64,000 nucleotides of DNA, taken from assembly GCF_027921745.1 (NCBI RefSeq), contig NC_079238.1:4712001-4776000 (forward strand), written 5' to 3'. The notes below the pieces were generated by a model, which saw nothing but the letters and a program-made list of their open reading frames with translations, had not been told where the DNA came from and did not search any database. The stretch's first letter is position 1; the number at the start of each line of letters is the position of its first letter. The DNA comes from Schizosaccharomyces osmophilus (Eukaryota; Ascomycota; Schizosaccharomycetes; Schizosaccharomycetales; Schizosaccharomycetaceae). Of the stretch, positions 1 to 64,000 are shown piece by piece. The position numbers and the translations under genes were made by a program.

Positions 1-420
1 TATTTTGTACCAGAGGGCTATACCCCATTACTTGTTCCCATGTCTCAGACCTACCGGTTTGAAAGCTATGGTTTAGCACAGACTCCACAATTGACATCTT
101 ATAAACTGGATAACTGCAGAGTACCGGGATACATAATGAAGAACATACGAAAGCAAAACATGCCTGCAAGAGCACCGCGACCACCGAATGCCTTCATTCT
201 ATACCGTAAAGAAAAGCAATCATTACTATCCGAAACCAATCCTGGTATGACTAATGCTGAGGTTTCTAAATTGGTTGGTCAGCTCTGGAAAGAGGAATCA
301 AATGAAGTGAAGTTGAAGTACTTTAAGATGTCAGAATGTTATAAAACCGAACACGAAAAACTGTATCCAAACTACAAATATCAACCAAGAACGAGGAAGT
401 CTAAGAATTATTTAAAGTAA
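1..420 (+). CDS. mat-Mc: Mating-type M-specific HMG-box protein Mc, 5' end outside window
   Basis: Sex-determining transcription factor of M cells: a Sox/MATA_HMG-class protein that binds DNA with Ste11 and turns on M-specific genes in the nucleus. The reading frame is open from the first base of the window, and the residues before the first ATG (YFVPEGYTPLLVP) resemble the middle of S. pombe Mc. The ATG at 40 is therefore internal and the gene starts upstream of the window. The HMG box is clear: RPPNAFILYRKEK, then VSKLVGQLWK and VKLKYFKMSE, followed by a basic tail (YKYQPRTRKSKNYLK) and a TAA at 418-420. The gene runs toward the inverted repeat at 765-827. Whether this copy is the expressed mat1 or a silent cassette cannot be told, because the centromere-side border is missing. 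Confidence 0.92.
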   Translation, partial: YFVPEGYTPLLVPMSQTYRFESYGLAQTPQLTSYKLDNCRVPGYIMKNIRKQNMPARAPRPPNAFILYRKEKQSLLSETNPGMTNAEVSKLVGQLWKEESNEVKLKYFKMSECYKTEHEKLYPNYKYQPRTRKSKNYLK

Positions 421-764
421 TAGTTTTAATATATTTAATTTATTGATGGTCATTAATTCCTATGAGTGCCTGTAATCCTAGTATTCCCAGTAGTCCAAAT
501 GAGCAGAGCATACTTACCCGGTAAATTGGTACGGCTGTAAAGTTTTGTGCGACAATGGATAGCGATTATCTAATAAAATTATATTACATCTATTAAAGGT
601 TTAATTAGCGAATAATGATTCAGGTGACATTTTAGTAGGCGTCAGTAGTCAGGTCATGTCCGACCTAGGAGCGATATAGTTCATACATGTCAAAATACAT
701 GCGATTGAGTGCCCCAATTCTATTAAAACATGCTGTCTTTTTCTTTCCGTTGATATTCTCCAAT

Positions 765-827
765 ATTTTTTTTTCGGAAAACAAATGTATAGGCTTTCTC
801 TATTGTTTTATGTCGTTCGTTTCCATG
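765..827 (+). repeat. Inverted repeat arm A, candidate H1 homology box of the M cassette
   Basis: 63 bp beginning with a run of nine T and ending TTTCCATG. It is identical, base for base, to the reverse complement of 1422-1484. It lies 344 bp past the Mc stop, where the H1 box sits in S. pombe cassettes (H1 is about 59 bp there and serves as the invading homology in switching). Naming it H1 is an inference from length, position and presence at the matching edge of both cassettes. Confidence 0.85.
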
Positions 828-830
828 GGC

Positions 831-857
831 AATGTTGCAAAAACGCCGAATGTTGCA
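831..857 (+). repeat. Two copies of AATGTTGCA beside arm A
   Basis: AATGTTGCA occurs at 831-839 and 849-857, an 18-bp period, starting four bases outside the M-side repeat arm. No equivalent follows the P-side arm. In S. pombe a Sap1-binding element (SAS1) lies just beyond the H1 box of mat1 only. Calling this SAS1-like is speculative. Confidence 0.4.
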
Positions 858-1202
858 TAACCATTTTTACAGCCTTTTGAATACGTTAATAGTAGTACTA
901 TGGTAGTTTTAGAGCTCGTGTATTGTCCGTATATCGTTTTTTATGGTAGGGTGAAATTTAATTATGTCGAAAACCATAGTATTCAGCAGTTTTTTTTGCA
1001 TTTTTGTTTAATTTATACTTTTTATTAATCATATAAAATTATTCAAGTCGGTTTCTTACTAAAAAAAAGTTAATCAATTAATAACTCGGCACCTAGCGGT
1101 TTTCTAAATATCAAACAAATTTTATAAGAAATAAAAAATTAGTCTTATTACAAATAAATTAGTTTAAGCTTGATTGGTTTTGATTTGAAAAAGCAAATAA
1201 AT

Positions 1203-1227
1203 TGAAGATAGTTTCGAACTATCTTCA
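1203..1227. repeat. Near-perfect hairpin between the cassettes
   Basis: An 11-bp stem, TGAAGATAGTT paired with AACTATCTTCA, encloses a 3-nt TCG loop. It sits between the two inverted H1-like arms. It is followed by AGTGACTTG rather than a T-run, so it is not an obvious terminator. No role is assigned. Confidence 0.6.
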
Positions 1228-1421
1228 GTGACTTGAATGGCAGAATTCCATGTGCACACGTCTAAAAAAGCATTTTTAATTAAAAGAACATAAAATTAGA
1301 AACTATTTTGTAATACTTTATGGTCCTAAAGCTTACATACTGGGTCTCTGCGAACTCAGAAACATTTTCTGCAACATGAAGGGGAAAGCAGCTTAAAACA
1401 AAAGCAATAGACAATTAAATA

Positions 1422-1484
1422 CATGGAAACGAACGACATAAAACAATAGAGAAAGCCTATACATTTGTTTTCCGAAAAAAAAAT
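1422..1484 (-). repeat. Inverted repeat arm B, candidate H1 homology box of the P cassette
   Basis: 63 bp starting CATGGAAACG and ending with nine A and a T. It is the exact reverse complement of 765-827. It lies 139 bp from the Pi stop codon, so both cassettes present the same box at the edge where Mc and Pi end. The arms are 594 bp apart and point toward each other. Confidence 0.85.
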
Positions 1485-1623
1485 TTATGAATTCCAAACA
1501 CGCAAAAAATTGAACGGGACCTACTGATAGAAATGGCTTAATAGAACTACTGTATAATTGTATGTACAAAGAAATTGAAAAAAAGTTGTATAGTATTGTC
1601 TATTCCTGCATTATCGGTGCTAG

Positions 1624-2184
1624 TTAGCGTCGTCTATTGGAAAACCAATTACGCAATTGATTTCTCGTTAAACCAGTTTCAAGACACAATTGGTAGTATT
1701 CTGAAGGTGTAGGATATGGATTATCAACATGAAGTAATAGCCAACGCATTAAATGAGCCTTGATACAATCTGCACAGGTATCTCTGGATGTCACTAAGGG
1801 ACGTCCACTCGCGTTACTTATGTGAATGCAGTTCAATACATTTGGTTTGAAAAGTTGAGCTTGTAAACTGAAGTTAAGAGTGTTTCGCGTGACATTTTCG
1901 TGTATTTTAACATTGCAGACGTGTTTAATTGATTCCAATATTTTAAAGCTCTCAAGAATGTACTTAGCAGGGACGTGTTTAACATCAACCAGTAGTCCAT
2001 ACGCGTGTTTCAATTGCTCTAATATAAATCCAAATCTTTCATGATTAATTGTAACAAATTTTCGCAGTAAATTATTTAAAAAAGAGATCAATTCTTTCAT
2101 ATTGACTGTTGTATTAATGCTAACTTTCAGAAGTACACTTCGGTAATCTAAGTTACAGAGAGAACAAAGAAAAGGAGCCACCAT
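1624..2184 (-). CDS. mat-Pi: Mating-type P-specific homeodomain protein Pi
   Basis: P-cassette meiosis regulator (mat-Pi, also called Pm): a TALE-type homeodomain protein that, with the M-side Mi peptide, switches on mei3 in diploids. The 186-aa frame is uninterrupted. The C terminus carries the homeodomain: LMRWLLLHVDNPYPTPSEY, then a helix ending LTRNQLRNWFSNRRR immediately before the stop. WFSNRRR is the recognition helix core. A pair CADC and nearby cysteines precede it. The ATG at 2184 lies 48 bp from the divergent Pc start. A perfect Ste11-type TR box (TTCTTTGTTC) lies on the coding strand at 2162-2171, within the first codons. Confidence 0.93.
   Translation of the reverse strand: MVAPFLCSLCNLDYRSVLLKVSINTTVNMKELISFLNNLLRKFVTINHERFGFILEQLKHAYGLLVDVKHVPAKYILESFKILESIKHVCNVKIHENVTRNTLNFSLQAQLFKPNVLNCIHISNASGRPLVTSRDTCADCIKAHLMRWLLLHVDNPYPTPSEYYQLCLETGLTRNQLRNWFSNRRR
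2162..2171 (-). promoter_or_regulatory. TR-box match (Ste11-type site) at the 5' end of Pi
   Basis: TTCTTTGTTC on the minus strand matches the Ste11 consensus TTCTTTGTTY exactly. It overlaps codons near the Pi start rather than sitting upstream, so it may be coincidental or may serve the divergent Pc/Pi unit. Confidence 0.35.
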
Positions 2185-2232
2185 ACAACTATAAATGGAC
2201 CGCAGAACCCACCAACTTTCTAAATATTTAAA

Positions 2233-2586
2233 ATGAATCCAACATTAAAAAACCCAGTGTTCTTACCGGTTCTAACACCTTCTACTTTATTTAAAACAAG
2301 AAAAAATCGGACGTCTAATCACAACTATAAGAACGGTTTCATCTTATTTCGGAGCAGGATTCACAAGCTTTTAAAATCTTCAGGAGACTGGGGCGGTGTC
2401 TCTGCTAAATGTTCAAATATATGGCGTTCTTTACCTCAAAATGTTAAATCAGCATGGTCACAAACAGCAGAATTAAGTCAGTACCAGGATGTGCGGAAAC
2501 AAATTGCAACGTTAGAAAAAATTATCCTTACCCTCTGGCATAAAGAACACAACAACTATAAACTACATATAAGCACGGTTCAGTAA
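2233..2586 (+). CDS. mat-Pc: Mating-type P-specific protein Pc (MATalpha HMG-like)
   Basis: P-cell identity factor that works with Map1/MADS-box protein to switch on P-specific genes. It is 117 aa, close to the S. pombe Pc length of 118. The diagnostic HMG-like alpha box is visible at residues ~31-75: NGFILFRSRIHKLLKSSG, then VSAKCSNIWRSLPQNVKSAW. The ATG at 2233 follows a short AT-rich gap from Pi, which is transcribed the other way, as expected for a P cassette. The gene points away from the candidate H1 box, so the H2-side border should lie past 2586; no second copy is in the window to prove it. Confidence 0.92.
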   Translation: MNPTLKNPVFLPVLTPSTLFKTRKNRTSNHNYKNGFILFRSRIHKLLKSSGDWGGVSAKCSNIWRSLPQNVKSAWSQTAELSQYQDVRKQIATLEKIILTLWHKEHNNYKLHISTVQ

Positions 2587-2949
2587 ATTTGGAAGGCGTT
2601 TCTGGCTATTAGGTTGGATGCTGTGCATACAGAAAAATTATGTTATTCCAGTCCCTACAATCTAAACTATAAAAGACTTCTAATTGTATATTTATCAAGT
2701 TCTATGAATTGTTATCCGACTTTATTTGGTCCATCTACTTGATGACAAGTTGACAGTCATAGCAGCATACTGTCAGCTCAGATTTTATCCCATTTGTCAT
2801 AATCAATTGAATGCACTATTTATATCTCTCTATATCTTTTTATATATCTTTTTCTACCTTTTGAGCTTCTTTCTCATTCTTGAACCTTTTGAGGCACTTA
2901 CCTGGGAGATTAAATTAAGATATCTGTTTAAGCTTGATTTTTAAAACAG

Positions 2950-2974
2950 GCTCTATCTTTGACGAAGATAGAGC
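2950..2974. repeat. Hairpin, 10-bp stem
   Basis: GCTCTATCTT and AAGATAGAGC pair around a TGACG loop. It is about 370 bp past the Pc stop. The GAAGATAG core resembles the stem of the 1203-1227 hairpin (GAAGATAG), which may be chance in AT-rich DNA. Confidence 0.5.
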
Positions 2975-3007
2975 TTGGTTAATGAGTTTCAGTGAATACT
3001 CCGGTGT

Positions 3008-3040
3008 ATGACGCATTTCAAAGTAACATGACGCATTTCA
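3008..3040 (+). repeat. Tandem pair of ATGACGCATTTCA
   Basis: Two exact 13-bp copies start 20 bp apart, at 3008 and 3028. Each includes TGACGCA, a half-site-like relative of the ATF/CREB element. It lies about 0.4 kb past Pc on the side where the cassette border should be. Confidence 0.55.
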
Positions 3041-5443
3041 GATTTCCTTGTGTGATCAACGACGAGAAAGTAAACAATAAGAATTTAAAGAAAATATGAA
3101 AAATTTAAACGAACTGAAAAACACAAACCAAGGATTTGAAATATAGGTGATTAAGGTTGAACTGAACAGTTGGTCCCTTAAAATATGAATGAAAATAAGT
3201 CCTAGTGCCAAATAATGAACCCGATTGAGCTGAAACTCACGATTTATGACTGCTACCGGAGCTGTATCCGAAAAGCGTTATTGCTGTACGTACTTGGGAA
3301 ACCCGAAATAAAGTAAGTGCGTTTATGAGGGTAAGTCAATAAAATGGTGAAGGGGGGAACGATAAAAATTGAATATCCTAAAGGATTTAAAATGAAACTT
3401 GCAGTGACTTTGTTAAACCCAGCTTAACGAGAGGCAATGCCTATGAAAGATGAAATTTTGCGGATATCATCATAAATAAGGTGTTATATGTGCGCATTCC
3501 CAGTCATTGTTTAGCAGCTAGCTTATTCTCTTTGAGTTTGTAGATTTGTTATCCTTGAACCAACGCTAGATTTACCAAGAAGGTTTATTCCTTGTTTGTA
3601 ATAGGTTTCGATCTTGAGCATATAATCGAAGGTATTTACATGAGCCTTATGAATACTTCTTGTAACCAGTAAGTATGTTCTATATTTTTTTTGTCACATT
3701 TACAAACTTCTAGCTTATCATGTTAACTTATTTGTGATGTATACTCTGGCATATACGTGCATTTCTACCGAAGATAAAAAGTAGATTTTTTTCCCTGTTA
3801 TTTCTGTTCAACCCGTACGCTTGAATTGTGAGTTACACGTGTTAGGTATGCTACTTCATCCACTTGAACGAACCTGCATCTTTTTGCGATTGTAAATTTC
3901 GAACAGGACGTAATCGATCTAAGAACACGAAAATAATAATCTATTTTTATTAATGAAGGCTTCTCTTGGTTGAAAAGGTTTGTAATTTTATCCGGATCTT
4001 TCGATTTTTTCATATTGTTTACATATAATTCAATTTTTGGTTTTCTGATTCGACAGTTTTAGTAATTAATTGAGGAAAGTCTCACATCTGAATAGCAATG
4101 GGCAAAATATGAAGCATTACTAAGGGAAGAGGTATGTATTCCTTTAGAAATAAAAAAAAAAGCTACCCGCATGAGGAAAGTATCCAGTAACGCAATAGCA
4201 AGACAAGTAGCATCCCTTCGTGGGTTTATACGATGATGAATGTAGCAACTTTTTGCTAATCATATGATGATCGCAATTTCCCGGTATTCTTCACATCTAT
4301 TCCTCTATAAAATTTTGAGTGCTAAAAGTTTTGCAAGGTATTAATTTTTGGAGATAACTTTATGAGTTATTGAATTACAGCATAATACGCCCTAACCGTA
4401 AATTCCCGATATGACCAAGGTTGCTTAGTTTCGAATTTGCAATGCCGGAAGAGAAAAGATCATTACTTACGAAAATTAAGACAGAGCAAAATAGTTTTTT
4501 TTTCAAGTCTTGTGCGTAAGCAAAAACCAATTAATGAAGCAGATACATTGTTGTTATCTGAAAAGTGTATTGATTCAACAATATTTCCTGAGTGACTAAA
4601 TTAAATTAGATCGTTTTATTATTACAATTATAAATGCTTTTTAACAAAACTATGACGGCATAAATGAATTAGTCCTTGTTTTTGGCCAGAGTGTTGTGAG
4701 GTACGTAGAGCGCTATCTCTCAATCAGTGAATCATCCGTGCAAGAAAAAAAAATTTCAGCCCTCTAAAAACTATTACTTTTGATTATATTTCAGTACGAT
4801 TTTGAGAGGATAGATTTAACATATCATTGCTAGCATGATGTAGTGAAAACCATGGAAACAGTCATATATTGTCGAATGTAAAAAAATGTTAGAACAAAAA
4901 TTTACGAATACAGTTTTTAGAGCTAATTTAAACGATTACGTCCGAGACGAGACGGTGGAGAATATCTGTAAAGGAACAAAATAATCAGGGTAATACACGA
5001 CGTCGATAAATAAACTTGCCTGCTTGGTTCGGTGAACATGTCGCTTAGAATAAATTAAGGAAACTGGAACAATAAACTAATTGACAGAAAATTTATGGAA
5101 TCTGTATATGCTAGATCAAATCATAAATCACTGCTTACGTACTACTTGGGGTAAAGCAAGTACGCGTACTCAAAGCAACAATGAAAATTTGGGTAGAATA
5201 TAAACATACTTTAAGTTGTGATAGTTATTTCCGCTTGCATTGAGGACCGAATACTGTTCATATTCGCAGTCCATAGCCAAGTTACCAGTCAAGAAAAGTG
5301 TAATTGTATTTATAATATATGACTAACCCTAACAATAGATATTTTGAAATAAAAAAAAATTCAGAGTAATAACTAAATATTTAATGACGCTAAAGATGCT
5401 TCGAACATACATTGATTTTATTGGACTATGTCGAATCTCTTGG

Positions 5444-8400
5444 TGTCACATTACCCATATACGATATTAGTAATATCGTTTTATGATTATTGTATAACAA
5501 TAAGGATTCAGTGAATGTAATGAAGAAACAAAGAAACTGTTTAGACAAAGAGTCGAAAGAAGATAAAGAAAATAGGTTTAGATAAAGACTTTGTTACTAA
5601 TTATATAAATGCGCAAATTAAAATGATGTCTGATCAGATGATGGTCATGAATCAAGAAAGGATGGCCGAAAAAATAAGTAAAATGGAAAATGACGAAGAT
5701 TATATTTATGAAACACCGTTAGACATGATCGAATTGATATCACAGAATTACGGTGCAAAATTCAGTTTATATCTAGATGAAGTCAGAAGAAACATACCAA
5801 AAACATTTACTGGAAAAACAACCAAGCGTTAAGTGATTTCAAAGATGCACTGGTAATGATCTTTACAACAGTACCCCTAGTGTTTCCAACTGATCGCGAA
5901 AAAATCATTTATCTTTATGATAGAGCTGGAGAACATTATCGAAACCAAATTAGGGAGATTGTGAAAAAACCCGGAAAGAATAAAATTTTTAAGTACGTCT
6001 ATGAACAAACCCTTGAAAATGGAATAAGCGATTCCTGGTTTAAAAACATTGCATGAATATTTAGAACAAACACCAAATTTGGATCTTGACTTTCATGATT
6101 ATGAGAAATGGATCAATAGCTTAGACCAAAAACATATTAGGGTCACTATCTTTTTTAGCCTCAAAATGAATCATCGAAGCCTTCTTCTTGATAATCGTTA
6201 TGAAAAAGGAGATATACATCAAGCAAGGGAACAGGCATAGAGAAAGTTTTGGTACACACCACTTCCAAAACCAACGAAATATACACGCCAACACTTTTCA
6301 CCGTCGAAACAGAAAATTTGGAAACCTAATAAGCGCGAACAAATCAAGAACCGGGATGACATCAAAAATGAAGCGAAACCAAAGTTAAATGAAATACTAG
6401 AACCTAATGTCGACTCTAAGAGAAATTGAACCATCCATATAAATTAAATTATATTTGAGAGAGCGAAGGACCAAGTATCAAGGTGATGAATTTTCTCAAT
6501 TTTGTGATTTTGAAATCAAAAATTGCAAAATCAATGCGTTCATAGACACAGGCGGAAATGTGTCAGTAATGAGAGAGGATTGAGTTAAACAGTTTGCAAC
6601 TAAATCTAATAAAGAATATAGAATATTCGAGAGTATAACGGAAGACAAACTCGAAGTTAAAGGAAATTCAACACTATCAGTAAAACTTAACGATGGAACG
6701 TATTACGAAAAGTTTAAAATTACACCAAAGGCACAGAATCCAGTTCTTATCCGATGAACTTATAAAAAGGATATAAGGAAGCAGGAAATCCTTGTTTGAC
6801 TGTGACAAACTCAAGGATTGGAATAATAACCCTGAAGAAACTAAATATAAACTTCATGAAATATTACCGCGTTTCGACAAAGTATTTACACATCCTACAA
6901 ATAATCCGTTACCCGAACACTCAAATAGTGATTTAAGGATCGAACTTACAGACAAATTGCCAAATTATACACCAAAACTAAGGCCTTATACACAAAAGGA
7001 ATACGCAACAAAATACGAAAAGATGCACGAATTATTAAGTCAAGGCCGAATCCGAAAGAGCTCATCAAAATTTATGTGTGCTCCTAAAGTTGTAGCAAAA
7101 AAGGGAACAGATAAATATCTTATGGTTATAAATTACAAACCACTAAACGCGATTACAGAGAGGGATAATTATCCATTACCTAATTTTGAAGAAATCATAA
7201 ATTGGCTTAGCGGAGCCAAAGTCTTCAGTAGAATTAATCTGAAAGAAGCATATCATTTACTTAGAATTCGAAAAGGCGATGAACAAAAGACAGCCTTCAA
7301 GGCACCCTTTGGAGCAATTTAATACAAAGTAATGCCCTTTGGATTAACCACTGCGCCAGCAAATTTTCAAAGGCATATTAACAAAGTACTTTTACCATAC
7401 CTTGGAATTTTTATTATCGTTTATTTGGACGATATTCTGATATTTTCCTCCTCAGAAAAAGAACACGAGGAACATTTACGAAAGGTATTGCAGAAGCTAC
7501 AAGACGCAAATTTATACGCAAATCGAGAGAAATGTACCTTTTTCCAAAAGAAAGTCAAATTCTTAGGTCATATCTTCTCCAACCAAGGACTTGAGATTGA
7601 CCCAGAAAGAATTCAAGCTGTTACAAATTGGCCTGAACCCAATACGTTGCGACGCCTACAATCTTTCTTAGGTTTTGTTAATTATTCCAGACGATTTATG
7701 CCGAATCTTTCAAAATTGGCACGACCGTTATATGATTTAACAAAAAAGAATGTCAAATACAAATGGACCGATCGTCATAAAGAAGCCTTTGTCAACATCA
7801 AGAAAGAGCTAGAAAACGTTTCTATGTTAAAACACTATGATCCAACAAAAGAAACTCGATTAGAAACTGACGCTTCCGACTTTGCCATAGGAGCCATTCT
7901 ATCGCAGAAACAAGAAGACAACGTTTATCATCCAATAGCCTTCTATTCAGAAACATTCACAGATCGTCAATGCATTTGGCCAACATGGGAAAAAGAAGCC
8001 TATGCAATTATTGCTGCTCTCCGAAAATGGTATCATTTCTTAGCTCACACAGAAACACCATTTCAAATATTAACAGATCACAAGAATCTAACATCTATGT
8101 TTACAAAAATTCGCACAGATACTCGTTCCAAAATCAATAGATGGGCAACAGAATTGGAACTATACAATTTCGAAATTCAATATCGACCTGGCCGAAAGAA
8201 TGAACCAGCAGACGCAATCTCGCGTCGTCCAGATTATAAAATCACTGCCATCAATCAACTAAGTGAAGCAAATTATTTAACAAACGTTTTCGATTACGTT
8301 CGCAAAGAATACTCCAATCATAAAAACTTTCAACGAATCCTAAATGGAGACAACGACAATCCGCAATATACAATTATAAACGGCCTCATCATTAATGATA

Positions 8401-10152
8401 AAAGACAAATTATCATCCCAAAAGTTCCACAACTAGTTCAGTTGATATGTTATCAATTCCATGATCATCCTATTTCAGGAGGACATCGAGGAAAATTGTC
8501 CACAACAAATCGCATTCGCGAAAAGTTTTATTGGCAAGGAATGACAAGCGATATCCAAAAGTATGTTAAAAATTGTGATATATGCCAGCACAGTAAAACT
8601 CGAAATCATCAACGCTATGGCCAATTACAACCACTGCCCATTGCAGAAAAACCGTTTCAACATTATTCTATGGATTTTATCGTTGGATTACCAGTATCTC
8701 AAGGTAAAGATGCCATCTTAACAATTGTTGATCGTTTCACCAAAATGGCTTGGTTTCTTCCTTGTAATACAACCACGACCGCAGAACAACTGATTGAAAT
8801 GTTCGAAGATCACATCGTATCGGTATACGGCAATCCAAGAGATATCGTTTCCGACAGAGGACCTGTATTCATTTCTGATAAATGAAAACAATACCTCAAA
8901 GATCATAAAATAACCCTCAAATTATCTTCTGGATATCATCCACAAACGAATGGACAAACTGAGCGTATTAACCAAATAGTAGAAACATATTTACGATGCT
9001 ATATGCATGACAACTTGGAAAATTGGGCTACATATTTGAAGAAAGCACAGTTATGCTATAACTCTGCTGAACATAGCGCTACCAAAGTAAGCCCTGTAAA
9101 GGCCGCATTTGGTATACAACCTATACTAACAGAATGGGATTTGCAATTGATAAACGATCTCGGTACATCATTTTTATCCTCACAAACAGAACCTGTTCAC
9201 GAGATCAGAAACCACATACGAAAAGCAAATGAACGTTATGCAAAATACTATAATCGCAAGACAGAGATACCGCCGATATTCAAATCCGGTGACCAAGTAC
9301 TCATTAAGAATAGTAAAGTGGGATTCTTTCATCAAAACAACAAACTGGAACCAACGTTTGTCGGACCATTCGAAATAAAAAAGAAATTTGCAGAACACAA
9401 CTATACTTTAAATTTTCCTCGTGAAATACGAAGACGATACCCTGCATCATTTCATGTGTCTGAACTCGAACCATACAACGCAGACTCACATGCAAACAAC
9501 TTTCTAGCAAACATAACTATCGACCGTATATTAGACGTCGACAACAACCAAAAGCCTTCGCTTTATTACTGTTTATACCATACGAAACTGTCAAACGACT
9601 ACCTTCGTTCAGTCACTTGGATCCCCACTCACATTGTTCAACAGAAAGCAAATACAAAACTTGTTGAATTTAACCACAGCGCCTCATCTCGATAGAACCG
9701 CAAGGAAAACAAGATCTTTCAATTCAAGGAAGTGAAAGCGTCTTAAGAGAGGAGGTGTCATAACCGGTATACGATATTACTAATATCTTGATACAGGAAA
9801 CACATTGTATTATCAAATACGTTATTACAAAAAGTAAATGTTCATTTTTGCGATTGAAAATTTTAGAAATCTAGAACTAAAGTTATTAAAGAGCTTACTA
9901 ATCCTAGAAAGATATATATACCTCCACTTGAGAGCTCAAATCTTCCAATCTGAAGATTTGACTGATCTAAGTAAATAAATTGTTCATAACACTTTGTTAG
10001 TGAATCAGATCCCTGGGAGCTATTGCTATATAGTCCAAGTAGTACCAAAGCATCCAATTAAAAGTCAAACATACAATTTAATGAATTGTTACTACATACA
10101 TCATTTCCACTGAAAACTTATTTTCATAACAAGTGAGACTCAACCTGTGACA
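5444..10152 (+). mobile_element. Fossil Ty3/gypsy LTR retroelement (Tf-like, chromodomain type), broken
   Basis: A degraded copy oriented with the + strand. The right LTR is proposed at 9756-10152: it begins TGTCA after a purine tract (AGAGAGGAGG at 9746-9755) and ends TGACA. The left end at 5444 also begins TGTCA, and its first ~40 bases match the right LTR start (TATACGATATTA), but the rest of the left LTR is much reduced. Recognisable parts in order are: gag-like region ~5.6-6.4 kb, protease-like ~6.5-6.8 kb, reverse transcriptase ~6.8-7.8 kb (YLDD), RNase H ~7.8-8.2 kb (TDAS), integrase ~8.4-9.4 kb (zinc-binding HHCC region and catalytic core), and a chromodomain-like C terminus to ~9.7 kb. 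It carries perhaps half a dozen or more breaks, so it is inactive. No matching target duplication is evident. Age is moderate: most domains still read clearly. Confidence 0.88.
9756..10152 (+). repeat. Right LTR of the retroelement fossil (proposed limits)
   Basis: It opens TGTCATAACCGG and closes TGACA, giving the 5-bp terminal inverted repeat typical of Tf-family LTRs, for a length of 397 bp. The start is well placed by the purine tract before it. The end rests only on the inverted TGACA and the expected LTR size. Confidence 0.55.
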
Positions 10153-11872
10153 CCAATCAGTATATTATTGTACAGCTCTACTCAGACATGAAAAAAAATG
10201 AATTTTTCATTGAAATTTAATAAGTCAGTTTCCATTTCTGGTATATTGCTCTTTTAAACGCTAGATTAATTAACTCTATAAGCGCTAGCCATTCCCAGCC
10301 CAAGTCTTCCTAAGTGAAAATTTTGCTGGAAGAGCTAGAATATATGGTTTGTCAATATTCTCATTTAGTTCGCCAGGTTGTTACTATACATATCTCTCTC
10401 TGGTTATGTAGTAACTCGTTTGAAACCACGCTTTAAAACTTGAAAAATCAATAACCTTTGTATTTCACTTCGTCAAATGATGCGGAGTATTTTGCCGTGA
10501 CGTCATGTATATTACCAAAATATCCAATAATGTAGACAGAAGTTTTGCATACACAAATTTGGCACTTTGTTTACTTTGGTTAGCTTTTTAAAACAGGCTC
10601 ACAACAAAACTGTGGTAATAAAGGAAGGAACCATAATTCCGTAGATATTACCACCGAACTTCATAATGCCAGATTAAATACAAACAAAACACAACCTAGA
10701 TAGCTCATAGAATAATTAATAAAACCTGCATGTAACTCCATTCTAACAAACAATCTTTATTTTTGATACCACACTTCCAATATTATATGAATGAATTAAT
10801 TGAGTAATTAGTGCTATGAATAAGTGACTTTCGGTTGCTTTATATATTAGCAGGAAGGCTAATAAATTTAAATAGTAGAAAACTCTGGCTAAATGTACCA
10901 TCTATTAAACAAAAAGAGCCGACTTTATAAAATTTCCTCATATATATTGTTCATTATAGTCCGCCGAAGTTACGGCTAAAGCGATATTAATAAAGCATAT
11001 TCGCTATCGCTCGTATCAAAGCAAAGTAGACATGGAAAGAAGACAACTTTGCATCATTGAAACTTCAATAAGTCAGGTATGAAGCCGCAATACTGAGGCC
11101 ATCTAAATTTTAGCTAATTTTAAGAAACGTTGAAACTTGAAGATTGGCATAAAGATATCTTAGTCTACAACGTGAATTGTCATGGCATGAATTTGCTTTA
11201 CTTGAAAAAACTTAGAATCTTCTGTGGGGACTAGAAGTTTATATATGTTTACTGTTTAGATTTGATAAAAAAAGTAAATTTTTAAATGCAGTTATTTCTT
11301 ATAGAATCATTAGGGTGATGACCTGAATTACTTGACAGGAAATGGATTTCATTGCAACAGCCGTGTTAATAATATAAAGCTTCTGTTGCTTTAGCTGTTT
11401 AATTCGATGTTTAGTACTGGAATTTTGATTCTTCAATGAAAAACTAGTGTCAAGCGGGTTACTTCGTATTACAAAACAGTAATATATCTTAGTATACGTG
11501 GTAACAATGATATTAAAAAAGAAAAAGCGTAGTATAAGTAATCAAATAAGATGATAATATTATAGATCAACGCAGTACTGCGCAACAACGACTTATAGAA
11601 TGTTATTCGTTGTAGTAATGGTAATCTTAACATAGAGGTATGCTTCGTCTTTTTTAATACTTTCTATTTGCTTAAAGAGTTTGGAAACTAAAAATTTATT
11701 AAGGATCTAATATTTCACACCATAAGAGTTGAGGTTGAATAGGTAGTGTAATAATGATCTCAGGGAACACACAATTTATAACGTCTGCGGGCTGGTAGTC
11801 AAAGAATATTATCGCATTACGGTCGTAACAATTGTTGTCGAACAAAGTAATTCATGGATTTATTAGTTGCCC
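10153..11872. other. Gene-free region between the retroelement and first host gene
   Basis: No gene is supported in 1.7 kb. It contains a perfect CRE palindrome at 10498-10505 and a second copy of a 16-mer at 10585-10600. It probably marks the outer part of the silent mating-type domain; no tRNA or inverted boundary repeat is visible here. Confidence 0.65.
10498..10505. promoter_or_regulatory. CRE palindrome TGACGTCA (candidate Atf1-Pcr1 site)
   Basis: A perfect 8-bp ATF/CREB palindrome in gene-free DNA. In S. pombe, Atf1-Pcr1 sites in the silent mating-type region nucleate heterochromatin independently of RNAi. Here it is 1.4 kb from the nearest gene end, so an ordinary promoter role is less likely. 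Function is inferred. Confidence 0.5.
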
Positions 11873-12733
11873 CTAAGGCTTTCGACCTGAAGCGATGACT
11901 AAGCCAAGTTTGACAGCATACAAAGCCTTATCTTTAGTCAACTGCTTCACTTCAGGATTTGGGTTTGAAGTAGACTTATGATATTTAGCTTCATCAACCC
12001 ATACTTTAGTTTGAAATCCATCAGAAACGACAACATCTTTAAAACCGGTTTTTTCAAAGAGTTCGATATATTGTTGCTTTGTAAACCCGTTTGGATGACC
12101 GATACCATGACTAGCATGGAAATCCGCTGACATATTCCCGTGAAAACTTCCAGCGCCTCTCAGAAAATCAACCACGTATAGACGACCTGATGATTTCAAA
12201 CAGTCTTTTAGCTTTTTAGTAATGAAATCCACGTCTTTAATATGGTGGTAAGCCATAGAACAAACAGCAGCGTCATACTTTCCAGCAATTCGATCGTTAG
12301 GCTCTGTCTCTGATCTCAAATCCACGTGTTCAGCGTGAGCCTTTTCCTTTTTAACATTCAGAATCTGAAACTTGTGATTAAATTTGTCGACCATTGCTGG
12401 TGAAATATCGAGTCCAAGGATACTGTCACAATAAGGTGCCAAATGTTCGCTAATTAAGCCAGTTCCGCACGCAAAATCAAGCAAGCGAATGGTTTTGGAT
12501 TCCCAAAATTTATCAACATTTGTGAAGTGTTCATTAACATCTACTGAATCTTCACTGAACTGTTCATAGGAGGAGGCTTGGTCCAAATTAACAGCTGGGT
12601 TTGCTGATTCAGTAGAGAGTTGCAAAATCTTTTTGCTAATAATTTTTGTCACTGCCAACGTACTGGGATTGTCATACTCATGAGCCTTTTCGGCGTTGAA
12701 ATATCTTACATTCAAGTCGGTAATATTAGACAT
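11873..12733 (-). CDS. Class I SAM-dependent methyltransferase
   Basis: 286-aa methyltransferase of the UbiE/small-molecule type, probably soluble; its substrate cannot be read from sequence. Motif I is LLDFACGTGLISEHL (residues ~92-106), followed by the acidic loop of strand 2, ILGLDIS, and a post-motif CSMAYHHIKDVDF typical of the family's motif II region. The ATG at 12733 gives a start without signal peptide. It is the first host gene next to the silent mating-type DNA and is divergent from the HAD phosphatase gene. S. pombe has several such genes and I cannot assign a one-to-one name. Confidence 0.85.
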   Translation of the reverse strand: MSNITDLNVRYFNAEKAHEYDNPSTLAVTKIISKKILQLSTESANPAVNLDQASSYEQFSEDSVDVNEHFTNVDKFWESKTIRLLDFACGTGLISEHLAPYCDSILGLDISPAMVDKFNHKFQILNVKKEKAHAEHVDLRSETEPNDRIAGKYDAAVCSMAYHHIKDVDFITKKLKDCLKSSGRLYVVDFLRGAGSFHGNMSADFHASHGIGHPNGFTKQQYIELFEKTGFKDVVVSDGFQTKVWVDEAKYHKSTSNPNPEVKQLTKDKALYAVKLGLVIASGRKP

Positions 12734-13403
12734 CTTCAGAACCTTAAATAGTTGGAAAGCGTAGCGTAGTATAGGAAGAAAATGAAAAAAGATTGGTATA
12801 AATGCGTTTACAAAGATTGAAAATTATAGCTTAGTTTCAAATAAGTATAAAAAGTTTGGCTGTTGCTAGTACAACCAAATATTCATGAAGGTAATTTATA
12901 GGAATTCGCAACACGTCCATCGATTAAAGAATGTTATTCGATATGTTCGGACCTCTGTTTTGTGATAAATATTCAAACCAAATGGTTTCAAAAGGTTCTT
13001 TTAGTTTCCTTATTATTCTTTCTTTGTTTTTCAGTTGAAAAGTGTCCACAAAATACGACATAGCTACTTTTATGAACATATATTTCAAGCTTTAAGCTTG
13101 ATTACTTAGTGTGTTAATGAAAGATGTTAATTGCGCTACGAATACCATTCCATTCATAAAACATTAAGCATTACACTGGTTTCATTCACATTTTGTTGTC
13201 CAAAGTTCAATGTTTTTTCCCTTAAATACGGAAAGCATTGTTCAAAAATGTTTAGCTGTTAATCGCATCATCTTAACGTAGAACTTGAACCTTCCACAAA
13301 ATGATAGTGTAACAAAGGCAAACTTTAAGAGACTGCTACATGGTATAAAAACAGTTAATTATTTAGAAGAAAGACTCATTCGAAACCAAATACACAATTC
13401 GTT
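12734..13403. other. Divergent promoter region
   Basis: AT-rich 670 bp between the methyltransferase and HAD start codons. A TATAAAA box lies at ~13343-13349, about 55 bp upstream of the HAD ATG. Nothing else is distinctive. Confidence 0.6.
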
Positions 13404-14291
13404 ATGAAAGGTGAATCGGAATTGAATTTGCCCAGTGCCGACCAAATCAAGCTCATTGTATGCGATGTTGACGGGACATTGCTAGACAGAAACCATAATT
13501 TTCATGAACGAAATTATAGAGCATTAGAATATTTACGAAAACAGGATCCCGAATTACCTATCGTACTAGCGACTGGCCGGCAGCGTTCTTCTGTCAGTAA
13601 TATTCGAGAACCATTGGAATTGGATGCATTTCCGTGTATCCACCTGAATGGTTGCGTAGTATATAACCAGGGCGAATTATTTTCTCAAGTAGGACTTTCA
13701 AAAGAATTGGTGTACTCCATATTTTCAAATGTCTTGGAATATGATACTACGGCCGTATTGGCGTATGATCACAATATGGTATACCCATTGAAAAACGATT
13801 CCGAAAGCGGTGGTATTCGATTTCTGAAGGATGCTGGTGAAGTTCTTGGATTAGAGACTCCAGATAAAACTATCTTAGAACGAGTCATTTCTAATGAGCT
13901 ACCAGTAACCAAATTGGCAATTTATGAAAAGAACCATGAACGGTTCACTAAAATTAAGGAATCTCTCATGAGAAATGATCAGGAAGAATACACGGTAACT
14001 CAAAGTATGCCCTTTATAGTTGAAGTTATTCCTTCTTCTGCAAACAAAGCAACCGGGTTGACCAATATTTTGACCAAAATATATCCTCATATTCACCTAG
14101 ATGAAGTTTTAAGCTTTGGAGATGCTCAAAACGATGTTTGCGTGTTTGAGATTACCGGACATTCCGTCTGTATTCGCAATGGCATGCCTGCCGCCATTCA
14201 AGCAGCAAAGTATATCTCTAGTTCCCCAAACCATGAAGGTGCAGTTGGCGAAGTATTAGAGCATATTTACAAAATTCCTCCATATTACTGA
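13404..14291 (+). CDS. HAD-superfamily (Cof-type) sugar-phosphate/nucleotide-sugar phosphatase
   Basis: 295-aa Cof-like HAD hydrolase, cytosolic, that removes phosphate from sugar phosphates or related small molecules through an aspartyl-phosphate intermediate. Motif I is VCDVDGTLLDRN (residues ~19-30), with DxD nucleophile and general acid. Motif II is the threonine in LATGRQ, motif III the lysine near NKATGL, and motif IV FGDAQNDV. The C2-type cap between motifs II and III makes it Cof rather than phosphoserine phosphatase. S. pombe has a similar predicted nucleotide-sugar phosphatase. Single exon with an ATG 55 bp after a TATA box. Confidence 0.88.
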   Translation: MKGESELNLPSADQIKLIVCDVDGTLLDRNHNFHERNYRALEYLRKQDPELPIVLATGRQRSSVSNIREPLELDAFPCIHLNGCVVYNQGELFSQVGLSKELVYSIFSNVLEYDTTAVLAYDHNMVYPLKNDSESGGIRFLKDAGEVLGLETPDKTILERVISNELPVTKLAIYEKNHERFTKIKESLMRNDQEEYTVTQSMPFIVEVIPSSANKATGLTNILTKIYPHIHLDEVLSFGDAQNDVCVFEITGHSVCIRNGMPAAIQAAKYISSSPNHEGAVGEVLEHIYKIPPYY

Positions 14292-14739
14292 AGCCACTTA
14301 TTTTTACTTTATTGAGAGCAAAATTCGCTAATAACCCATATAGTGACATTCTTTCTCCATAAATATAGGTCGCTCCATGATGGACAAAATATAGAAATTT
14401 ACAGCTCACGAGAAAGTCGGATCAACAATGCCCGTTTTCTCTTCTCTACGTTTTGTTTGCATCTCACGCTCGCTGAATCAATAATTAACCATCAGATTCA
14501 TGTCTTTAGTGTATTCTCGCGTCAGAATTGAGAGTAACAAATTAGCATAGGATATTTCATTCACGTATGTATTTATTAAATTAAATTAAAAGATTAATAA
14601 AGTAAAAATTAAACTTTCGGTCATAGTTCCTTCCCCTTGTAAGAAGAAAATACTTCTAATCATTATAACATCAAACAAAATGTCTGGCGGAGATAGGCTT
14701 TGAATAAAAATCGGGCCACCAATAACTTGCTGGTATAAA
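14292..14739. other. Convergent intergenic region
   Basis: 448 bp between the 3' ends of the HAD gene and frp1. It is AT-rich with AATAAA-like signals (near 14595) and contains nothing else I can support. Confidence 0.6.
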
Positions 14740-16410
14740 TTAAATCTCTTCGTAATGTTGAAAAATATCAGCGTCCCATTTTTGTTGAGAAGTCACTTCC
14801 TTTTTCAAATGCTTCAAAAAGGCTTCAGAGCCGCATGCAGCTACTGTATTAGTTTTAGTGTCGGATAAACCATAGTGATCTTTGATATAGTTTTCTAAAT
14901 TAGGTTTTCCGTCACAGTATTGAACCAAATTGGAACCACTTGATTTCGATATTAAACGCTCTTTCACAGGATAGCTTGTGGTAAGATGACAATATATACG
15001 GACGGAGACCTGCTTTTGATCCAATGAATCCTCCAAAACTCTAGTAAATAAACTGAGTAACTTCAATGACCGACAAGACCATACAAAAGTGATATGAAGA
15101 GTATTCCCAGGCTTCAAAAGAAGATCCCTTAGGATAGGTAAGGTATAGGTAATGCCGACACCTCCAGCAGCTAGAAAAACATAAGCGTAATTCCTAAATG
15201 GATTTGAAACTGGTCCATAAGGTCCATCCAATAGAACAGTCATTTGTTTGGCTGATGCTGCAGAATTAGCATCTGAGTTTATTTCATTATCGGAGCTAGA
15301 TTCGTCCCGACCTGAGTGCCATTCGGAAATAACTATATCTGCATCGTTACTTGACTTGACTTTTTCAACTTCTCCACTTAGCGGATTGGTTGTGGAATTC
15401 ATTTTGTTGGCCAATCTCTGGGTAAATCCTTTACGAACAGCAACCACAAGCTCCACATAGTCGTCCGAAGGGCAGCTAGCAAGGGTAAAAGGATGGATTT
15501 GCCAAAAACTAAAACGAGGGATGCTTATAAAAACATGGCTGCCCGAAGACCATGGCAAAGAAAAGAAGGAGACTTTGGGTTTTTTTCCGCGTAAATAAAT
15601 AACGTTCTCTTCAATCATACTTACTTCAAATTTTGTTCTATTTATGAAGCTTCGCAGAATTCTACATCCACGATCAAACACGTAACAAGCAAGAGCCGCT
15701 TTCATATAGGGGACGCAGTGCCGATCATGATAATGGATGCATATGAGAAAACCAATGCTACATGCATGATGTAAAACAAAGAACCATTCATAAAACCTAC
15801 GTCGAAAAAACGGTAAAGCACTGACAATCATTATGACCATTAATCCCAAAATACCATATCCCCATCTGAACACAGGCTCAACTAACTTACGGTGCTTATG
15901 GCTGTCCTTTCCGATGTAAATAAGGCCGTGTATAACACCCAGCATAATAGCAAACTGAGATAGGCGGCGATGAACATAATTCATCTTTTCATGTGAGGTG
16001 AAAAGCATCAAAGAAAATGGATTGTTTTTTAGACTGAAAAAGTAAGAGATAAAAAAAAGCGCGGCAGCTAAAAAACCACATCTTCCTCCCACTGCAGTTG
16101 CGCTCCAATTTCCTTTCTCATGTTTAGGAGGTGTCTCTTTTCCAACGAATGGAACGGCAATTGCAAAAACAATGGGAACAGCAATTAGAGTCAAGATAAC
16201 TTTATTCGTTATTACATATAAATAAATGTTTCGAATTACCAAATAAACGCGCTCTACAGGAGAGGCATATGTCTTGGCGGAGCTGTCTCTTTTACGTGAT
16301 TTAAAATAAACCCTCGCAGTTTCTATAACATAAAGTCCAGAGAGAGCAAGTAAGCATCCAATAATTAAGCATATGGCAATGACTGCCCATTTATGCCCAG
16401 ATTTAATCAT
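14740..16410 (-). CDS. frp1: Plasma-membrane ferric-chelate reductase
   Basis: 556-aa NOX/FRE-family enzyme that passes electrons from NADPH through FAD and two hemes to extracellular Fe(III) chelates, supplying Fe(II) for uptake. Several transmembrane helices are visible from the N terminus (residues ~9-30, 70-90, then the FRE domain). Heme histidines lie in VHRRLSQF, GVIHGLIY, LHHAC and CIHYHDR. The FAD site is HPFTLAS and the NADPH region has DGPYG and AAGGVGITY, with WSCRS near the C terminus. Neighbour pcl1 downstream on the map matches my memory of the S. pombe frp1-pcl1 pair, which favours frp1 over frp2. Four extended GATA elements upstream fit repression by Fep1 in high iron. Confidence 0.9.
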   Translation of the reverse strand: MIKSGHKWAVIAICLIIGCLLALSGLYVIETARVYFKSRKRDSSAKTYASPVERVYLVIRNIYLYVITNKVILTLIAVPIVFAIAVPFVGKETPPKHEKGNWSATAVGGRCGFLAAALFFISYFFSLKNNPFSLMLFTSHEKMNYVHRRLSQFAIMLGVIHGLIYIGKDSHKHRKLVEPVFRWGYGILGLMVIMIVSALPFFRRRFYEWFFVLHHACSIGFLICIHYHDRHCVPYMKAALACYVFDRGCRILRSFINRTKFEVSMIEENVIYLRGKKPKVSFFSLPWSSGSHVFISIPRFSFWQIHPFTLASCPSDDYVELVVAVRKGFTQRLANKMNSTTNPLSGEVEKVKSSNDADIVISEWHSGRDESSSDNEINSDANSAASAKQMTVLLDGPYGPVSNPFRNYAYVFLAAGGVGITYTLPILRDLLLKPGNTLHITFVWSCRSLKLLSLFTRVLEDSLDQKQVSVRIYCHLTTSYPVKERLISKSSGSNLVQYCDGKPNLENYIKDHYGLSDTKTNTVAACGSEAFLKHLKKEVTSQQKWDADIFQHYEEI

Positions 16411-16614
16411 GTTTACCCAAAATTTATTTTAATGTTGATTATATAAGAATCGGTGATAACCCAAAGGAAAGGCAACTTTTGACGCTAAAAAGCTCTTGTG
16501 TAAAAAAGTGAAATTCTACATTCTTTTATACCTTTTTCTTTCCACAACAAAGAGTCTTCTCTTGCGACATTTTCACATTCTGGTGACACGATTTTTATCA
16601 ACGACCACTCAGCT

Positions 16615-16623
16615 TTATCAGAT
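16615..16623 (-). promoter_or_regulatory. Fep1-type extended GATA site 1
   Basis: TTATCAGAT on the + strand, that is ATCTGATAA on the coding strand of frp1, about 205 bp upstream of its ATG. It matches the extended iron-GATA consensus ATC(A/T)GATAA. Confidence 0.7.
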
Positions 16624-16687
16624 GGACCGGTTGTCCCATTATGCACCAAAAATATCAGATCAAAACTGACATGTTTTGCAGTTGAAA

Positions 16688-16696
16688 TTATCAGAT
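16688..16696 (-). promoter_or_regulatory. Fep1-type extended GATA site 2
   Basis: A second exact TTATCAGAT, about 278 bp upstream of frp1 and 73 bp from site 1. Closely paired sites are the usual arrangement for Fep1 repression. Confidence 0.7.
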
Positions 16697-17172
16697 GTAC
16701 CCGGTTTTATCCGATCATCACCGGCATGTGAAGAACACTGTTGCATCAATAGTAAAAATAGAAAAAAAAAGAAGAAATCGCGACTAAAAAGCACCAAATG
16801 TAAGCCTTTAATACCAAAAAGATGATTATATTTGCAAGTTAACCAATCTTCGGACACATTGAATCGGGGATACTTGAGGAGCATCAAGCTAAACGTTCCC
16901 TTTGTTAATAATGACTTTGTTGAAAACTATTGATATTTCGGAAATAACCGATGGTCCTAAATTGACAGCCTTTGATTAAAAATATAAGACTAAAAGGAAG
17001 CACATCGAAGAGAGTACAGCAAAGCGTCACTTAGCATTCTAAATGTAAATTTAACAATAAATGAGAGAAAACTTGCAAAAATTGGCATTATTTGTACCAT
17101 AGGTGTAGGGAATTATAATTCTTTAGCTTACAGACAAGATCTTGAATTAGCTTCGACTGCTGTGATCAAATA

Positions 17173-17211
17173 TTATCAGATTTTCTTATTTGAATAGAGT
17201 TAATCAGATAA
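17173..17211. promoter_or_regulatory. Fep1-type extended GATA sites 3 and 4
   Basis: TTATCAGAT at 17173-17181 and, in the opposite orientation, ATCAGATAA at 17203-17211. They lie 0.76-0.8 kb upstream of frp1 and past the 3' end of pcl1, so they may be a distal frp1 element. Confidence 0.55.
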
Positions 17212-17668
17212 TCCATAGACACTCCAACATTTTCATTCAAGCGATACAACGACGTCCAGCTTTAAAGTAAATTTTAAATTTTACTCGATCCATACTTCCA
17301 TAAAATGATGAGCGGCTCAAAAAATGGTACCGCAAGTCTTTTTTGAGTGCTTTCCGTTGAATGAGCAATCGTTGTCAGTATGCGCGAAATCCTACTGTAA
17401 TCGAGAAAAGAAGAACGTTGTAGACTACGCAGCACTTGAAATGGAACAGCAATTAGAAAAAAAAGAAAAAAGCCTGCTTTATTTACATATAGAAAATCGT
17501 CACAGATAACCAGATCAACCATAAAAAAAAGTCATATTTTTAACAAAAACCATCAGAAAGTGCTGTACGACATATTTTTCTCTAGCACCAAAAAAATAAA
17601 AATAAGCAAAAAAATAAATTTAAACAAAAGATTCAACAAAATAGACATTTTCGGATAGGGCCTTCCGA

Positions 17669-18376
17669 TTACGTTGGAGTTTCAAAAAACTTTCCTACTA
17701 AGGAAGTGACGGCCATAGCTATAACACCCAAAACGGTGACTCTGAATATAGCTCGCATTCTGTTGGCACCTCCAATCTGAGCGCCTACGATACCCAGGAA
17801 AGCGAGGAAAAAAAGAGTCGAAAAAGTCAAAATAAAGGTGACATGTTCTATAGGACTCAGGAGTGCTGTAATCAAAGGTAAAATCGCACCAGTTGAAAAT
17901 GCCCCAGCAGATGAAAGGGATGCTTGTAGCGGCTTTGCTATGGAATACATGTTGATGCCCAACTCGTCACGAGCATGTGCCTCTAAAGCATCATGTTCCA
18001 TAAGTTTGGTAGCTACTGTGCGAGCTAATTCTCGGTCCAACCCTCTCTTAATATAGACATTGGTTAACTCAATCACCTCTTCATCCCAGTGTTGTTCCAT
18101 CTCTTGTCTTTCTAAATCTAAATCCGCGGTTTCCAAGTCTGCCTGCGAACTGACAGAAACATATTCACCGGCAGCCATTGACAAAGCACCAGCAATTAAA
18201 CCAGAAACTCCTGTTAAAGCGATATTTCGTTGAGAGACTTCAGCAGACGAAACTCCAATCAATAAACCAGAGACAGACAGTATACCGTCATTGGCGCCCA
18301 GGACAGCGGCCCGTAACCAGCTGACATTGCCCATCGCATGCTTCTCCTTTGGTCTCGGTTGCAGCCAAGCAAACAT
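17669..18376 (-). CDS. pcl1: Vacuolar iron transporter, CCC1/VIT1 family
   Basis: 235-aa membrane protein that moves Fe(II) (and possibly Mn) into the vacuole for storage. Helices of the VIT fold are visible: [20 protein letters not shown] and [20 protein letters not shown] at the N-terminal half, then a soluble acidic metal-binding segment ([17 protein letters not shown], with further E and H residues), and three C-terminal helices. The conserved GANDGILS and MAAGEYVS motifs are intact. The start is the ATG at 18376; no ATG exists further upstream in frame. Its neighbour frp1 also handles iron. A CCAAT box ~175 bp upstream fits control by the Php complex, known for S. pombe pcl1. Confidence 0.92.
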
Positions 18377-19313
18377 TGTTAATGATAGATGATCGAAACG
18401 CAACCAAAATCAATTATACAAGAGAGCGAAAGAGATTGTATTTTGTATTTCACTTAGTAACAGTCCTTCTCAATAAGAATATGCCACCGTTTATGTTTAG
18501 GTTTGAAGAACTGCTGCTTCCGATTTTTTAAATTAATTGTAAGGTCTAAGATTGGCTTACTAAATGTCGATTTTTATAGCCCCGTTACTTTAACTTTGTT
18601 ACTTGGAGGAAGTAATATGACTTCCTCCTATGTTTATTTGTAACAAAAATTCGCGTTTTAAACACCCAGGTTCAAGGCTATTTCAAAGTATCTTTCTATA
18701 TTCTTTTTTAAATTCTATTTTTTTTTATTTACGTCCATTGCATTTACCGTCTTTTGTCATGCAATCTTCAAGTGGTACAAGGAAAAAACAAAAAAATAGA
18801 AGCGTTCTTGTACCACCGAAATGAAGTACTAAACAGAAGTTCTTTATGGTTGAGTGATTTAAAATAAGAATCATAATGGAAACGACTGGTGTTTACTGAA
18901 GAAATAAAAACTGAAATTGAGTTTTGGAGTAGACGAGAAAAATCCGCAAATCATCAAGTTGAATTCCTTGTTATTTCTTTCTAATGGAATCCTTTTTCTC
19001 TTGGTGTTTTATTTATTTATTTATTCGGCTGTATGATTTCTCTTTCAGTTAGTGTTCTTTTCATATAACTCCAAAGTGACATCATATCAAATCAAGGACG
19101 GTATTTAGTTTAATGATGCATTTCGGGGCCTGAGAACACAGTTCAAATCATTGTTGTACTGTGAGAAGTTGTTCAAGGCCAGTAGCAATGCAGTGTTTCC
19201 GTGATCAAGTTACATGACGGCCTGCGGTCGTTTAGTTATCTATATATGTGTATGTATACAGACATTTTAGCTCATCGTGTGTTCAAGAAGACTTTTGTAA
19301 AGATACTATATAT
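18377..19313. other. Divergent region between pcl1 and bioD
   Basis: About 0.94 kb with no gene. It contains the CCAAT box of pcl1 and T-rich tracts. A stretch of TA repeats (TATATATGTGTATGTATA near 19241) precedes bioD. The sequence reads as ordinary AT-rich yeast DNA with no bacterial-looking segment. Confidence 0.65.
18551..18555 (-). promoter_or_regulatory. CCAAT box upstream of pcl1
   Basis: ATTGG on the + strand gives CCAAT on the pcl1 strand, about 175 bp before its ATG. This is a candidate Php2/3/5 (with Php4) site for repression in low iron. A 5-bp match alone is weak; family knowledge of pcl1 regulation supports it. Confidence 0.4.
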
Positions 19314-19973
19314 ATGGGCAGTACACCAGTTCCCATATCCAGAAGAACAAGTATGAAATTATTCGTCACTGGAATTAGTACAGACGTAGGGAAGACAATT
19401 GTATCATCAATTCTCGTGGAATCCTTACAAGCGGATTACTGGAAACCCATTCAATCGGGTGATTTAGACAATTCAGATTCCCATAAAGTCCAAAGGTTGA
19501 TTAGCAACTCCAAAACCCATATTCATCCAAATACTTATGCCCTAAACACACCAGTTAGCCCTCATGTTGCTGCAGAGATCGACCATGTTACAGTTGATGT
19601 AAATCGCATTGTTCCCCCCAAAACCGAAAATCCTCACATGGTTATTGAGGGTGCAGGAGGAGTTTTTGTACCGTTGAACGATAACGATATGATCATTGAT
19701 TTAATTCATCCAGATTATAAGGTTGTTATCGTATCTAGAAATTATTTGGGAAGCATCAATCACACATTGTTGACCATCGACGCTCTTCGCAACAGAAACA
19801 TCTCAATCGCTGGCATCATATTTAGTGGAACAAAAAACCCTGAAACGGAAAGTTGGATCTTACAGTATTCTAAGCTTTGTTGTATCGGACGAGTAAACGA
19901 GGAGGGCACTTTTGATAAATCTTTGATCTCCAAATATGCCGAAATGTTTCATCCCAACATCATGAACCTATGA
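19314..19973 (+). CDS. bioD: Dethiobiotin synthetase, Bacteroidetes-like
   Basis: ATP-dependent carboxylase that closes the ureido ring of 7,8-diaminononanoate to make dethiobiotin, the penultimate step of biotin synthesis. The P-loop is GISTDVGKTIVSS, followed by WKPIQSGDLDNSDSH, the diaminopelargonate-binding TPVSPHVAA, and the catalytic-loop EGAGGVFVPL. From memory, this phrasing is characteristic of Flavobacteria-type BioD. Two starts are possible: ATG 19314 (219 aa, used here) or ATG 19353, which begins directly at MKLFVTG as bacterial proteins do. No intron. It lies 178 bp before bioA on the same strand. S. pombe has no such gene to my knowledge, so I infer horizontal gain. Confidence 0.93.
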   Translation: MGSTPVPISRRTSMKLFVTGISTDVGKTIVSSILVESLQADYWKPIQSGDLDNSDSHKVQRLISNSKTHIHPNTYALNTPVSPHVAAEIDHVTVDVNRIVPPKTENPHMVIEGAGGVFVPLNDNDMIIDLIHPDYKVVIVSRNYLGSINHTLLTIDALRNRNISIAGIIFSGTKNPETESWILQYSKLCCIGRVNEEGTFDKSLISKYAEMFHPNIMNL

Positions 19974-20151
19974 GCGGGCTTTACGAATATCTGTACTACC
20001 ATATACATAGTACTTTTATAGGTGAGAAAGAATGGAAAATTGAAAGCATTTAAGGAAATTACTTTACACTACAACACATTCAATAACAACAACCCTCATC
20101 CTTACCGTTCTTTAATTGTTTAGTTATCTGCAATTTTAAATAGTTTACTCA

Positions 20152-21426
20152 ATGAATTGGGTGGAAAAAGATTTGGAATACATTTGGCACCCATACACTC
20201 AGCACAAAACAGCAAAGCCTCCCATCGTTATTGTCAAAGGAAAAGGAGCTTTACTGTGGGACGAAAATGGAAAAGAGTATATCGATGCCATTGCTTCCTG
20301 GTGGGTGAATCCTTTTGGTCATAGCAACAAGTATATTGCGGACCAAATCTATAAACAATTGACGAGCTTAGAACATGTTTTGCTTGGTGGGTTTACCCAC
20401 CCTCCAGCAATCATGCTAGCAGAGCGACTGTTATCTATTTTGCCCAAGAACCAAAGCAAAGTTTTTTTCTCGGACAATGGTTCCACTTCTGTCGAAGTGG
20501 CTATAAAAGCAGCCCTGCAGTACTTTTACAACAAAAATGAAAAGCGAACAACCATCGTAGCTTTTGAGGATGCATTTCATGGCGATACCTTTGCAGCAAT
20601 GGCTGCAAGTGGAATTTCATTTTATACGATGGCTTTCCAAGGAATGTTTATTGACGTTGTTCGCATTCCCGTGCCTGTTCCTGGAAAAGAAGCACAAAGT
20701 TATGAAACTCTTGAAAAAGTTCTTACTGAACATCACTGCGCTGCTTTTATTTTTGAAGTTTTAATCCAAGGTGCTGGAGGCATGAAAATGTATGAGCCTG
20801 AATGCCTAGACAAACTCATTGGAATTTGTCAAAAGCATCAAGTGTTAACCATCGCCGATGAGGTTATGACTGGTTTCGGAAGAACGGGAAAATTGTTTGG
20901 ATGTGATTATCTAAAAAGTCAACCTGATGTGCTATGCTTATCCAAAGCTCTGACAGCTGGCACAATTCCCATGGCTATAACTACGTTTTCCAAAAATGTT
21001 TTCGATGGCTTCTACAGCGACGACATCAACAAGGCCCTCTTTCATGGTCATACATTCACTGGAAACCCTACTGGATGTGCCGCGGCACTGGCAAGTTTGG
21101 ATTTGTTACTGTCCAAAGATATGCAAGACAATATTTCTCGTATTCATCGCAGTCATTTGGAATTTCAAAGGCGTTTTAAATCGCATCCACGCGTGCATAC
21201 AATTCGTGTGCGCGGTGTTATTCTCGCACTCGAAGTTTCATCTCAGCAGAAAGAAAGTTATTACGGTAACCTCAGAAACAATTTATATGACTTTTTTCTC
21301 AAGAATGGAGTTATGCTACGTCCCATTGGAAACATTGTTTACATTCTGCCTCCCTATATAATTTCTCACGAGCAACTGACGACTGTTTATTCTACGATTG
21401 AAAGAGCTTTAGAAGAAGTAGTATAA
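20152..21426 (+). CDS. bioA: Adenosylmethionine-8-amino-7-oxononanoate aminotransferase, Bacteroidetes-like
   Basis: PLP enzyme that converts 7-keto-8-aminopelargonate to 7,8-diaminopelargonate using SAM as amino donor, the step just before BioD. 424 aa, the usual BioA length, intron-free. It opens with the BioA signature WHPYTQHKTAK, then ASWWVNPFGHSN. The PLP region shows DNGSTSVEVAIKAAL and AFHGDTFAAM, the aspartate of IADEVMTGFGRTG, and the Schiff-base lysine in CLSKALTAGTIPMA. HGHTFTGNPTGCAA and LRPIGNIVYILPPY close the fold. The wording recalls Flavobacteria. Catalytic residues look intact, so activity is plausible. Fungal BioA activity normally resides in a fused or Bio3-type protein; this one is free-standing. 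Confidence 0.95.
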   Translation: MNWVEKDLEYIWHPYTQHKTAKPPIVIVKGKGALLWDENGKEYIDAIASWWVNPFGHSNKYIADQIYKQLTSLEHVLLGGFTHPPAIMLAERLLSILPKNQSKVFFSDNGSTSVEVAIKAALQYFYNKNEKRTTIVAFEDAFHGDTFAAMAASGISFYTMAFQGMFIDVVRIPVPVPGKEAQSYETLEKVLTEHHCAAFIFEVLIQGAGGMKMYEPECLDKLIGICQKHQVLTIADEVMTGFGRTGKLFGCDYLKSQPDVLCLSKALTAGTIPMAITTFSKNVFDGFYSDDINKALFHGHTFTGNPTGCAAALASLDLLLSKDMQDNISRIHRSHLEFQRRFKSHPRVHTIRVRGVILALEVSSQQKESYYGNLRNNLYDFFLKNGVMLRPIGNIVYILPPYIISHEQLTTVYSTIERALEEVV

Positions 21427-22486
21427 GATGGGATACCTAAAGCTCACTTAAGATATCAATTTCTCCAGCACAAAGCGCAGGGTTATTTTAACTCAACCGA
21501 TTCGCTTCAGTTCGTTTTCTTCCATTACTACTGGAAAGACTAAATTAATCCCATTGACTTACTATACAAAATGATTCTCTCACAAAAAGAAACATATGCG
21601 TTGGAAAGACGGGAAGATTGATAGATTCTCTAGAAATTCAAGTCTAAGAAAACGATACGAAAACAAAGTCTTGTATGAATTCAACGTGATGATCGAGTAC
21701 ATGCCTTCTTGCTAGGCCTCTTAAATGTAGATTGAAAGGAATTTTTTCAATCGCAAGTTAAATATGATATATGGATACACTACAACGACGGTCTTCTTTC
21801 AGGATGTTACTTCCTGTTTAGCTCTCCTTCAAAGCAACGTTGAGGTTGCTAGACAAGGCAAGCTATTGCTGCCGAAATAGAATGCAAGATTACTGAAATT
21901 TTTTTTTTTAAAAAAAAACAACAACAATGCAGCCTTCTATAAATAAGTAACTAACCAAAACCTGGAACATGTATTATATCATAAACATTACTTAAAGTAT
22001 GAACATGATTTATGAGAACTCCCAAGGCTGTTAGATATAGAAATTTATGCTAGGTACAGTCCTTCTTTATCTGAGGATTTACAAGTCACGAGAATTTATT
22101 TACAATAAAGACTATATGAAGTATATAATGCTTTTTAGCAGAACTCACATAGGTTGTATATGAGGAATACAAAACCACCTACGGAAGGATGTTTACTTTT
22201 CATAAATCAATTACTGCAACTCAGTCGCTTCTTTTTACATAATTTTAAGTCTCGAAACCCGACGTCTGCTATTTCTGATGTAATAATTACTTTCACATTT
22301 TATGGCCACGGTTGAATACGACAAATATTACGGGAATTCAACTGCACTTTAATCCTGACGTATATACAATGTTTTGAATCAGACAGGTATATAAATAAGA
22401 GAATGTGCATTTTGTATTCTGTTTCCAAACATTGAAATACTCTAAAGTGACCAAATCAACTTGTCGAGCAATTTCACTATAGGAAA
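21427..22486. other. Intergenic region bioA to alcohol dehydrogenase
   Basis: 1.06 kb with no gene. It has a T/A tract near 21900-21920 and a TATATAAATA box at ~22388-22397, about 95 bp before the dehydrogenase ATG. I see no remnant of further biotin genes. Confidence 0.65.
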
Positions 22487-23752
22487 ATGAATGAAATAAG
22501 AAATACAGCTACCAACCTGATGGACAAGCAGTTGGGTCGGAATCCCGTTTCGGAGACATACGGCCAGCCGGTCCAAGATCCATCAGGCGCAACCATGAAA
22601 GCTGTTGTGTTCAATGGCTCAAAAAGTGTGAAAATTGAGCAAGTGCCTAAACCAACAATCACTCACCCAAAAGATGTGATTGTTAAAACGACTGCCTGTA
22701 CCATCTGCTCAGGTTCTGATTCCCACATGTTTTCTGGCGAAGTTCCAGGTATTGATAAAGGTTCTGTCCTTGGACACGAGTCTTGTGGTGTTATAGTTGA
22801 ACGCGGCTCAGAAGTCCAGGATTTATTTGTAGGTGAGAGAGTAGTTATCGCTTTCGATATTGCCTGTGGATCCTGTTCATTCTGTAAACGACGTGAGTTT
22901 CCCGGTTGTGACACTACAAATGACACTAAGCTTATGGACGTCAACTACGGTGCGCATCACTCTGCAATCTTTGGCTATACCAAGATGCTGGGAGATGTCC
23001 CAGGCTGTCAGGCCGAATATATTCGTGTCCCGTTTGGTGATGTCAACTGCTATAAGCTCCCAGAAGATATTCCCGATATTAAAGGTCTCTATATGTCAGA
23101 TGTATTGTGTACCTCTTTGCACGCATGCGAGCTCGGCAGTGTCAAAGAAGGAAATACAGTTGCAATTTGGGGTATGGGGCCTATTGGGTTGTATGCAGGC
23201 CGTTGGGCTGAAATTCTAGGTGCGAAACGTGTCATTGGCATTGAGACTATTCCTGAGCGCATTGAAATCGCTAAGAATCGTTTTGGATTTGAAGTAATAA
23301 ATAGAAATGAGGTGAAAGATATTCCCAAAAAGATTCTCGAATTAATTCCCAATGGCCCAGACGTTGCTATTGATGCCACCGGTTTCCGATTCACCACTAC
23401 TATGCTTCAAAAGGTAGAACGTGCTGTGGGTTTGGAGACGGATTCAGCTGATGTTGTATTTGAATGCTTCCAAAGTGTTCGAAAATATGGCCATGTCTCC
23501 CTCATTGCAGACTATGTTGGAACTAGCAATCAATTCCCTATTGGACATATCATGATGAAACATTTGACGGTTCGTTCTGGCCAATGCCCATGCCAAAACT
23601 ACTTTGACAGAGTATTAAAAGCTCTAAGATCCGGAGAGATTAATCCGGAATGGATGATCACTAACAAGGTCAAGTTTGACGATCTACCTGACGCTTATGA
23701 GAAATTGTTTTACAAACAAGATGGATATCTCAAGATTTTCTGTGAATTGTAA
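22487..23752 (+). CDS. Zinc-containing alcohol dehydrogenase, glutathione-dependent formaldehyde dehydrogenase-like
   Basis: 421-aa medium-chain dehydrogenase, NAD(P)-dependent, in the formaldehyde dehydrogenase/dismutase branch. The catalytic zinc region shows CTICSGSDSH and GHESCGV. The structural zinc loop has four cysteines in CGSCSFCKRREFPGC. The Rossmann motif is IWGMGPIGLYAGRWAEILGA. The insert NYGAHHSAIFGYTKMLG and the late DATGFRF are typical of this branch. A ~35-residue N-terminal extension precedes the usual start at MKAVVF; the upstream ATG at 22487 is used because the frame is open and it follows a TATA box at a good distance. By neighbourhood it corresponds to S. pombe SPBC1198.01 (from memory). 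Confidence 0.9.
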   Translation: MNEIRNTATNLMDKQLGRNPVSETYGQPVQDPSGATMKAVVFNGSKSVKIEQVPKPTITHPKDVIVKTTACTICSGSDSHMFSGEVPGIDKGSVLGHESCGVIVERGSEVQDLFVGERVVIAFDIACGSCSFCKRREFPGCDTTNDTKLMDVNYGAHHSAIFGYTKMLGDVPGCQAEYIRVPFGDVNCYKLPEDIPDIKGLYMSDVLCTSLHACELGSVKEGNTVAIWGMGPIGLYAGRWAEILGAKRVIGIETIPERIEIAKNRFGFEVINRNEVKDIPKKILELIPNGPDVAIDATGFRFTTTMLQKVERAVGLETDSADVVFECFQSVRKYGHVSLIADYVGTSNQFPIGHIMMKHLTVRSGQCPCQNYFDRVLKALRSGEINPEWMITNKVKFDDLPDAYEKLFYKQDGYLKIFCEL

Positions 23753-23898
23753 GGTGATATATGTCAGTACATAAATTTTATATAAAATAGGATAACGATT
23801 TTGATGATTAATGAAAAAGTTCTTATTTAAGAACAAGAAATAAATTTCGCATAGATAAATTTTTTTCGTGTAAGGTAAGTTTCAAAAAATATCCTAGA

Positions 23899-24735
23899 CT
23901 ATGGAATGTATGGCATACCGTCTGAATCGAACGACACGATAAGTAGCCTCGAGTGTCCAGTATCCGAAATATGGTGATGTTGCTTGTTCCACCATCTCTT
24001 GGATAACCTTTTTGAAAAGAATCCCGTGTACTCATTTTCCTTTTGATAGGCCTCAATTGCTTTATCCTTCTGTTCAGCAACCTCGTCCGGATTCAAAAAA
24101 AAGACATGAATCTTTCTTTGATGAAAAAAATTCTTGTTCCATAATTCAACAAATCCCCGAACCACAGGAAAACGAACATTATCAATGTACTTTTCGATGT
24201 AATAGCTGATGATGAATCGAGAAACCCCAAGGCTTACTAAACCAACAAGATTACCAGATCCTAAAAGAGCAACTTCACTAAAGGAACATGCCATATTAAT
24301 ATCATGTATAAACGACTTATAATCCTCCTCGTCAACATCATGCTTCGGGAGATCGTCTGGAAAATAGACTAAAGGAAAGCCTTTTGTAACTTCAGTGCTT
24401 CGAGAAAGGAGACATATCGGCTGGAATTGACTATACAGAGCCTTCGTGGAAGCTTTCTTTGAGAATGATTTTGGAAGACCCAATGTTGTAACTTTTGTCT
24501 TCAATGAACGATTGACGAGCCCATGAAACACGTTCGTATAAACATTTGTATTAAGGAAATTTGTCTTCGATATAGCTTTCTCGTCTTCCTTCGTAACATT
24601 TCTGATAGAAGGCGTAAAGACTGATATTGTACACGGTCCTTCCATTTTCGGACTTGTAATGGGCTTTATACCCTCAACTTCTTCAGACTCATCTTGCTTA
24701 GCTTCATTTTCTTTCAGTTTTACTTGGGACCCCAT
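23899..24735 (-). CDS. Conserved fission yeast protein of unknown function
   Basis: 278 aa, single exon, not recognised as a known family. The N-terminal ~90 residues are polar, charged and lysine-rich and look disordered (KENEAKQDESEEVEG). The C-terminal part, from about residue 105, appears folded: a hydrophobic stretch near VALLGSGNLVGLVSLGVSRF, aromatic WNKNFFHQRKIHVFFLN, and a basic KRLSKRWWNKQHHH. There is no signal peptide. Its place between the dehydrogenase and zas1 fits S. pombe SPBC1198.03c in position and strand, which supports it being real. Confidence 0.8.
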   Translation of the reverse strand: MGSQVKLKENEAKQDESEEVEGIKPITSPKMEGPCTISVFTPSIRNVTKEDEKAISKTNFLNTNVYTNVFHGLVNRSLKTKVTTLGLPKSFSKKASTKALYSQFQPICLLSRSTEVTKGFPLVYFPDDLPKHDVDEEDYKSFIHDINMACSFSEVALLGSGNLVGLVSLGVSRFIISYYIEKYIDNVRFPVVRGFVELWNKNFFHQRKIHVFFLNPDEVAEQKDKAIEAYQKENEYTGFFSKRLSKRWWNKQHHHISDTGHSRLLIVSFDSDGMPYIP

Positions 24736-25163
24736 TGAAGTTACGCATTGGTTTACTAATAATGCAAGCCAAGTCGACTGGGGACCCCTTACGTATATAG
24801 TATAGCATAACTTGGCTAAACGCAGAAATAACCAAATTGATTGTTACTTATTTAGAAGATAATCATTACATACAAACTTTCTCTTTTAAAATTATCTGTT
24901 TCATGAATTGCATTTTTTATGTGTATTAAACCATAAATATGTTTGTCTGTAGGGAAGCGATTTATATTAAGAGCAACACAAATAAAAAAATAAAAAAAAA
25001 ACAAAGCGTAAATCATTAGCAAATTAAATTTAGTATGCAAGCTTCTATCTTTTTGTTCACCTAAACGTGAGTAAGTCATTTCATAGATCTGAAAGTAATG
25101 ATCGAATAGTTTCCATATTAGTCCGTACTAGCATCAAACGTTAGTAGATATTTTAAACTTATA
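24736..25163. other. Intergenic region
   Basis: 428 bp between the start of the unknown gene and the 3' end of zas1. It is AT-rich with an A-rich tract near 24985-25000. Nothing further is visible. Confidence 0.6.
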
Positions 25164-28065
25164 TTAAAGCAACATACAGATTTGCCATGGGTAGGCCTCT
25201 AACAACCGCAAAGTCATATGAAGAATAGGTTGAGTTTTGCTATAAATGGTATCGGTATCATCGCTTCCATCTTCATACAATAAATGCCGCATCTTTGCAA
25301 TGTATGTGGTACTTTGCGACCGATAGCTTTTTGTAAAATCGAGTTTAACGCTCTGCTTAGTTTTGGAATACCCAAAGCTCCATAATACGAGAGCTGCAAT
25401 ATAAAATGACCACGGATAATATAAAAGAGTAGTAAACGGTGTGCTCGCATTCAAATCCTCATGAATCATCATTTCCATCACATCAATAGCATGGCAAATC
25501 GAGATTTTAGCATTTTCAGTGTTTGCCCAAAGATCTATGTATTTCATCGGAACGTTGTATTTGACAGACTCAAATTCTTTATATTTTGAAGAAATAGAGT
25601 TAGCGTAGGATTGGATATAAGTGATTTTAGTTTTTGAGTAAAAAGCTGCTAAATGGTACAGTGCAAAACATTCTTTGACGAATGGATGCTTAGCTGGCAG
25701 CGTTCCTGTTTGAATGAATTCTTCATTAAATTTCGAATACCATCGCTTATAAGTTTCATAAATAATATTACACCAGTTATCAATTTCACGCTTGCTTAGC
25801 TTGAGTCCGGGTACTACATGAAGTTAGAACATATCCTTCATAGAGCTTTGCTTACCAAACTTCTTTTGTTTTACTGATACATCCACAGACACCAAGCCAT
25901 GTAAAATCAATAGCATATTCCAAGGAGATTCCATGAACGACAACGTTTCATTCTGAATGAAGGCTCTGAGAACATGCAAAATTGTAGGCGGTTCATCTAA
26001 TGGCTTTTGGCTCGCCCAGACCTCAAAATTTTCTGCTTCCCAGTGGTGTTCATCAGCAAATAATGGCAATGCCACGTCCGTTACACATAATAAAGGCTGA
26101 TTTCCAAAAATGAGGACGCATATGGCGTCTAAAGAAAAGCAACCAAAAATTAACCTGAAATAGTAATTAGTAAGCAATAATGTAAGTGTTCTTCATATAC
26201 CGTTTGACAGATTCCCTGGTAATCCACTTATGCCAATACTGTAAAGAGGAATTTGAGTCAACACTAAAGGTTTCGGAGTGAACAGTTAATGCTTCTTCTG
26301 GGTTTGCCTGACGCAAAGCCTAAAAGGTTAGTTTAAATTCCTTCAAAAATATTACCTCAATTAACACGGGATGAAATAGCTGAGACAAGCGGTGTTGTTG
26401 AACCGTACTTGTTAGCATTTCAAAAATTTGGATTAACAACAGCATCTGAAAGACCCACAAAGGTATAGGTGGAAGAAACTCTTCCTTCTCATAAACAAAA
26501 AAACGAAGCCTAGAATGAATTTCAATAGCAAGAAGACGATCTGAAGGATTATTCGTAAAATGCATGCCTAGGGTAATCATAGCCAAAAGTAATTCCAAAG
26601 GAGTTTGGGATATTTGAAAAGTGCCTCTGTGTAGGATTGGCCAGCGGATATGAAAATAAGACCAATAGGCATTCACCCATATACTAATCGACTCTGCAGT
26701 AACTATGTTTAAATAATCGGTAGATAGCATGTGATGATTCTAAAAAAGGTTACAAATCAGTTTCACAAAGTATTAGACATACTTTTAAGTATCCCAAAAG
26801 ATTGGCATGCACAAATAGAGGGCACTTTTGAGCCACGTACATAGGGCCCTTCGAAAACGGTTAGCTTTGTACACTTCCTGAAGCACGTTCTAATAAACAT
26901 ACAGTAGCCGTAAAGTAATAATTTAAGAATGTCCTATTCAAGTTGGGAAACGCGTCATCCTGGCTCAAAGTGGAATCGGCAGGTGATTGTAATGGAGACG
27001 AAGACTCGAATCGCTGCCTTTTCTTATTTTTATTAGAGCATGAAAAAAACCAACGCAAATTATCATCCATTGTTTTTGTGGAACTTGCGAATGATCTGTT
27101 TTTTAAAACACAAAGAGAATCATGAAATAGATCCAAGCGTGTGCAACCATCGGGAGTAGAATCTAATTGGAAAAACTCTTCATAAAGGGAAGATGAAGTA
27201 CGGGGGTTTGGAACTAGAGAAGGATCCATTTGTTGGGGTATGGGAACCGGCCGTTGAGCAGGGATTTTTACACTCAAAGAGGATGGAGGAGGTGATGAAA
27301 AAGAAGCTAAATCGACGTTTAAACTGCTATTAGCATGATCATGAAAGAAGTTTGCATCAGGATTATTAACTAAAATATCGGGTTTTTCAAAAACTTTGGA
27401 AGGAGAGGACGGAAGAGCTTGGGTAGGAACGATGGAAGAAGTAGCCGGTGGATTTACATGCCCAGGACGGCTTGCAATGGGATTTGGCTGGGAAGGCTGT
27501 ATCATACTTGCAGACACTTGGACCAAATTTGGGTTCACAGAAGGATTGTGAGAGGCATTGGGAGTTACATCGTGAAATTCCTTAGAAAATAAATGGGATG
27601 ATGAAGGAGAAGGAAGCACTAAAATTCAAAGTTAGATTCGTGTACGAACGAGTCTTTAACTCAAACATCATTTAAACACGGTCAACACAACAGGATACCG
27701 TAAACCGAAAACGATGCTTTGAGCGTTTTCATTTCCAACATACACTTTTCATAAAGGCCTTGCTTTTGTATATGCATTTGTTGTACATGGCGATGTAGGA
27801 CATCACTTCTTGCGAATGCACGATGACAAAACGAGCACGTAAAAGTTTTCAAGTTTTCATCTAATTGGTGTTTATGTAAGCCTCTAAAATACATAAATCA
27901 TTCTGCAAGCGACTTACGAGTTCGTTCATGGCGCCGCAAATGTTCCTTTCTTGTGAAAGACTTTGGGCAATCAAGGTAAGTGCAATAAAACCTCGGGTCT
28001 CCAATTTGGTGAGCCCGTGAGCGCTTCCTAGAAGGTTTTCCAGCAAATGAATCCTCGTTGGACAT
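25164..28065 (-). CDS. zas1: C2H2 zinc-finger transcription factor Zas1, eight exons
   Basis: Nuclear regulator; in S. pombe Zas1 controls genes for chromosome condensation and cell division. Exons inferred on the minus strand: 28065-27918, 27881-27744, 27618-26903, 26848-26783, 26739-26356, 26319-26201, 26154-25856, 25813-25164. All junctions keep frame, giving 839 aa. Two zinc fingers lie at residues ~28-86: C28/C33 with H46 and H52, then C65/C68 with H81 and H86. They are followed by a Pro/Ser-rich linker and a fungal-specific transcription factor middle region (NAYWSYFHIRWPILHRGTF). Introns are short with CTAAC-like branch points; the third, at 26849-26902, and the 66-nt exon after it are the least certain. 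The identity rests on architecture plus position next to guk1. A short uORF precedes the ATG. Confidence 0.85.
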
Positions 28066-28070
28066 TATTC

Positions 28071-28097
28071 TTATTCCTCCTTTCCGTACAATACCAT
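28071..28097 (-). promoter_or_regulatory. uORF in the zas1 leader
   Basis: An eight-codon open frame (M V L Y G K E E, stop) ends five bases before the zas1 ATG at 28065. It is in a different frame from zas1. If transcribed it could limit initiation. Immediately upstream, minus-strand CCCCCAC (28122-28128) resembles the YCCCCAY motif I recall for Zas1 binding. Confidence 0.45.
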
Positions 28098-28322
28098 CCA
28101 CCTAGGTGTAGTTGGTAGAATGTGGGGGGCAAAATCCTTGTGTTGCTAGACCTCGTTAATGGATACAATCACCCTTGGTGGTAAGTCCCAGTGCCAAAAC
28201 GGATCTTGATAGAAATAAAAAAGAAACTAAGCACTACATTCCCTTTGGTGTTTCATTACAAAAAGCTATTCTCATATCCTTTTTGTCAGCGTGACAAAAA
28301 TATAAAGGAGAATAAAAGAATT

Positions 28323-28392
28323 GCTTCGGCCGGGAATCGAACCCGGGTCGCTTCGATGGCAACGAAGCATTATACCACTAAACCACCAAAGC
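28323..28392 (-). tRNA. tRNA-Gly, anticodon GCC
   Basis: A 70-nt intronless tRNA. The acceptor stem GCTTTGG/CCGAAGC pairs with one G-U, the D arm contains TTTAGTGG (A box), the anticodon loop TTGCCAT sits on a CTTCG/CGAAG stem, and the T arm holds GGTTCGATTCC (B box). Anticodon bases are complementary to 28358-28360. It decodes GGC and GGT. It lies between zas1 and guk1. Confidence 0.96.
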
Positions 28393-28924
28393 ATTTGCAT
28401 ATTAGTTACCAAATAATAACAAATATATGATGTTGATTATGGATCCTTCTAGTCATGCTTTGTTCATCATACAATGTCCAAATACCACATAGACGTATAG
28501 CAGATATAGGAGCTACCGTCTTTCTTGAACAATCAATCAACCGCAAGGGCTTTGTAGTGTTCATGCTTGGTAAACAAGTGCAAAAAGAAATACATAGTTA
28601 TGTACGGAATTCTGAATTCTTCCATCAGACATTGGCATATTTTCCTCCGTTAACAGCATATACCGCATGTTTACTTTTACTGTTATTTTTAATTACGTAT
28701 TTTTACGTATATACGGTAATTAGCTTTATTTGTTCAGAAGGGAAAACTTTTTTAACGTAAACAAACAATTTCTTGCAATCAAAGGTCCTAGCGGCTTTTG
28801 ACTTCTTTGGCTGTTTTTCAAGATCTATCTCCCTCGAGCATCTTTTCTTAAAAGGTTCGTTATACATTTACGACGGTTTTCAGGCTTTGCGAATTTTCAT
28901 TCTTTTTCAAGTTTTCCTTTCAAA
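28393..28924. other. Upstream region of guk1
   Basis: 532 bp between the tRNA 5' end and the guk1 start. It includes a 101-codon open frame (28455-28760) that looks non-coding: odd composition, no family resemblance. A pyrimidine-rich leader runs up to the guk1 ATG. Confidence 0.6.
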
Positions 28925-29512
28925 ATGACAGTTGAAACTTACCATTTGGCTTATTCACCTGTTGTTGTCTTTGGCCCCTCCGGAGTTGGTAAATCAACCT
29001 TGTTGAAGCGACTTTTGTCGTTACACGGAGACAAGCTAGGTTTCAGTGTGTCCCATACAACTAGAAGCCCCCGTTCTGGCGAGCAAGAAGGTATAGACTA
29101 CCATTATGTTAGCAAGGATGAGTTCCGAAAACTAGTTGCTGAAAATAAGTTTGTTGAATGGGCCGAGTTTTCCGGAAATATGTACGGTACCTCCATAATG
29201 GCCATCAAAGACCTCGAAAATGGAAACAAAAAAGCTATTTTAGACATTGATTTGCAGGGTGTTTTGCAGGTTAAGAAGAGTGCCATCAAGGCACGTTACG
29301 CATTTTTGGCACCCCCCAGTATTGAGCAATTAGAGGCTCGCTTGCGCGGTCGTGGTACTGAAAGTGAAGAGTCTGTTTTATTGCGTTTGGAACGTGCTTT
29401 GAAAGAGGTTGAATACAGTAAACAGCCTGGTAATTTTGAGACCCTTATTGTTAATGATGACCTAGAAAAGGCATACAAGGAACTTGAGGAATTCTGCCTT
29501 TCTGATTCTTAA
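28925..29512 (+). CDS. guk1: Guanylate kinase
   Basis: 195-aa soluble nucleoside monophosphate kinase that phosphorylates GMP to GDP with ATP. The P-loop is GPSGVGKSTLLKRL at residues ~17-30. The GMP-binding region has SHTTRSPRSGEQEGIDYHYV, then EWAEFSGNMYGTS. The lid and later catalytic arginines lie in RLRGRGTESEESVLLRL, and LDIDLQGV is conserved. Length matches the family (187-200 aa). Single exon, strong start context (CAAAATG). Convergent with the first GH76 gene. Confidence 0.97.
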   Translation: MTVETYHLAYSPVVVFGPSGVGKSTLLKRLLSLHGDKLGFSVSHTTRSPRSGEQEGIDYHYVSKDEFRKLVAENKFVEWAEFSGNMYGTSIMAIKDLENGNKKAILDIDLQGVLQVKKSAIKARYAFLAPPSIEQLEARLRGRGTESEESVLLRLERALKEVEYSKQPGNFETLIVNDDLEKAYKELEEFCLSDS

Positions 29513-29829
29513 GCAAAAACACAAAAATATCTTGTAATCTTACCTCTGTTATTCATGGAGGTTTTTATAGCATTGGTTGATCAAAAAATTTCTTTGCATA
29601 CACAAAGTACTGAGTAATTACCTAATTTAATTTAATTTGGTTACTTTTTCTCTGTATCTTTTCATTATTTCCGTCGTAAATCTTATTATTAATAAAGGAA
29701 TCTAAAACATATAAAAACAACAAACTAAAGTGAGCATACCGTGATGCCTAGATCTTTTCCATTCTTTTATGGAAGTTGTATAAATATCAATATCAGAGTG
29801 TGTTTTACACCCTCATTGAGACAATCAAA
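29513..29829. other. Convergent intergenic region
   Basis: 317 bp between guk1 and the first GH76 gene. AT-rich with AATAAA-type signal at ~29690. Nothing else seen. Confidence 0.6.
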
Positions 29830-31347
29830 CTATACATTCATGATGGTCTCGTCTTTCTTCTTGTCCTCAAAGGTTTCAGTATTACTTTGATGAGTTCTAG
29901 AGGGAATCTTTCCTTCTTCATCTTCAATCATGGCCCATATAGATACGCCTAATAGTAAAAAGGCTGCCAAAAATGTGAGAAATCCTGCGCCACCTCGATC
30001 AGCTTCTGTCGGTCGAGAAACGTTAACTTCATAGTTGTCTGTGGTTGAATTGGCACTAGCATAACTAGAATTTGAACGATTGTCTGACGAATTCGACAAG
30101 GTAACTAACTTTGGATATTTATCAACGTAAAGCATCTGTACAGCTTCCAAAGCTGAAAACTGTTGACCGACACCATATGTGCCATCCCATGTGCTATTGT
30201 CCCAAGACCAATGGACGCCGCAACTATTTCCACTGTACCCACCCGAACAAGCCAAAGCTGCAGCAGTTGCTGATGTTTCTATTAATGGGTATAGCTTGCT
30301 TCTGGTATAAGGAGCAAGACGAATTGCATTTCCAAAACTTTGCATCAATATTCCTTTAAATGCCGTTTGGTCAATGTTACATGTCCCTGTGTTTTCACAC
30401 TGTGGATCCCATGCTATGCCATTATTTATAAAAAAAGATGTGGCATGGGAAATAAAACCGTCAAGTCTCTTCTTCCATATGTTGTCTCCTTGAGTATAAT
30501 TGTACATGTAGGCGACACCAGTCATGTACACTCCAAGGTTATAAGACCATTGGGAATGATCTATGGTCGTACAATTCGTCGATGCTTTTGAGCCATCATA
30601 AACGCTGTAATTTGTGGTATTGACAAACCCACTAGATGTTGACCAATCCCAGATGCGATTAACCCAATCTTCATACGAGGAATCGCCAGTAAAACGAGCC
30701 AATCTAGCAGCTAGTTGAAACAGTAACCCATTACTGATACTGTTTTTATATGTATAACCACTCAACCAAGGAAACGCTTGCCAACGTACACCACCATTAC
30801 AGTTTACGTTGTCCCATCTACCGGAGATACGATTGAATGCTGCTTGACTTATTTCAAGCCAAGACGCTGATGAATCATCTACTTGTTTCAAATTGAGCTC
30901 TGCAGCATCCATTGCCGCAGCACCCCAAATTCCTTGGTCATCGTTTCCTAAATTGAAGTATTCGTCAGACGGCTGATAATCATGGTCACTACCAGCGTTA
31001 TACATCAAGGACTTAGAAACCAAATCCGTGTATGTATTATTATCAAACAATATACCATTGTTTAGGAGAACGGTCATGGATGCACCAGTAAGCCACCAAT
31101 ATGATGAGACAAATTTACAGTCGGTACCGTTCCAGTAATTCATCAGCTCTCCAGTCATGCTGTTTATGGTACTCCGAATTGAATCTAAATGAAGAGTTAA
31201 AAATTGTCGAGATACGAGTTAAGCCGGTCATAACGGCTAAAGCTACTTACCATCATCATGGATATCGAGATGAAGAGCTTGAACCTGGAAAAAAGGAAGA
31301 CAAATAGATATAATGTAAAGAAAAGGCAACAGCAAAGAATTTTTCAT
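29830..31347 (-). CDS. GH76 mannan endo-1,6-alpha-mannosidase (Dfg5/Dcw1 family), membrane-tailed
   Basis: Cell-wall enzyme of family GH76 thought to cut or transfer alpha-1,6-linked mannose when anchored proteins are joined to the wall. Exons 31347-31251 and 31184-29830 give 483 aa. Exon 1 encodes a signal peptide ([20 protein letters not shown]). The catalytic Asp pair is in [10 protein letters not shown]. Tryptophan- and cysteine-rich landmarks follow: [27 protein letters not shown] and GVHWSW. After a Ser/Asn-rich stalk comes a hydrophobic segment ([19 protein letters not shown]) and then ~33 hydrophilic residues, so it looks like a true transmembrane anchor and not a GPI signal. It is paired in tandem with a second GH76 gene. 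S. pombe has such a pair next to guk1. Confidence 0.9.
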
Positions 31348-32337
31348 GCTTGGGTAAACAACCGATGATGAATACTTAGGAAAAAAAAAATAAAGAACGC
31401 AAAGATAAACTCATAAAAAAAACAAGAGATCAGGTAAATAACTTAAAACAAATTCAACAGAAATAAAGGCAAAAAGTAATTCAGTTGTTTCACGCTTCGT
31501 TATCCTCGAGTCATGGAAAAAACTGTTTAATATCAATTAAGAGCTCAATTCAAGTATTCAAAGAAAGTAATGGTAGTATGATTCAAAAATGTGAAATTTC
31601 AATGTAAAAAGCTGCTCTTCTCCAGAGAAGCACCTAAATTGCGGTTTGTATAAGACTTGTATAAAAATTCGGTTGAAGGCAACAACCGTTTAGTAAACAA
31701 ATTTGCGCAAATAATCGGTCGAGTGGTAGATTGCGTCAATCAATTGTTGGATATTATTTTCTCCTTTAAACGGAACAAAACATTAAGAATTAAATTTTCA
31801 TAAAGAGAAAAAAGTCCTAAAGGCGTTCATCCAGTTTTGCAATTTTTTGTTCAATTTGGCATGCTGTAATATCAAGTAGAAAAAAAAAACATGATTCTAT
31901 TCAAAAAATAATTGCTGGATTTTATGTGAATGCATCACAATCGATTGTTGATACATATTATCGCTGCAATAAATTTACATTTCAAAACCGAGTGAAAACA
32001 TTACATGTAATGAGAATGAATCATAAATTGAATAGCCGCGGATACAACGGATACTCTCTATGTTAGTATTACCAAAGGGATTTCAAGTTCATTTGAACAA
32101 ACACCACTACCGTTAAACAAGGAACTAGGCACGATGAAAAAGAGGAATTTTGAGTATGTAAATAAACTGTATATATATGTATATATATAAGGGAGATAGA
32201 GTAGGCAAAATTCTCAAATAATTAAAATGAAAATGGACGGAAAAAAAAGGTGATGGACTCCTGTAGCAATATGAGAAATATTTAAGAGATGAGAGGACGA
32301 TAGTAAAGAGTTCTGATTTCCGGGACCACTTATAATA
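31348..32337. other. Region between the two GH76 genes
   Basis: 990 bp with no gene; A/T-rich tracts (31379-31390, 31880-31890) and a TATATATG run near 32171-32190 that is too far from the upstream gene to be assigned. Confidence 0.6.
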
Positions 32338-33723
32338 TTAAAAGAACAACCATAGAGAAAACAATAAGAAAAGGAATGAAAAGAGAGCTGTTAGAAAGCC
32401 TGCCCAGCCTTTATCACTTTTCGTGGCAGCAGGAACGGAATAGCTTACTTGGGTAATTTGTCCTGCGCTTGGGTCGGATTTTGATCTTGCGCCAGTGTCC
32501 AGAGATAACAGAGGAGAATACTGAGGAGTTAAAACTGATTGAATAACTTCCAGTGCTGAAAGTTGTTCTCCGAGTCCGTAGTTTTTATCCCATGTACCAT
32601 TGTTCCAAGTCCATCTGTTTCCACAAGTGACACCATCATAACCACCACTGCAAGCTAAAGCAGCTGCTTTAGCACTTGCATGAAGGTAAGGCATAATTGT
32701 TTCAGCGGTATAAGGAGCGAGCTGCATGGTATAACTAAGGTAACGAGCGAGCATACCTTTAAAGCCAGTCTGATCATAGTTGCAAGTGTTCGACGTTTCG
32801 CAAGTAGGCTCGTAAATAATTTTGTCCTCGTTAAAGTAATGGTTTAGTGTTCGATTCAGCAGTCCATCCATATGACCTTTCCATTCAGAAGTTCCATTTG
32901 TGTAATTGTACAAAAAGGCGGTACCAGCAAGGTAAACACCAGTTGTATAGGACCATTGTTCATTTGTAACGCTGCTGCAGTTCGTCTCTGTTTTTGATCC
33001 ATCGTATACTGCATACGAATCCGCATCTACAAAATTGACGCTTACGGACCAATCCCAGACTTTTCGAGCCAACTCCGCATATGTATCATTTCGTGTATAA
33101 CGGGCAAGGCGAGAAGCCAATTGGAATAGTGCACCATTACTAATTGTATTTTTGTAACTGTATCCTTGGTTAAAAGAATAAATTTGCCAACGAATACCAC
33201 CATTACACGAAGAGTTATCCCATCGAGCGGACATTTCGTTTGTCACCGCTTGTGCAATGGCGGCCCAAGAAACATCCGACTGATTGTCCTGGATATTAAT
33301 TTCAGCTGCCGACATACCAGTCAAGCCCCAGATGCCTTGATCGTCATTACCAAGATTGAATTTTTCATTGTCTGGAGCGAAATCATCGTTTTCACCCTTG
33401 TTGGCCAAAAGGGAATCAACAACTAAACCCATATGAGTTTTATTTTTCGTTCCAGAATAGGTGTTTAGCATTCCATTGAGACAAGATCCCGTCATCCACC
33501 AATATGCAGTAAAATCATGGGACGAAGGCTGATAGTAATTCAGCATTCCTTTTGTTACTGTATCGATACCATCATAAACAGAGTCTATCCTTTCATTAGT
33601 AAAGTAATCCAAAGCCTACAAAGAAAAGCGCGAACCTTTATCATTGGGATCTAAATTGAAACAAGCAACACTTTTTAAAAGAAAGAAGAGTACCCAAATA
33701 TAAATATAATCATAACATTTCAT
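32338..33723 (-). CDS. GH76 mannan endo-1,6-alpha-mannosidase (Dfg5/Dcw1 family), GPI-type tail
   Basis: Second GH76 wall enzyme. The main exon starts at 33615 after a TTTGTAG acceptor (GCT codon, reading ALDYFTNERIDS) and runs to 32338. It has no in-frame ATG, so it needs a first exon. The best candidate starts at ATG 33723 and encodes a hydrophobic signal (MKCYDYIYIWVLFFLLK); its donor is not clear. Core motifs are intact: [43 protein letters not shown]. The protein ends within its hydrophobic tail (FLTALFSFLFLLFSLWLFF), the classic GPI-attachment pattern, unlike its tandem partner. About 440 aa. Confidence 0.86.
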
Positions 33724-34617
33724 GATAATATATGAGCCGTAAAGGCTTTCCAAAAGATGGGTTTCTTTTAGGTATAAAAATGCAAATGAAAGAATTGAGT
33801 GTTGGTTTCAGACAAACTTATTTCATTATTTACATGCCTTTTTTTAAGGCGCAGTTTTAGTTTAACGAGATTGCTTGTCAATCTTTAATGTACAATAAGC
33901 TTTAGGTAACTAAAGGTCGGTAAGCTACGTTCGTTATTTAGAGACCTTTTTTTTGTTTGTTTATTCGTTAGTAAACAATTAGAGACGATGGCAGGCATAG
34001 ACGATGTACCAGATATCCCTTTTACGTCTTTCTCTCTTTAGGAGTAATTAATAGAAAGAATTTGATTCACTTGATTGCTTTGAGATATAGGGTTTTTCTT
34101 CGAAAAAAAATCGGAATAGGAATGATGATGTTGGTACCCTTGAAATGAAAACGCTTCGCTTCTTACACATTAAAAAGCGGCCAATTGAAACTATATACTT
34201 TAAAATAATGAAGTTCTATAGTATCCAAAGGCCTCCTTACATAGTTTATTCACAGGCTTCTCTGAACATTTGTATGTTACTTATAATACGCAGCTATCAC
34301 CTGTAATCGTACCTTTGCAAAGTGTACCAGCCAACATGTACTGTATAGTCTTTCGAGAAAATATTTGGAAATCTGTCGCAATACATATTAAACAAAACTA
34401 TTTACATTGCACTAAATAGCATCCGGTACACATCTTCATTGTGGGATACTTTGTTATAAAAATTTAAAATATTTGTAAACCTCGCGTTACATTGTCTTAA
34501 TTGAATTAAGCAAAGGAAACGAGGTTCATTATTTTCTATGACCGAATGTCATTTGAGTAAGAGACTGCCAACCTCAAACTATCGACCTTTTTATTCGTTT
34601 TCTATTATAAAGAGAAA
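33724..34617. other. Divergent region between GH76 and tfg2
   Basis: 894 bp with no gene. AT-rich; contains TATTATAAAG ~15 bp before the tfg2 ATG. No recognisable RNA gene. Confidence 0.6.
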
Positions 34618-35698
34618 ATGAGTGAAGAAAAACCGACAATTCGTAATGAAGATGATGATCGTTATGAAGATGATACAGGAGATTTGGATCTTGGCCAACT
34701 TGGCTCTCGAGTTTGGTTAGTAAAAGTTCCAAGATTTCTTATGGAGAAATGGGACGCGATTCCTGATGATGATCGTGCAAATCTTGGTTGTGTACGTGTA
34801 AAAAATGATGAGATTCAACTTTTACTCCACAACAATTCAGAAAACGCCGATGTTCCTAAAAACTACAACTTAAAAGTGATGAACAAATTTGTCAAAAACT
34901 CTTATGTCTTTAGAGAAGCCGAGTCATCATCTAGCAACACAAAAAATACTGCTTTGGTTGGCACAGTTGCTCACGAATGTAATGTTACTCCAATTATTAA
35001 TGATGATTATCGACGCGTTATGCAAAAACGAGCTTTGGCTGCAAGTGCTCCCAAGCGCAAAGTTCAAATGATTGATGATAGAGGCGCTAGCCTGCTTGCT
35101 CCTGGAACGTTGGGTGCTCGCAATAGAAACACAACATCATTCATCGTATGGTCAAGCTTTTTTACAATATTTGAAACTCTTTGCAAACTGATAATTAACT
35201 CATTTTTAGCGCAATGTCAAACCAAGAACTGGCGAAGGCCTTAAGAACTCGCGTATTCCCAGAAACGAACTTTTGGATATTCTTTTCAAGTGCTTTGAAG
35301 ATTATGAATATTGGACCTTAAAAGGCCTTCGCGAATATGTTAAACAACCTGAAGTAAGTATTTCTTGAAATAAGTTTTTATTATTTATTACGCTAAGTCA
35401 ATTTATTGGAAGCTAACGAAATGTGAAGGTTTATTTGAAAGAAGTCCTTGATAGCATAGCCATCTTGAATAAGCGTGGTCCATATGCATTGAAGTATAGC
35501 TTAAAGCCTGAATATAAAGGAACAATGGATGCTGCTACGAGAGAACTTTTGAATCAGCAAGTTTCTCAATCAGAATTATCTCAACACCAGAATGCAGACA
35601 AGGATTCTGCTTCTCCAACTGGCCCTTCTTCATCTGCAAGTGATGTCAACAAAGACGGGGACAACGATGATGAGGTTGAAATGATTGATATTCTCTAA
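34618..35698 (+). CDS. tfg2: TFIIF beta subunit (RAP30 homologue)
   Basis: Small subunit of general transcription factor TFIIF, which brings RNA polymerase II to promoters. Exons 34618-35145, 35210-35353 and 35429-35698 give 313 aa. The N-terminal dimerisation region shows LGSRVWLVKVPRFLMEKW; the middle has VGTVAHECNVTPI; the C-terminal winged helix spans LLDILFKCFEDYEYWTLKGL and LKEVLDSIAILNKRGPY. The tail is acidic (DNDDEVEMIDIL). All junctions keep frame and restore conserved text (TTSFI/RNVKPRTGEG and KQPE/VYLKEV). Its stop is separated by one base from the end of mfr1 on the other strand, so the mRNAs must overlap. Confidence 0.95.
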
Positions 35699-35699
35699 G

Positions 35700-37012
35700 T
35701 TAACGAATTAATGAACTTTCTTGTTTTGGTTTTCTGTTGAAAAGCTTCCAAAATCTCAATGTCTCATCACCTGCTCCTGTAACGATAGATTGACCATCAG
35801 GGCTCATAGACAAATGAAGCACACGATTCGTGTGTCCTGTAAGATTAACCACGTTCGAAAGTGATGGATATTTCCATAGTGAAACCTGATTTTTGGCGTA
35901 GCCATGAGTAGTAACAATTTCATTGGACGTCTTGGACCATGCTAAATTGCATACTTGAGATCCGGTATCTAGCCGATTTTGAAGCTTTCCTGTTAGTGTA
36001 TTATGTATCATTAAGGATCTATCAACTGTTCCTCCTCCGCTTGCCAGAATTCCTCGCTGGTGTGGACTCCACCCTATCGCTTTGACAGCGGCATTATGTT
36101 CCAAAAATGTATGCAATGGTCGTGTGCTACGATAGTCCCATACAACGAGTTTGTTGTCATTTCCGCCGGATGCCAGTTGACCTAAGTTACTTTCCCATTG
36201 AAGACCGCAAATTTCTTGGTCGTGGCCTTTAATTTTCAAATAACATTCCGGTTTACGCAAGTCATGATGCGCCAGCATTTCATCCTTTCCTCCACTTGTT
36301 AAAGTATGGCCATTGGAAGCTAATGCTGCTACTCTTTTCGAATGGGGGCGCAAACTCCTTATGGGTTTCGTACATTCTGTATCCCAAATATGAATAAATC
36401 CTGAGTCTGTTCCAACAGCGATATTGGTTCCTATTCCGGTCCACAAAACGCTAGTCACATTGTTTGCTTCTCCAAAGTCGTGAAGTTTTACCACTTTACC
36501 GCTGTTAGCTGACCACAAATATACGCTACTTGCTAGACCGACCGCTAAAATATTCGATTTTCCCCAGTTAAGCAAGTTAAGATAAAAGTCATCTTCCAAG
36601 TAAGGAGCATCTAATACTTTGTATGGAGCTTTAGGAAATATCCTTTTCGGTTTAGGGGGACGAAGCAAGAGGTCCTGTGATTGAGGCGAGATAGGAGACA
36701 AAGAGTATGAATTCCTTGTAGGAATATCAAAGAAATTCCTTTCTGATTTTTCTTTGAGGCCACCATAACGAAAAGTTCTTGAGGCTACTTGCTTATTTCC
36801 GAATAGCTCAATACTTAGAAGCTCCATAAATTGCCGTTGAACTGATTACATTAATATTATAAAAAAAGTCTTATTCTATATTTTTTATGCATACCACTTC
36901 CAGAGCTCTTGCGGCGTAAAGATGTTCCTTCGCTTATTGTCTTCCGAATCGATTCAAAACTAATATCAAACTCATTACTGACGTTGCGTATGGGGATGAA
37001 TCTATCGCCCAT
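35700..37012 (-). CDS. mfr1: Meiotic APC/C activator, fizzy-related
   Basis: Cdc20/Cdh1-family WD40 protein; in S. pombe Mfr1 activates the anaphase-promoting complex at exit from meiosis II for spore formation. Exons 37012-36895 and 36841-35700 give 419 aa (S. pombe about 421). Exon 1 holds the C-box DRFIPIR at residues 3-9. Exon 2 carries the KxxRxxxKAPYKVLDAP linker and seven WD repeats (for example VVWDYRS, IHIWDTEC, LRFWKLF). The protein ends LIR, the Ile-Arg tail needed for APC/C binding. A Mei4-type GTAAACA element 111 bp upstream of the ATG fits meiotic induction. The Sec24-like gene lies upstream on the same strand, 211 bp away. Confidence 0.95.
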
Positions 37013-37122
37013 CTTCAAATAATTCTCGCAGCGTTGGTCAATGGTAAAAGAAAAGACCTTGAAGCGCCTCTAACTTTAGTCTCATGGTTTGTTTGTTTTC
37101 CTAAACCTTTATACTCTATTTT

Positions 37123-37129
37123 TGTTTAC
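37123..37129 (-). promoter_or_regulatory. Mei4 (forkhead) site upstream of mfr1
   Basis: TGTTTAC on the + strand is GTAAACA on the mfr1 strand, the FLEX core (GTAAAYA) bound by Mei4 at middle-meiotic genes. A further AT-rich ATAAACAAACAAAT lies near 37196-37209 in the other orientation. Confidence 0.5.
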
Positions 37130-37223
37130 ATGTGCAGAAAAATAATGAGTTATATTTACTATAAAAAGATGAAAAACCAATTATCAATAAATAAAAATAA
37201 ACAAACAAATAATTTGACACAAA

Positions 37224-39914
37224 TCAAGCAATTTGTTTGAATATGTCTTGTTTTTGGAACCTAATTTTATGGAAGAATGATTTCACGTCTTTAACATTAA
37301 GTGAAGAAAATGTCCCTTTATTTTGACCCTAAATTTAAATGTTAGCATGAATCAAAGTTTTAAGATTGCTAACGTACCTTCTCTTGAGCGAGGACTTTGA
37401 GGTTATTCTGAAATTGTTCCAGGTCCATTGAGTTAAAAAGTTGATCTTCAACTAGGCCAAATGAGCATTCTAGAATTTCTTTTTGCGTTTCGCCATTATC
37501 CTGCTGGGATATGTAATGAACACGAGAAAAATCGACTTCCGTAATTTTTGTTAAGTAATTGCAAATGTTTTCAATTTGTATCGCAAATCTTGACTTGTAT
37601 TCATGAGGATTTGATGTCTGCATAGGAATATTTCCTTTGCCAGAATCTAGAAAAGTACAGAATGAAGTACTTGGAACTCCACCGTGCGTCCACAGGTAAA
37701 TTTTCCCCTGTATAAAAGACAAATAGATCCCATTAATTTTCAGGCATCGACTGGAAGCAGCGATAGGTTCCGGAATGTTCAACTGACAATCTGAATCTTC
37801 AAATCCTGATTTAAAGCCCATATTGTGAAGAGGAATGATAAGTGGATAAATCATCATACAAATTATTTTGACATGCCCCGTTTTGATTCTGAAGTTGAAA
37901 TAAGTATTTCTACCTGGTTTTGATGGATTATTGATAAAAACCCTTGATTTCATCAGTGCCATCATATACGACGGATAACTTTGTAAGTTTCCTGGCAAGT
38001 TTTCATATATCTCTGGATCTTTACCTTGCTGACCGCGGTATTCAACAAGAAGATCTATGATTTTTCTGCAAAACCAATTTTTAAGATTTCGGGTAGTTGA
38101 GACATACGCAGCTAACGATTAGTTATAATCCTTCAAGTAACTTAACTTACCATGTTTCGCCATGCTAGCAACTAATGTTTCACAATCTGCTTTGGAAAAA
38201 ACCTCCTTTTTGGATGATACAATTGGTAAACGTATGTGATGACATCTTACCCTTTCTGAGCTTTCAACTGTCCTGTAGAAAGTAAGGACTTGGATAGAAG
38301 CAGTTTGGCTTAGTATACTAGCGGTTTGTTCTAGTTCAAAATAGATAGCGGTCTCTGAATTTATCGCAGAAATGTTTACCACGTTGTCCTTGGGATAGTC
38401 AGCAACTTCTCCTGCTTTAATTTGCTTAACCCGGAGACCCTTTGAAGCGGAAATCTTTATTTTTACATGGGTGCCTATGAATCCACTCAAAGATTCTAAT
38501 ACATCCTCCTTCAAAGTTGACTGTGCCGAACTACTAGTTAGATAGAAGTGGTAATTTCCACCTGTTTTTAAACATAGTTGTTCGATCAAGTCATTATATA
38601 TTTCTGAATCGTTTTCCAACATGAATAAGTCTATGGAAATTCCATGTTCGATCAAGCGCTGTGTGTACAATTGCAATGATTGCTGTCTCCTTCTTTTCTC
38701 TAGCAATGAAGGATACTCTGTATAGCGAGTTAGCATATTGTATACACAAAGAACTTACGTTTTTGTATAGTGTTATCCAGTCCAAGGACATGTATCTTTC
38801 CTTGCCTTTCTTCAAGCAGTTTAGCTGTGATTTTCACAGCGTGTAATAAGGCATTGCATCCATTGGCCTTATCATCAGAACTGTTTTCAATGTGGCTCAA
38901 AATACGAACTACGTCCAATCGATTTTGATTTGGATCAATGGAAGTATCATAGGGAAATACCAATTCATCCTCTTCGAGATCGACCATAACATTTTCGTTA
39001 ACCCTTTGATTCTAAATTAGGTTAGTAAATCCTTGATTTTACACTGGGAGACTTACGGACAAGCGATAAAAGTGTAAAGCATTGTCATAGCCAATAAACA
39101 GGACCCTAGATTTCGAAAACTTGGTTTGATATTTTTCGCTTGCTAGTGTAAACTTGATAGCCTCGGCTATACTTCGTTTGAATCCGGTGCTTGCTGAAGT
39201 ACGAGATATGTCAATTAGAAAGATATTTAGAAATGGACTTTTGGCTGAAGGTTCCTTTAGCAAAGCATCAAATGATGGTTTCATCAGGTTATTTTCTGTG
39301 GAGCCTTCTCTCTCCATTATCATATTTTGAAGAAGACAGCTAAAGTCATCTGTTATACTATTGCAGATATCGCAAAACTCACATCTCCATTGTGAACCGC
39401 TAAAAATTGCGCTACTGTGGAAACTAAAGTATGCACCGCAAGTTACGCAATGTGGAATTGATAATTCCTTTTCATTTTCCCAGTTGTACACGCAGCTAGG
39501 ATTACCGATTGAAAATGGATGTGCGATAGAGGAGAAAGGCAAGCTAGAAGAAATTTCGTTGGGACTTTTCGGGACGGCCCTGTATACCGAACGAAGAAAA
39601 CAAGGATCTGTTGAATCTTTTAGAGAAAAAGTATAGTCAGTCAAAACCGTAGGAACACAATCGCTTGTAACGGGATCGTAAGAGACTTTGGAAAAGTAAT
39701 TGCGGTTTTCCAGACGCTCAGACAAAATTGGATTAAACCTTCCTACAGTGAAGTCGCTGAGCTCACTCTCGCTGGTACTGGACGAAAATGATTTTGTTAT
39801 CCACTCGTCATCCAAATGCGTGTAGTAAGGACTCGAGATTGCAACTTCGTCAGTACTATTTCTCGAAGAACAGTTGGGGGAACATGACAAAGGCCCACTT
39901 ATGGAAAAGGCCAT
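37224..39914 (-). CDS. Divergent Sec24-family COPII coat protein
   Basis: Sec23/Sec24-type protein; Sec24 members select cargo at ER exit sites. Five exons inferred: 39914-39057, 39011-38759, 38717-38151, 38111-37378, 37328-37224, giving 838 aa with every junction in frame. The Sec24 zinc finger is plain: C156 and C159 in HCVTCGAYFSF, C178 and C181 in WRCEFC. The trunk has LNIFLIDISRTSAS (~residue 225), then a beta-barrel/helical region (KIICMMIYPLIIPL, residues ~520-560) and a gelsolin-like end. The first ~130 residues are Ser-rich and disordered. The wording is far from housekeeping Sec24. I do not recall a gene here between reb1 and mfr1 in S. pombe. Forkhead-type sites lie upstream, hinting at meiotic use. 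Confidence 0.88.
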
Positions 39915-40123
39915 ATTAAAAAAAAAAAAACACCAAAAAAAACCAGGACACAAAATCTGAGCTACCAAGAGCTAATGTCTTAGTTTGGCGGCCAGATACC
40001 AGCAACCGGGAAAAGTCGTGCAAAGAGACTCTCCAGAGAAGAAATTTACTAATTGGCTTTTCTGTTGGTCTTCTCTGTACAACCTTCTCAAGTTGGGTGT
40101 TGTAACGTTAATATGGTAGTGTT

Positions 40124-40130
40124 TATTTAC
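40124..40130 (-). promoter_or_regulatory. Mei4-type core GTAAATA
   Basis: TATTTAC on the + strand, 210 bp upstream of the Sec24-like ATG. Matches GTAAAYA. Weak alone in AT-rich DNA. Confidence 0.35.
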
Positions 40131-40539
40131 ATATAGTAAATATTGCTATGCTCGATACTTGGTCCGAGGAAAACAAAAGAAATAAAGCACAAGTTACTTA
40201 TATGTTTGCTAACAACGATTTTTCAATATACAAAACAAAAGAAGATATTATTGATCCATTCGACTGCCTTTGCAGGTAGCTACATTCATATCTACTTCTT
40301 ATGAAATGAACTATTGATAAATAAAACTATAGAACGAACCCTACGAGAAACGGGCAAACAAGCATAGAAAAATGTTGCCTCTTATGTCAAACTTGTATCT
40401 AGCATCTGTCCACCCAAAATAGCAAATGAAAAGAAAAAGCAATAAGCTCAAAAGAAGCAGTCTACTTATAGAACAGTATGTACAATTTAAAGTTGTTTGA
40501 TAAAACATCATAAGTGTGCAATCCATAAACAAACATTAG

Positions 40540-40550
40540 TGTTTGTTTAC
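40540..40550 (-). promoter_or_regulatory. FLEX element GTAAACAAACA (Mei4 site)
   Basis: The full 11-base FLEX core on the minus strand, 626 bp before the Sec24-like ATG and 195 bp before the reb1 ATG. It could serve either gene; orientation points toward the Sec24-like gene. Confidence 0.5.
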
Positions 40551-40745
40551 CATATAGTGTGACGCACCGAGTTATCGCTCGTTTCTTAAAATTCACCACC
40601 AAAAGCTACATGTTGTGTCTGACCCTTCCTTTTTGGCCATATTTTGATTTGGTAAATAAAGCTCCGTTTTATTAGTTTCTAGCTAGTTTATTTTGATAAA
40701 TTCCTTTATACTCAATTTTTTTTTGATAATAACTGGGTTTTCTAT

Positions 40746-42381
40746 ATGAATAGCTCAGTGCTGGATCCGGAACTTCAAATGCCCGAGTTTCTGGGGGTAA
40801 AGTCACTAGAACGGACCAGAAAACGAAAAGGAGATTTTGATGATACTTTTTCATTGAACAAGGGATTAAACCAATCTACCTCAGAATTGTCAGAATCATC
40901 AGAAGGACTGAGTTCTCTTAACCCTGCAAAGGAAAGTCGACGAGATGATCGAAGTTTTGAAGCGTTGATGTCTTTACAAACTGGAAATCCGAGTCTAAGC
41001 TCATCGAATCAGACAGTTCCAATGGGTGCAATTACGGCGGCAAATATTCCATTAGCAGTAGATGATCTAGGGTCAAAGGATTATTTGTCCAAGCCCGCTA
41101 CAGATGCAGGAATTGTTGATGGATCTGCCTCATTGGCTTCTACTGGACCACTTTTAATGAACACGAGCATCAAAAAAAGTCCCCCAGAAGATACCAATTC
41201 TAGAGGTAACGCCAGATGGACCGCAGAACATTGGGATTACCTTGAACAGCGGATGCAAGAATTCTGCGATGCTTTTCAAATGACGCACCAACAAGTTGGG
41301 GAACTTTTGCAGGATAAACGCCTTCATGGACCACTCTCATCACTTGTCAAGATATTAGTAGATGAAATGCCAAGCTTCACAAGGAGAACCATTCTACGGC
41401 ATTTGCGAGCCTTCTACAACATTCCCGGTTACGAAAAGTATAGCCGAAGAAACTCAAGTGGAAAGGGTGATTTTGGTGTTCAGGAGACTGCCATTATAGC
41501 TCAGGAAGTACGAAATTTCATTTTGGAGCAAGGTTGGACTGAATACCAGTTTTGCAATCAAATTTGGGCAGGAAAATGCCCTAAGCCAATTCGTTCCTTT
41601 TATTCCAATTTGTATAAAAAGCTCTCACATAGAGATGCGAAGAGCATTTATCACCATGTTAGACGAGCCTATAACCCATTTGAGGAACGTTGTGTGTGGA
41701 GTAAGGAAGAAGATGAAGAACTAAGAAGGTAAGTTAGTTAGCTGTGATGGTTATTTCGTTTTAGAACAGGTTGACTAAACTTTATAGAAATGTTTTGGAA
41801 CACGGAAAGTGTTGGACCAAAATTGGCCGGAAAATGGCACGCATGCCAAACGATTGTCGGGACCGTTGGCGTGATGCAGTTCGATTTGGCGATCGGTTGA
41901 AGCGCAATGCATGGTCTTTGGATGAAGAGACTCAATTATTACAGATTGTAGCAGAATTACGAAATCGTGAGGATATGAGTTCTGATATCAACTGGACATT
42001 GGTAGCACAACTCTTAGGAACAAGGACAAGATTGCAATGCCGATATAAATTTCAACAGCTTACAAAATCTGCTCCCAAGTTCGAATTACAAGATAATGTT
42101 TGGCTTTTAGAAAGGTAAGGTGATACTTGAAAACTACATTATTAATTTCATGTATTAACTCGGTTTGTAGAATCTACAATTCGCTTGTCAAGTATGGAGA
42201 CCAAATTCATTGGGATGCTATCGTTCGAGAGGCGAATGGACGCTGGTCCCGTGATCAAATGCTTTTTCAGTTTATTAACTTGAAGAAAATGATTCCAAGC
42301 TATGATAACTTACCCCTTCTGGAAGCTACACAATCGGCTATTTCTGATTTTAAAGTAGTGCTATCAGGGTTTTCTAGCTGA
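40746..42381 (+). CDS. reb1: Myb-type rDNA termination and replication-fork barrier factor Reb1
   Basis: Sequence-specific DNA-binding protein that ends RNA polymerase I transcription and stops forks at rDNA sites, and also activates some polymerase II genes. Exons 40746-41728, 41788-42114 and 42171-42381 give 506 aa, close to S. pombe (504). The N-terminal ~150 residues are Ser-rich and charged. A Myb-associated domain starts near WTAEHWDYLEQRMQEFCDAF. Myb repeats include WSKEEDEELRR joined across intron 1 to NVLEHGKCWTKIG, then RMPNDCRDRWRD, WSLDEETQLLQIV and TRLQCRYKFQQL. Both introns split AG/A arginine codons. Start ATG at 40746. Confidence 0.95.
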
Positions 42382-42687
42382 TTCGCGATTCCTTTCATCT
42401 TCTATGTTATCCTTATTTTTTTAATTAATCTTTACGCTTTGTCTTTCTGTCTAGTCTTTCAACTTCCTTTTTTATTCTTGTTGTTCGGTCAACTCTCGGT
42501 GAATTCGGTTTTTTCAGAGGCTTCAAGGTTTCGTGTATGAGACGGATTACTTGTACGAAAACCCATTATTTTGATGTAAAAATCCAAGAAAATCGACTTT
42601 TAGTCTACCTTTTTGCATGTTTCCTTTATATATTACTTAATTCAGTCAATAGTTTTTACAGCGGAATTATTTTGTAGCACTCCATTT
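42382..42687. other. Intergenic region reb1 to slm5
   Basis: 306 bp between genes on the same strand. T-rich; nothing distinctive. Confidence 0.6.
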
Positions 42688-44191
42688 ATGAAGCGATTTC
42701 TTCCAACAACATTGAAAAGCCTGTGGGAAAAGCCCCCATGTGGTAGCGTTGTAGATGTGCACGGATGGATACGATCACTACGGAAATCCAAAAATGTGTG
42801 TTTTGCCATGGTCTCCGACGGCACATGTCAACAACCCATTCAGGTGGTAGCGACTCCAGAGCAAGCTCAGTTGTAAGTATTTTTAACTGTCAGCATGTTT
42901 AAATTCTATTATCCATATGCTCTTTGTGATACTTCAGTTCTCTAACGTCTCTTCTAGGTTGTCTTACGGTGCTAGTGTCAAAATCCAAGGGAAACTTGAG
43001 ATTTCTAAAAAAGCTGCACTAGGAAAGCAGCAATACGAACTACTGGCCGAGAAAGTTGATCTTTATGGCAAAGTAAACAACGTACGATACATCAGTGAAT
43101 CATTCAGCTAATATGAAATGTTTAATGTAATGGTAAAATTATTCATGCTAACATTCAAAACTTAGGACTACCCTATACAAAAAAAAAATTTAGCAACAGA
43201 ATTTTTGAGACAACATCCTCATTTGAGGGTTCGTACTGCAAAACAAAATGACTTGTTTCGTCTAAGGTCTGATACCTTGGAAGGCGTACGCTCCTTTTTA
43301 GCCAAAAGCGATTTTATTGAAACTAATCCCCCTCTCTTAACATCTTCAGATTGTGAGGGTGCAGGTGAAGTATTTCTGGTCACCCCTCATTCAAAAAAAA
43401 AAGATTCCACTAATAGTTCTGAATTTTCAAATAAAGATGAACAGAGCCCTTCGTTTTTTGGAACGCCGACATTTCTGACAGTCTCCACCCAGCTTCATCT
43501 GGAGGCATTGGCACTCGGAATGTCTCGGGTTTACACAATTACACCAGCTTTTCGAGCAGAAAATAGCCATACAAGTCGGCATTTAGCAGAATTTTGGATG
43601 CTGGAAGTCGAACTTGCTTTTATAGAAACAATGGATGCTCTCGCGGGTGTTGTGGAAGACCTTATTAAATATTTGGTACAATATTTAAAAAAAAAAGGAT
43701 ATCATCGGGAGCATTGGAATCATCTAATGAACGAATGGCATCGAATATCATATACAGAAGCAATTGATATTTTGAAAAACTCAGGCTATACTTGGCATGA
43801 TCCTCCGGCATGGGGCAATGATCTTAGCAGCGAACATGAACGTTATTTAACGGACGTCTATATCAAGGGACCTGTTTTTGTGACTGATTATCCTGCTTCT
43901 ATTAAGCCCTTTTACATGAAGCCCAGCTCAAACGACACCGTTGCAGCGATGGATTTATTGGTCCCACAGGTTGGAGAATTAGTCGGTGGATCGTTGCGAA
44001 AAGATTCGATTGCTTTGGAGGAAGTACCCAAGGGGTTAGAATGGTATTATGAAATGCTTCAACAAGCTAATACCCCTCATGGTGGTTTTGGACTTGGTAT
44101 TGAACGATTGCTAGCGTTTCTAGAAGGCAATGCCACAAATGTCCGTGAAACCATTCCATTTCCACGCTCATCTGGATCAATATTTGCTTAA
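42688..44191 (+). CDS. slm5: Mitochondrial asparaginyl-tRNA synthetase
   Basis: Class II aminoacyl-tRNA synthetase that charges tRNA-Asn, here probably in mitochondria. Exons 42688-42872, 42958-43081 and 43166-44191 give 444 aa. The N terminus (MKRFLPTTLKSLWEK) is basic and without acids, like a matrix-targeting sequence. An OB-fold anticodon domain follows (VVDVHGWIRSLRKSKNVCFAMV). Catalytic core: motif 1 near LRSDTLEGVRSFL, motif 2 FRAENSHTSRHLAEFWMLE, motif 3 HGGFGLGIERLLAFL. Junctions restore VNN/DYPIQKK before FLRQHPHLRVRT, standard AsnRS text. No in-frame ATG lies upstream. Confidence 0.94.
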
Positions 44192-45043
44192 TTGAACACT
44201 TTAATGCCTCACCGAGAACGAAGTATACAGTGCTATTATTTTCATGATTTACCGACTTCATCGCCTTTAATTCCAATTCTTGTCAGATTCTTGTTACTAT
44301 AACGAAACAGTAGCCGGAGTAATGGGTCCGCAAATCAGAGAATTTGACTCCAAATAATTTGAGAGACCGTTTGTTATAAATACGTTGATGCCAGATGAGT
44401 TTTAAATCTTGAAGCATCTCTGTGAACTTTTTCCTTTGGCTAGAGGTACAAATATTTCGCATGCTAAGATAAATTGACCAAAATGTTGTCCATTCAAATT
44501 TCGAAATTTTGTAATGCCACACAATGGCTGAACGTAATCGAATTGGAGTATTTCGTTAACTTCTCTCAAGCATGCGTAGCTAAGTGTGTATAAATCCGTA
44601 TATTGTTGATTGATATATGCTAAACTTTTACATAAAATGAGTGTTACCTTTGCTTCTTTACACCTTTTCAAGTTAAACGACATAACATATTTAAAGCTAC
44701 CCGCTGGTTACTATATTTTGTTTATATATGTATTTAATTCCCCTTAATCTGCACTTTCAGTACCTTATTCTCAAAAATGAAGGACTTATCTTTATTATAG
44801 TGAATAAAGCACTATAATACACCCGTACAAATTTATAAAAAGCACGCAAACCCAGTTTCCGGGTAAAAAGTTTATGGTAAAACAGTAATTATAAGTAAAA
44901 TAGAGATGTCCGTAATTAATGGCAATAGAAGAAAATGGGAAATCTAGGTTTCAATAAAAGTCTAAGGGACGTGCAAATTCTCTGTGTACCGGAAGACAGC
45001 AAAATATAGGGATTAAAAACAGTAAGAAACAGGATTAACACGT
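44192..45043. other. Convergent region slm5-dug1 with a possible small minus-strand gene
   Basis: 852 bp. S. pombe has ubc16 between these neighbours (from memory), but no E2 signature is visible. On the minus strand an ATG at 44683 opens 93 codons, and an overlapping frame ends at 44283 in KKFTEMLQDLKLIWHQRIY and SGYCFVIVTRI, which reads like protein. A single intron with a weak donor could join them, but I cannot prove it. Confidence 0.5.
44283..44683 (-). CDS. Possible small two-exon gene, unrecognised
   Basis: Two overlapping minus-strand frames. The first begins MSFNLKRCKEAK and contains SLAYINQQYTDLYTL and REVNEILQFDYVQPL; the second ends the region with MRNICTSSQRKKFTEMLQ and continues to a TGA at 44283. 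Splicing about 44505 to 44460 (GTGTGG donor, TTATCTTAG acceptor) would connect them in frame, but the donor is poor. I know no family for it. It may equally be 3'-flank sequence of slm5. Confidence 0.28.
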
Positions 45044-46520
45044 TTATTGCTTTTCTAAAGACAATTCATGAACATAAGTACAGAAAAGTTTAATACCCTT
45101 CATAAAGTTGTCCAAGTCTAATTTTTCGTTGATACTATGAGCACCATCATCACCACGGCCCATGGGTAACAAAAGAACATTCCTGTTCAACGCATGCTCA
45201 AACGTAACAGTAACAGGAATGGAACCACCTTCACGAACAAAGTCAGGTTTGACACCGAAAACACGCTCGGTAGCACGGCTTCCAACATCATAGTGCCAGT
45301 GTTTGGGGGAAGAACTCCACCAGGCACCAGCATGAAGAGCATGGAAGGTAAGCTTATTTTTGCTACCCAAAGAGCTGAAGACTTTTTCAACATGATTTTG
45401 AACAAGCTCGCGAACAGTTTCAGGCTCCATGTCAGGCACAGTACGAATTGAGAATTTACCGTTTACCTTAGCAGGAATGACTGTCTTTGCACCACTACCA
45501 CTGAAGGCGCCTTCGATACCATGAAGAGATAATGTAGGGTAACGCCAGCGATGTTGCAAGGTGCGCTTGGTATCGGGATAAATCGAAACGTCCGCACCGG
45601 CGGCATTTTCCAAATCACTCATTTCATAGTCGATAGTGTCGTACAAACTATCTTCTTCAGAAGTGAGTTTGGCAACTTGGTCCATAATGCCAGGGATCAA
45701 AATCTCGCCATTTGGCTTAACCAAGGAGCTCATAACTGCAATCAAATCGGTCATAGGCTCATGGACAGTACCACCAAAGACACCGGAATGTAAGTCGGCA
45801 CCAGGACCCTGTACTGTCATGCTAAAGTAGCTTACACCACGTAATCCGTAAGTCAACACGGGCTTTTTAGTACCCAACCAATAGGTATCGCTGATACATA
45901 CACAATCTGCCTTGGCAAAGTACTTTTGAGCCTCAGCGCGAATGAGATCATCAAGACCTTCACTACCGTACTCTTCCATACCTTCAAAGCACATCAACAA
46001 GTTGACGGGGAAATCCAAACCACATTCTTGGTATGCTTGGACAGCAGATATCCAACCAATGAGAGGACCCTTGTCATCAGTAACACCACGAGCAATCATA
46101 CGGTCCTTACTATCCACTTCAAGTTTGAAAGGGTCTGTAGACCAGCCATCAGAAACTGAAGCAGGTTGAACATCAAAGTGATTATAAATCAAAACAGTCT
46201 TTTTAGAAGGATCACTTCCATATTGGCCAAGGACTATAGGAGGCAAAGGAACTTCTTGACCTTCCATTTCATGGGAACCGATGTCGCGCTTTTCCATTTT
46301 GGCTCCAAGTTTGGTGAATTCATCCACGACAAAGTCGGCCATCTCATAAACCTTAGGACGAAGGTTAACGTCTGCAGATACGGAAGGAATAGCTACTGCT
46401 TTCGCGAGACGAGCAATAAATTCATCCTTTTTCTTGTCGATCCTGAACTACGTGTTAAGATTACATTTAAATAGTAAATAGCATATTTACATACAAACTG
46501 TACAAGGTTTCAAGTGTCAT
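45044..46520 (-). CDS. dug1: Cys-Gly metallodipeptidase Dug1
   Basis: M20-family zinc (Mn-activated) dipeptidase that splits Cys-Gly in glutathione turnover, cytosolic. Exons 46520-46495 and 46442-45044 give 474 aa. The tiny first exon encodes MTLETLYS plus two bases; the junction gives LIDKKKDEFIARL, matching the family start. Metal-binding landmarks: H and D in YNHFDVQPAS, D in TDDKGPLIGW, the EE pair in CFEGMEEYGSEG, D in CISDTYW, and a late H in GAHSINEKLD. HSGVFGG is also conserved. It is convergent with slm5. Confidence 0.96.
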
Positions 46521-47835
46521 TTTTATATATAAAAAAAAAAATATATATATGTAATAAAAGAGCGCGTTGGTTAAAGTTGATTTGTAGTTTCACGTTCTTT
46601 TGCATTGCTAGGTTTTACGGTCGAATCTCAAGCCTTGGATAGTGAATTGCAAAGAAAAATGATAAAACGCTTACGGCAGCATACAACAATCAGATAAATT
46701 TCTACAATATTATATGGTATTGTCAAGGTCGTGAATATTATGTTAATATATAGCAAGAGAATCTTCATTATAAATTGGAAATAACGGAAATATAGACATG
46801 GAGAGGCTAAAGTTGATATATTCTGTATCGTAGAAGTTATGTTAACCATGTTTAGAAGTGCGAGTCTTCAGATCGCAAGATACGGTCGATCTGGGCTTAG
46901 TAAATCTTGCTGTCGTTTATTCAACTAGTAAAGTCACTGGACCCAGTACGGAGGAGGTGTGTCATCTGAAGGAGGTCGACTCCTCGACTTTTCAGAGCTC
47001 GAAACAGGAGTATAAGTATTCTTCATCTTTACAAAGGCAAACCAAAAAACAAAAATAGGATTGAGATTTAAAGTCTAGGCAACAACAACTAGAATCTCAG
47101 TAGAAACTGACTTCAGTTTTTGAGAAACAGCCCAAAGGAATTGAAAGCTCCTTTAAAAAAAAAAGTTCTAAAATAAATTCCCGTTACAAAAGATGTCTGC
47201 TTAAAAAAGTCTTGGTAGTAGCTTTCTACATGTCTCATTCATGAAACAATGACATTATGTCAGTACCCTCGTTACGATTATTCAATGGTAGTATAACATT
47301 TCTTTAGCCTTATAAACATTTTACTATTAAATTGTATTAGCATATAATCGAATACGAATTCATTGTTTTATATAATAGACTAAAATATTACAAAAAGTAA
47401 ACAAATCATGAAACCTCCTAATTCAGGAGCTAAAAAATGTGCACAGGAAGATAAAACGCGCATTATTTTCATATTTTTATACCTGATCAGTAAAATTGGG
47501 GAAGCTTTGAGACTGGAAGTTTCGACCAGTTATTGACTCTTGAGATCGTAGTGTTTGCGTTCAAATAAAAAAAACTCAAGTTTAAAACGAGTCAGTTCAT
47601 AATGTCAAAACGAACAAAAAACCGTGAAACGAGTGATTTCTCAATTGTGAAACGAAAGGTAAATACGCATGCAATAAGATTGATAATGATAAAACACATA
47701 CTTCAGTGTGAATACTATCAGTCAATTTTCAATTATGTATATTTCTGTAATCATTTATTCTTTCTTTAAATTCGAGCACAAGGTTGGTACTATTGGATTT
47801 AATTTAACAAACATAATTGAACTTGTGACAAACAA
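46521..47835. other. Intergenic region dug1 to pirin
   Basis: 1.3 kb, no supported gene. A poly-A/TATA tract lies at 46526-46551 near the dug1 start. A locally GC-richer patch at 46945-47010 contains GGAGGTCGACTCC, which can pair with itself, but I could not fold it into a known RNA. A short open frame at 46858-47058 looks like chance. Confidence 0.6.
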
Positions 47836-48825
47836 TCAATCATCGGCAGTCATGTCAAAAAAGACAAATTCAGCATCAGCGGAACCAACACTTTCAATGG
47901 TCAGAGAAGAACCCTTTTCAGTGTCCATCACAAAAAGACCATCACCTTCCTGTAGTACATTATCGCCAATCTTCAATTGAGCTTTGCCAACAGAAATATC
48001 ACGAGGACCAGCAAAACCGGATGTCTGAATAAAGTGAAGGTAACCCTTTCTGACAGGAGAAGCGGTAGTGTTCCAAGGACCAAACACATGGGTTACCTGG
48101 GATCCTGGAGAAAGAATGGATGCCCACATACCCAAATCACCTGGAAAAGGAATTGCAGAGTCGTCTGTTGTGGCACTTGAACCAACCTGAACACCATTCG
48201 ACTTTACATTCGTGGGATCAGTAAATGTGTAATTAGGAACAATAACGGGTTGAAGACGATTATGCTTGGCTTCTTCTGATTGATGACGGGTATAATAAAT
48301 GGGAGAACGATATTTGTCGTCAGGTTTAGCCCAAACTTGAAGGAAATGGGCATCGCAGCTTCCTTTTGGTTCATTGTTGTATTCCGAATGAGCGATACCG
48401 GTTCCAGCGGACGTATATTGAATATCGCCTCTGGACATGGTTTCCGTATTGCCCATCGTATCTTGGTGGGTCAATTTTCCATTCACTAAATACGACCAAA
48501 TCTCATATCGTTGATGATGATGAGGAGGGAATCCACTGGCAGGCTCCACACGATCCTCGTTGATGACTCGCAAGGGACCGAATCCCATATATTGTAGATC
48601 AAAGTAATTCGCAAAACTAAATGTGTGGAATGACCTGAGGAAATTTTTATAGTGGGCAAAACCACGCTCTCCAGATTTTCTTACAACGAGCTGCATTAGC
48701 GGTAAAGGAGACGATGACGGAGCAAAAGTGTTGACTTTTTTGGCCTTATAGAACGATTCAAGAGATAAAAAGCCTCGAATCAATAAAAAAACAATTAATG
48801 GCAACAACCAAAACAGATTTTTCAT
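47836..48825 (-). CDS. Pirin-family cupin protein with N-terminal membrane segment
   Basis: 329-aa pirin (YhaK type), a bicupin iron protein; relatives act as quercetinases or as redox-sensing nuclear cofactors, and the role here is unknown. The metal site is in FPPHHHQRYEIW, with another ligand region THQDTMGNTE and AGTGIAHSEYN. The second cupin covers the C-terminal half (VFGPWNTTASPVRKGYLHF). Residues ~5-22 (FWLLPLIVFLLIRGFLSL) are strongly hydrophobic, an unusual addition suggesting a membrane anchor or signal. The first in-frame ATG is at 48825. Confidence 0.88.
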   Translation of the reverse strand: MKNLFWLLPLIVFLLIRGFLSLESFYKAKKVNTFAPSSSPLPLMQLVVRKSGERGFAHYKNFLRSFHTFSFANYFDLQYMGFGPLRVINEDRVEPASGFPPHHHQRYEIWSYLVNGKLTHQDTMGNTETMSRGDIQYTSAGTGIAHSEYNNEPKGSCDAHFLQVWAKPDDKYRSPIYYTRHQSEEAKHNRLQPVIVPNYTFTDPTNVKSNGVQVGSSATTDDSAIPFPGDLGMWASILSPGSQVTHVFGPWNTTASPVRKGYLHFIQTSGFAGPRDISVGKAQLKIGDNVLQEGDGLFVMDTEKGSSLTIESVGSADAEFVFFDMTADD

Positions 48826-49753
48826 CCAATTCACGGTAGATAAGTCACGAAAGAGAGAGAAGGAGAAATACAGGCAGATAAAAAAGGACTTTGCTTTTTT
48901 CCCTTTCAACAAATGGTAAAACTTAAAATGAAACTAGCAGGAAGCCTCCTATATATATTATTTGTAATCAACCGTCTTACATTGCATTTTCGTACATGAC
49001 CAAGACATTCCCCCGTTGATTACAAAGCGACACCAAGACATGGCAAAGAAAAAGTTCCAAATTAAAAGCTTTCAAATCATTCTTCCATCATTCTCTTTTC
49101 TATCTATTTCTTATTGAAAAATCTATTATTCATCATCTTTATGCCACTGTTTTGCACCTTTTTTTCCATATTGTTGTGGTGGTAGTACTTGATTACTGGT
49201 CGTTTATAAAATATATCTTCTTATAACAGGATATTATACTGTATAATTATGTTACTATGATTTCATTGAGCAAAGCAAAAACGAACGAAAAGAATTCATA
49301 AACATAAAGAAAACTCAAGAAAAATTTGTAAAGGAAAGAAATATTATCAAAAAGTCCTATCCGGCGGTTTTCACGTGTCGATTTTCCATGTAGTAAGCAA
49401 GATTGGCGAGGGTAGTGTAGCTTCGAATGTAGAAAAGGTGAGTTCCGTCTGTGTTTTTTTTTTTTTTTATTTTATTTTATTTTTGTTTGTTACAATCTTT
49501 TTCTTTCTTTTTCAAATTCCTGTAATCATCGCTTTTTTCTTATTTTCTTACATCGTTAGTCCGTATATTGGTTCACGACACCACCATTGAAATCCAAGGG
49601 TTCTTTTTCCTGGTTACTTCTTTTCCATTTACATTTGAAAGCTCTTCACTTAAATTGCTTTCCCTAGTTTTCCTGTTTCTATTGTCCCCTCGAGTCCTTT
49701 CCCACCAGACCAAGGCCAAACGTAACCATCTTCATCTAGTAGCCTTGCTTTCC
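48826..49753. other. Divergent region pirin to membrane protein gene
   Basis: 928 bp. T-rich, with a T(15)-like run at ~49456-49470 and pyrimidine tracts before the next gene. No other feature supported. Confidence 0.6.
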
Positions 49754-50327
49754 ATGGAGAATCTAAGAAAACGCATCATCACCTATACTGGGAGCAAAGA
49801 GACGTACGACGAGGAGGATGCTACTCCACTCAGTCAACAAGGTAAGCCTCCTCTCTATCCTGCCCATTAATTTACTAACATACTGTTGTCCTTTAGAACA
49901 AGAAGCTTTTATTGAACACTTACGGCTAACAAATACAAGAGATAATCGCATGTTTTCTATTTTATTCTCCTTCTTGTTTCTCGTTCTAGCCGTACCCGTC
50001 CTTTTGTACCCAGAGAGCTTTTTCTACAAACTCGTTGAGGTCCTAGTCCTAGGCTCTAGTGCCTTCGTCATGTATTTCCTTCCTACAGACTATATTCTTG
50101 GTTCTCCTGCAATTCCATTTCAATGGAAAGTTTTGCTATCCTCAAATATCGCTCTCCCGGCAGCTGTATTCCTCTTCACCATTCACAAACAATCATCCAT
50201 TCTTGGGGCTTTGTTTTCTATGCGATTCCTTGCTTTGGCTGTTTCTGTTTTCACTGAACTTACTCGTTATTCCATGTATTCTGCTGCTTTGGGCGTAGAA
50301 AAGCTCGATAATATGCGATTCGCATAG
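49754..50327 (+). CDS. Small polytopic membrane protein, unknown function
   Basis: Exons 49754-49841 and 49897-50327 give 172 aa. The junction (GGTAAGC to CTTTAG) gives SQQ/EQEAFIEHL in frame. The first ~55 residues are polar (MENLRKRIITYTGSKETYDE). After that come four or five hydrophobic segments: ILFSFLFLVLAVPVLLY, LVEVLVLGSSAFVMYFL, VLLSSNIALPAAVFLFTI and MRFLALAVSVFTELTRY. It ends GVEKLDNMRFA with no ER-retrieval signal. Not recognised; probably an ER or vacuole membrane protein. Convergent with gnd1. Confidence 0.78.
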
Positions 50328-50618
50328 CCGTTTTCTCTGTTAGTATATTTAAAAAGATCCTTGCAAACGAGCATTCCTTTCTTTGTCCTCTATCACTCTT
50401 TTTAGCTTTATTCTCATCTTTCATAATGTCAGTGAGTCCTACTTCCATTCCTATTCTTCCTTAGTTACTACTTAATTTATTTATGAATCTAAATTATGCA
50501 ACATTTCCATTTTAAGGATTCATACATGAACACAATTTTATTCATTTATTTGTACACACAAAGGAAATTCACAGGCGTTATGCAACTAAAATAGAACAAA
50601 AACCAATCATAAAGGCGC

Positions 50619-52475
50619 TTAGGCAATGTAGGTAGAAGCACTGACATTACCACCACGGCCGGTCCAGTTGAGGTGGACATCCTTGTCAGCGGGAAGAGAC
50701 TCGTCAGCTTCTTCAGGCAAGACACGGAAAGTATGAGCACCAAAGTAGTCACGTTGGGCTTGCAACAAACCAGCGGGCAAGACAGAGCTACGGTAACCGT
50801 CGTAGAAAGCAAGACCAGCAGAAGTGGCAGGAGTGGGGATACCCAAGAGAGCGGCTTGGGAAACAACACGGCGCCAGCCGTCTTGAGACTTGTGGATGGC
50901 ATCAGTGAAGAAGGGGTGGAAGAGAATAGATTCGAGCTTGGGGTCTTCACGGAAAGCTTCAGTGATATCCTTGAGGAAAACGGAGCGAATAATGCAACCA
51001 CCACGCCACATCAAAGCGATACCAGCATTGTTGAGCTTCCAGCCGTATTCCTTAGCAGCTTCACGCATAAGCATGAAACCTTGGGCATAAGAGATAATCT
51101 TGGAGGCATACAAAGCATCCTCCAAATCATTGATGATTTGTTGCTTGTCACCAGTGAACTTGTTGGTGGGACCAGGGAGCTTCTCGGAGGCACGAAGACG
51201 TTCACTCTTCAAGGAGGAAAGGCTACGAGCGAAGACGGCTTCAGAAATCAAAGTAACGGGGGTACCCATTTCCAAAGCGTTTTGACCGGTCCACTTACCG
51301 GTACCCTTTTGGCCAGCGGCATCGACGATCTTTTCAACGACGGACTTGCCATCGTTGGCCTTGAAACTCAAGACATCACGGGTGATTTCAATCAAGAAAG
51401 AGTCGAGCTTACCCTTGTTCCACTTTTCAAAAATGGAAACGATTTCGTCGATGGACAAACCAAGACCACGCTTGAGGATGTCATAAGTTTCGCAAATCAA
51501 TTGCATATCACCGTACTCAATACCGTTGTGAACCATCTTGACATAGTGACCAGCACCTTGTTCACCAACCCAATCGCAGCAAGGCTCGTTGTCACCGGCC
51601 TTGGCGGCAAGAGATTGGAAAATGGGCTTGATACGGGGCCAGGCAGCAGGGTTACCACCAGGCATCAAGGATGGACCATGGCGAGCACCCTCTTCACCAC
51701 CGGAGACACCGGAACCAACGAAGAGAATGTTCTTCTTGGCCAACTCTTCACAACGGCGAGTGGTGTCGGGGTAGTGAGAGTTACCACCGTCAATGATGAT
51801 ATCACCATCTTCAAGGTGAGGAAGCAACATGTCGATAAAAGAATCGACAGCAGGGCCAGCCTTGACGAGCAAGATAGCGACACGGGGCTTCTTCAACTTG
51901 GAAACGAACTCTTCGACAGAGCGAGCGCCAACAATGGACTTGCCTAAAAACAACGAGTGGATTAGCAACTAGTTTTTGGCTAAGATGAAAAAATCAACAC
52001 AAAAGAACGTGTTGGAGTTTTTTTAAAGATTTTGGTTTGCTGCTTACCCTTGGCTTCATTGTCCATAAAGTTATCGACCTTGGAGACAGTACGGTTGAAA
52101 GCGCAAACGGTAAAACTAGTTGTGGTTAGTCGGGTTTATTTGCTCGCGAGAGGGATTCTCCCTCAGTCATCCAACAGCCGTCCAAAATAAGCAAAACTGC
52201 TGTTTCCATGGAAGACGAGGAAGGGGAAGAGAAAAAAAAAACATACCCTTTATCAGCACCGTTTAAAATGAGGTTTTGACCCATTACGGCCAAACCAATA
52301 AGACCAAAATCTTTCTCGATGTTAGTATTCCACACAAATCACAGAACCCAACAAAACATCGTCGATGTCGGGCAAAGGGGTTCCATACCAGCTCTACACG
52401 ATTAGCATATGCTCGAAACAAATAAACAAGCAAGAAAAGCTCTGTTCTATTCACTTACACAGCAGTTTGAGACAT
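50619..52475 (-). CDS. gnd1: 6-phosphogluconate dehydrogenase (decarboxylating)
   Basis: Third enzyme of the oxidative pentose phosphate pathway: 6-phosphogluconate plus NADP to ribulose 5-phosphate, CO2 and NADPH, in the cytosol. Exons 52475-52461, 52314-52247, 52115-52048 and 51943-50619 give 491 aa (S. pombe 492). Motifs: GLIGLAVMGQNL (NADP fold), GGNSHYPDTTRR, SGVSGGEEGARHGPSLMPGG, catalytic K and HNGIEYGD in VKMVHNGIEYGDMQL. The first exon codes only five residues and its donor reads GTGTAAG; the alternative GTAAGT two bases on would break frame. The remaining junctions restore EAKGKSIVGA. An early cluster of introns in a highly expressed gene is notable. Confidence 0.96.
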
Positions 52476-52841
52476 CTTTCTATATATTCCGTGAACGATC
52501 GTGTTGGTCGTTTACAAGTTATATACAACTGGTATGTCCCAGTCCCGTTTATACAACTTTCCGTTTTCGTACGCATGACGTAATCATCAAGCAGGAAATC
52601 GTGGAACCTTTCGAAGAATCACGGATCATCTTTTTGCTGACGAATACGCAGGTGACGTGTATTGTCAACGCAGAAGAGCGAAGGCGGGCGGATTGCGCAG
52701 CGATTCTTTTTTTTTGTGTCCCTAGTGGAAAGAGAGCAGCGTCCCAAGGGGAAGAAGAGGAGGAAAGACAGAAAAAAAACCCCCCAAGTTGTATAAAGAG
52801 GGAGAAAAAATAAAACTCGTCCATGGAGTCTACGCGTTCAA

Positions 52842-52844
<3 letters not shown>

Positions 52845-52876
<32 letters not shown>
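52845..52876. repeat. (TC)16 microsatellite
   Basis: 32 bp of uninterrupted TC, 370-400 bp upstream of the gnd1 ATG (GA on the gnd1 strand). GA/CT tracts can exclude nucleosomes or vary in length between isolates. Confidence 0.95.
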
Positions 52877-52880
<4 letters not shown>

Positions 52881-53400
52881 TCTTTCCTCTCCTTTCAACC
52901 GCCAGCTAAATGTAAACAAACAACCCAAGACGACCATCTCTCCACTCTTTTCCAGCAAACATCCCTGCAAGGTCCATGACAAATCCTTAGGAACGAGGCC
53001 GTTCTCCCTCCTCTCCCCTCCGATGCGTCGTCATATACCTGTCGTTCTTGCCCTGTTGATTCGCTTCTGTGGTCCTTGAATCACTTGCATCGCTCAACCT
53101 TAATGAAAAGCTTCAACCTTGAATTCTTCGCAGTTTCGATTTATCTACGACGTCTCCATTGAGCGAGTTTCCCGTTGTCCCATCATTTTGCTTTGCTCTT
53201 TGTTTTGATGCTTTGAAGCGCCTTGGTGGTGGTGACCGCTTTCCCCACGTCCGTTCACTCAGCTCCAACCTTAAACAACGCGTGTCCAGTACTTGCGAAG
53301 GATGTAAACAAAGACTTTCTTTGTAAAAGAGGGTAGATGACGGTTTGGGATGGTTTGAATGGTTTAGTATAGTAGAGGATGCATAGGATGGTACAGGATG

Positions 53401-53427
53401 AAAAAAAAAAAAAAAAAAAAAAAAAAA
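53401..53427. repeat. A(27) homopolymer
   Basis: 27 consecutive A on the + strand in non-coding DNA. Likely length-variable and prone to sequencing error. Confidence 0.9.
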
Positions 53428-53780
53428 TGGATCCTCTGTATAGCTTTTGGTAACTTTTGTTTGCGGATGAATGTTACAACTCTCTATCTCTGTGTATGTC
53501 TCTCCCATTCAACGTCTTTTCCTTCTATGCCTCCTACTCTACCACTGTTACACTCCCTATGGAACCAATGGACAAGGCATGGCAGACTCGAAACCGCCAC
53601 TTTTGTTCTTTTCTAAGATAAAAAAAAAACAGCTCTCTAAATAACAATAAGATACTTTATAAAGGGAATATTACAAGAAAAAATTATGGTCATAGATTTT
53701 TCTTTCAAAGAACAAAAACGTAGTAGTTGTCCTAAACAGGATGCCTCCTGTCAACATCCACTTTTCCATCATGGACTTTT

Positions 53781-55495
53781 TTATCGACGGTAGGGATGAA
53801 AACTATGTCCACCGCCTCCTGCAGATCCTCCACGACGACCTCCACGATACCGTTGTCGATTGGGTCCTCCAGGATTTCGGTTGGGATATCCTCCGCCTCG
53901 TCCACCACTTCCTGAACCTGCTTCCCCAGGTCCCTTTGATGGATCGAAATACCCAGCTCCTCCTCCTTGTTGTTGCTGTTGCTGTTGCCATTCGGCCATC
54001 CCAGCTGGCATCGCAGGCTGCGTATACGGCATCGTGCCTGCGGCCGCTGCCGGCATATTCCGCATTGCTTCCATATACTGCTGCATTTGACGATAATATT
54101 GCGCCATCATCGCAGGTGTCATGCCTCCGTACATATTCATGTTTTGTGAATAATACGGATTCATTCCTCCATTGAAATTCTGCTGGTGTCGGTCATGGCT
54201 TTCCCGTAAACTCGACTTTGGCGTAGCCCGTTTCACTTCCACTGGCTTTCCATGAATCGTGATGTACGGTTGTGACATCGTCGCCTCTACCGCAGACTCA
54301 TTTTCAAAGGTTACAAATCCAAATCCACGGGGCCGTCCCGTGTCTTTGTCCATCATTAGCGTCGCATCTAATACTCGGCCAAAATTATTAAAGAAATCGC
54401 GAAATTCTTCTTCTGTGCAATCCCCTGGAACTCCCCCTACAAACATCTTTGCTGTTTTTTCTTGCTCTTCTCGAGGAATTGCTCGCTTCGGGTCAATCTA
54501 TCCCACGTTAGCATACACTTTTCCACCCAATCTCATCCAAAAAATCTTCCGATAAATTGTTTCTCTTTTACTTACTATTTTTCCGTCCAAATGATGCTCT
54601 TTCGACATCACGTCGTTTACACATCTGGGATCCTTAAACGTCAAAAATCCAAACCCACGTGATCGTCCGCTCGTGCTGTCTCGCATAACTGTACAGTCTA
54701 AAACTTCACCAAACTGTTCAAAGTAATCACGGAGTGACTCTAATTACGTTAACAACCTTGCTCTTTCCAAACACCGAATTTCTGAATTCTTTCTTTTGAT
54801 TTTCGCCAACTCCACCAACGTCTTGACCGGCCGATTTCTAAATCAAATCTCTTTCACTTACCATCAGTCGTTTCCCAGTTCAAGCCACCAATAAACATTT
54901 TTCTAGCTCAGTTAGCTTCACCATTCACCACCTTTCCTATCTGGAACAATAGGATTTTGTCAACTAGTCCATACCCGTCCTCTTTATTAAAAGGGCTTTG
55001 GTCTTCTTTATTTTCGTCCTGCTGTCTTGTCTCGGAATACGACATGCCAGTGGGATTGGGTACGTTCGCATACGAAGGGGTGGAGTTTTCAGTGCTTTCT
55101 GCTGCTTCCCAGCTAGCTGAAATTCGAGCCTGTTCTTCATCCTCATTTCCAGTGAATCCTTTGTGCTCAGCTCCATCGTCTTCGTACGTCTCTTGATGCG
55201 AATATTCATCCACATTGGCGCCTTCTTTTTCACTTTTTGCTGGGTTCGAAATCTCTGTCTCGTTTTCTTCGCCAATTTCTTCGTTTTTCGCTATTTTTTC
55301 TTCTCCACCAGCTTCTAAAGATTGATTTTCTCCTTGCTTTGACTCATTTTTTGATTCGCCTGTCTCTTGAGATTTCTCAACATCATTCTCTTCACCACTA
55401 ATCAGTTCAATTATTAGTCTATTGTCCTGCCACGCACGTCTTACTTACTATAGGTCTTTAAATAACTCATCGTCTTCAAAATCCGATCCTCCCAT
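53781..55495 (-). CDS. Two-RRM hnRNP, mRNA cleavage factor (Hrp1-like)
   Basis: Nuclear RNA-binding protein resembling S. cerevisiae Hrp1/Nab4, a subunit of cleavage factor I in mRNA 3'-end formation; matches S. pombe SPBC660.15 by position. Exons 55495-55449, 55397-54975, 54902-54862, 54739-54576 and 54497-53781 give 463 aa. The N-terminal ~155 residues are very acidic. RRM1 begins GKMFIGGLNWETTD across a 41-nt exon, with RSRGFGFLTF as RNP1. RRM2 is KMFVGGVPGDC and RPRGFGFVTF. The C terminus is Met/Asn/Gln-rich then Arg/Gly-rich (RGG type), ending HPYRR. All junctions keep frame. Confidence 0.94.
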
Positions 55496-56146
55496 CCCGA
55501 ATATAAGAATCTATTGACAAAAGAATTATGGTGGTAGTAGTGAAATGGAAAGACGTGAAATCCCCGCGCTTCACTCTTACTTTGGGAAAGGCAGTGCACC
55601 ACTGTATGTTGTTTTACTGAGGAATAATGAAGTTTAACAATAGTAAAGAAACTCCTATTTACGTAATGTTTTGTTAGGCAGATGTATATATTAATGCTAA
55701 TAAAAACGAAACTAAGAGGTGTGATAATAAGACATATGAAAATAAAAGGTAACGGAGAAAAGTAGAAACCGAAAAAGAACAGGAGAATTTGGCGTTCTTA
55801 GCGTGGAGATGGAAGTATGTTGTCGCGGGTATATTAGAATCCAGCAGAATAAATAAGATAAATGAGAACCGGACATAAAAATAAGGGAATAAAGAGGGAA
55901 TAAAGTATACTGAGGAGTAGATGAAATGCTAGTTTGTTTACCTTCGCTCTGAATGCAAAGAAAAGGGTGTTTTGGCTAGTGGAAACAGAAACAGAAGTCG
56001 CCAGAAGGGAAGAAAATCGTGTCAAGAAAGAGAACTATAAAAAAATCAAAAACGAACCAGAAGACAAATTTGGGAAATCCTTATTCAGGAGGCGTCTGCC
56101 TTGCAGAGAGTTACGAGACAATCTGCGGTTTTCATATTGACAAATC
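55496..56146. other. Intergenic region between the RNA-binding gene and mik1
   Basis: 651 bp between genes on the same (minus) strand. A-rich; no gene supported. Confidence 0.6.
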
Positions 56147-57935
56147 CTAAAGAGTGGTTTCCAGCCAGGAAGAACGATCTTCAAAAATGATCGCTGGTAA
56201 TTTTGATTGTTCATGCACATACCCGATTTCATCCGTGCTTAGCAGCTGTTCAGCAGTGATTCGATCTTCTGGATCTGGTGCTATCATTCTATAAAGCATT
56301 TTTTCAAGAGACTCAGCACAAGCCGTTTTCGACAGTAACATCTGTTCCTGGGGTGTCAGGAACTGTGTTAACTTTGGCAAATCAGAAAAATCGGCTGAGC
56401 GTAATCGCTGCCATTCGAGACCGTTGTCTGGAAGAACCACGTTGGTCGCTGCCTCAATCATGCTAAGGCCCAAAGAAAAAATATCGGCCGGTTTATCATA
56501 AGCATGCATCATTAATACTTCCGGTGCTATGTACATCCTGTCCCCCTCCAAGTCTGACAATGAAGAAACTGGAAGACTTGAAGATAAACCAAAGTCGGAA
56601 ATTTTTAGATTTCCTTCGCGGGTAATAAGCACATTCGAAGGCTTCACGTCTAGATGCACAACTCCGAGCCTATGCAAGTAGAATAAACCCTAAAAAAGTC
56701 AACAAACATCTGTTCAAATTACTTACCTGGCCCAACTGTAATAGAATTTTCCAAACACGGAACGAATCGAGTACTTGCATTAAACCCAGTTCCGTTAAAA
56801 ATGTGCCTAAATCACCATTTTCGCAATATTCTAGTTGAAGAAAAAGTTGATCTTTATGTTCCCAAAAGTCGACCATGTTCACAATGCGCGGAGAGTCGCG
56901 CACCTGATTCAGAATATTGGCTTCCTGAATTTGTCGCATAGTTTCCTTCGTGCTATTACCTTTTCTCTTCACAATTTTCACAATCGAAAAATCTTCAGCC
57001 ATTTTTGAAACCTTGTAAACATAAGAGAAATCACTTTCGCGCAACAATTTCACCTGGCAAAATCGGCCATACAGCATTTCGGTACAGCGGTCGACATCAT
57101 TAAACTCATCATGACTCATTGTACTAAAGAGGTTTGGACTTGTAGGTGTCCAACTCAGCGATGACGATTCATCTTCATCTTCGTCCTCATCTTCTTTCCA
57201 ACTTGTCGTAGGGGGAGTATGTAGAAAAATAGATTGAGACTTAGTTGGCGTATTATAAGTACTCATGTACTCATCAGGGCTACAAGAAAATGTTGGCAAT
57301 GGTAGCATATCCATGCTGTCTTCCAAATCCTCAGATGCCGACTTTTCGGACTTCAAGCATTGCAAAAAATCAGGACCAGGGCACTTCCTGCGAAGTAGTA
57401 GGGAAGAAGGGGACGTTGGGGATTCTGGGTAACCACTGCTCATATGAGAAATGCGTTTACAGGGTGTGTGAGGTTGTTCGCTTTTTGGGTTAGTTGAATT
57501 GATTTCCCATAACATTTGTTTTTCGCGTTTCGACAAGAGCCCTGTACTAAGTGCACCAGAAAAATTTGTATGATTTTTATCTAAAGGTGTTATATTCTCT
57601 TGACGTTGATCACTATCTTTTCTTTTACAGTCTAAAAGACTAGGAAGGAGTCCCGGTGGTTTTTTTTCGTCGACATCCATTCGAGAGAACAATCCACGTC
57701 GTAAAGTAGTAGATAAGCGCACATTTTTCTTAGGATTCATCAATGGCGTATGTGGACTGTCTTCGAATGCGGAAGCATTGTTGATTTGCGATTGAGGTGA
57801 GTAGGACTCATTGGACATTGAATCACTAATGATGCTTTCATTCCCAGAAAACAGTCGCCTTTTCCGTGCATGGTCATCTAAGGAAGAAAACGATGAACGC
57901 GTTGGTGTACTAGGTGTCATAGAAACAGAATCCAT
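56147..57935 (-). CDS. mik1: Wee1-family mitotic inhibitor kinase Mik1
   Basis: Tyrosine-directed kinase that phosphorylates Cdc2 Tyr15 to hold cells out of mitosis, mainly in S phase. Exons 57935-56727 and 56689-56147 (37-nt intron) give 583 aa (S. pombe 581). The ~290-residue N terminus is disordered, rich in SP/TP sites and an acidic run (EDEDEDEDESSS). The kinase domain follows: VKIVKRKG holds the ATP-binding lysine, EYCENGDLGTFL the hinge, HLDVKPSNVLI the catalytic loop, DFGLSSSLPV the magnesium site, and EGDRMYIAPEVLM, the Wee1-type activation end. It shares a divergent promoter rich in MCB sites with ssb1. Identity over wee1 rests on the ssb1/egt2/tcg1 neighbours. Confidence 0.95.
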
Positions 57936-58363
57936 TATTGATATATCCCGTATCTTTGTTCTTTAAATAACTAGGAGTTTATAGATAATATATATTGTAA
58001 GTACAAAATGAGGCGACACGTAAATGGTTGAAGTGATTGGAACTTTCAGTATTATTGAGGTTTATTTCTCCCAATTAAATAGATCAGCTTCTCAAATTCT
58101 TTGGGAAGTTTCCTTTCCAAAGAAAGGAACTAATATGTCTTGTTTATTGAGTGTTGCTGGAAGAAGACAGCATTCATCAAGTAAACAATAAACAGAGTCG
58201 CGAGTTTCATGACGCGTACACAAACGCGTCGCGTCGCGTCGCGTAAATGACAATTATTTACCTGACGCGTCGGGTCCTTCTTGAGTAGTATTTCAATATA
58301 ACGCGACGCGCCGCCGTATCCTTCCTAAAACCAAACACTCAAAAAAGCAAAGTAAATTGAAAA
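57936..58363. promoter_or_regulatory. Shared divergent promoter of mik1 and ssb1
   Basis: 428 bp between the two start codons. It carries a cluster of MluI cell-cycle boxes at 58212-58311, listed separately. Both genes are S-phase (MBF) genes in S. pombe. Confidence 0.85.
58212..58311. promoter_or_regulatory. MCB cluster (MBF/DSC1 sites)
   Basis: Perfect ACGCGT at 58212-58217, 58224-58229 and 58265-58270. The second opens a tandem of four CGCGT units (58225-58244). ACGCGACGCGC at 58301-58311 adds near matches. The cluster is 53-152 bp from ssb1 and 277-376 bp from mik1. Such density is strong evidence for Res1/Res2-Cdc10 (MBF) control at G1/S. Confidence 0.9.
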
Positions 58364-60286
58364 ATGGCCGAACGGCTTTCCGTTGGTTCGTTGCGTGTTA
58401 TAAAGTATGTTTCATTTAATTTAAATCAGTATAAAAACGAATTTGCACACGAAGTACTAACACGGTAAATTAGCACCTCAGATTCTTCGTCTTATCCTCC
58501 AAATCCTGTTCTTCAGGTATTGACGGTTAAAGAATTAAACTCGAACCCCACATCTGGAGCACCTAAACGCTATCGTGTTGTTCTTTCCGACTCCATTAAC
58601 TATGCACAGTCCATGCTTAGCACTCAACTCAACCACTTAGTAGCTGAAAATAAGCTTGCGAAGGGTGCTTTTGTGCAACTCACACAATTTACGGTCAATA
58701 TCATGAAAGAAAGAAAGATCTTGATTGTTCTTGGTCTAGACGTATTAACTGAACTTGGATTCATGGAAAAGATTGGAAACCCGGCCGGGTTAGAAACTGT
58801 AGACTCACTGCGTCAACAACCTCAACCTCCCGTAAATGAAGGATCCTTGAATCAACCTTCTGCGCCCGCCAACTATCCTGCTAACACAGGTAGTTTTTAC
58901 GGAAATAACTCACCCAGTACTGCACCTGCTCCTCCCCCGATGGTAAAGAGACCTTCGGGTCCTAATCCAGCAAATGGTTACAGCACTATCATCTATCCTA
59001 TCGAAGGTCTTTCTCCTTATCAAAACAAGTGGACCATTCGGGCTCGTGTTACCAACAAGTCCGATATCAAACACTGGCATAACCAACGTGGCGAGGGAAA
59101 GCTTTTCAGCGTCAATTTATTAGATGAAAGTGGCGAGATTCGAGCTACTGGGTTCAACGATCAGGTGGACGCTTTTTACGACATTTTGCATGAAGGCCAA
59201 GTTTACTACATCAGTCGCTGTCGTGTCAACATCGCCAAAAAACAATTCACGAATGTTCAGAATGAGTACGAGCTTATGTTTGAGCGTGATACCGAAATAA
59301 AAAAAGCTGAAGATCAATCCGCTGTACCTGTAGCAAGATTTAGTTTTGTCTCGTTACAAGAAGTTGGCAATGTTGCCAAGGACGCTGTAATTGATGTTAT
59401 TGGTGTCTTGCAAAGTATCGGTCCTGTGCAACAAATCACCAGCCGCGCTACTTCTCGGGGTTTTGATAAGCGTGATATTACTGTTGTTGATCAAACTGGG
59501 TTTGAAATGAGGATTACTTTATGGGGAAAACTTGCAATTGAATTCTCCGCTCCCGAAGAGAGCGTTTTGGCCTTCAAGGGTGTAAAAGTAAACGATTTCC
59601 AAGGTCGATCTTTATCTATGTTAACTAGTAGCACCATGTCTACTGATCCCGATATCCAAGAATCTCACCTGCTGAAAGGCTGGTATGATGGACAGGGTAG
59701 AGGCCAAGATTTTGCCAAACATAGCAATAATGCATCAATCAGCTCCGTTTCTGGACGCTCAGCGGAAAGGAAGACCATTGCAGACGTTCAAGCGGAACAT
59801 TTGGGCATGTCCGAAACACCTGACTATTTTAGTTTGAAAGGTACAATTGTTTATATCCGAAAGAAGAACGTATCGTACCCTGCGTGCCCTGCGCCAGATT
59901 GCAATAAAAAGATTTTCGACCAAGGGGGTTCTTGGCGATGTGAGAAATGTAATAAAGAATATGATGCTCCTCAATATCGATACATTATGACTATTGCAGT
60001 TGGTGATCATACTGGACAACTTTGGTTAAATGTTTTTGATGATGTTGGCAAAATAATTATGCATAAATCTGCGGACGAACTTAACGATTATCAAGAGAAC
60101 GATGAAAACGCTTTTATGAATTGTATGGCTGAAGCATGCTACATGCCATATATCTTTCAATGTCGCGCAAAGCAAGATAACTTTAAAGGAGAGACTCGTG
60201 TTCGTTACACTGTCACTTCCTTAAGTCAAATGAACTGGCAAGAAGAATCCAAGAAATTGATTGATTATATCCAAGGTGCAAACTAA
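58364..60286 (+). CDS. ssb1: Replication protein A large subunit
   Basis: RPA70: the main single-stranded DNA-binding subunit of the RPA trimer in replication, repair and telomere work. Exons 58364-58404 and 58474-60286 give 617 aa. The short first exon codes MAERLSVGSLRVI; the junction yields NTSDSSSYPP and the N-terminal protein-interaction OB fold. A Pro/Asn/Ser-rich linker (residues ~120-170) leads to DNA-binding OB folds A and B (YQNKWTIRARVTNKSDI, LFSVNLLDESGEIRAT, VDQTGFEMRITLWG). OB fold C holds a zinc ribbon: C-x4-C in CPAPDCNKK and C-x2-C in WRCEKCNKEY. Driven by the MCB promoter shared with mik1. Confidence 0.97.
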
Positions 60287-60964
60287 ACTTCATTCACACA
60301 GTTACTCGCTGGTCGAGGAAAATTTTGCAAGACCCCTAAACGGGATCATTAATTGTGTATGAGAGCTCATCCTAGATTCATACTAAAATACTTCTCTCTT
60401 TTTTTTTTATTTAATACAATTTAGTTGCTATTTAACTCATCCCATACTGGTATACTCTTTATTAATTGAAATACTTTTGAAGTCAACACGAAACGGATCG
60501 TTTACTAGAAACAATTTAAAAAAAGAATTACAGTATCATTATTAAAATGTTTCAGCGCTGAAAAGCAAGATCAATCTTTGTTCGTACGTCTGCTCAAACT
60601 CTCGACAATCAAAATCAGAAAACGTTTCCTATAAATTTTACTCAAGTTTCAAAAGAAACTACTTTCCATTGAATTCCTTCTCTTACTGAATCTTATAAAG
60701 CGCGTATCTTGTCTTTCCAGCTTTTCTATTAAAAACAACGAAAAGCAGGGTCGGTCGCGTTCTTTTAACAACTTCCAACTACGTTTCTATCCACAATTCC
60801 GCTTCCGCTTTTTTTGGCTACATAATTTTGACGTTACAACTAAATTTAAGTCTTTTATTGTTTGATGTCTAAGCATTGAGTTGATTTATAACTTCTTTTT
60901 TTTTTTACGGGATTCATTCTTTTTTTGTAACTACAGTCCTTTTGACCCCTTTTTTAGGTTGAAC
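60287..60964. other. Intergenic region ssb1 to egt2
   Basis: 678 bp, T-rich. A TTTTTTAG acceptor-like sequence sits 6 bp before the egt2 ATG, so a 5'-leader intron is possible. No gene supported. Confidence 0.6.
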
Positions 60965-62155
60965 ATGTCAGAATGTATTCCTTTTGGACGTGCTTTAAAG
61001 CCGTATTTTATGTTAGATGAAAAATACGTATCTGTGAATAACGCGAGCTCGGGGGTGGTTTGTGTTCCTGCTTTTCAACGACATTTACAGTTGTTGGAGG
61101 AATCAGAAAAGGTCCAAGATTTACAAACGAGATACAGGTTACCCAAACTAGCCGAAAAAACTATGGATCAACTAGCAGAACTCTTGGATACCAGTCCTAA
61201 CAACCTTGCATTTTGTTTTTCCGCTACACAGGCGATTAGTTCTATTCTCTTAACGTTTCCTTGGATAGCTAACGATAGGATCTTAACTTTAAATCTGGCT
61301 TATCCTACATGCCAATTTGCTGTTGATTTTGTTCAAGATCGGTACGATGTTCAGATGGATACCATAGACATCGACTTTGCTTATGACCGTTCTGAGCTTT
61401 TGTCTCGAGTGGAATCGTATTTGGCAAAGAACAAGCCAAGACTCTTCATATTTGATTTTGTCACTTCTATGCCAGTGATTCAACTACCTTGCAAGGAACT
61501 CATCCAACTCTGTAAGAAATACAACGTGATTAGTGTTATAGATGCTGCTCATGGGATTGGGCTTTCTCCTCTTTCCATGTCGTCCCTGGACCCTGATTTT
61601 TTGTATACTAATGCTCATAAATGGCTGAATGCACCTTCAGGTACGACCATCTTGTATGTGTCTAAAAAGTACCACAATTCAATTGAAGCCCTTCCAATCT
61701 CCTACGGCTATCACATTCGTAAACAAAAATCTCCTCCCCCGGCCCCTTTAAACGCAAGGTTTCTGTATGCTTCTTCTACGGATTTACCTAAATTTATCGC
61801 CATTGATGCTGCAATAGCGTTCAGAAAGTCTATCGGCGGTGAACATAAGATTCAAAATTATAACTATGACATTATTATAAAGGGCGCGAAAATCATTGCT
61901 GAAGCCTTAGGGACATCTTATTTTGTATTAGCTCCTCCTATTGCTATGGTAAACGTCGAAATTCCCCTGCGGCGTATGCCATCCGCTGAATTTTTTGAAT
62001 ATTTTTGGCAAAGCAAGAATACTTTTCTTCGCTTCGTCGAATACCACGGCAAGTTTTACACTCGTATAGCCGGTGCTCCTTTCTTGGAAGAATCGGATTT
62101 TGTTTACATAGCGGGTGTCTTAAAAGAGCTTTGTCAAAATTCACCTGAAAACTAA
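60965..62155 (+). CDS. egt2: PLP-dependent class V lyase, ergothioneine pathway (Egt2-type)
   Basis: 396-aa aminotransferase class-V fold enzyme; by position and family the likely hercynylcysteine sulfoxide lyase that completes ergothioneine. The fold shows AFCFSATQAISSIL early, IFDFVTSMPVIQLP, the PLP aspartate in VIDAAHGIGL, and the Schiff-base lysine in YTNAHKWLNAPSGTT. The C-terminal small domain ends in FLRFVEYHGKFYTRI. The open frame continues 28 codons upstream, but those codons contain no ATG and are T-rich, so ATG 60965 is used. Activity beyond the family fold is inferred. Confidence 0.9.
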   Translation: MSECIPFGRALKPYFMLDEKYVSVNNASSGVVCVPAFQRHLQLLEESEKVQDLQTRYRLPKLAEKTMDQLAELLDTSPNNLAFCFSATQAISSILLTFPWIANDRILTLNLAYPTCQFAVDFVQDRYDVQMDTIDIDFAYDRSELLSRVESYLAKNKPRLFIFDFVTSMPVIQLPCKELIQLCKKYNVISVIDAAHGIGLSPLSMSSLDPDFLYTNAHKWLNAPSGTTILYVSKKYHNSIEALPISYGYHIRKQKSPPPAPLNARFLYASSTDLPKFIAIDAAIAFRKSIGGEHKIQNYNYDIIIKGAKIIAEALGTSYFVLAPPIAMVNVEIPLRRMPSAEFFEYFWQSKNTFLRFVEYHGKFYTRIAGAPFLEESDFVYIAGVLKELCQNSPEN

Positions 62156-62539
62156 TAACTTACGACATAACTTTGCGGCTAATCCACCGCTTATGCTTCT
62201 AGCTACGAATACAGAAATACCTCACGATAGATACGACATATGCATAAATACAATTTTTTATTCATAACATGTTTTTTTTATAGTTCAGACAACATCCATA
62301 TGCTTTCCAACATACGAACAAATATATAAATTACAAAAAGCCTATGCAATAAATCCTATTCTACAGTTTTTTAGTTCTTACGCAAAGACTTTCTGCAGGA
62401 AAATGAACAAACGTTATAAGCGCAAGCGCAGGGTAAAGGAAGAAACATAAGTCGAAGGAACAAAGGGAGCTCTAAAAGAAAGTACAAACGATTACAGAGC
62501 ATGACAAATCATAAACTTAGAACATTTACTACAGCCTCC
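62156..62539. other. Convergent region egt2 to tcg1
   Basis: 384 bp, AT-rich, with poly-T near 62270. No gene supported. Confidence 0.6.
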
Positions 62540-63854
62540 TCAAGCAGAAGCAGTAGCCTTCTCAGCAGAATCGGCTTCAACATTTGCAGCGGAAGCCTCT
62601 TGAGTGGCAGAAGCAGCTTGTTCGGATTCAGCCTTCTCACCCTCCTCAGAAACGGCATTATTTTCATCTTCCTTCTCCTCTGTTTCTTTTTGCTTTTCTT
62701 CACGAGATATAGCATTCTTAACAACCAAGGTAAGATCACCAATTTGTTTACCGTTCATTTCTTCAATGGCACGAGTTTGTTCTTCAGGAGTGCTGAAGGA
62801 AACAAAACCGAAACCACGACCACGGCGTTGTTCACCACGAAGCTTGATGCGGCGGATAATATAAGGAGGGAGAGAACGAACAGCAATACGAGCCCGGATA
62901 GGGTTGTAAGCATCGAACATCTCCTTCAAGCCTTCGTTTGTTAAAGTAACCGAAAGGCCAGAAACATAGATAGAGTTAGGGGGAAGAGGCTTAGCCTTCT
63001 TCTTGCCAGCAGCATTTCTAGACTTGTTGTTTTGTTTTTTTTCTGTAGAAAGAGGTTCAGAGGATTCTTGGCTTTCCTCATCTTCCTTTTCAGGAGAAGC
63101 TTCAGAATCTTCAGCGGTAGTGGCGGTTTCATTATTTTCTTTATCGGAAGTATTCTTCTCCTTAAGCTTCACATGGTTAGCCACACAGCTCTTATAATAG
63201 TAAAGTCTGACTTACTTCTTTCTTTGATTTTTTGGGTTGTTTTTGAACAGGGCGAGCTCTCTGAACGGCAATCTCGCGTTCGTTCAAGGTTTTTCCATTT
63301 AAGGTATCAATAGCCTTCTCTACATCTTCCTCGCTGGCGAATGTGACGAAGGCGATACCAGATGGTACTAGGCGAGTTCCACGGCGTACGCGGCGGAAAG
63401 GGATGGTAACTTTGCGACTGAACTTAGTTAGCAATCACCTCCACTAATCAATTTATCAAACAATAGGGCAAACCACTCGAGTAATTGTTGCGATTCAAAC
63501 GAAACCAACTGTTAACGCCATAAAAATGTCCCATTTATTGGCTCTAGAAAATCCATAACAATTTGGTTTCTGTTTTCTATTTTAGCAATTTACTTCAACA
63601 TTCTCCTCATACGAAGAGATACGGTTTAGTCCCTTTTAATTAACATACACAGCTCCGACAGTTTCAAACAAAGAACGGATCTCGCTCTTCTTGGTAGAGG
63701 TATTCAAGCGGCCAACAAAGACACGGAAATCTTGTTCTTGGTTTGTGGTTTCTTTTGGAGATTCAGCGGCAGAAGCAGCAGTGTTTACAGAGTTCTCTAC
63801 TTGCTCTTGAATCACAGTTGGTGTGTTATCAACAACGGTTCCTTCTGCAGACAT
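62540..63854 (-). CDS. tcg1: Two-RRM telomeric single-stranded DNA-binding protein Tcg1
   Basis: RRM protein that in S. pombe binds single-stranded telomeric G-strand DNA and affects telomere length. Exons 63854-63649, 63417-63216 and 63166-62540 give 344 aa. RRM1 (residues ~42-125) starts FRVFVGRLNTSTKKSE and, across intron 1, reads GAVRKVTIPFRRVRRGTRL and GIAFVTF. A Lys/Glu/Ser-rich linker follows. RRM2 starts NSIYVSGLSVTLTNEGL and has RGRGFGFVSF as RNP1. The C-terminal ~50 residues are Glu/Ala-rich. Junctions keep frame. Start ATG at 63854 with ~146 bp upstream in the window. Confidence 0.93.
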
Positions 63855-64000
63855 TATTAATATCGTCTAGAGTGTTTTCTCGTGAATAGTGGTGATATGT
63901 GTTAAGGGTAAGTTTATATATGGGTGAATTACCGCAAGTACGCAACTCCGTAAGGATACAATAATTCGCATGCACCGAAAGGTATAGAAAAAGGATATTT

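Follow-up and report, generated by a model that had tools for sequence, protein, structure and literature searches.

The window analysed here, 64,000 nucleotides of a Schizosaccharomyces osmophilus contig, contains two adjacent genes of bacterial type, bioD and bioA, for consecutive steps of biotin synthesis. To our knowledge, S. pombe is without BioA and BioD and needs biotin. The locus raises the question of where the pair came from, whether both genes arrived together and whether they still serve biotin synthesis. A first, sequence-only reading had proposed that two intact, intron-free genes were gained from Bacteroidetes by transfer of an operon fragment. The features considered below are collected in Table 1.

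Table 1. Positions of the bioD–bioA pair, of flanking host genes and of a repeated upstream motif in the window
Feature	Position	Strand	Basis or remark
bioD, predicted dethiobiotin synthase	19353..19973	+	206 aa; TIGR00347, PF13500, identity to bacterial loci, start context
Intergenic stretch, 178 bp	19974..20151	+	GC 0.31
bioA, predicted 7,8-diaminopelargonate (DAPA) aminotransferase, SAM type by model	20152..21426	+	424 aa; TIGR00508, NF004624
Ferric reductase, flanking host gene	14740..16410	-	PF01794, PF08022, PF08030
VIT-family transporter, flanking host gene	17669..18403	-	PF01988
Zinc alcohol / formaldehyde dehydrogenase-like, flanking host gene	22487..23752	+	PF08240, PF00107; solved relatives
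GTTTAGTTATCT, copy 1	19230..19241	+	Upstream of bioD; overlaps TATATA at 19241
GTTTAGTTATCT, copy 2, identical	20118..20129	+	22 bp upstream of the bioA ATG

The bioD and bioA genes and their predicted products

Both reading frames are open and lie on the same strand, as had been proposed, and neither contains a GTATGT or GTAAGT donor, which agrees with intron-free genes; the sole occurrence of these hexamers between positions 19201 and 21430 is at 19250, upstream of bioD and bioA. The start of bioD, which had been placed at 19314, has to be moved. Homology with bacterial BioD begins instead at the ATG at 19353, which aligns with the start of the bacterial proteins and has an A at position −3. 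The in-frame ATG at 19314 has a T at −3 and would add 13 residues without counterpart in the bacterial matches. Two further ATGs open short frames at the spacer, one at 19970 that overlaps the bioD stop codon (27 codons) and one at 20032 (three codons). A significant match between the 178-bp spacer and the bacterial loci was not found.

Both proteins exceed the cut-offs of the models for their families. BioD scored 128.2 bits against the TIGR00347 equivalog (cut-off 83.3), and BioA scored 537.5 bits against the TIGR00508 equivalog (cut-off 405) and 507.6 against NF004624 (cut-off 494). Solved relatives of BioA match the window protein at up to 287 bits. By these scores BioA is predicted to be a SAM-dependent DAPA aminotransferase and BioD a dethiobiotin synthase. 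The peptide words by which the sequence-only reading had recognized Flavobacteria are present in both window proteins; Flavobacterium BioD, though, has QAGD where the window has QSGD, the serine being the window's own residue.

The catalytic motifs were likewise found to be intact, the active-site residues being the same in 125 of 125 rows of the Flavobacterium range. BioA retains K265 (PLP lysine), D236 (PLP-contacting Asp) and, in the substrate site, W50, W51 and Y15; these align with K274, D245, W52, W53 and Y17 of 1dty, which we take to be E. coli BioA. In BioD, the P-loop GKT (K27, T28), K44, D55 and E112 are kept, and this set is also identical in 40 of 40 rows outside the Flavobacterium range. 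The roles assigned here are those of the E. coli BioA residues and of the BioD active-site residues. At the position of E. coli Tyr144, window BioA has F142, like all 125 Flavobacterium-range rows. R244 is replaced by Lys in these 125 rows and is Arg in E. coli.

Conservation was counted over the 125 Flavobacterium-range rows plus 60 (BioA) or 40 (BioD) others, after removal of duplicate, short and frame-broken sequences. The range was defined by search origin (L001–L080 and L115–L173) and includes a few metagenome bins with other names. At columns with the same residue in at least 98% of the 125 rows, window BioA deviates at 11 of 189 and BioD at five of 71. Among columns conserved across all rows, BioA deviates at three of 81 (F78L, P203V and A250G), while all 37 BioD columns are intact. 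With random substitutions simulated to match the observed divergence, none of 2000 runs for bioA and two of 2000 for bioD retained an open frame. Since simulated drift closes frames that are open in the window, selection has kept both genes.

These counts also bear on the idea that the genes are relics or have taken on a changed role and no longer make biotin. The altered BioA columns, including the three generally conserved ones, point in this direction, as do the long branches of the window proteins in the trees described below (0.53 for BioA and 0.82 for BioD). In view of the intact active sites, the unaltered BioD columns and the open frames, we nevertheless consider a loss of the biotin function improbable.

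Relationship to Flavobacterium loci

BioA was used to scan bacterial and archaeal genomes, and of the 243 loci obtained the best 80 were kept. Across these 80, BioA is 65–74% identical to the window protein and full-length BioD 57–67%, with 68% to the nearest row of the BioD tree. By title, 67 of the 80 are Flavobacterium or Flavobacteriaceae, eight are other Flavobacteria or Bacteroidetes bins, one is [Flexibacter] and four are oddly named bins. Bins titled Bdellovibrio, Klebsiella, Sphingobacterium and Rhizobium (L029, L030, L057 and L068) carry a Flavobacterium-type bioD–bioA pair, and these titles are most likely wrong bin labels.

Genome samples of the genus, family and class, in part drawn from larger groups, placed the closest proteins in the genus. 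Among the matches listed for 299 genus genomes, identity reached 74% for BioA and 67% for BioD; a BioD match was present in 225 of the 299 and absent from 74. A close BioA is not a property of all Flavobacterium: some members, G170 and G220 among them, carry a more distant BioA alone, and others nothing but paralogues. In the family sample (120 genomes), BioA of L174 is 64% identical; the others, the genus member aside, reach at most 54% in near-full matches, among those listed. The class sample (149 genomes) contains BioA at 71% identity in two genomes, both also part of the genus sample; outside the genus, near-full BioA matches listed do not exceed 54%, and one match of 56% spans residues 8–154 only. 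All 1898 plasmid records with a BioA match stay below 60%, and the 40 listed of these 1898 reach 42%.

The arrangement of the two genes is that of the bacterial loci. In 79 of the best 80, bioD stands directly upstream of bioA on the same strand at a distance of −4 to 228 bp; this number includes L029, where bioD is cut by the contig end, and the one exception is L074, whose contig carries the bioA match from base 12 onwards. Widening the count to all 198 loci with a near-full BioA, genome duplicates among them, gives 169 with a same-strand bioD at −10 to 400 bp. Because this order prevails among the donor loci, the order and orientation of the window genes would be explained by a single event. 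The proposed transfer of an operon fragment thus holds as far as the order and strand of bioD and bioA are concerned, and the source may or may not have been a longer operon: 40 of the 80 loci carry a bioF-like gene in the 600 bp ahead of bioD, 37 carry none there, two have too short a contig and one is without bioD. Two such upstream genes had bioF (TIGR00858) as their best model, with 350 and 367 bits, under the cut-off of 426. In L003, a ketoacyl-synthase-like gene follows downstream of bioA. As the bioF-like gene comes and goes, the bioD–bioA pair is the stable unit of the locus.

Trees of both proteins, which the sequence-only reading had suggested, each placed the window within a Flavobacterium-type set. 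The BioA tree (86 chosen loci of 205 plus the window, 87 rows) has the window in a set of 59 rows, the rest of them Flavobacterium-type, with support of 100/97; L174 falls outside this set. The BioD tree has 93 rows, with L029, L115, L141, L174, L177 and L187 left out as partial, duplicate, missing or frame-broken, and places the window in a Flavobacterium-type set of 34 rows (support 98/87). A concatenated tree of 82 loci and the window (83 rows) agrees at genus level, with a 63-row set supported at 100/99.

Topology tests on the concatenated data were uninformative: a Flavobacterium clade without the window was not rejected (AU test, p 0.78) and scored 20.9 log units better than the free-search tree, and a tree with the window among other Flavobacteriaceae was not rejected either (p 0.48, the reference again being this suboptimal free-search tree). 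A smaller BioA set of 46 rows was therefore used, in which five trees were compared together. Here, a position of the window with other Flavobacteriaceae was rejected (p 0.0026), as was a position outside Flavobacteriaceae (p 0.012). Not rejected were the window as sister to the genus (p 0.38) and the window outside the genus and its nearest relative L174 (p 0.105). From these outcomes we name the genus Flavobacterium, or its immediate stem, as the donor. The proposed gain from Bacteroidetes is borne out by sequence identity, by the trees and by gene order, and is narrowed to this genus or its stem; it is almost certain that the two genes came in together from a bacterium of Flavobacterium type.

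The path need not have been direct. We know of no fungus with a Flavobacterium-type pair that could have served as an intermediate, which counts against a passage through another fungus that first took the genes from Flavobacterium. Transfer between fungi has been put forward for another fission-yeast gene, as passages of PMC2459174 propose that PhzF of S. pombe came from a CTG-clade budding yeast. The budding-yeast pair BIO3/BIO4 is reported to come from proteobacteria, according to part of PMC2880306. Taken together, we see only a small chance that the pair came by way of another fungus.

Two separate transfers from different flavobacteria, ending side by side, are less probable still. The nearest rows within Flavobacterium differ between the BioA and BioD trees, as such a history would predict; given the low support for any placement inside the genus in either tree, this difference means little. 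The order, strand and short distance of the window genes match the donor loci and argue against separate arrivals. Because of the differing nearest rows, one donor for both genes is likely, not proven.

Host context and upstream sequences

The pair lies among yeast genes. Besides the flanking genes of Table 1, the window carries two GH76 genes, a CDC20/Fizzy-type WD40 gene, a Sec23/Sec24-like gene, Reb1 and a class II tRNA synthetase, as well as genes for an M20 peptidase, pirin, 6-phosphogluconate dehydrogenase, an RRM protein, a kinase, a replication factor A subunit and a class V aminotransferase. The two GH76 genes are neighbours in tandem (29830–31158 and 32338–33612). Window Reb1 is identical at 146 of 177 positions to Reb1 of structure 5EYB, which we take to be the S. 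pombe protein; this marks the genome as that of a fission yeast other than S. pombe. The gene order of the window resembles that of S. pombe chromosome II, from SPBC1683 to SPBC1198 to SPBC660.

Signs of contamination, which the sequence-only reading had named as evidence against a transfer, were looked for in the flanks, the neighbouring genes and the degree of identity, and none was found. When 147 ORFs from 14 Flavobacterium donor loci were compared with the window, nothing beyond bioD and bioA matched at E 1e-3; in particular, these ORFs gave no bioF-like match and no match to the downstream ketoacyl-synthase-like gene. The best match of the flanks to a bacterial locus has an E value of 0.029. 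Since the window holds no further donor-locus match and the flanks are yeast genes, contamination is unlikely.

Codon usage leaves host and donor undecided. The log-ratios of bioA (+0.026 bits per codon) and bioD (+0.010) lie within the spread of the host, represented by 12 window ORFs from −0.010 to +0.105 with the retroelement among them, and also inside the upper end of the donors, whose maxima are +0.027 and +0.019 and whose means are −0.047 and −0.059. That codon usage is compatible with the donors, and that two bacterial-type genes are without introns, would also be expected of a Flavobacterium fragment misjoined into a yeast contig. Against such a misjoining, the highest nucleotide identity is 70% for bioA and 66% for bioD (each gene compared with the first 60 of 108 donor loci), no protein match above 74% was found among the matches listed, and on both sides a bacterial flank is absent and the neighbours are yeast genes. 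We regard an assembly artefact as the least probable of the explanations weighed here, with next to no weight left to it.

A virus as vector of the pair was rejected, as a related BioA was not found when a viral collection was scanned with six peptide patterns. The window also contains a retroelement region at 6792–9695, with frames at 6792–7322, 7332–8885 and 9003–9695 that match reverse transcriptase, RNase H, integrase and a Tf2-1-like SH3 domain. An ungapped direct repeat of at least 100 bp was not found around it (3500–12500), nor was the duplicated motif that passages of PMC10085805 describe for the single full-length Tcry1.

Few signals bear on how the genes may be expressed in the yeast. 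Bacterial promoter-like sites are not in excess (one found, 8.8 expected), and a budding-yeast VHRE-like motif has no match in the window. The 12-mer GTTTAGTTATCT occurs exactly twice in the window, even with one mismatch allowed, once upstream of each gene, and contains AGATAA, a GATA-type site, on the other strand. Two or more matches to it were seen in 10 of 100 shuffled windows. Markov simulations of the intergenic stretch together with the last 300 bp upstream produced a shared 12-mer in 34 of 5000 runs, and in 56 of 2000 runs when the whole upstream stretch was used; of 2930 pairs formed from real AT-rich pieces of the window, 37 shared one. Noticed after the fact, the 12-mer is possibly a shared promoter element and is to be taken as a lead only.

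GATA sites are bound by Fep1, the iron repressor of fission yeast. Within the 790 bp ahead of the ferric-reductase gene (16411–17200) there are five sites of this type, as might be expected of an iron-repressed promoter; across the window, WGATAA is not enriched (104 observed, 120 expected). One may speculate that bioD and bioA, taken up in one step, are co-regulated, either each from its own yeast promoter with the GATA 12-mer or by one transcript across the gap, that biotin synthesis would thereby be tied to the iron response of the ferric-reductase gene, and that the yeast would be independent of biotin, unlike S. pombe. We rate this scheme as rather unlikely.

Proposed gain of a KAPA-to-biotin route and comparison with known systems

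The explanation that we favour is a joint gain of the two genes from the genus Flavobacterium or its immediate stem, after which selection kept them and a route from 7-keto-8-aminopelargonate (KAPA) to biotin was restored; we hold this to be very probable. In a single event, bioD and bioA would have arrived as a bioD–bioA unit or as a fragment of a bioF–bioD–bioA operon, settled between the VIT-family and alcohol-dehydrogenase genes, come to be expressed as two yeast genes and been retained by purifying selection. BioA would transfer an amino group from S-adenosylmethionine to KAPA, yielding DAPA, and BioD would use CO2 and ATP to close DAPA into dethiobiotin. The last step, from dethiobiotin to biotin, would fall to Bio2, a native biotin synthase that we expect the yeast to possess. 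Compared with the donors, BioA is without an N-terminal extension, which makes a cytosolic place likely.

In S. pombe, a biotin synthase, bio2, and a biotin transporter, vht1, are described in part of PMC11658701. If S. osmophilus likewise keeps bio2, the gained pair would close the gap between KAPA and biotin. In S. cerevisiae, according to passages of PMC7267198, Bio3, Bio4 and Bio2 take KAPA to biotin, and KAPA can be imported. The need of the yeast would thereby shift from biotin to KAPA or KAPA precursors, and the pair probably lets it make biotin from a precursor instead of taking it up ready-made.

Among the titles and abstract starts listed in a literature search, no report of the pair in fission yeasts appeared, and by a term search 'biotin' is absent from the main text of three fission-yeast genome papers (PMC10085805, PMC6168568 and PMC8537764); the pair may already be in print or in annotations. 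In the genus of a major model organism, the locus provides a clean, testable example of a vitamin trait being gained, and it lends itself to studying how bacterial genes acquire eukaryotic promoters.

The same two activities are combined in the fused BioDA proteins, whereas the window pair encodes two separate proteins. In filamentous fungi, BioDA is fused. Window BioA scores 174 bits against 4a0g, which we take to be the fused BioDA of plants, BIO3-BIO1 of Arabidopsis, and 283 bits against 1dty. The pair also resembles the bioD–bioA locus of Flavobacterium, which shares the order, the strand, the short spacing and a BioA of 65–74% identity. The window differs from that locus in having no match to a bioF-like or ketoacyl-synthase-like gene, no excess of bacterial promoter sites and a spacer with a GC content of 0.31.

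A parallel exists in the budding yeasts. BIO3 and BIO4 of S. cerevisiae and Candida were regained by horizontal transfer (Hall and Dietrich, 2007, as cited in passages of PMC2880306, PMC2715888 and PMC2459174). Their donors are given as delta-proteobacteria for BIO3 and alpha-proteobacteria for BIO4 in part of PMC2880306, and as alpha and gamma in part of PMC2459174. With proteobacterial donors there, the gain in the fission yeast looks independent. As far as these sources describe the budding-yeast case, a yeast lineage bearing Bio2 regained the same two steps from bacteria, as we propose here. The window genes differ from BIO3/BIO4 in that both are of Flavobacterium type, stand in bacterial order and orientation and belong to a different subphylum of fungi. 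It seems that the two missing steps were regained a second time among yeasts, in another lineage, in one piece and from a donor of another bacterial phylum.
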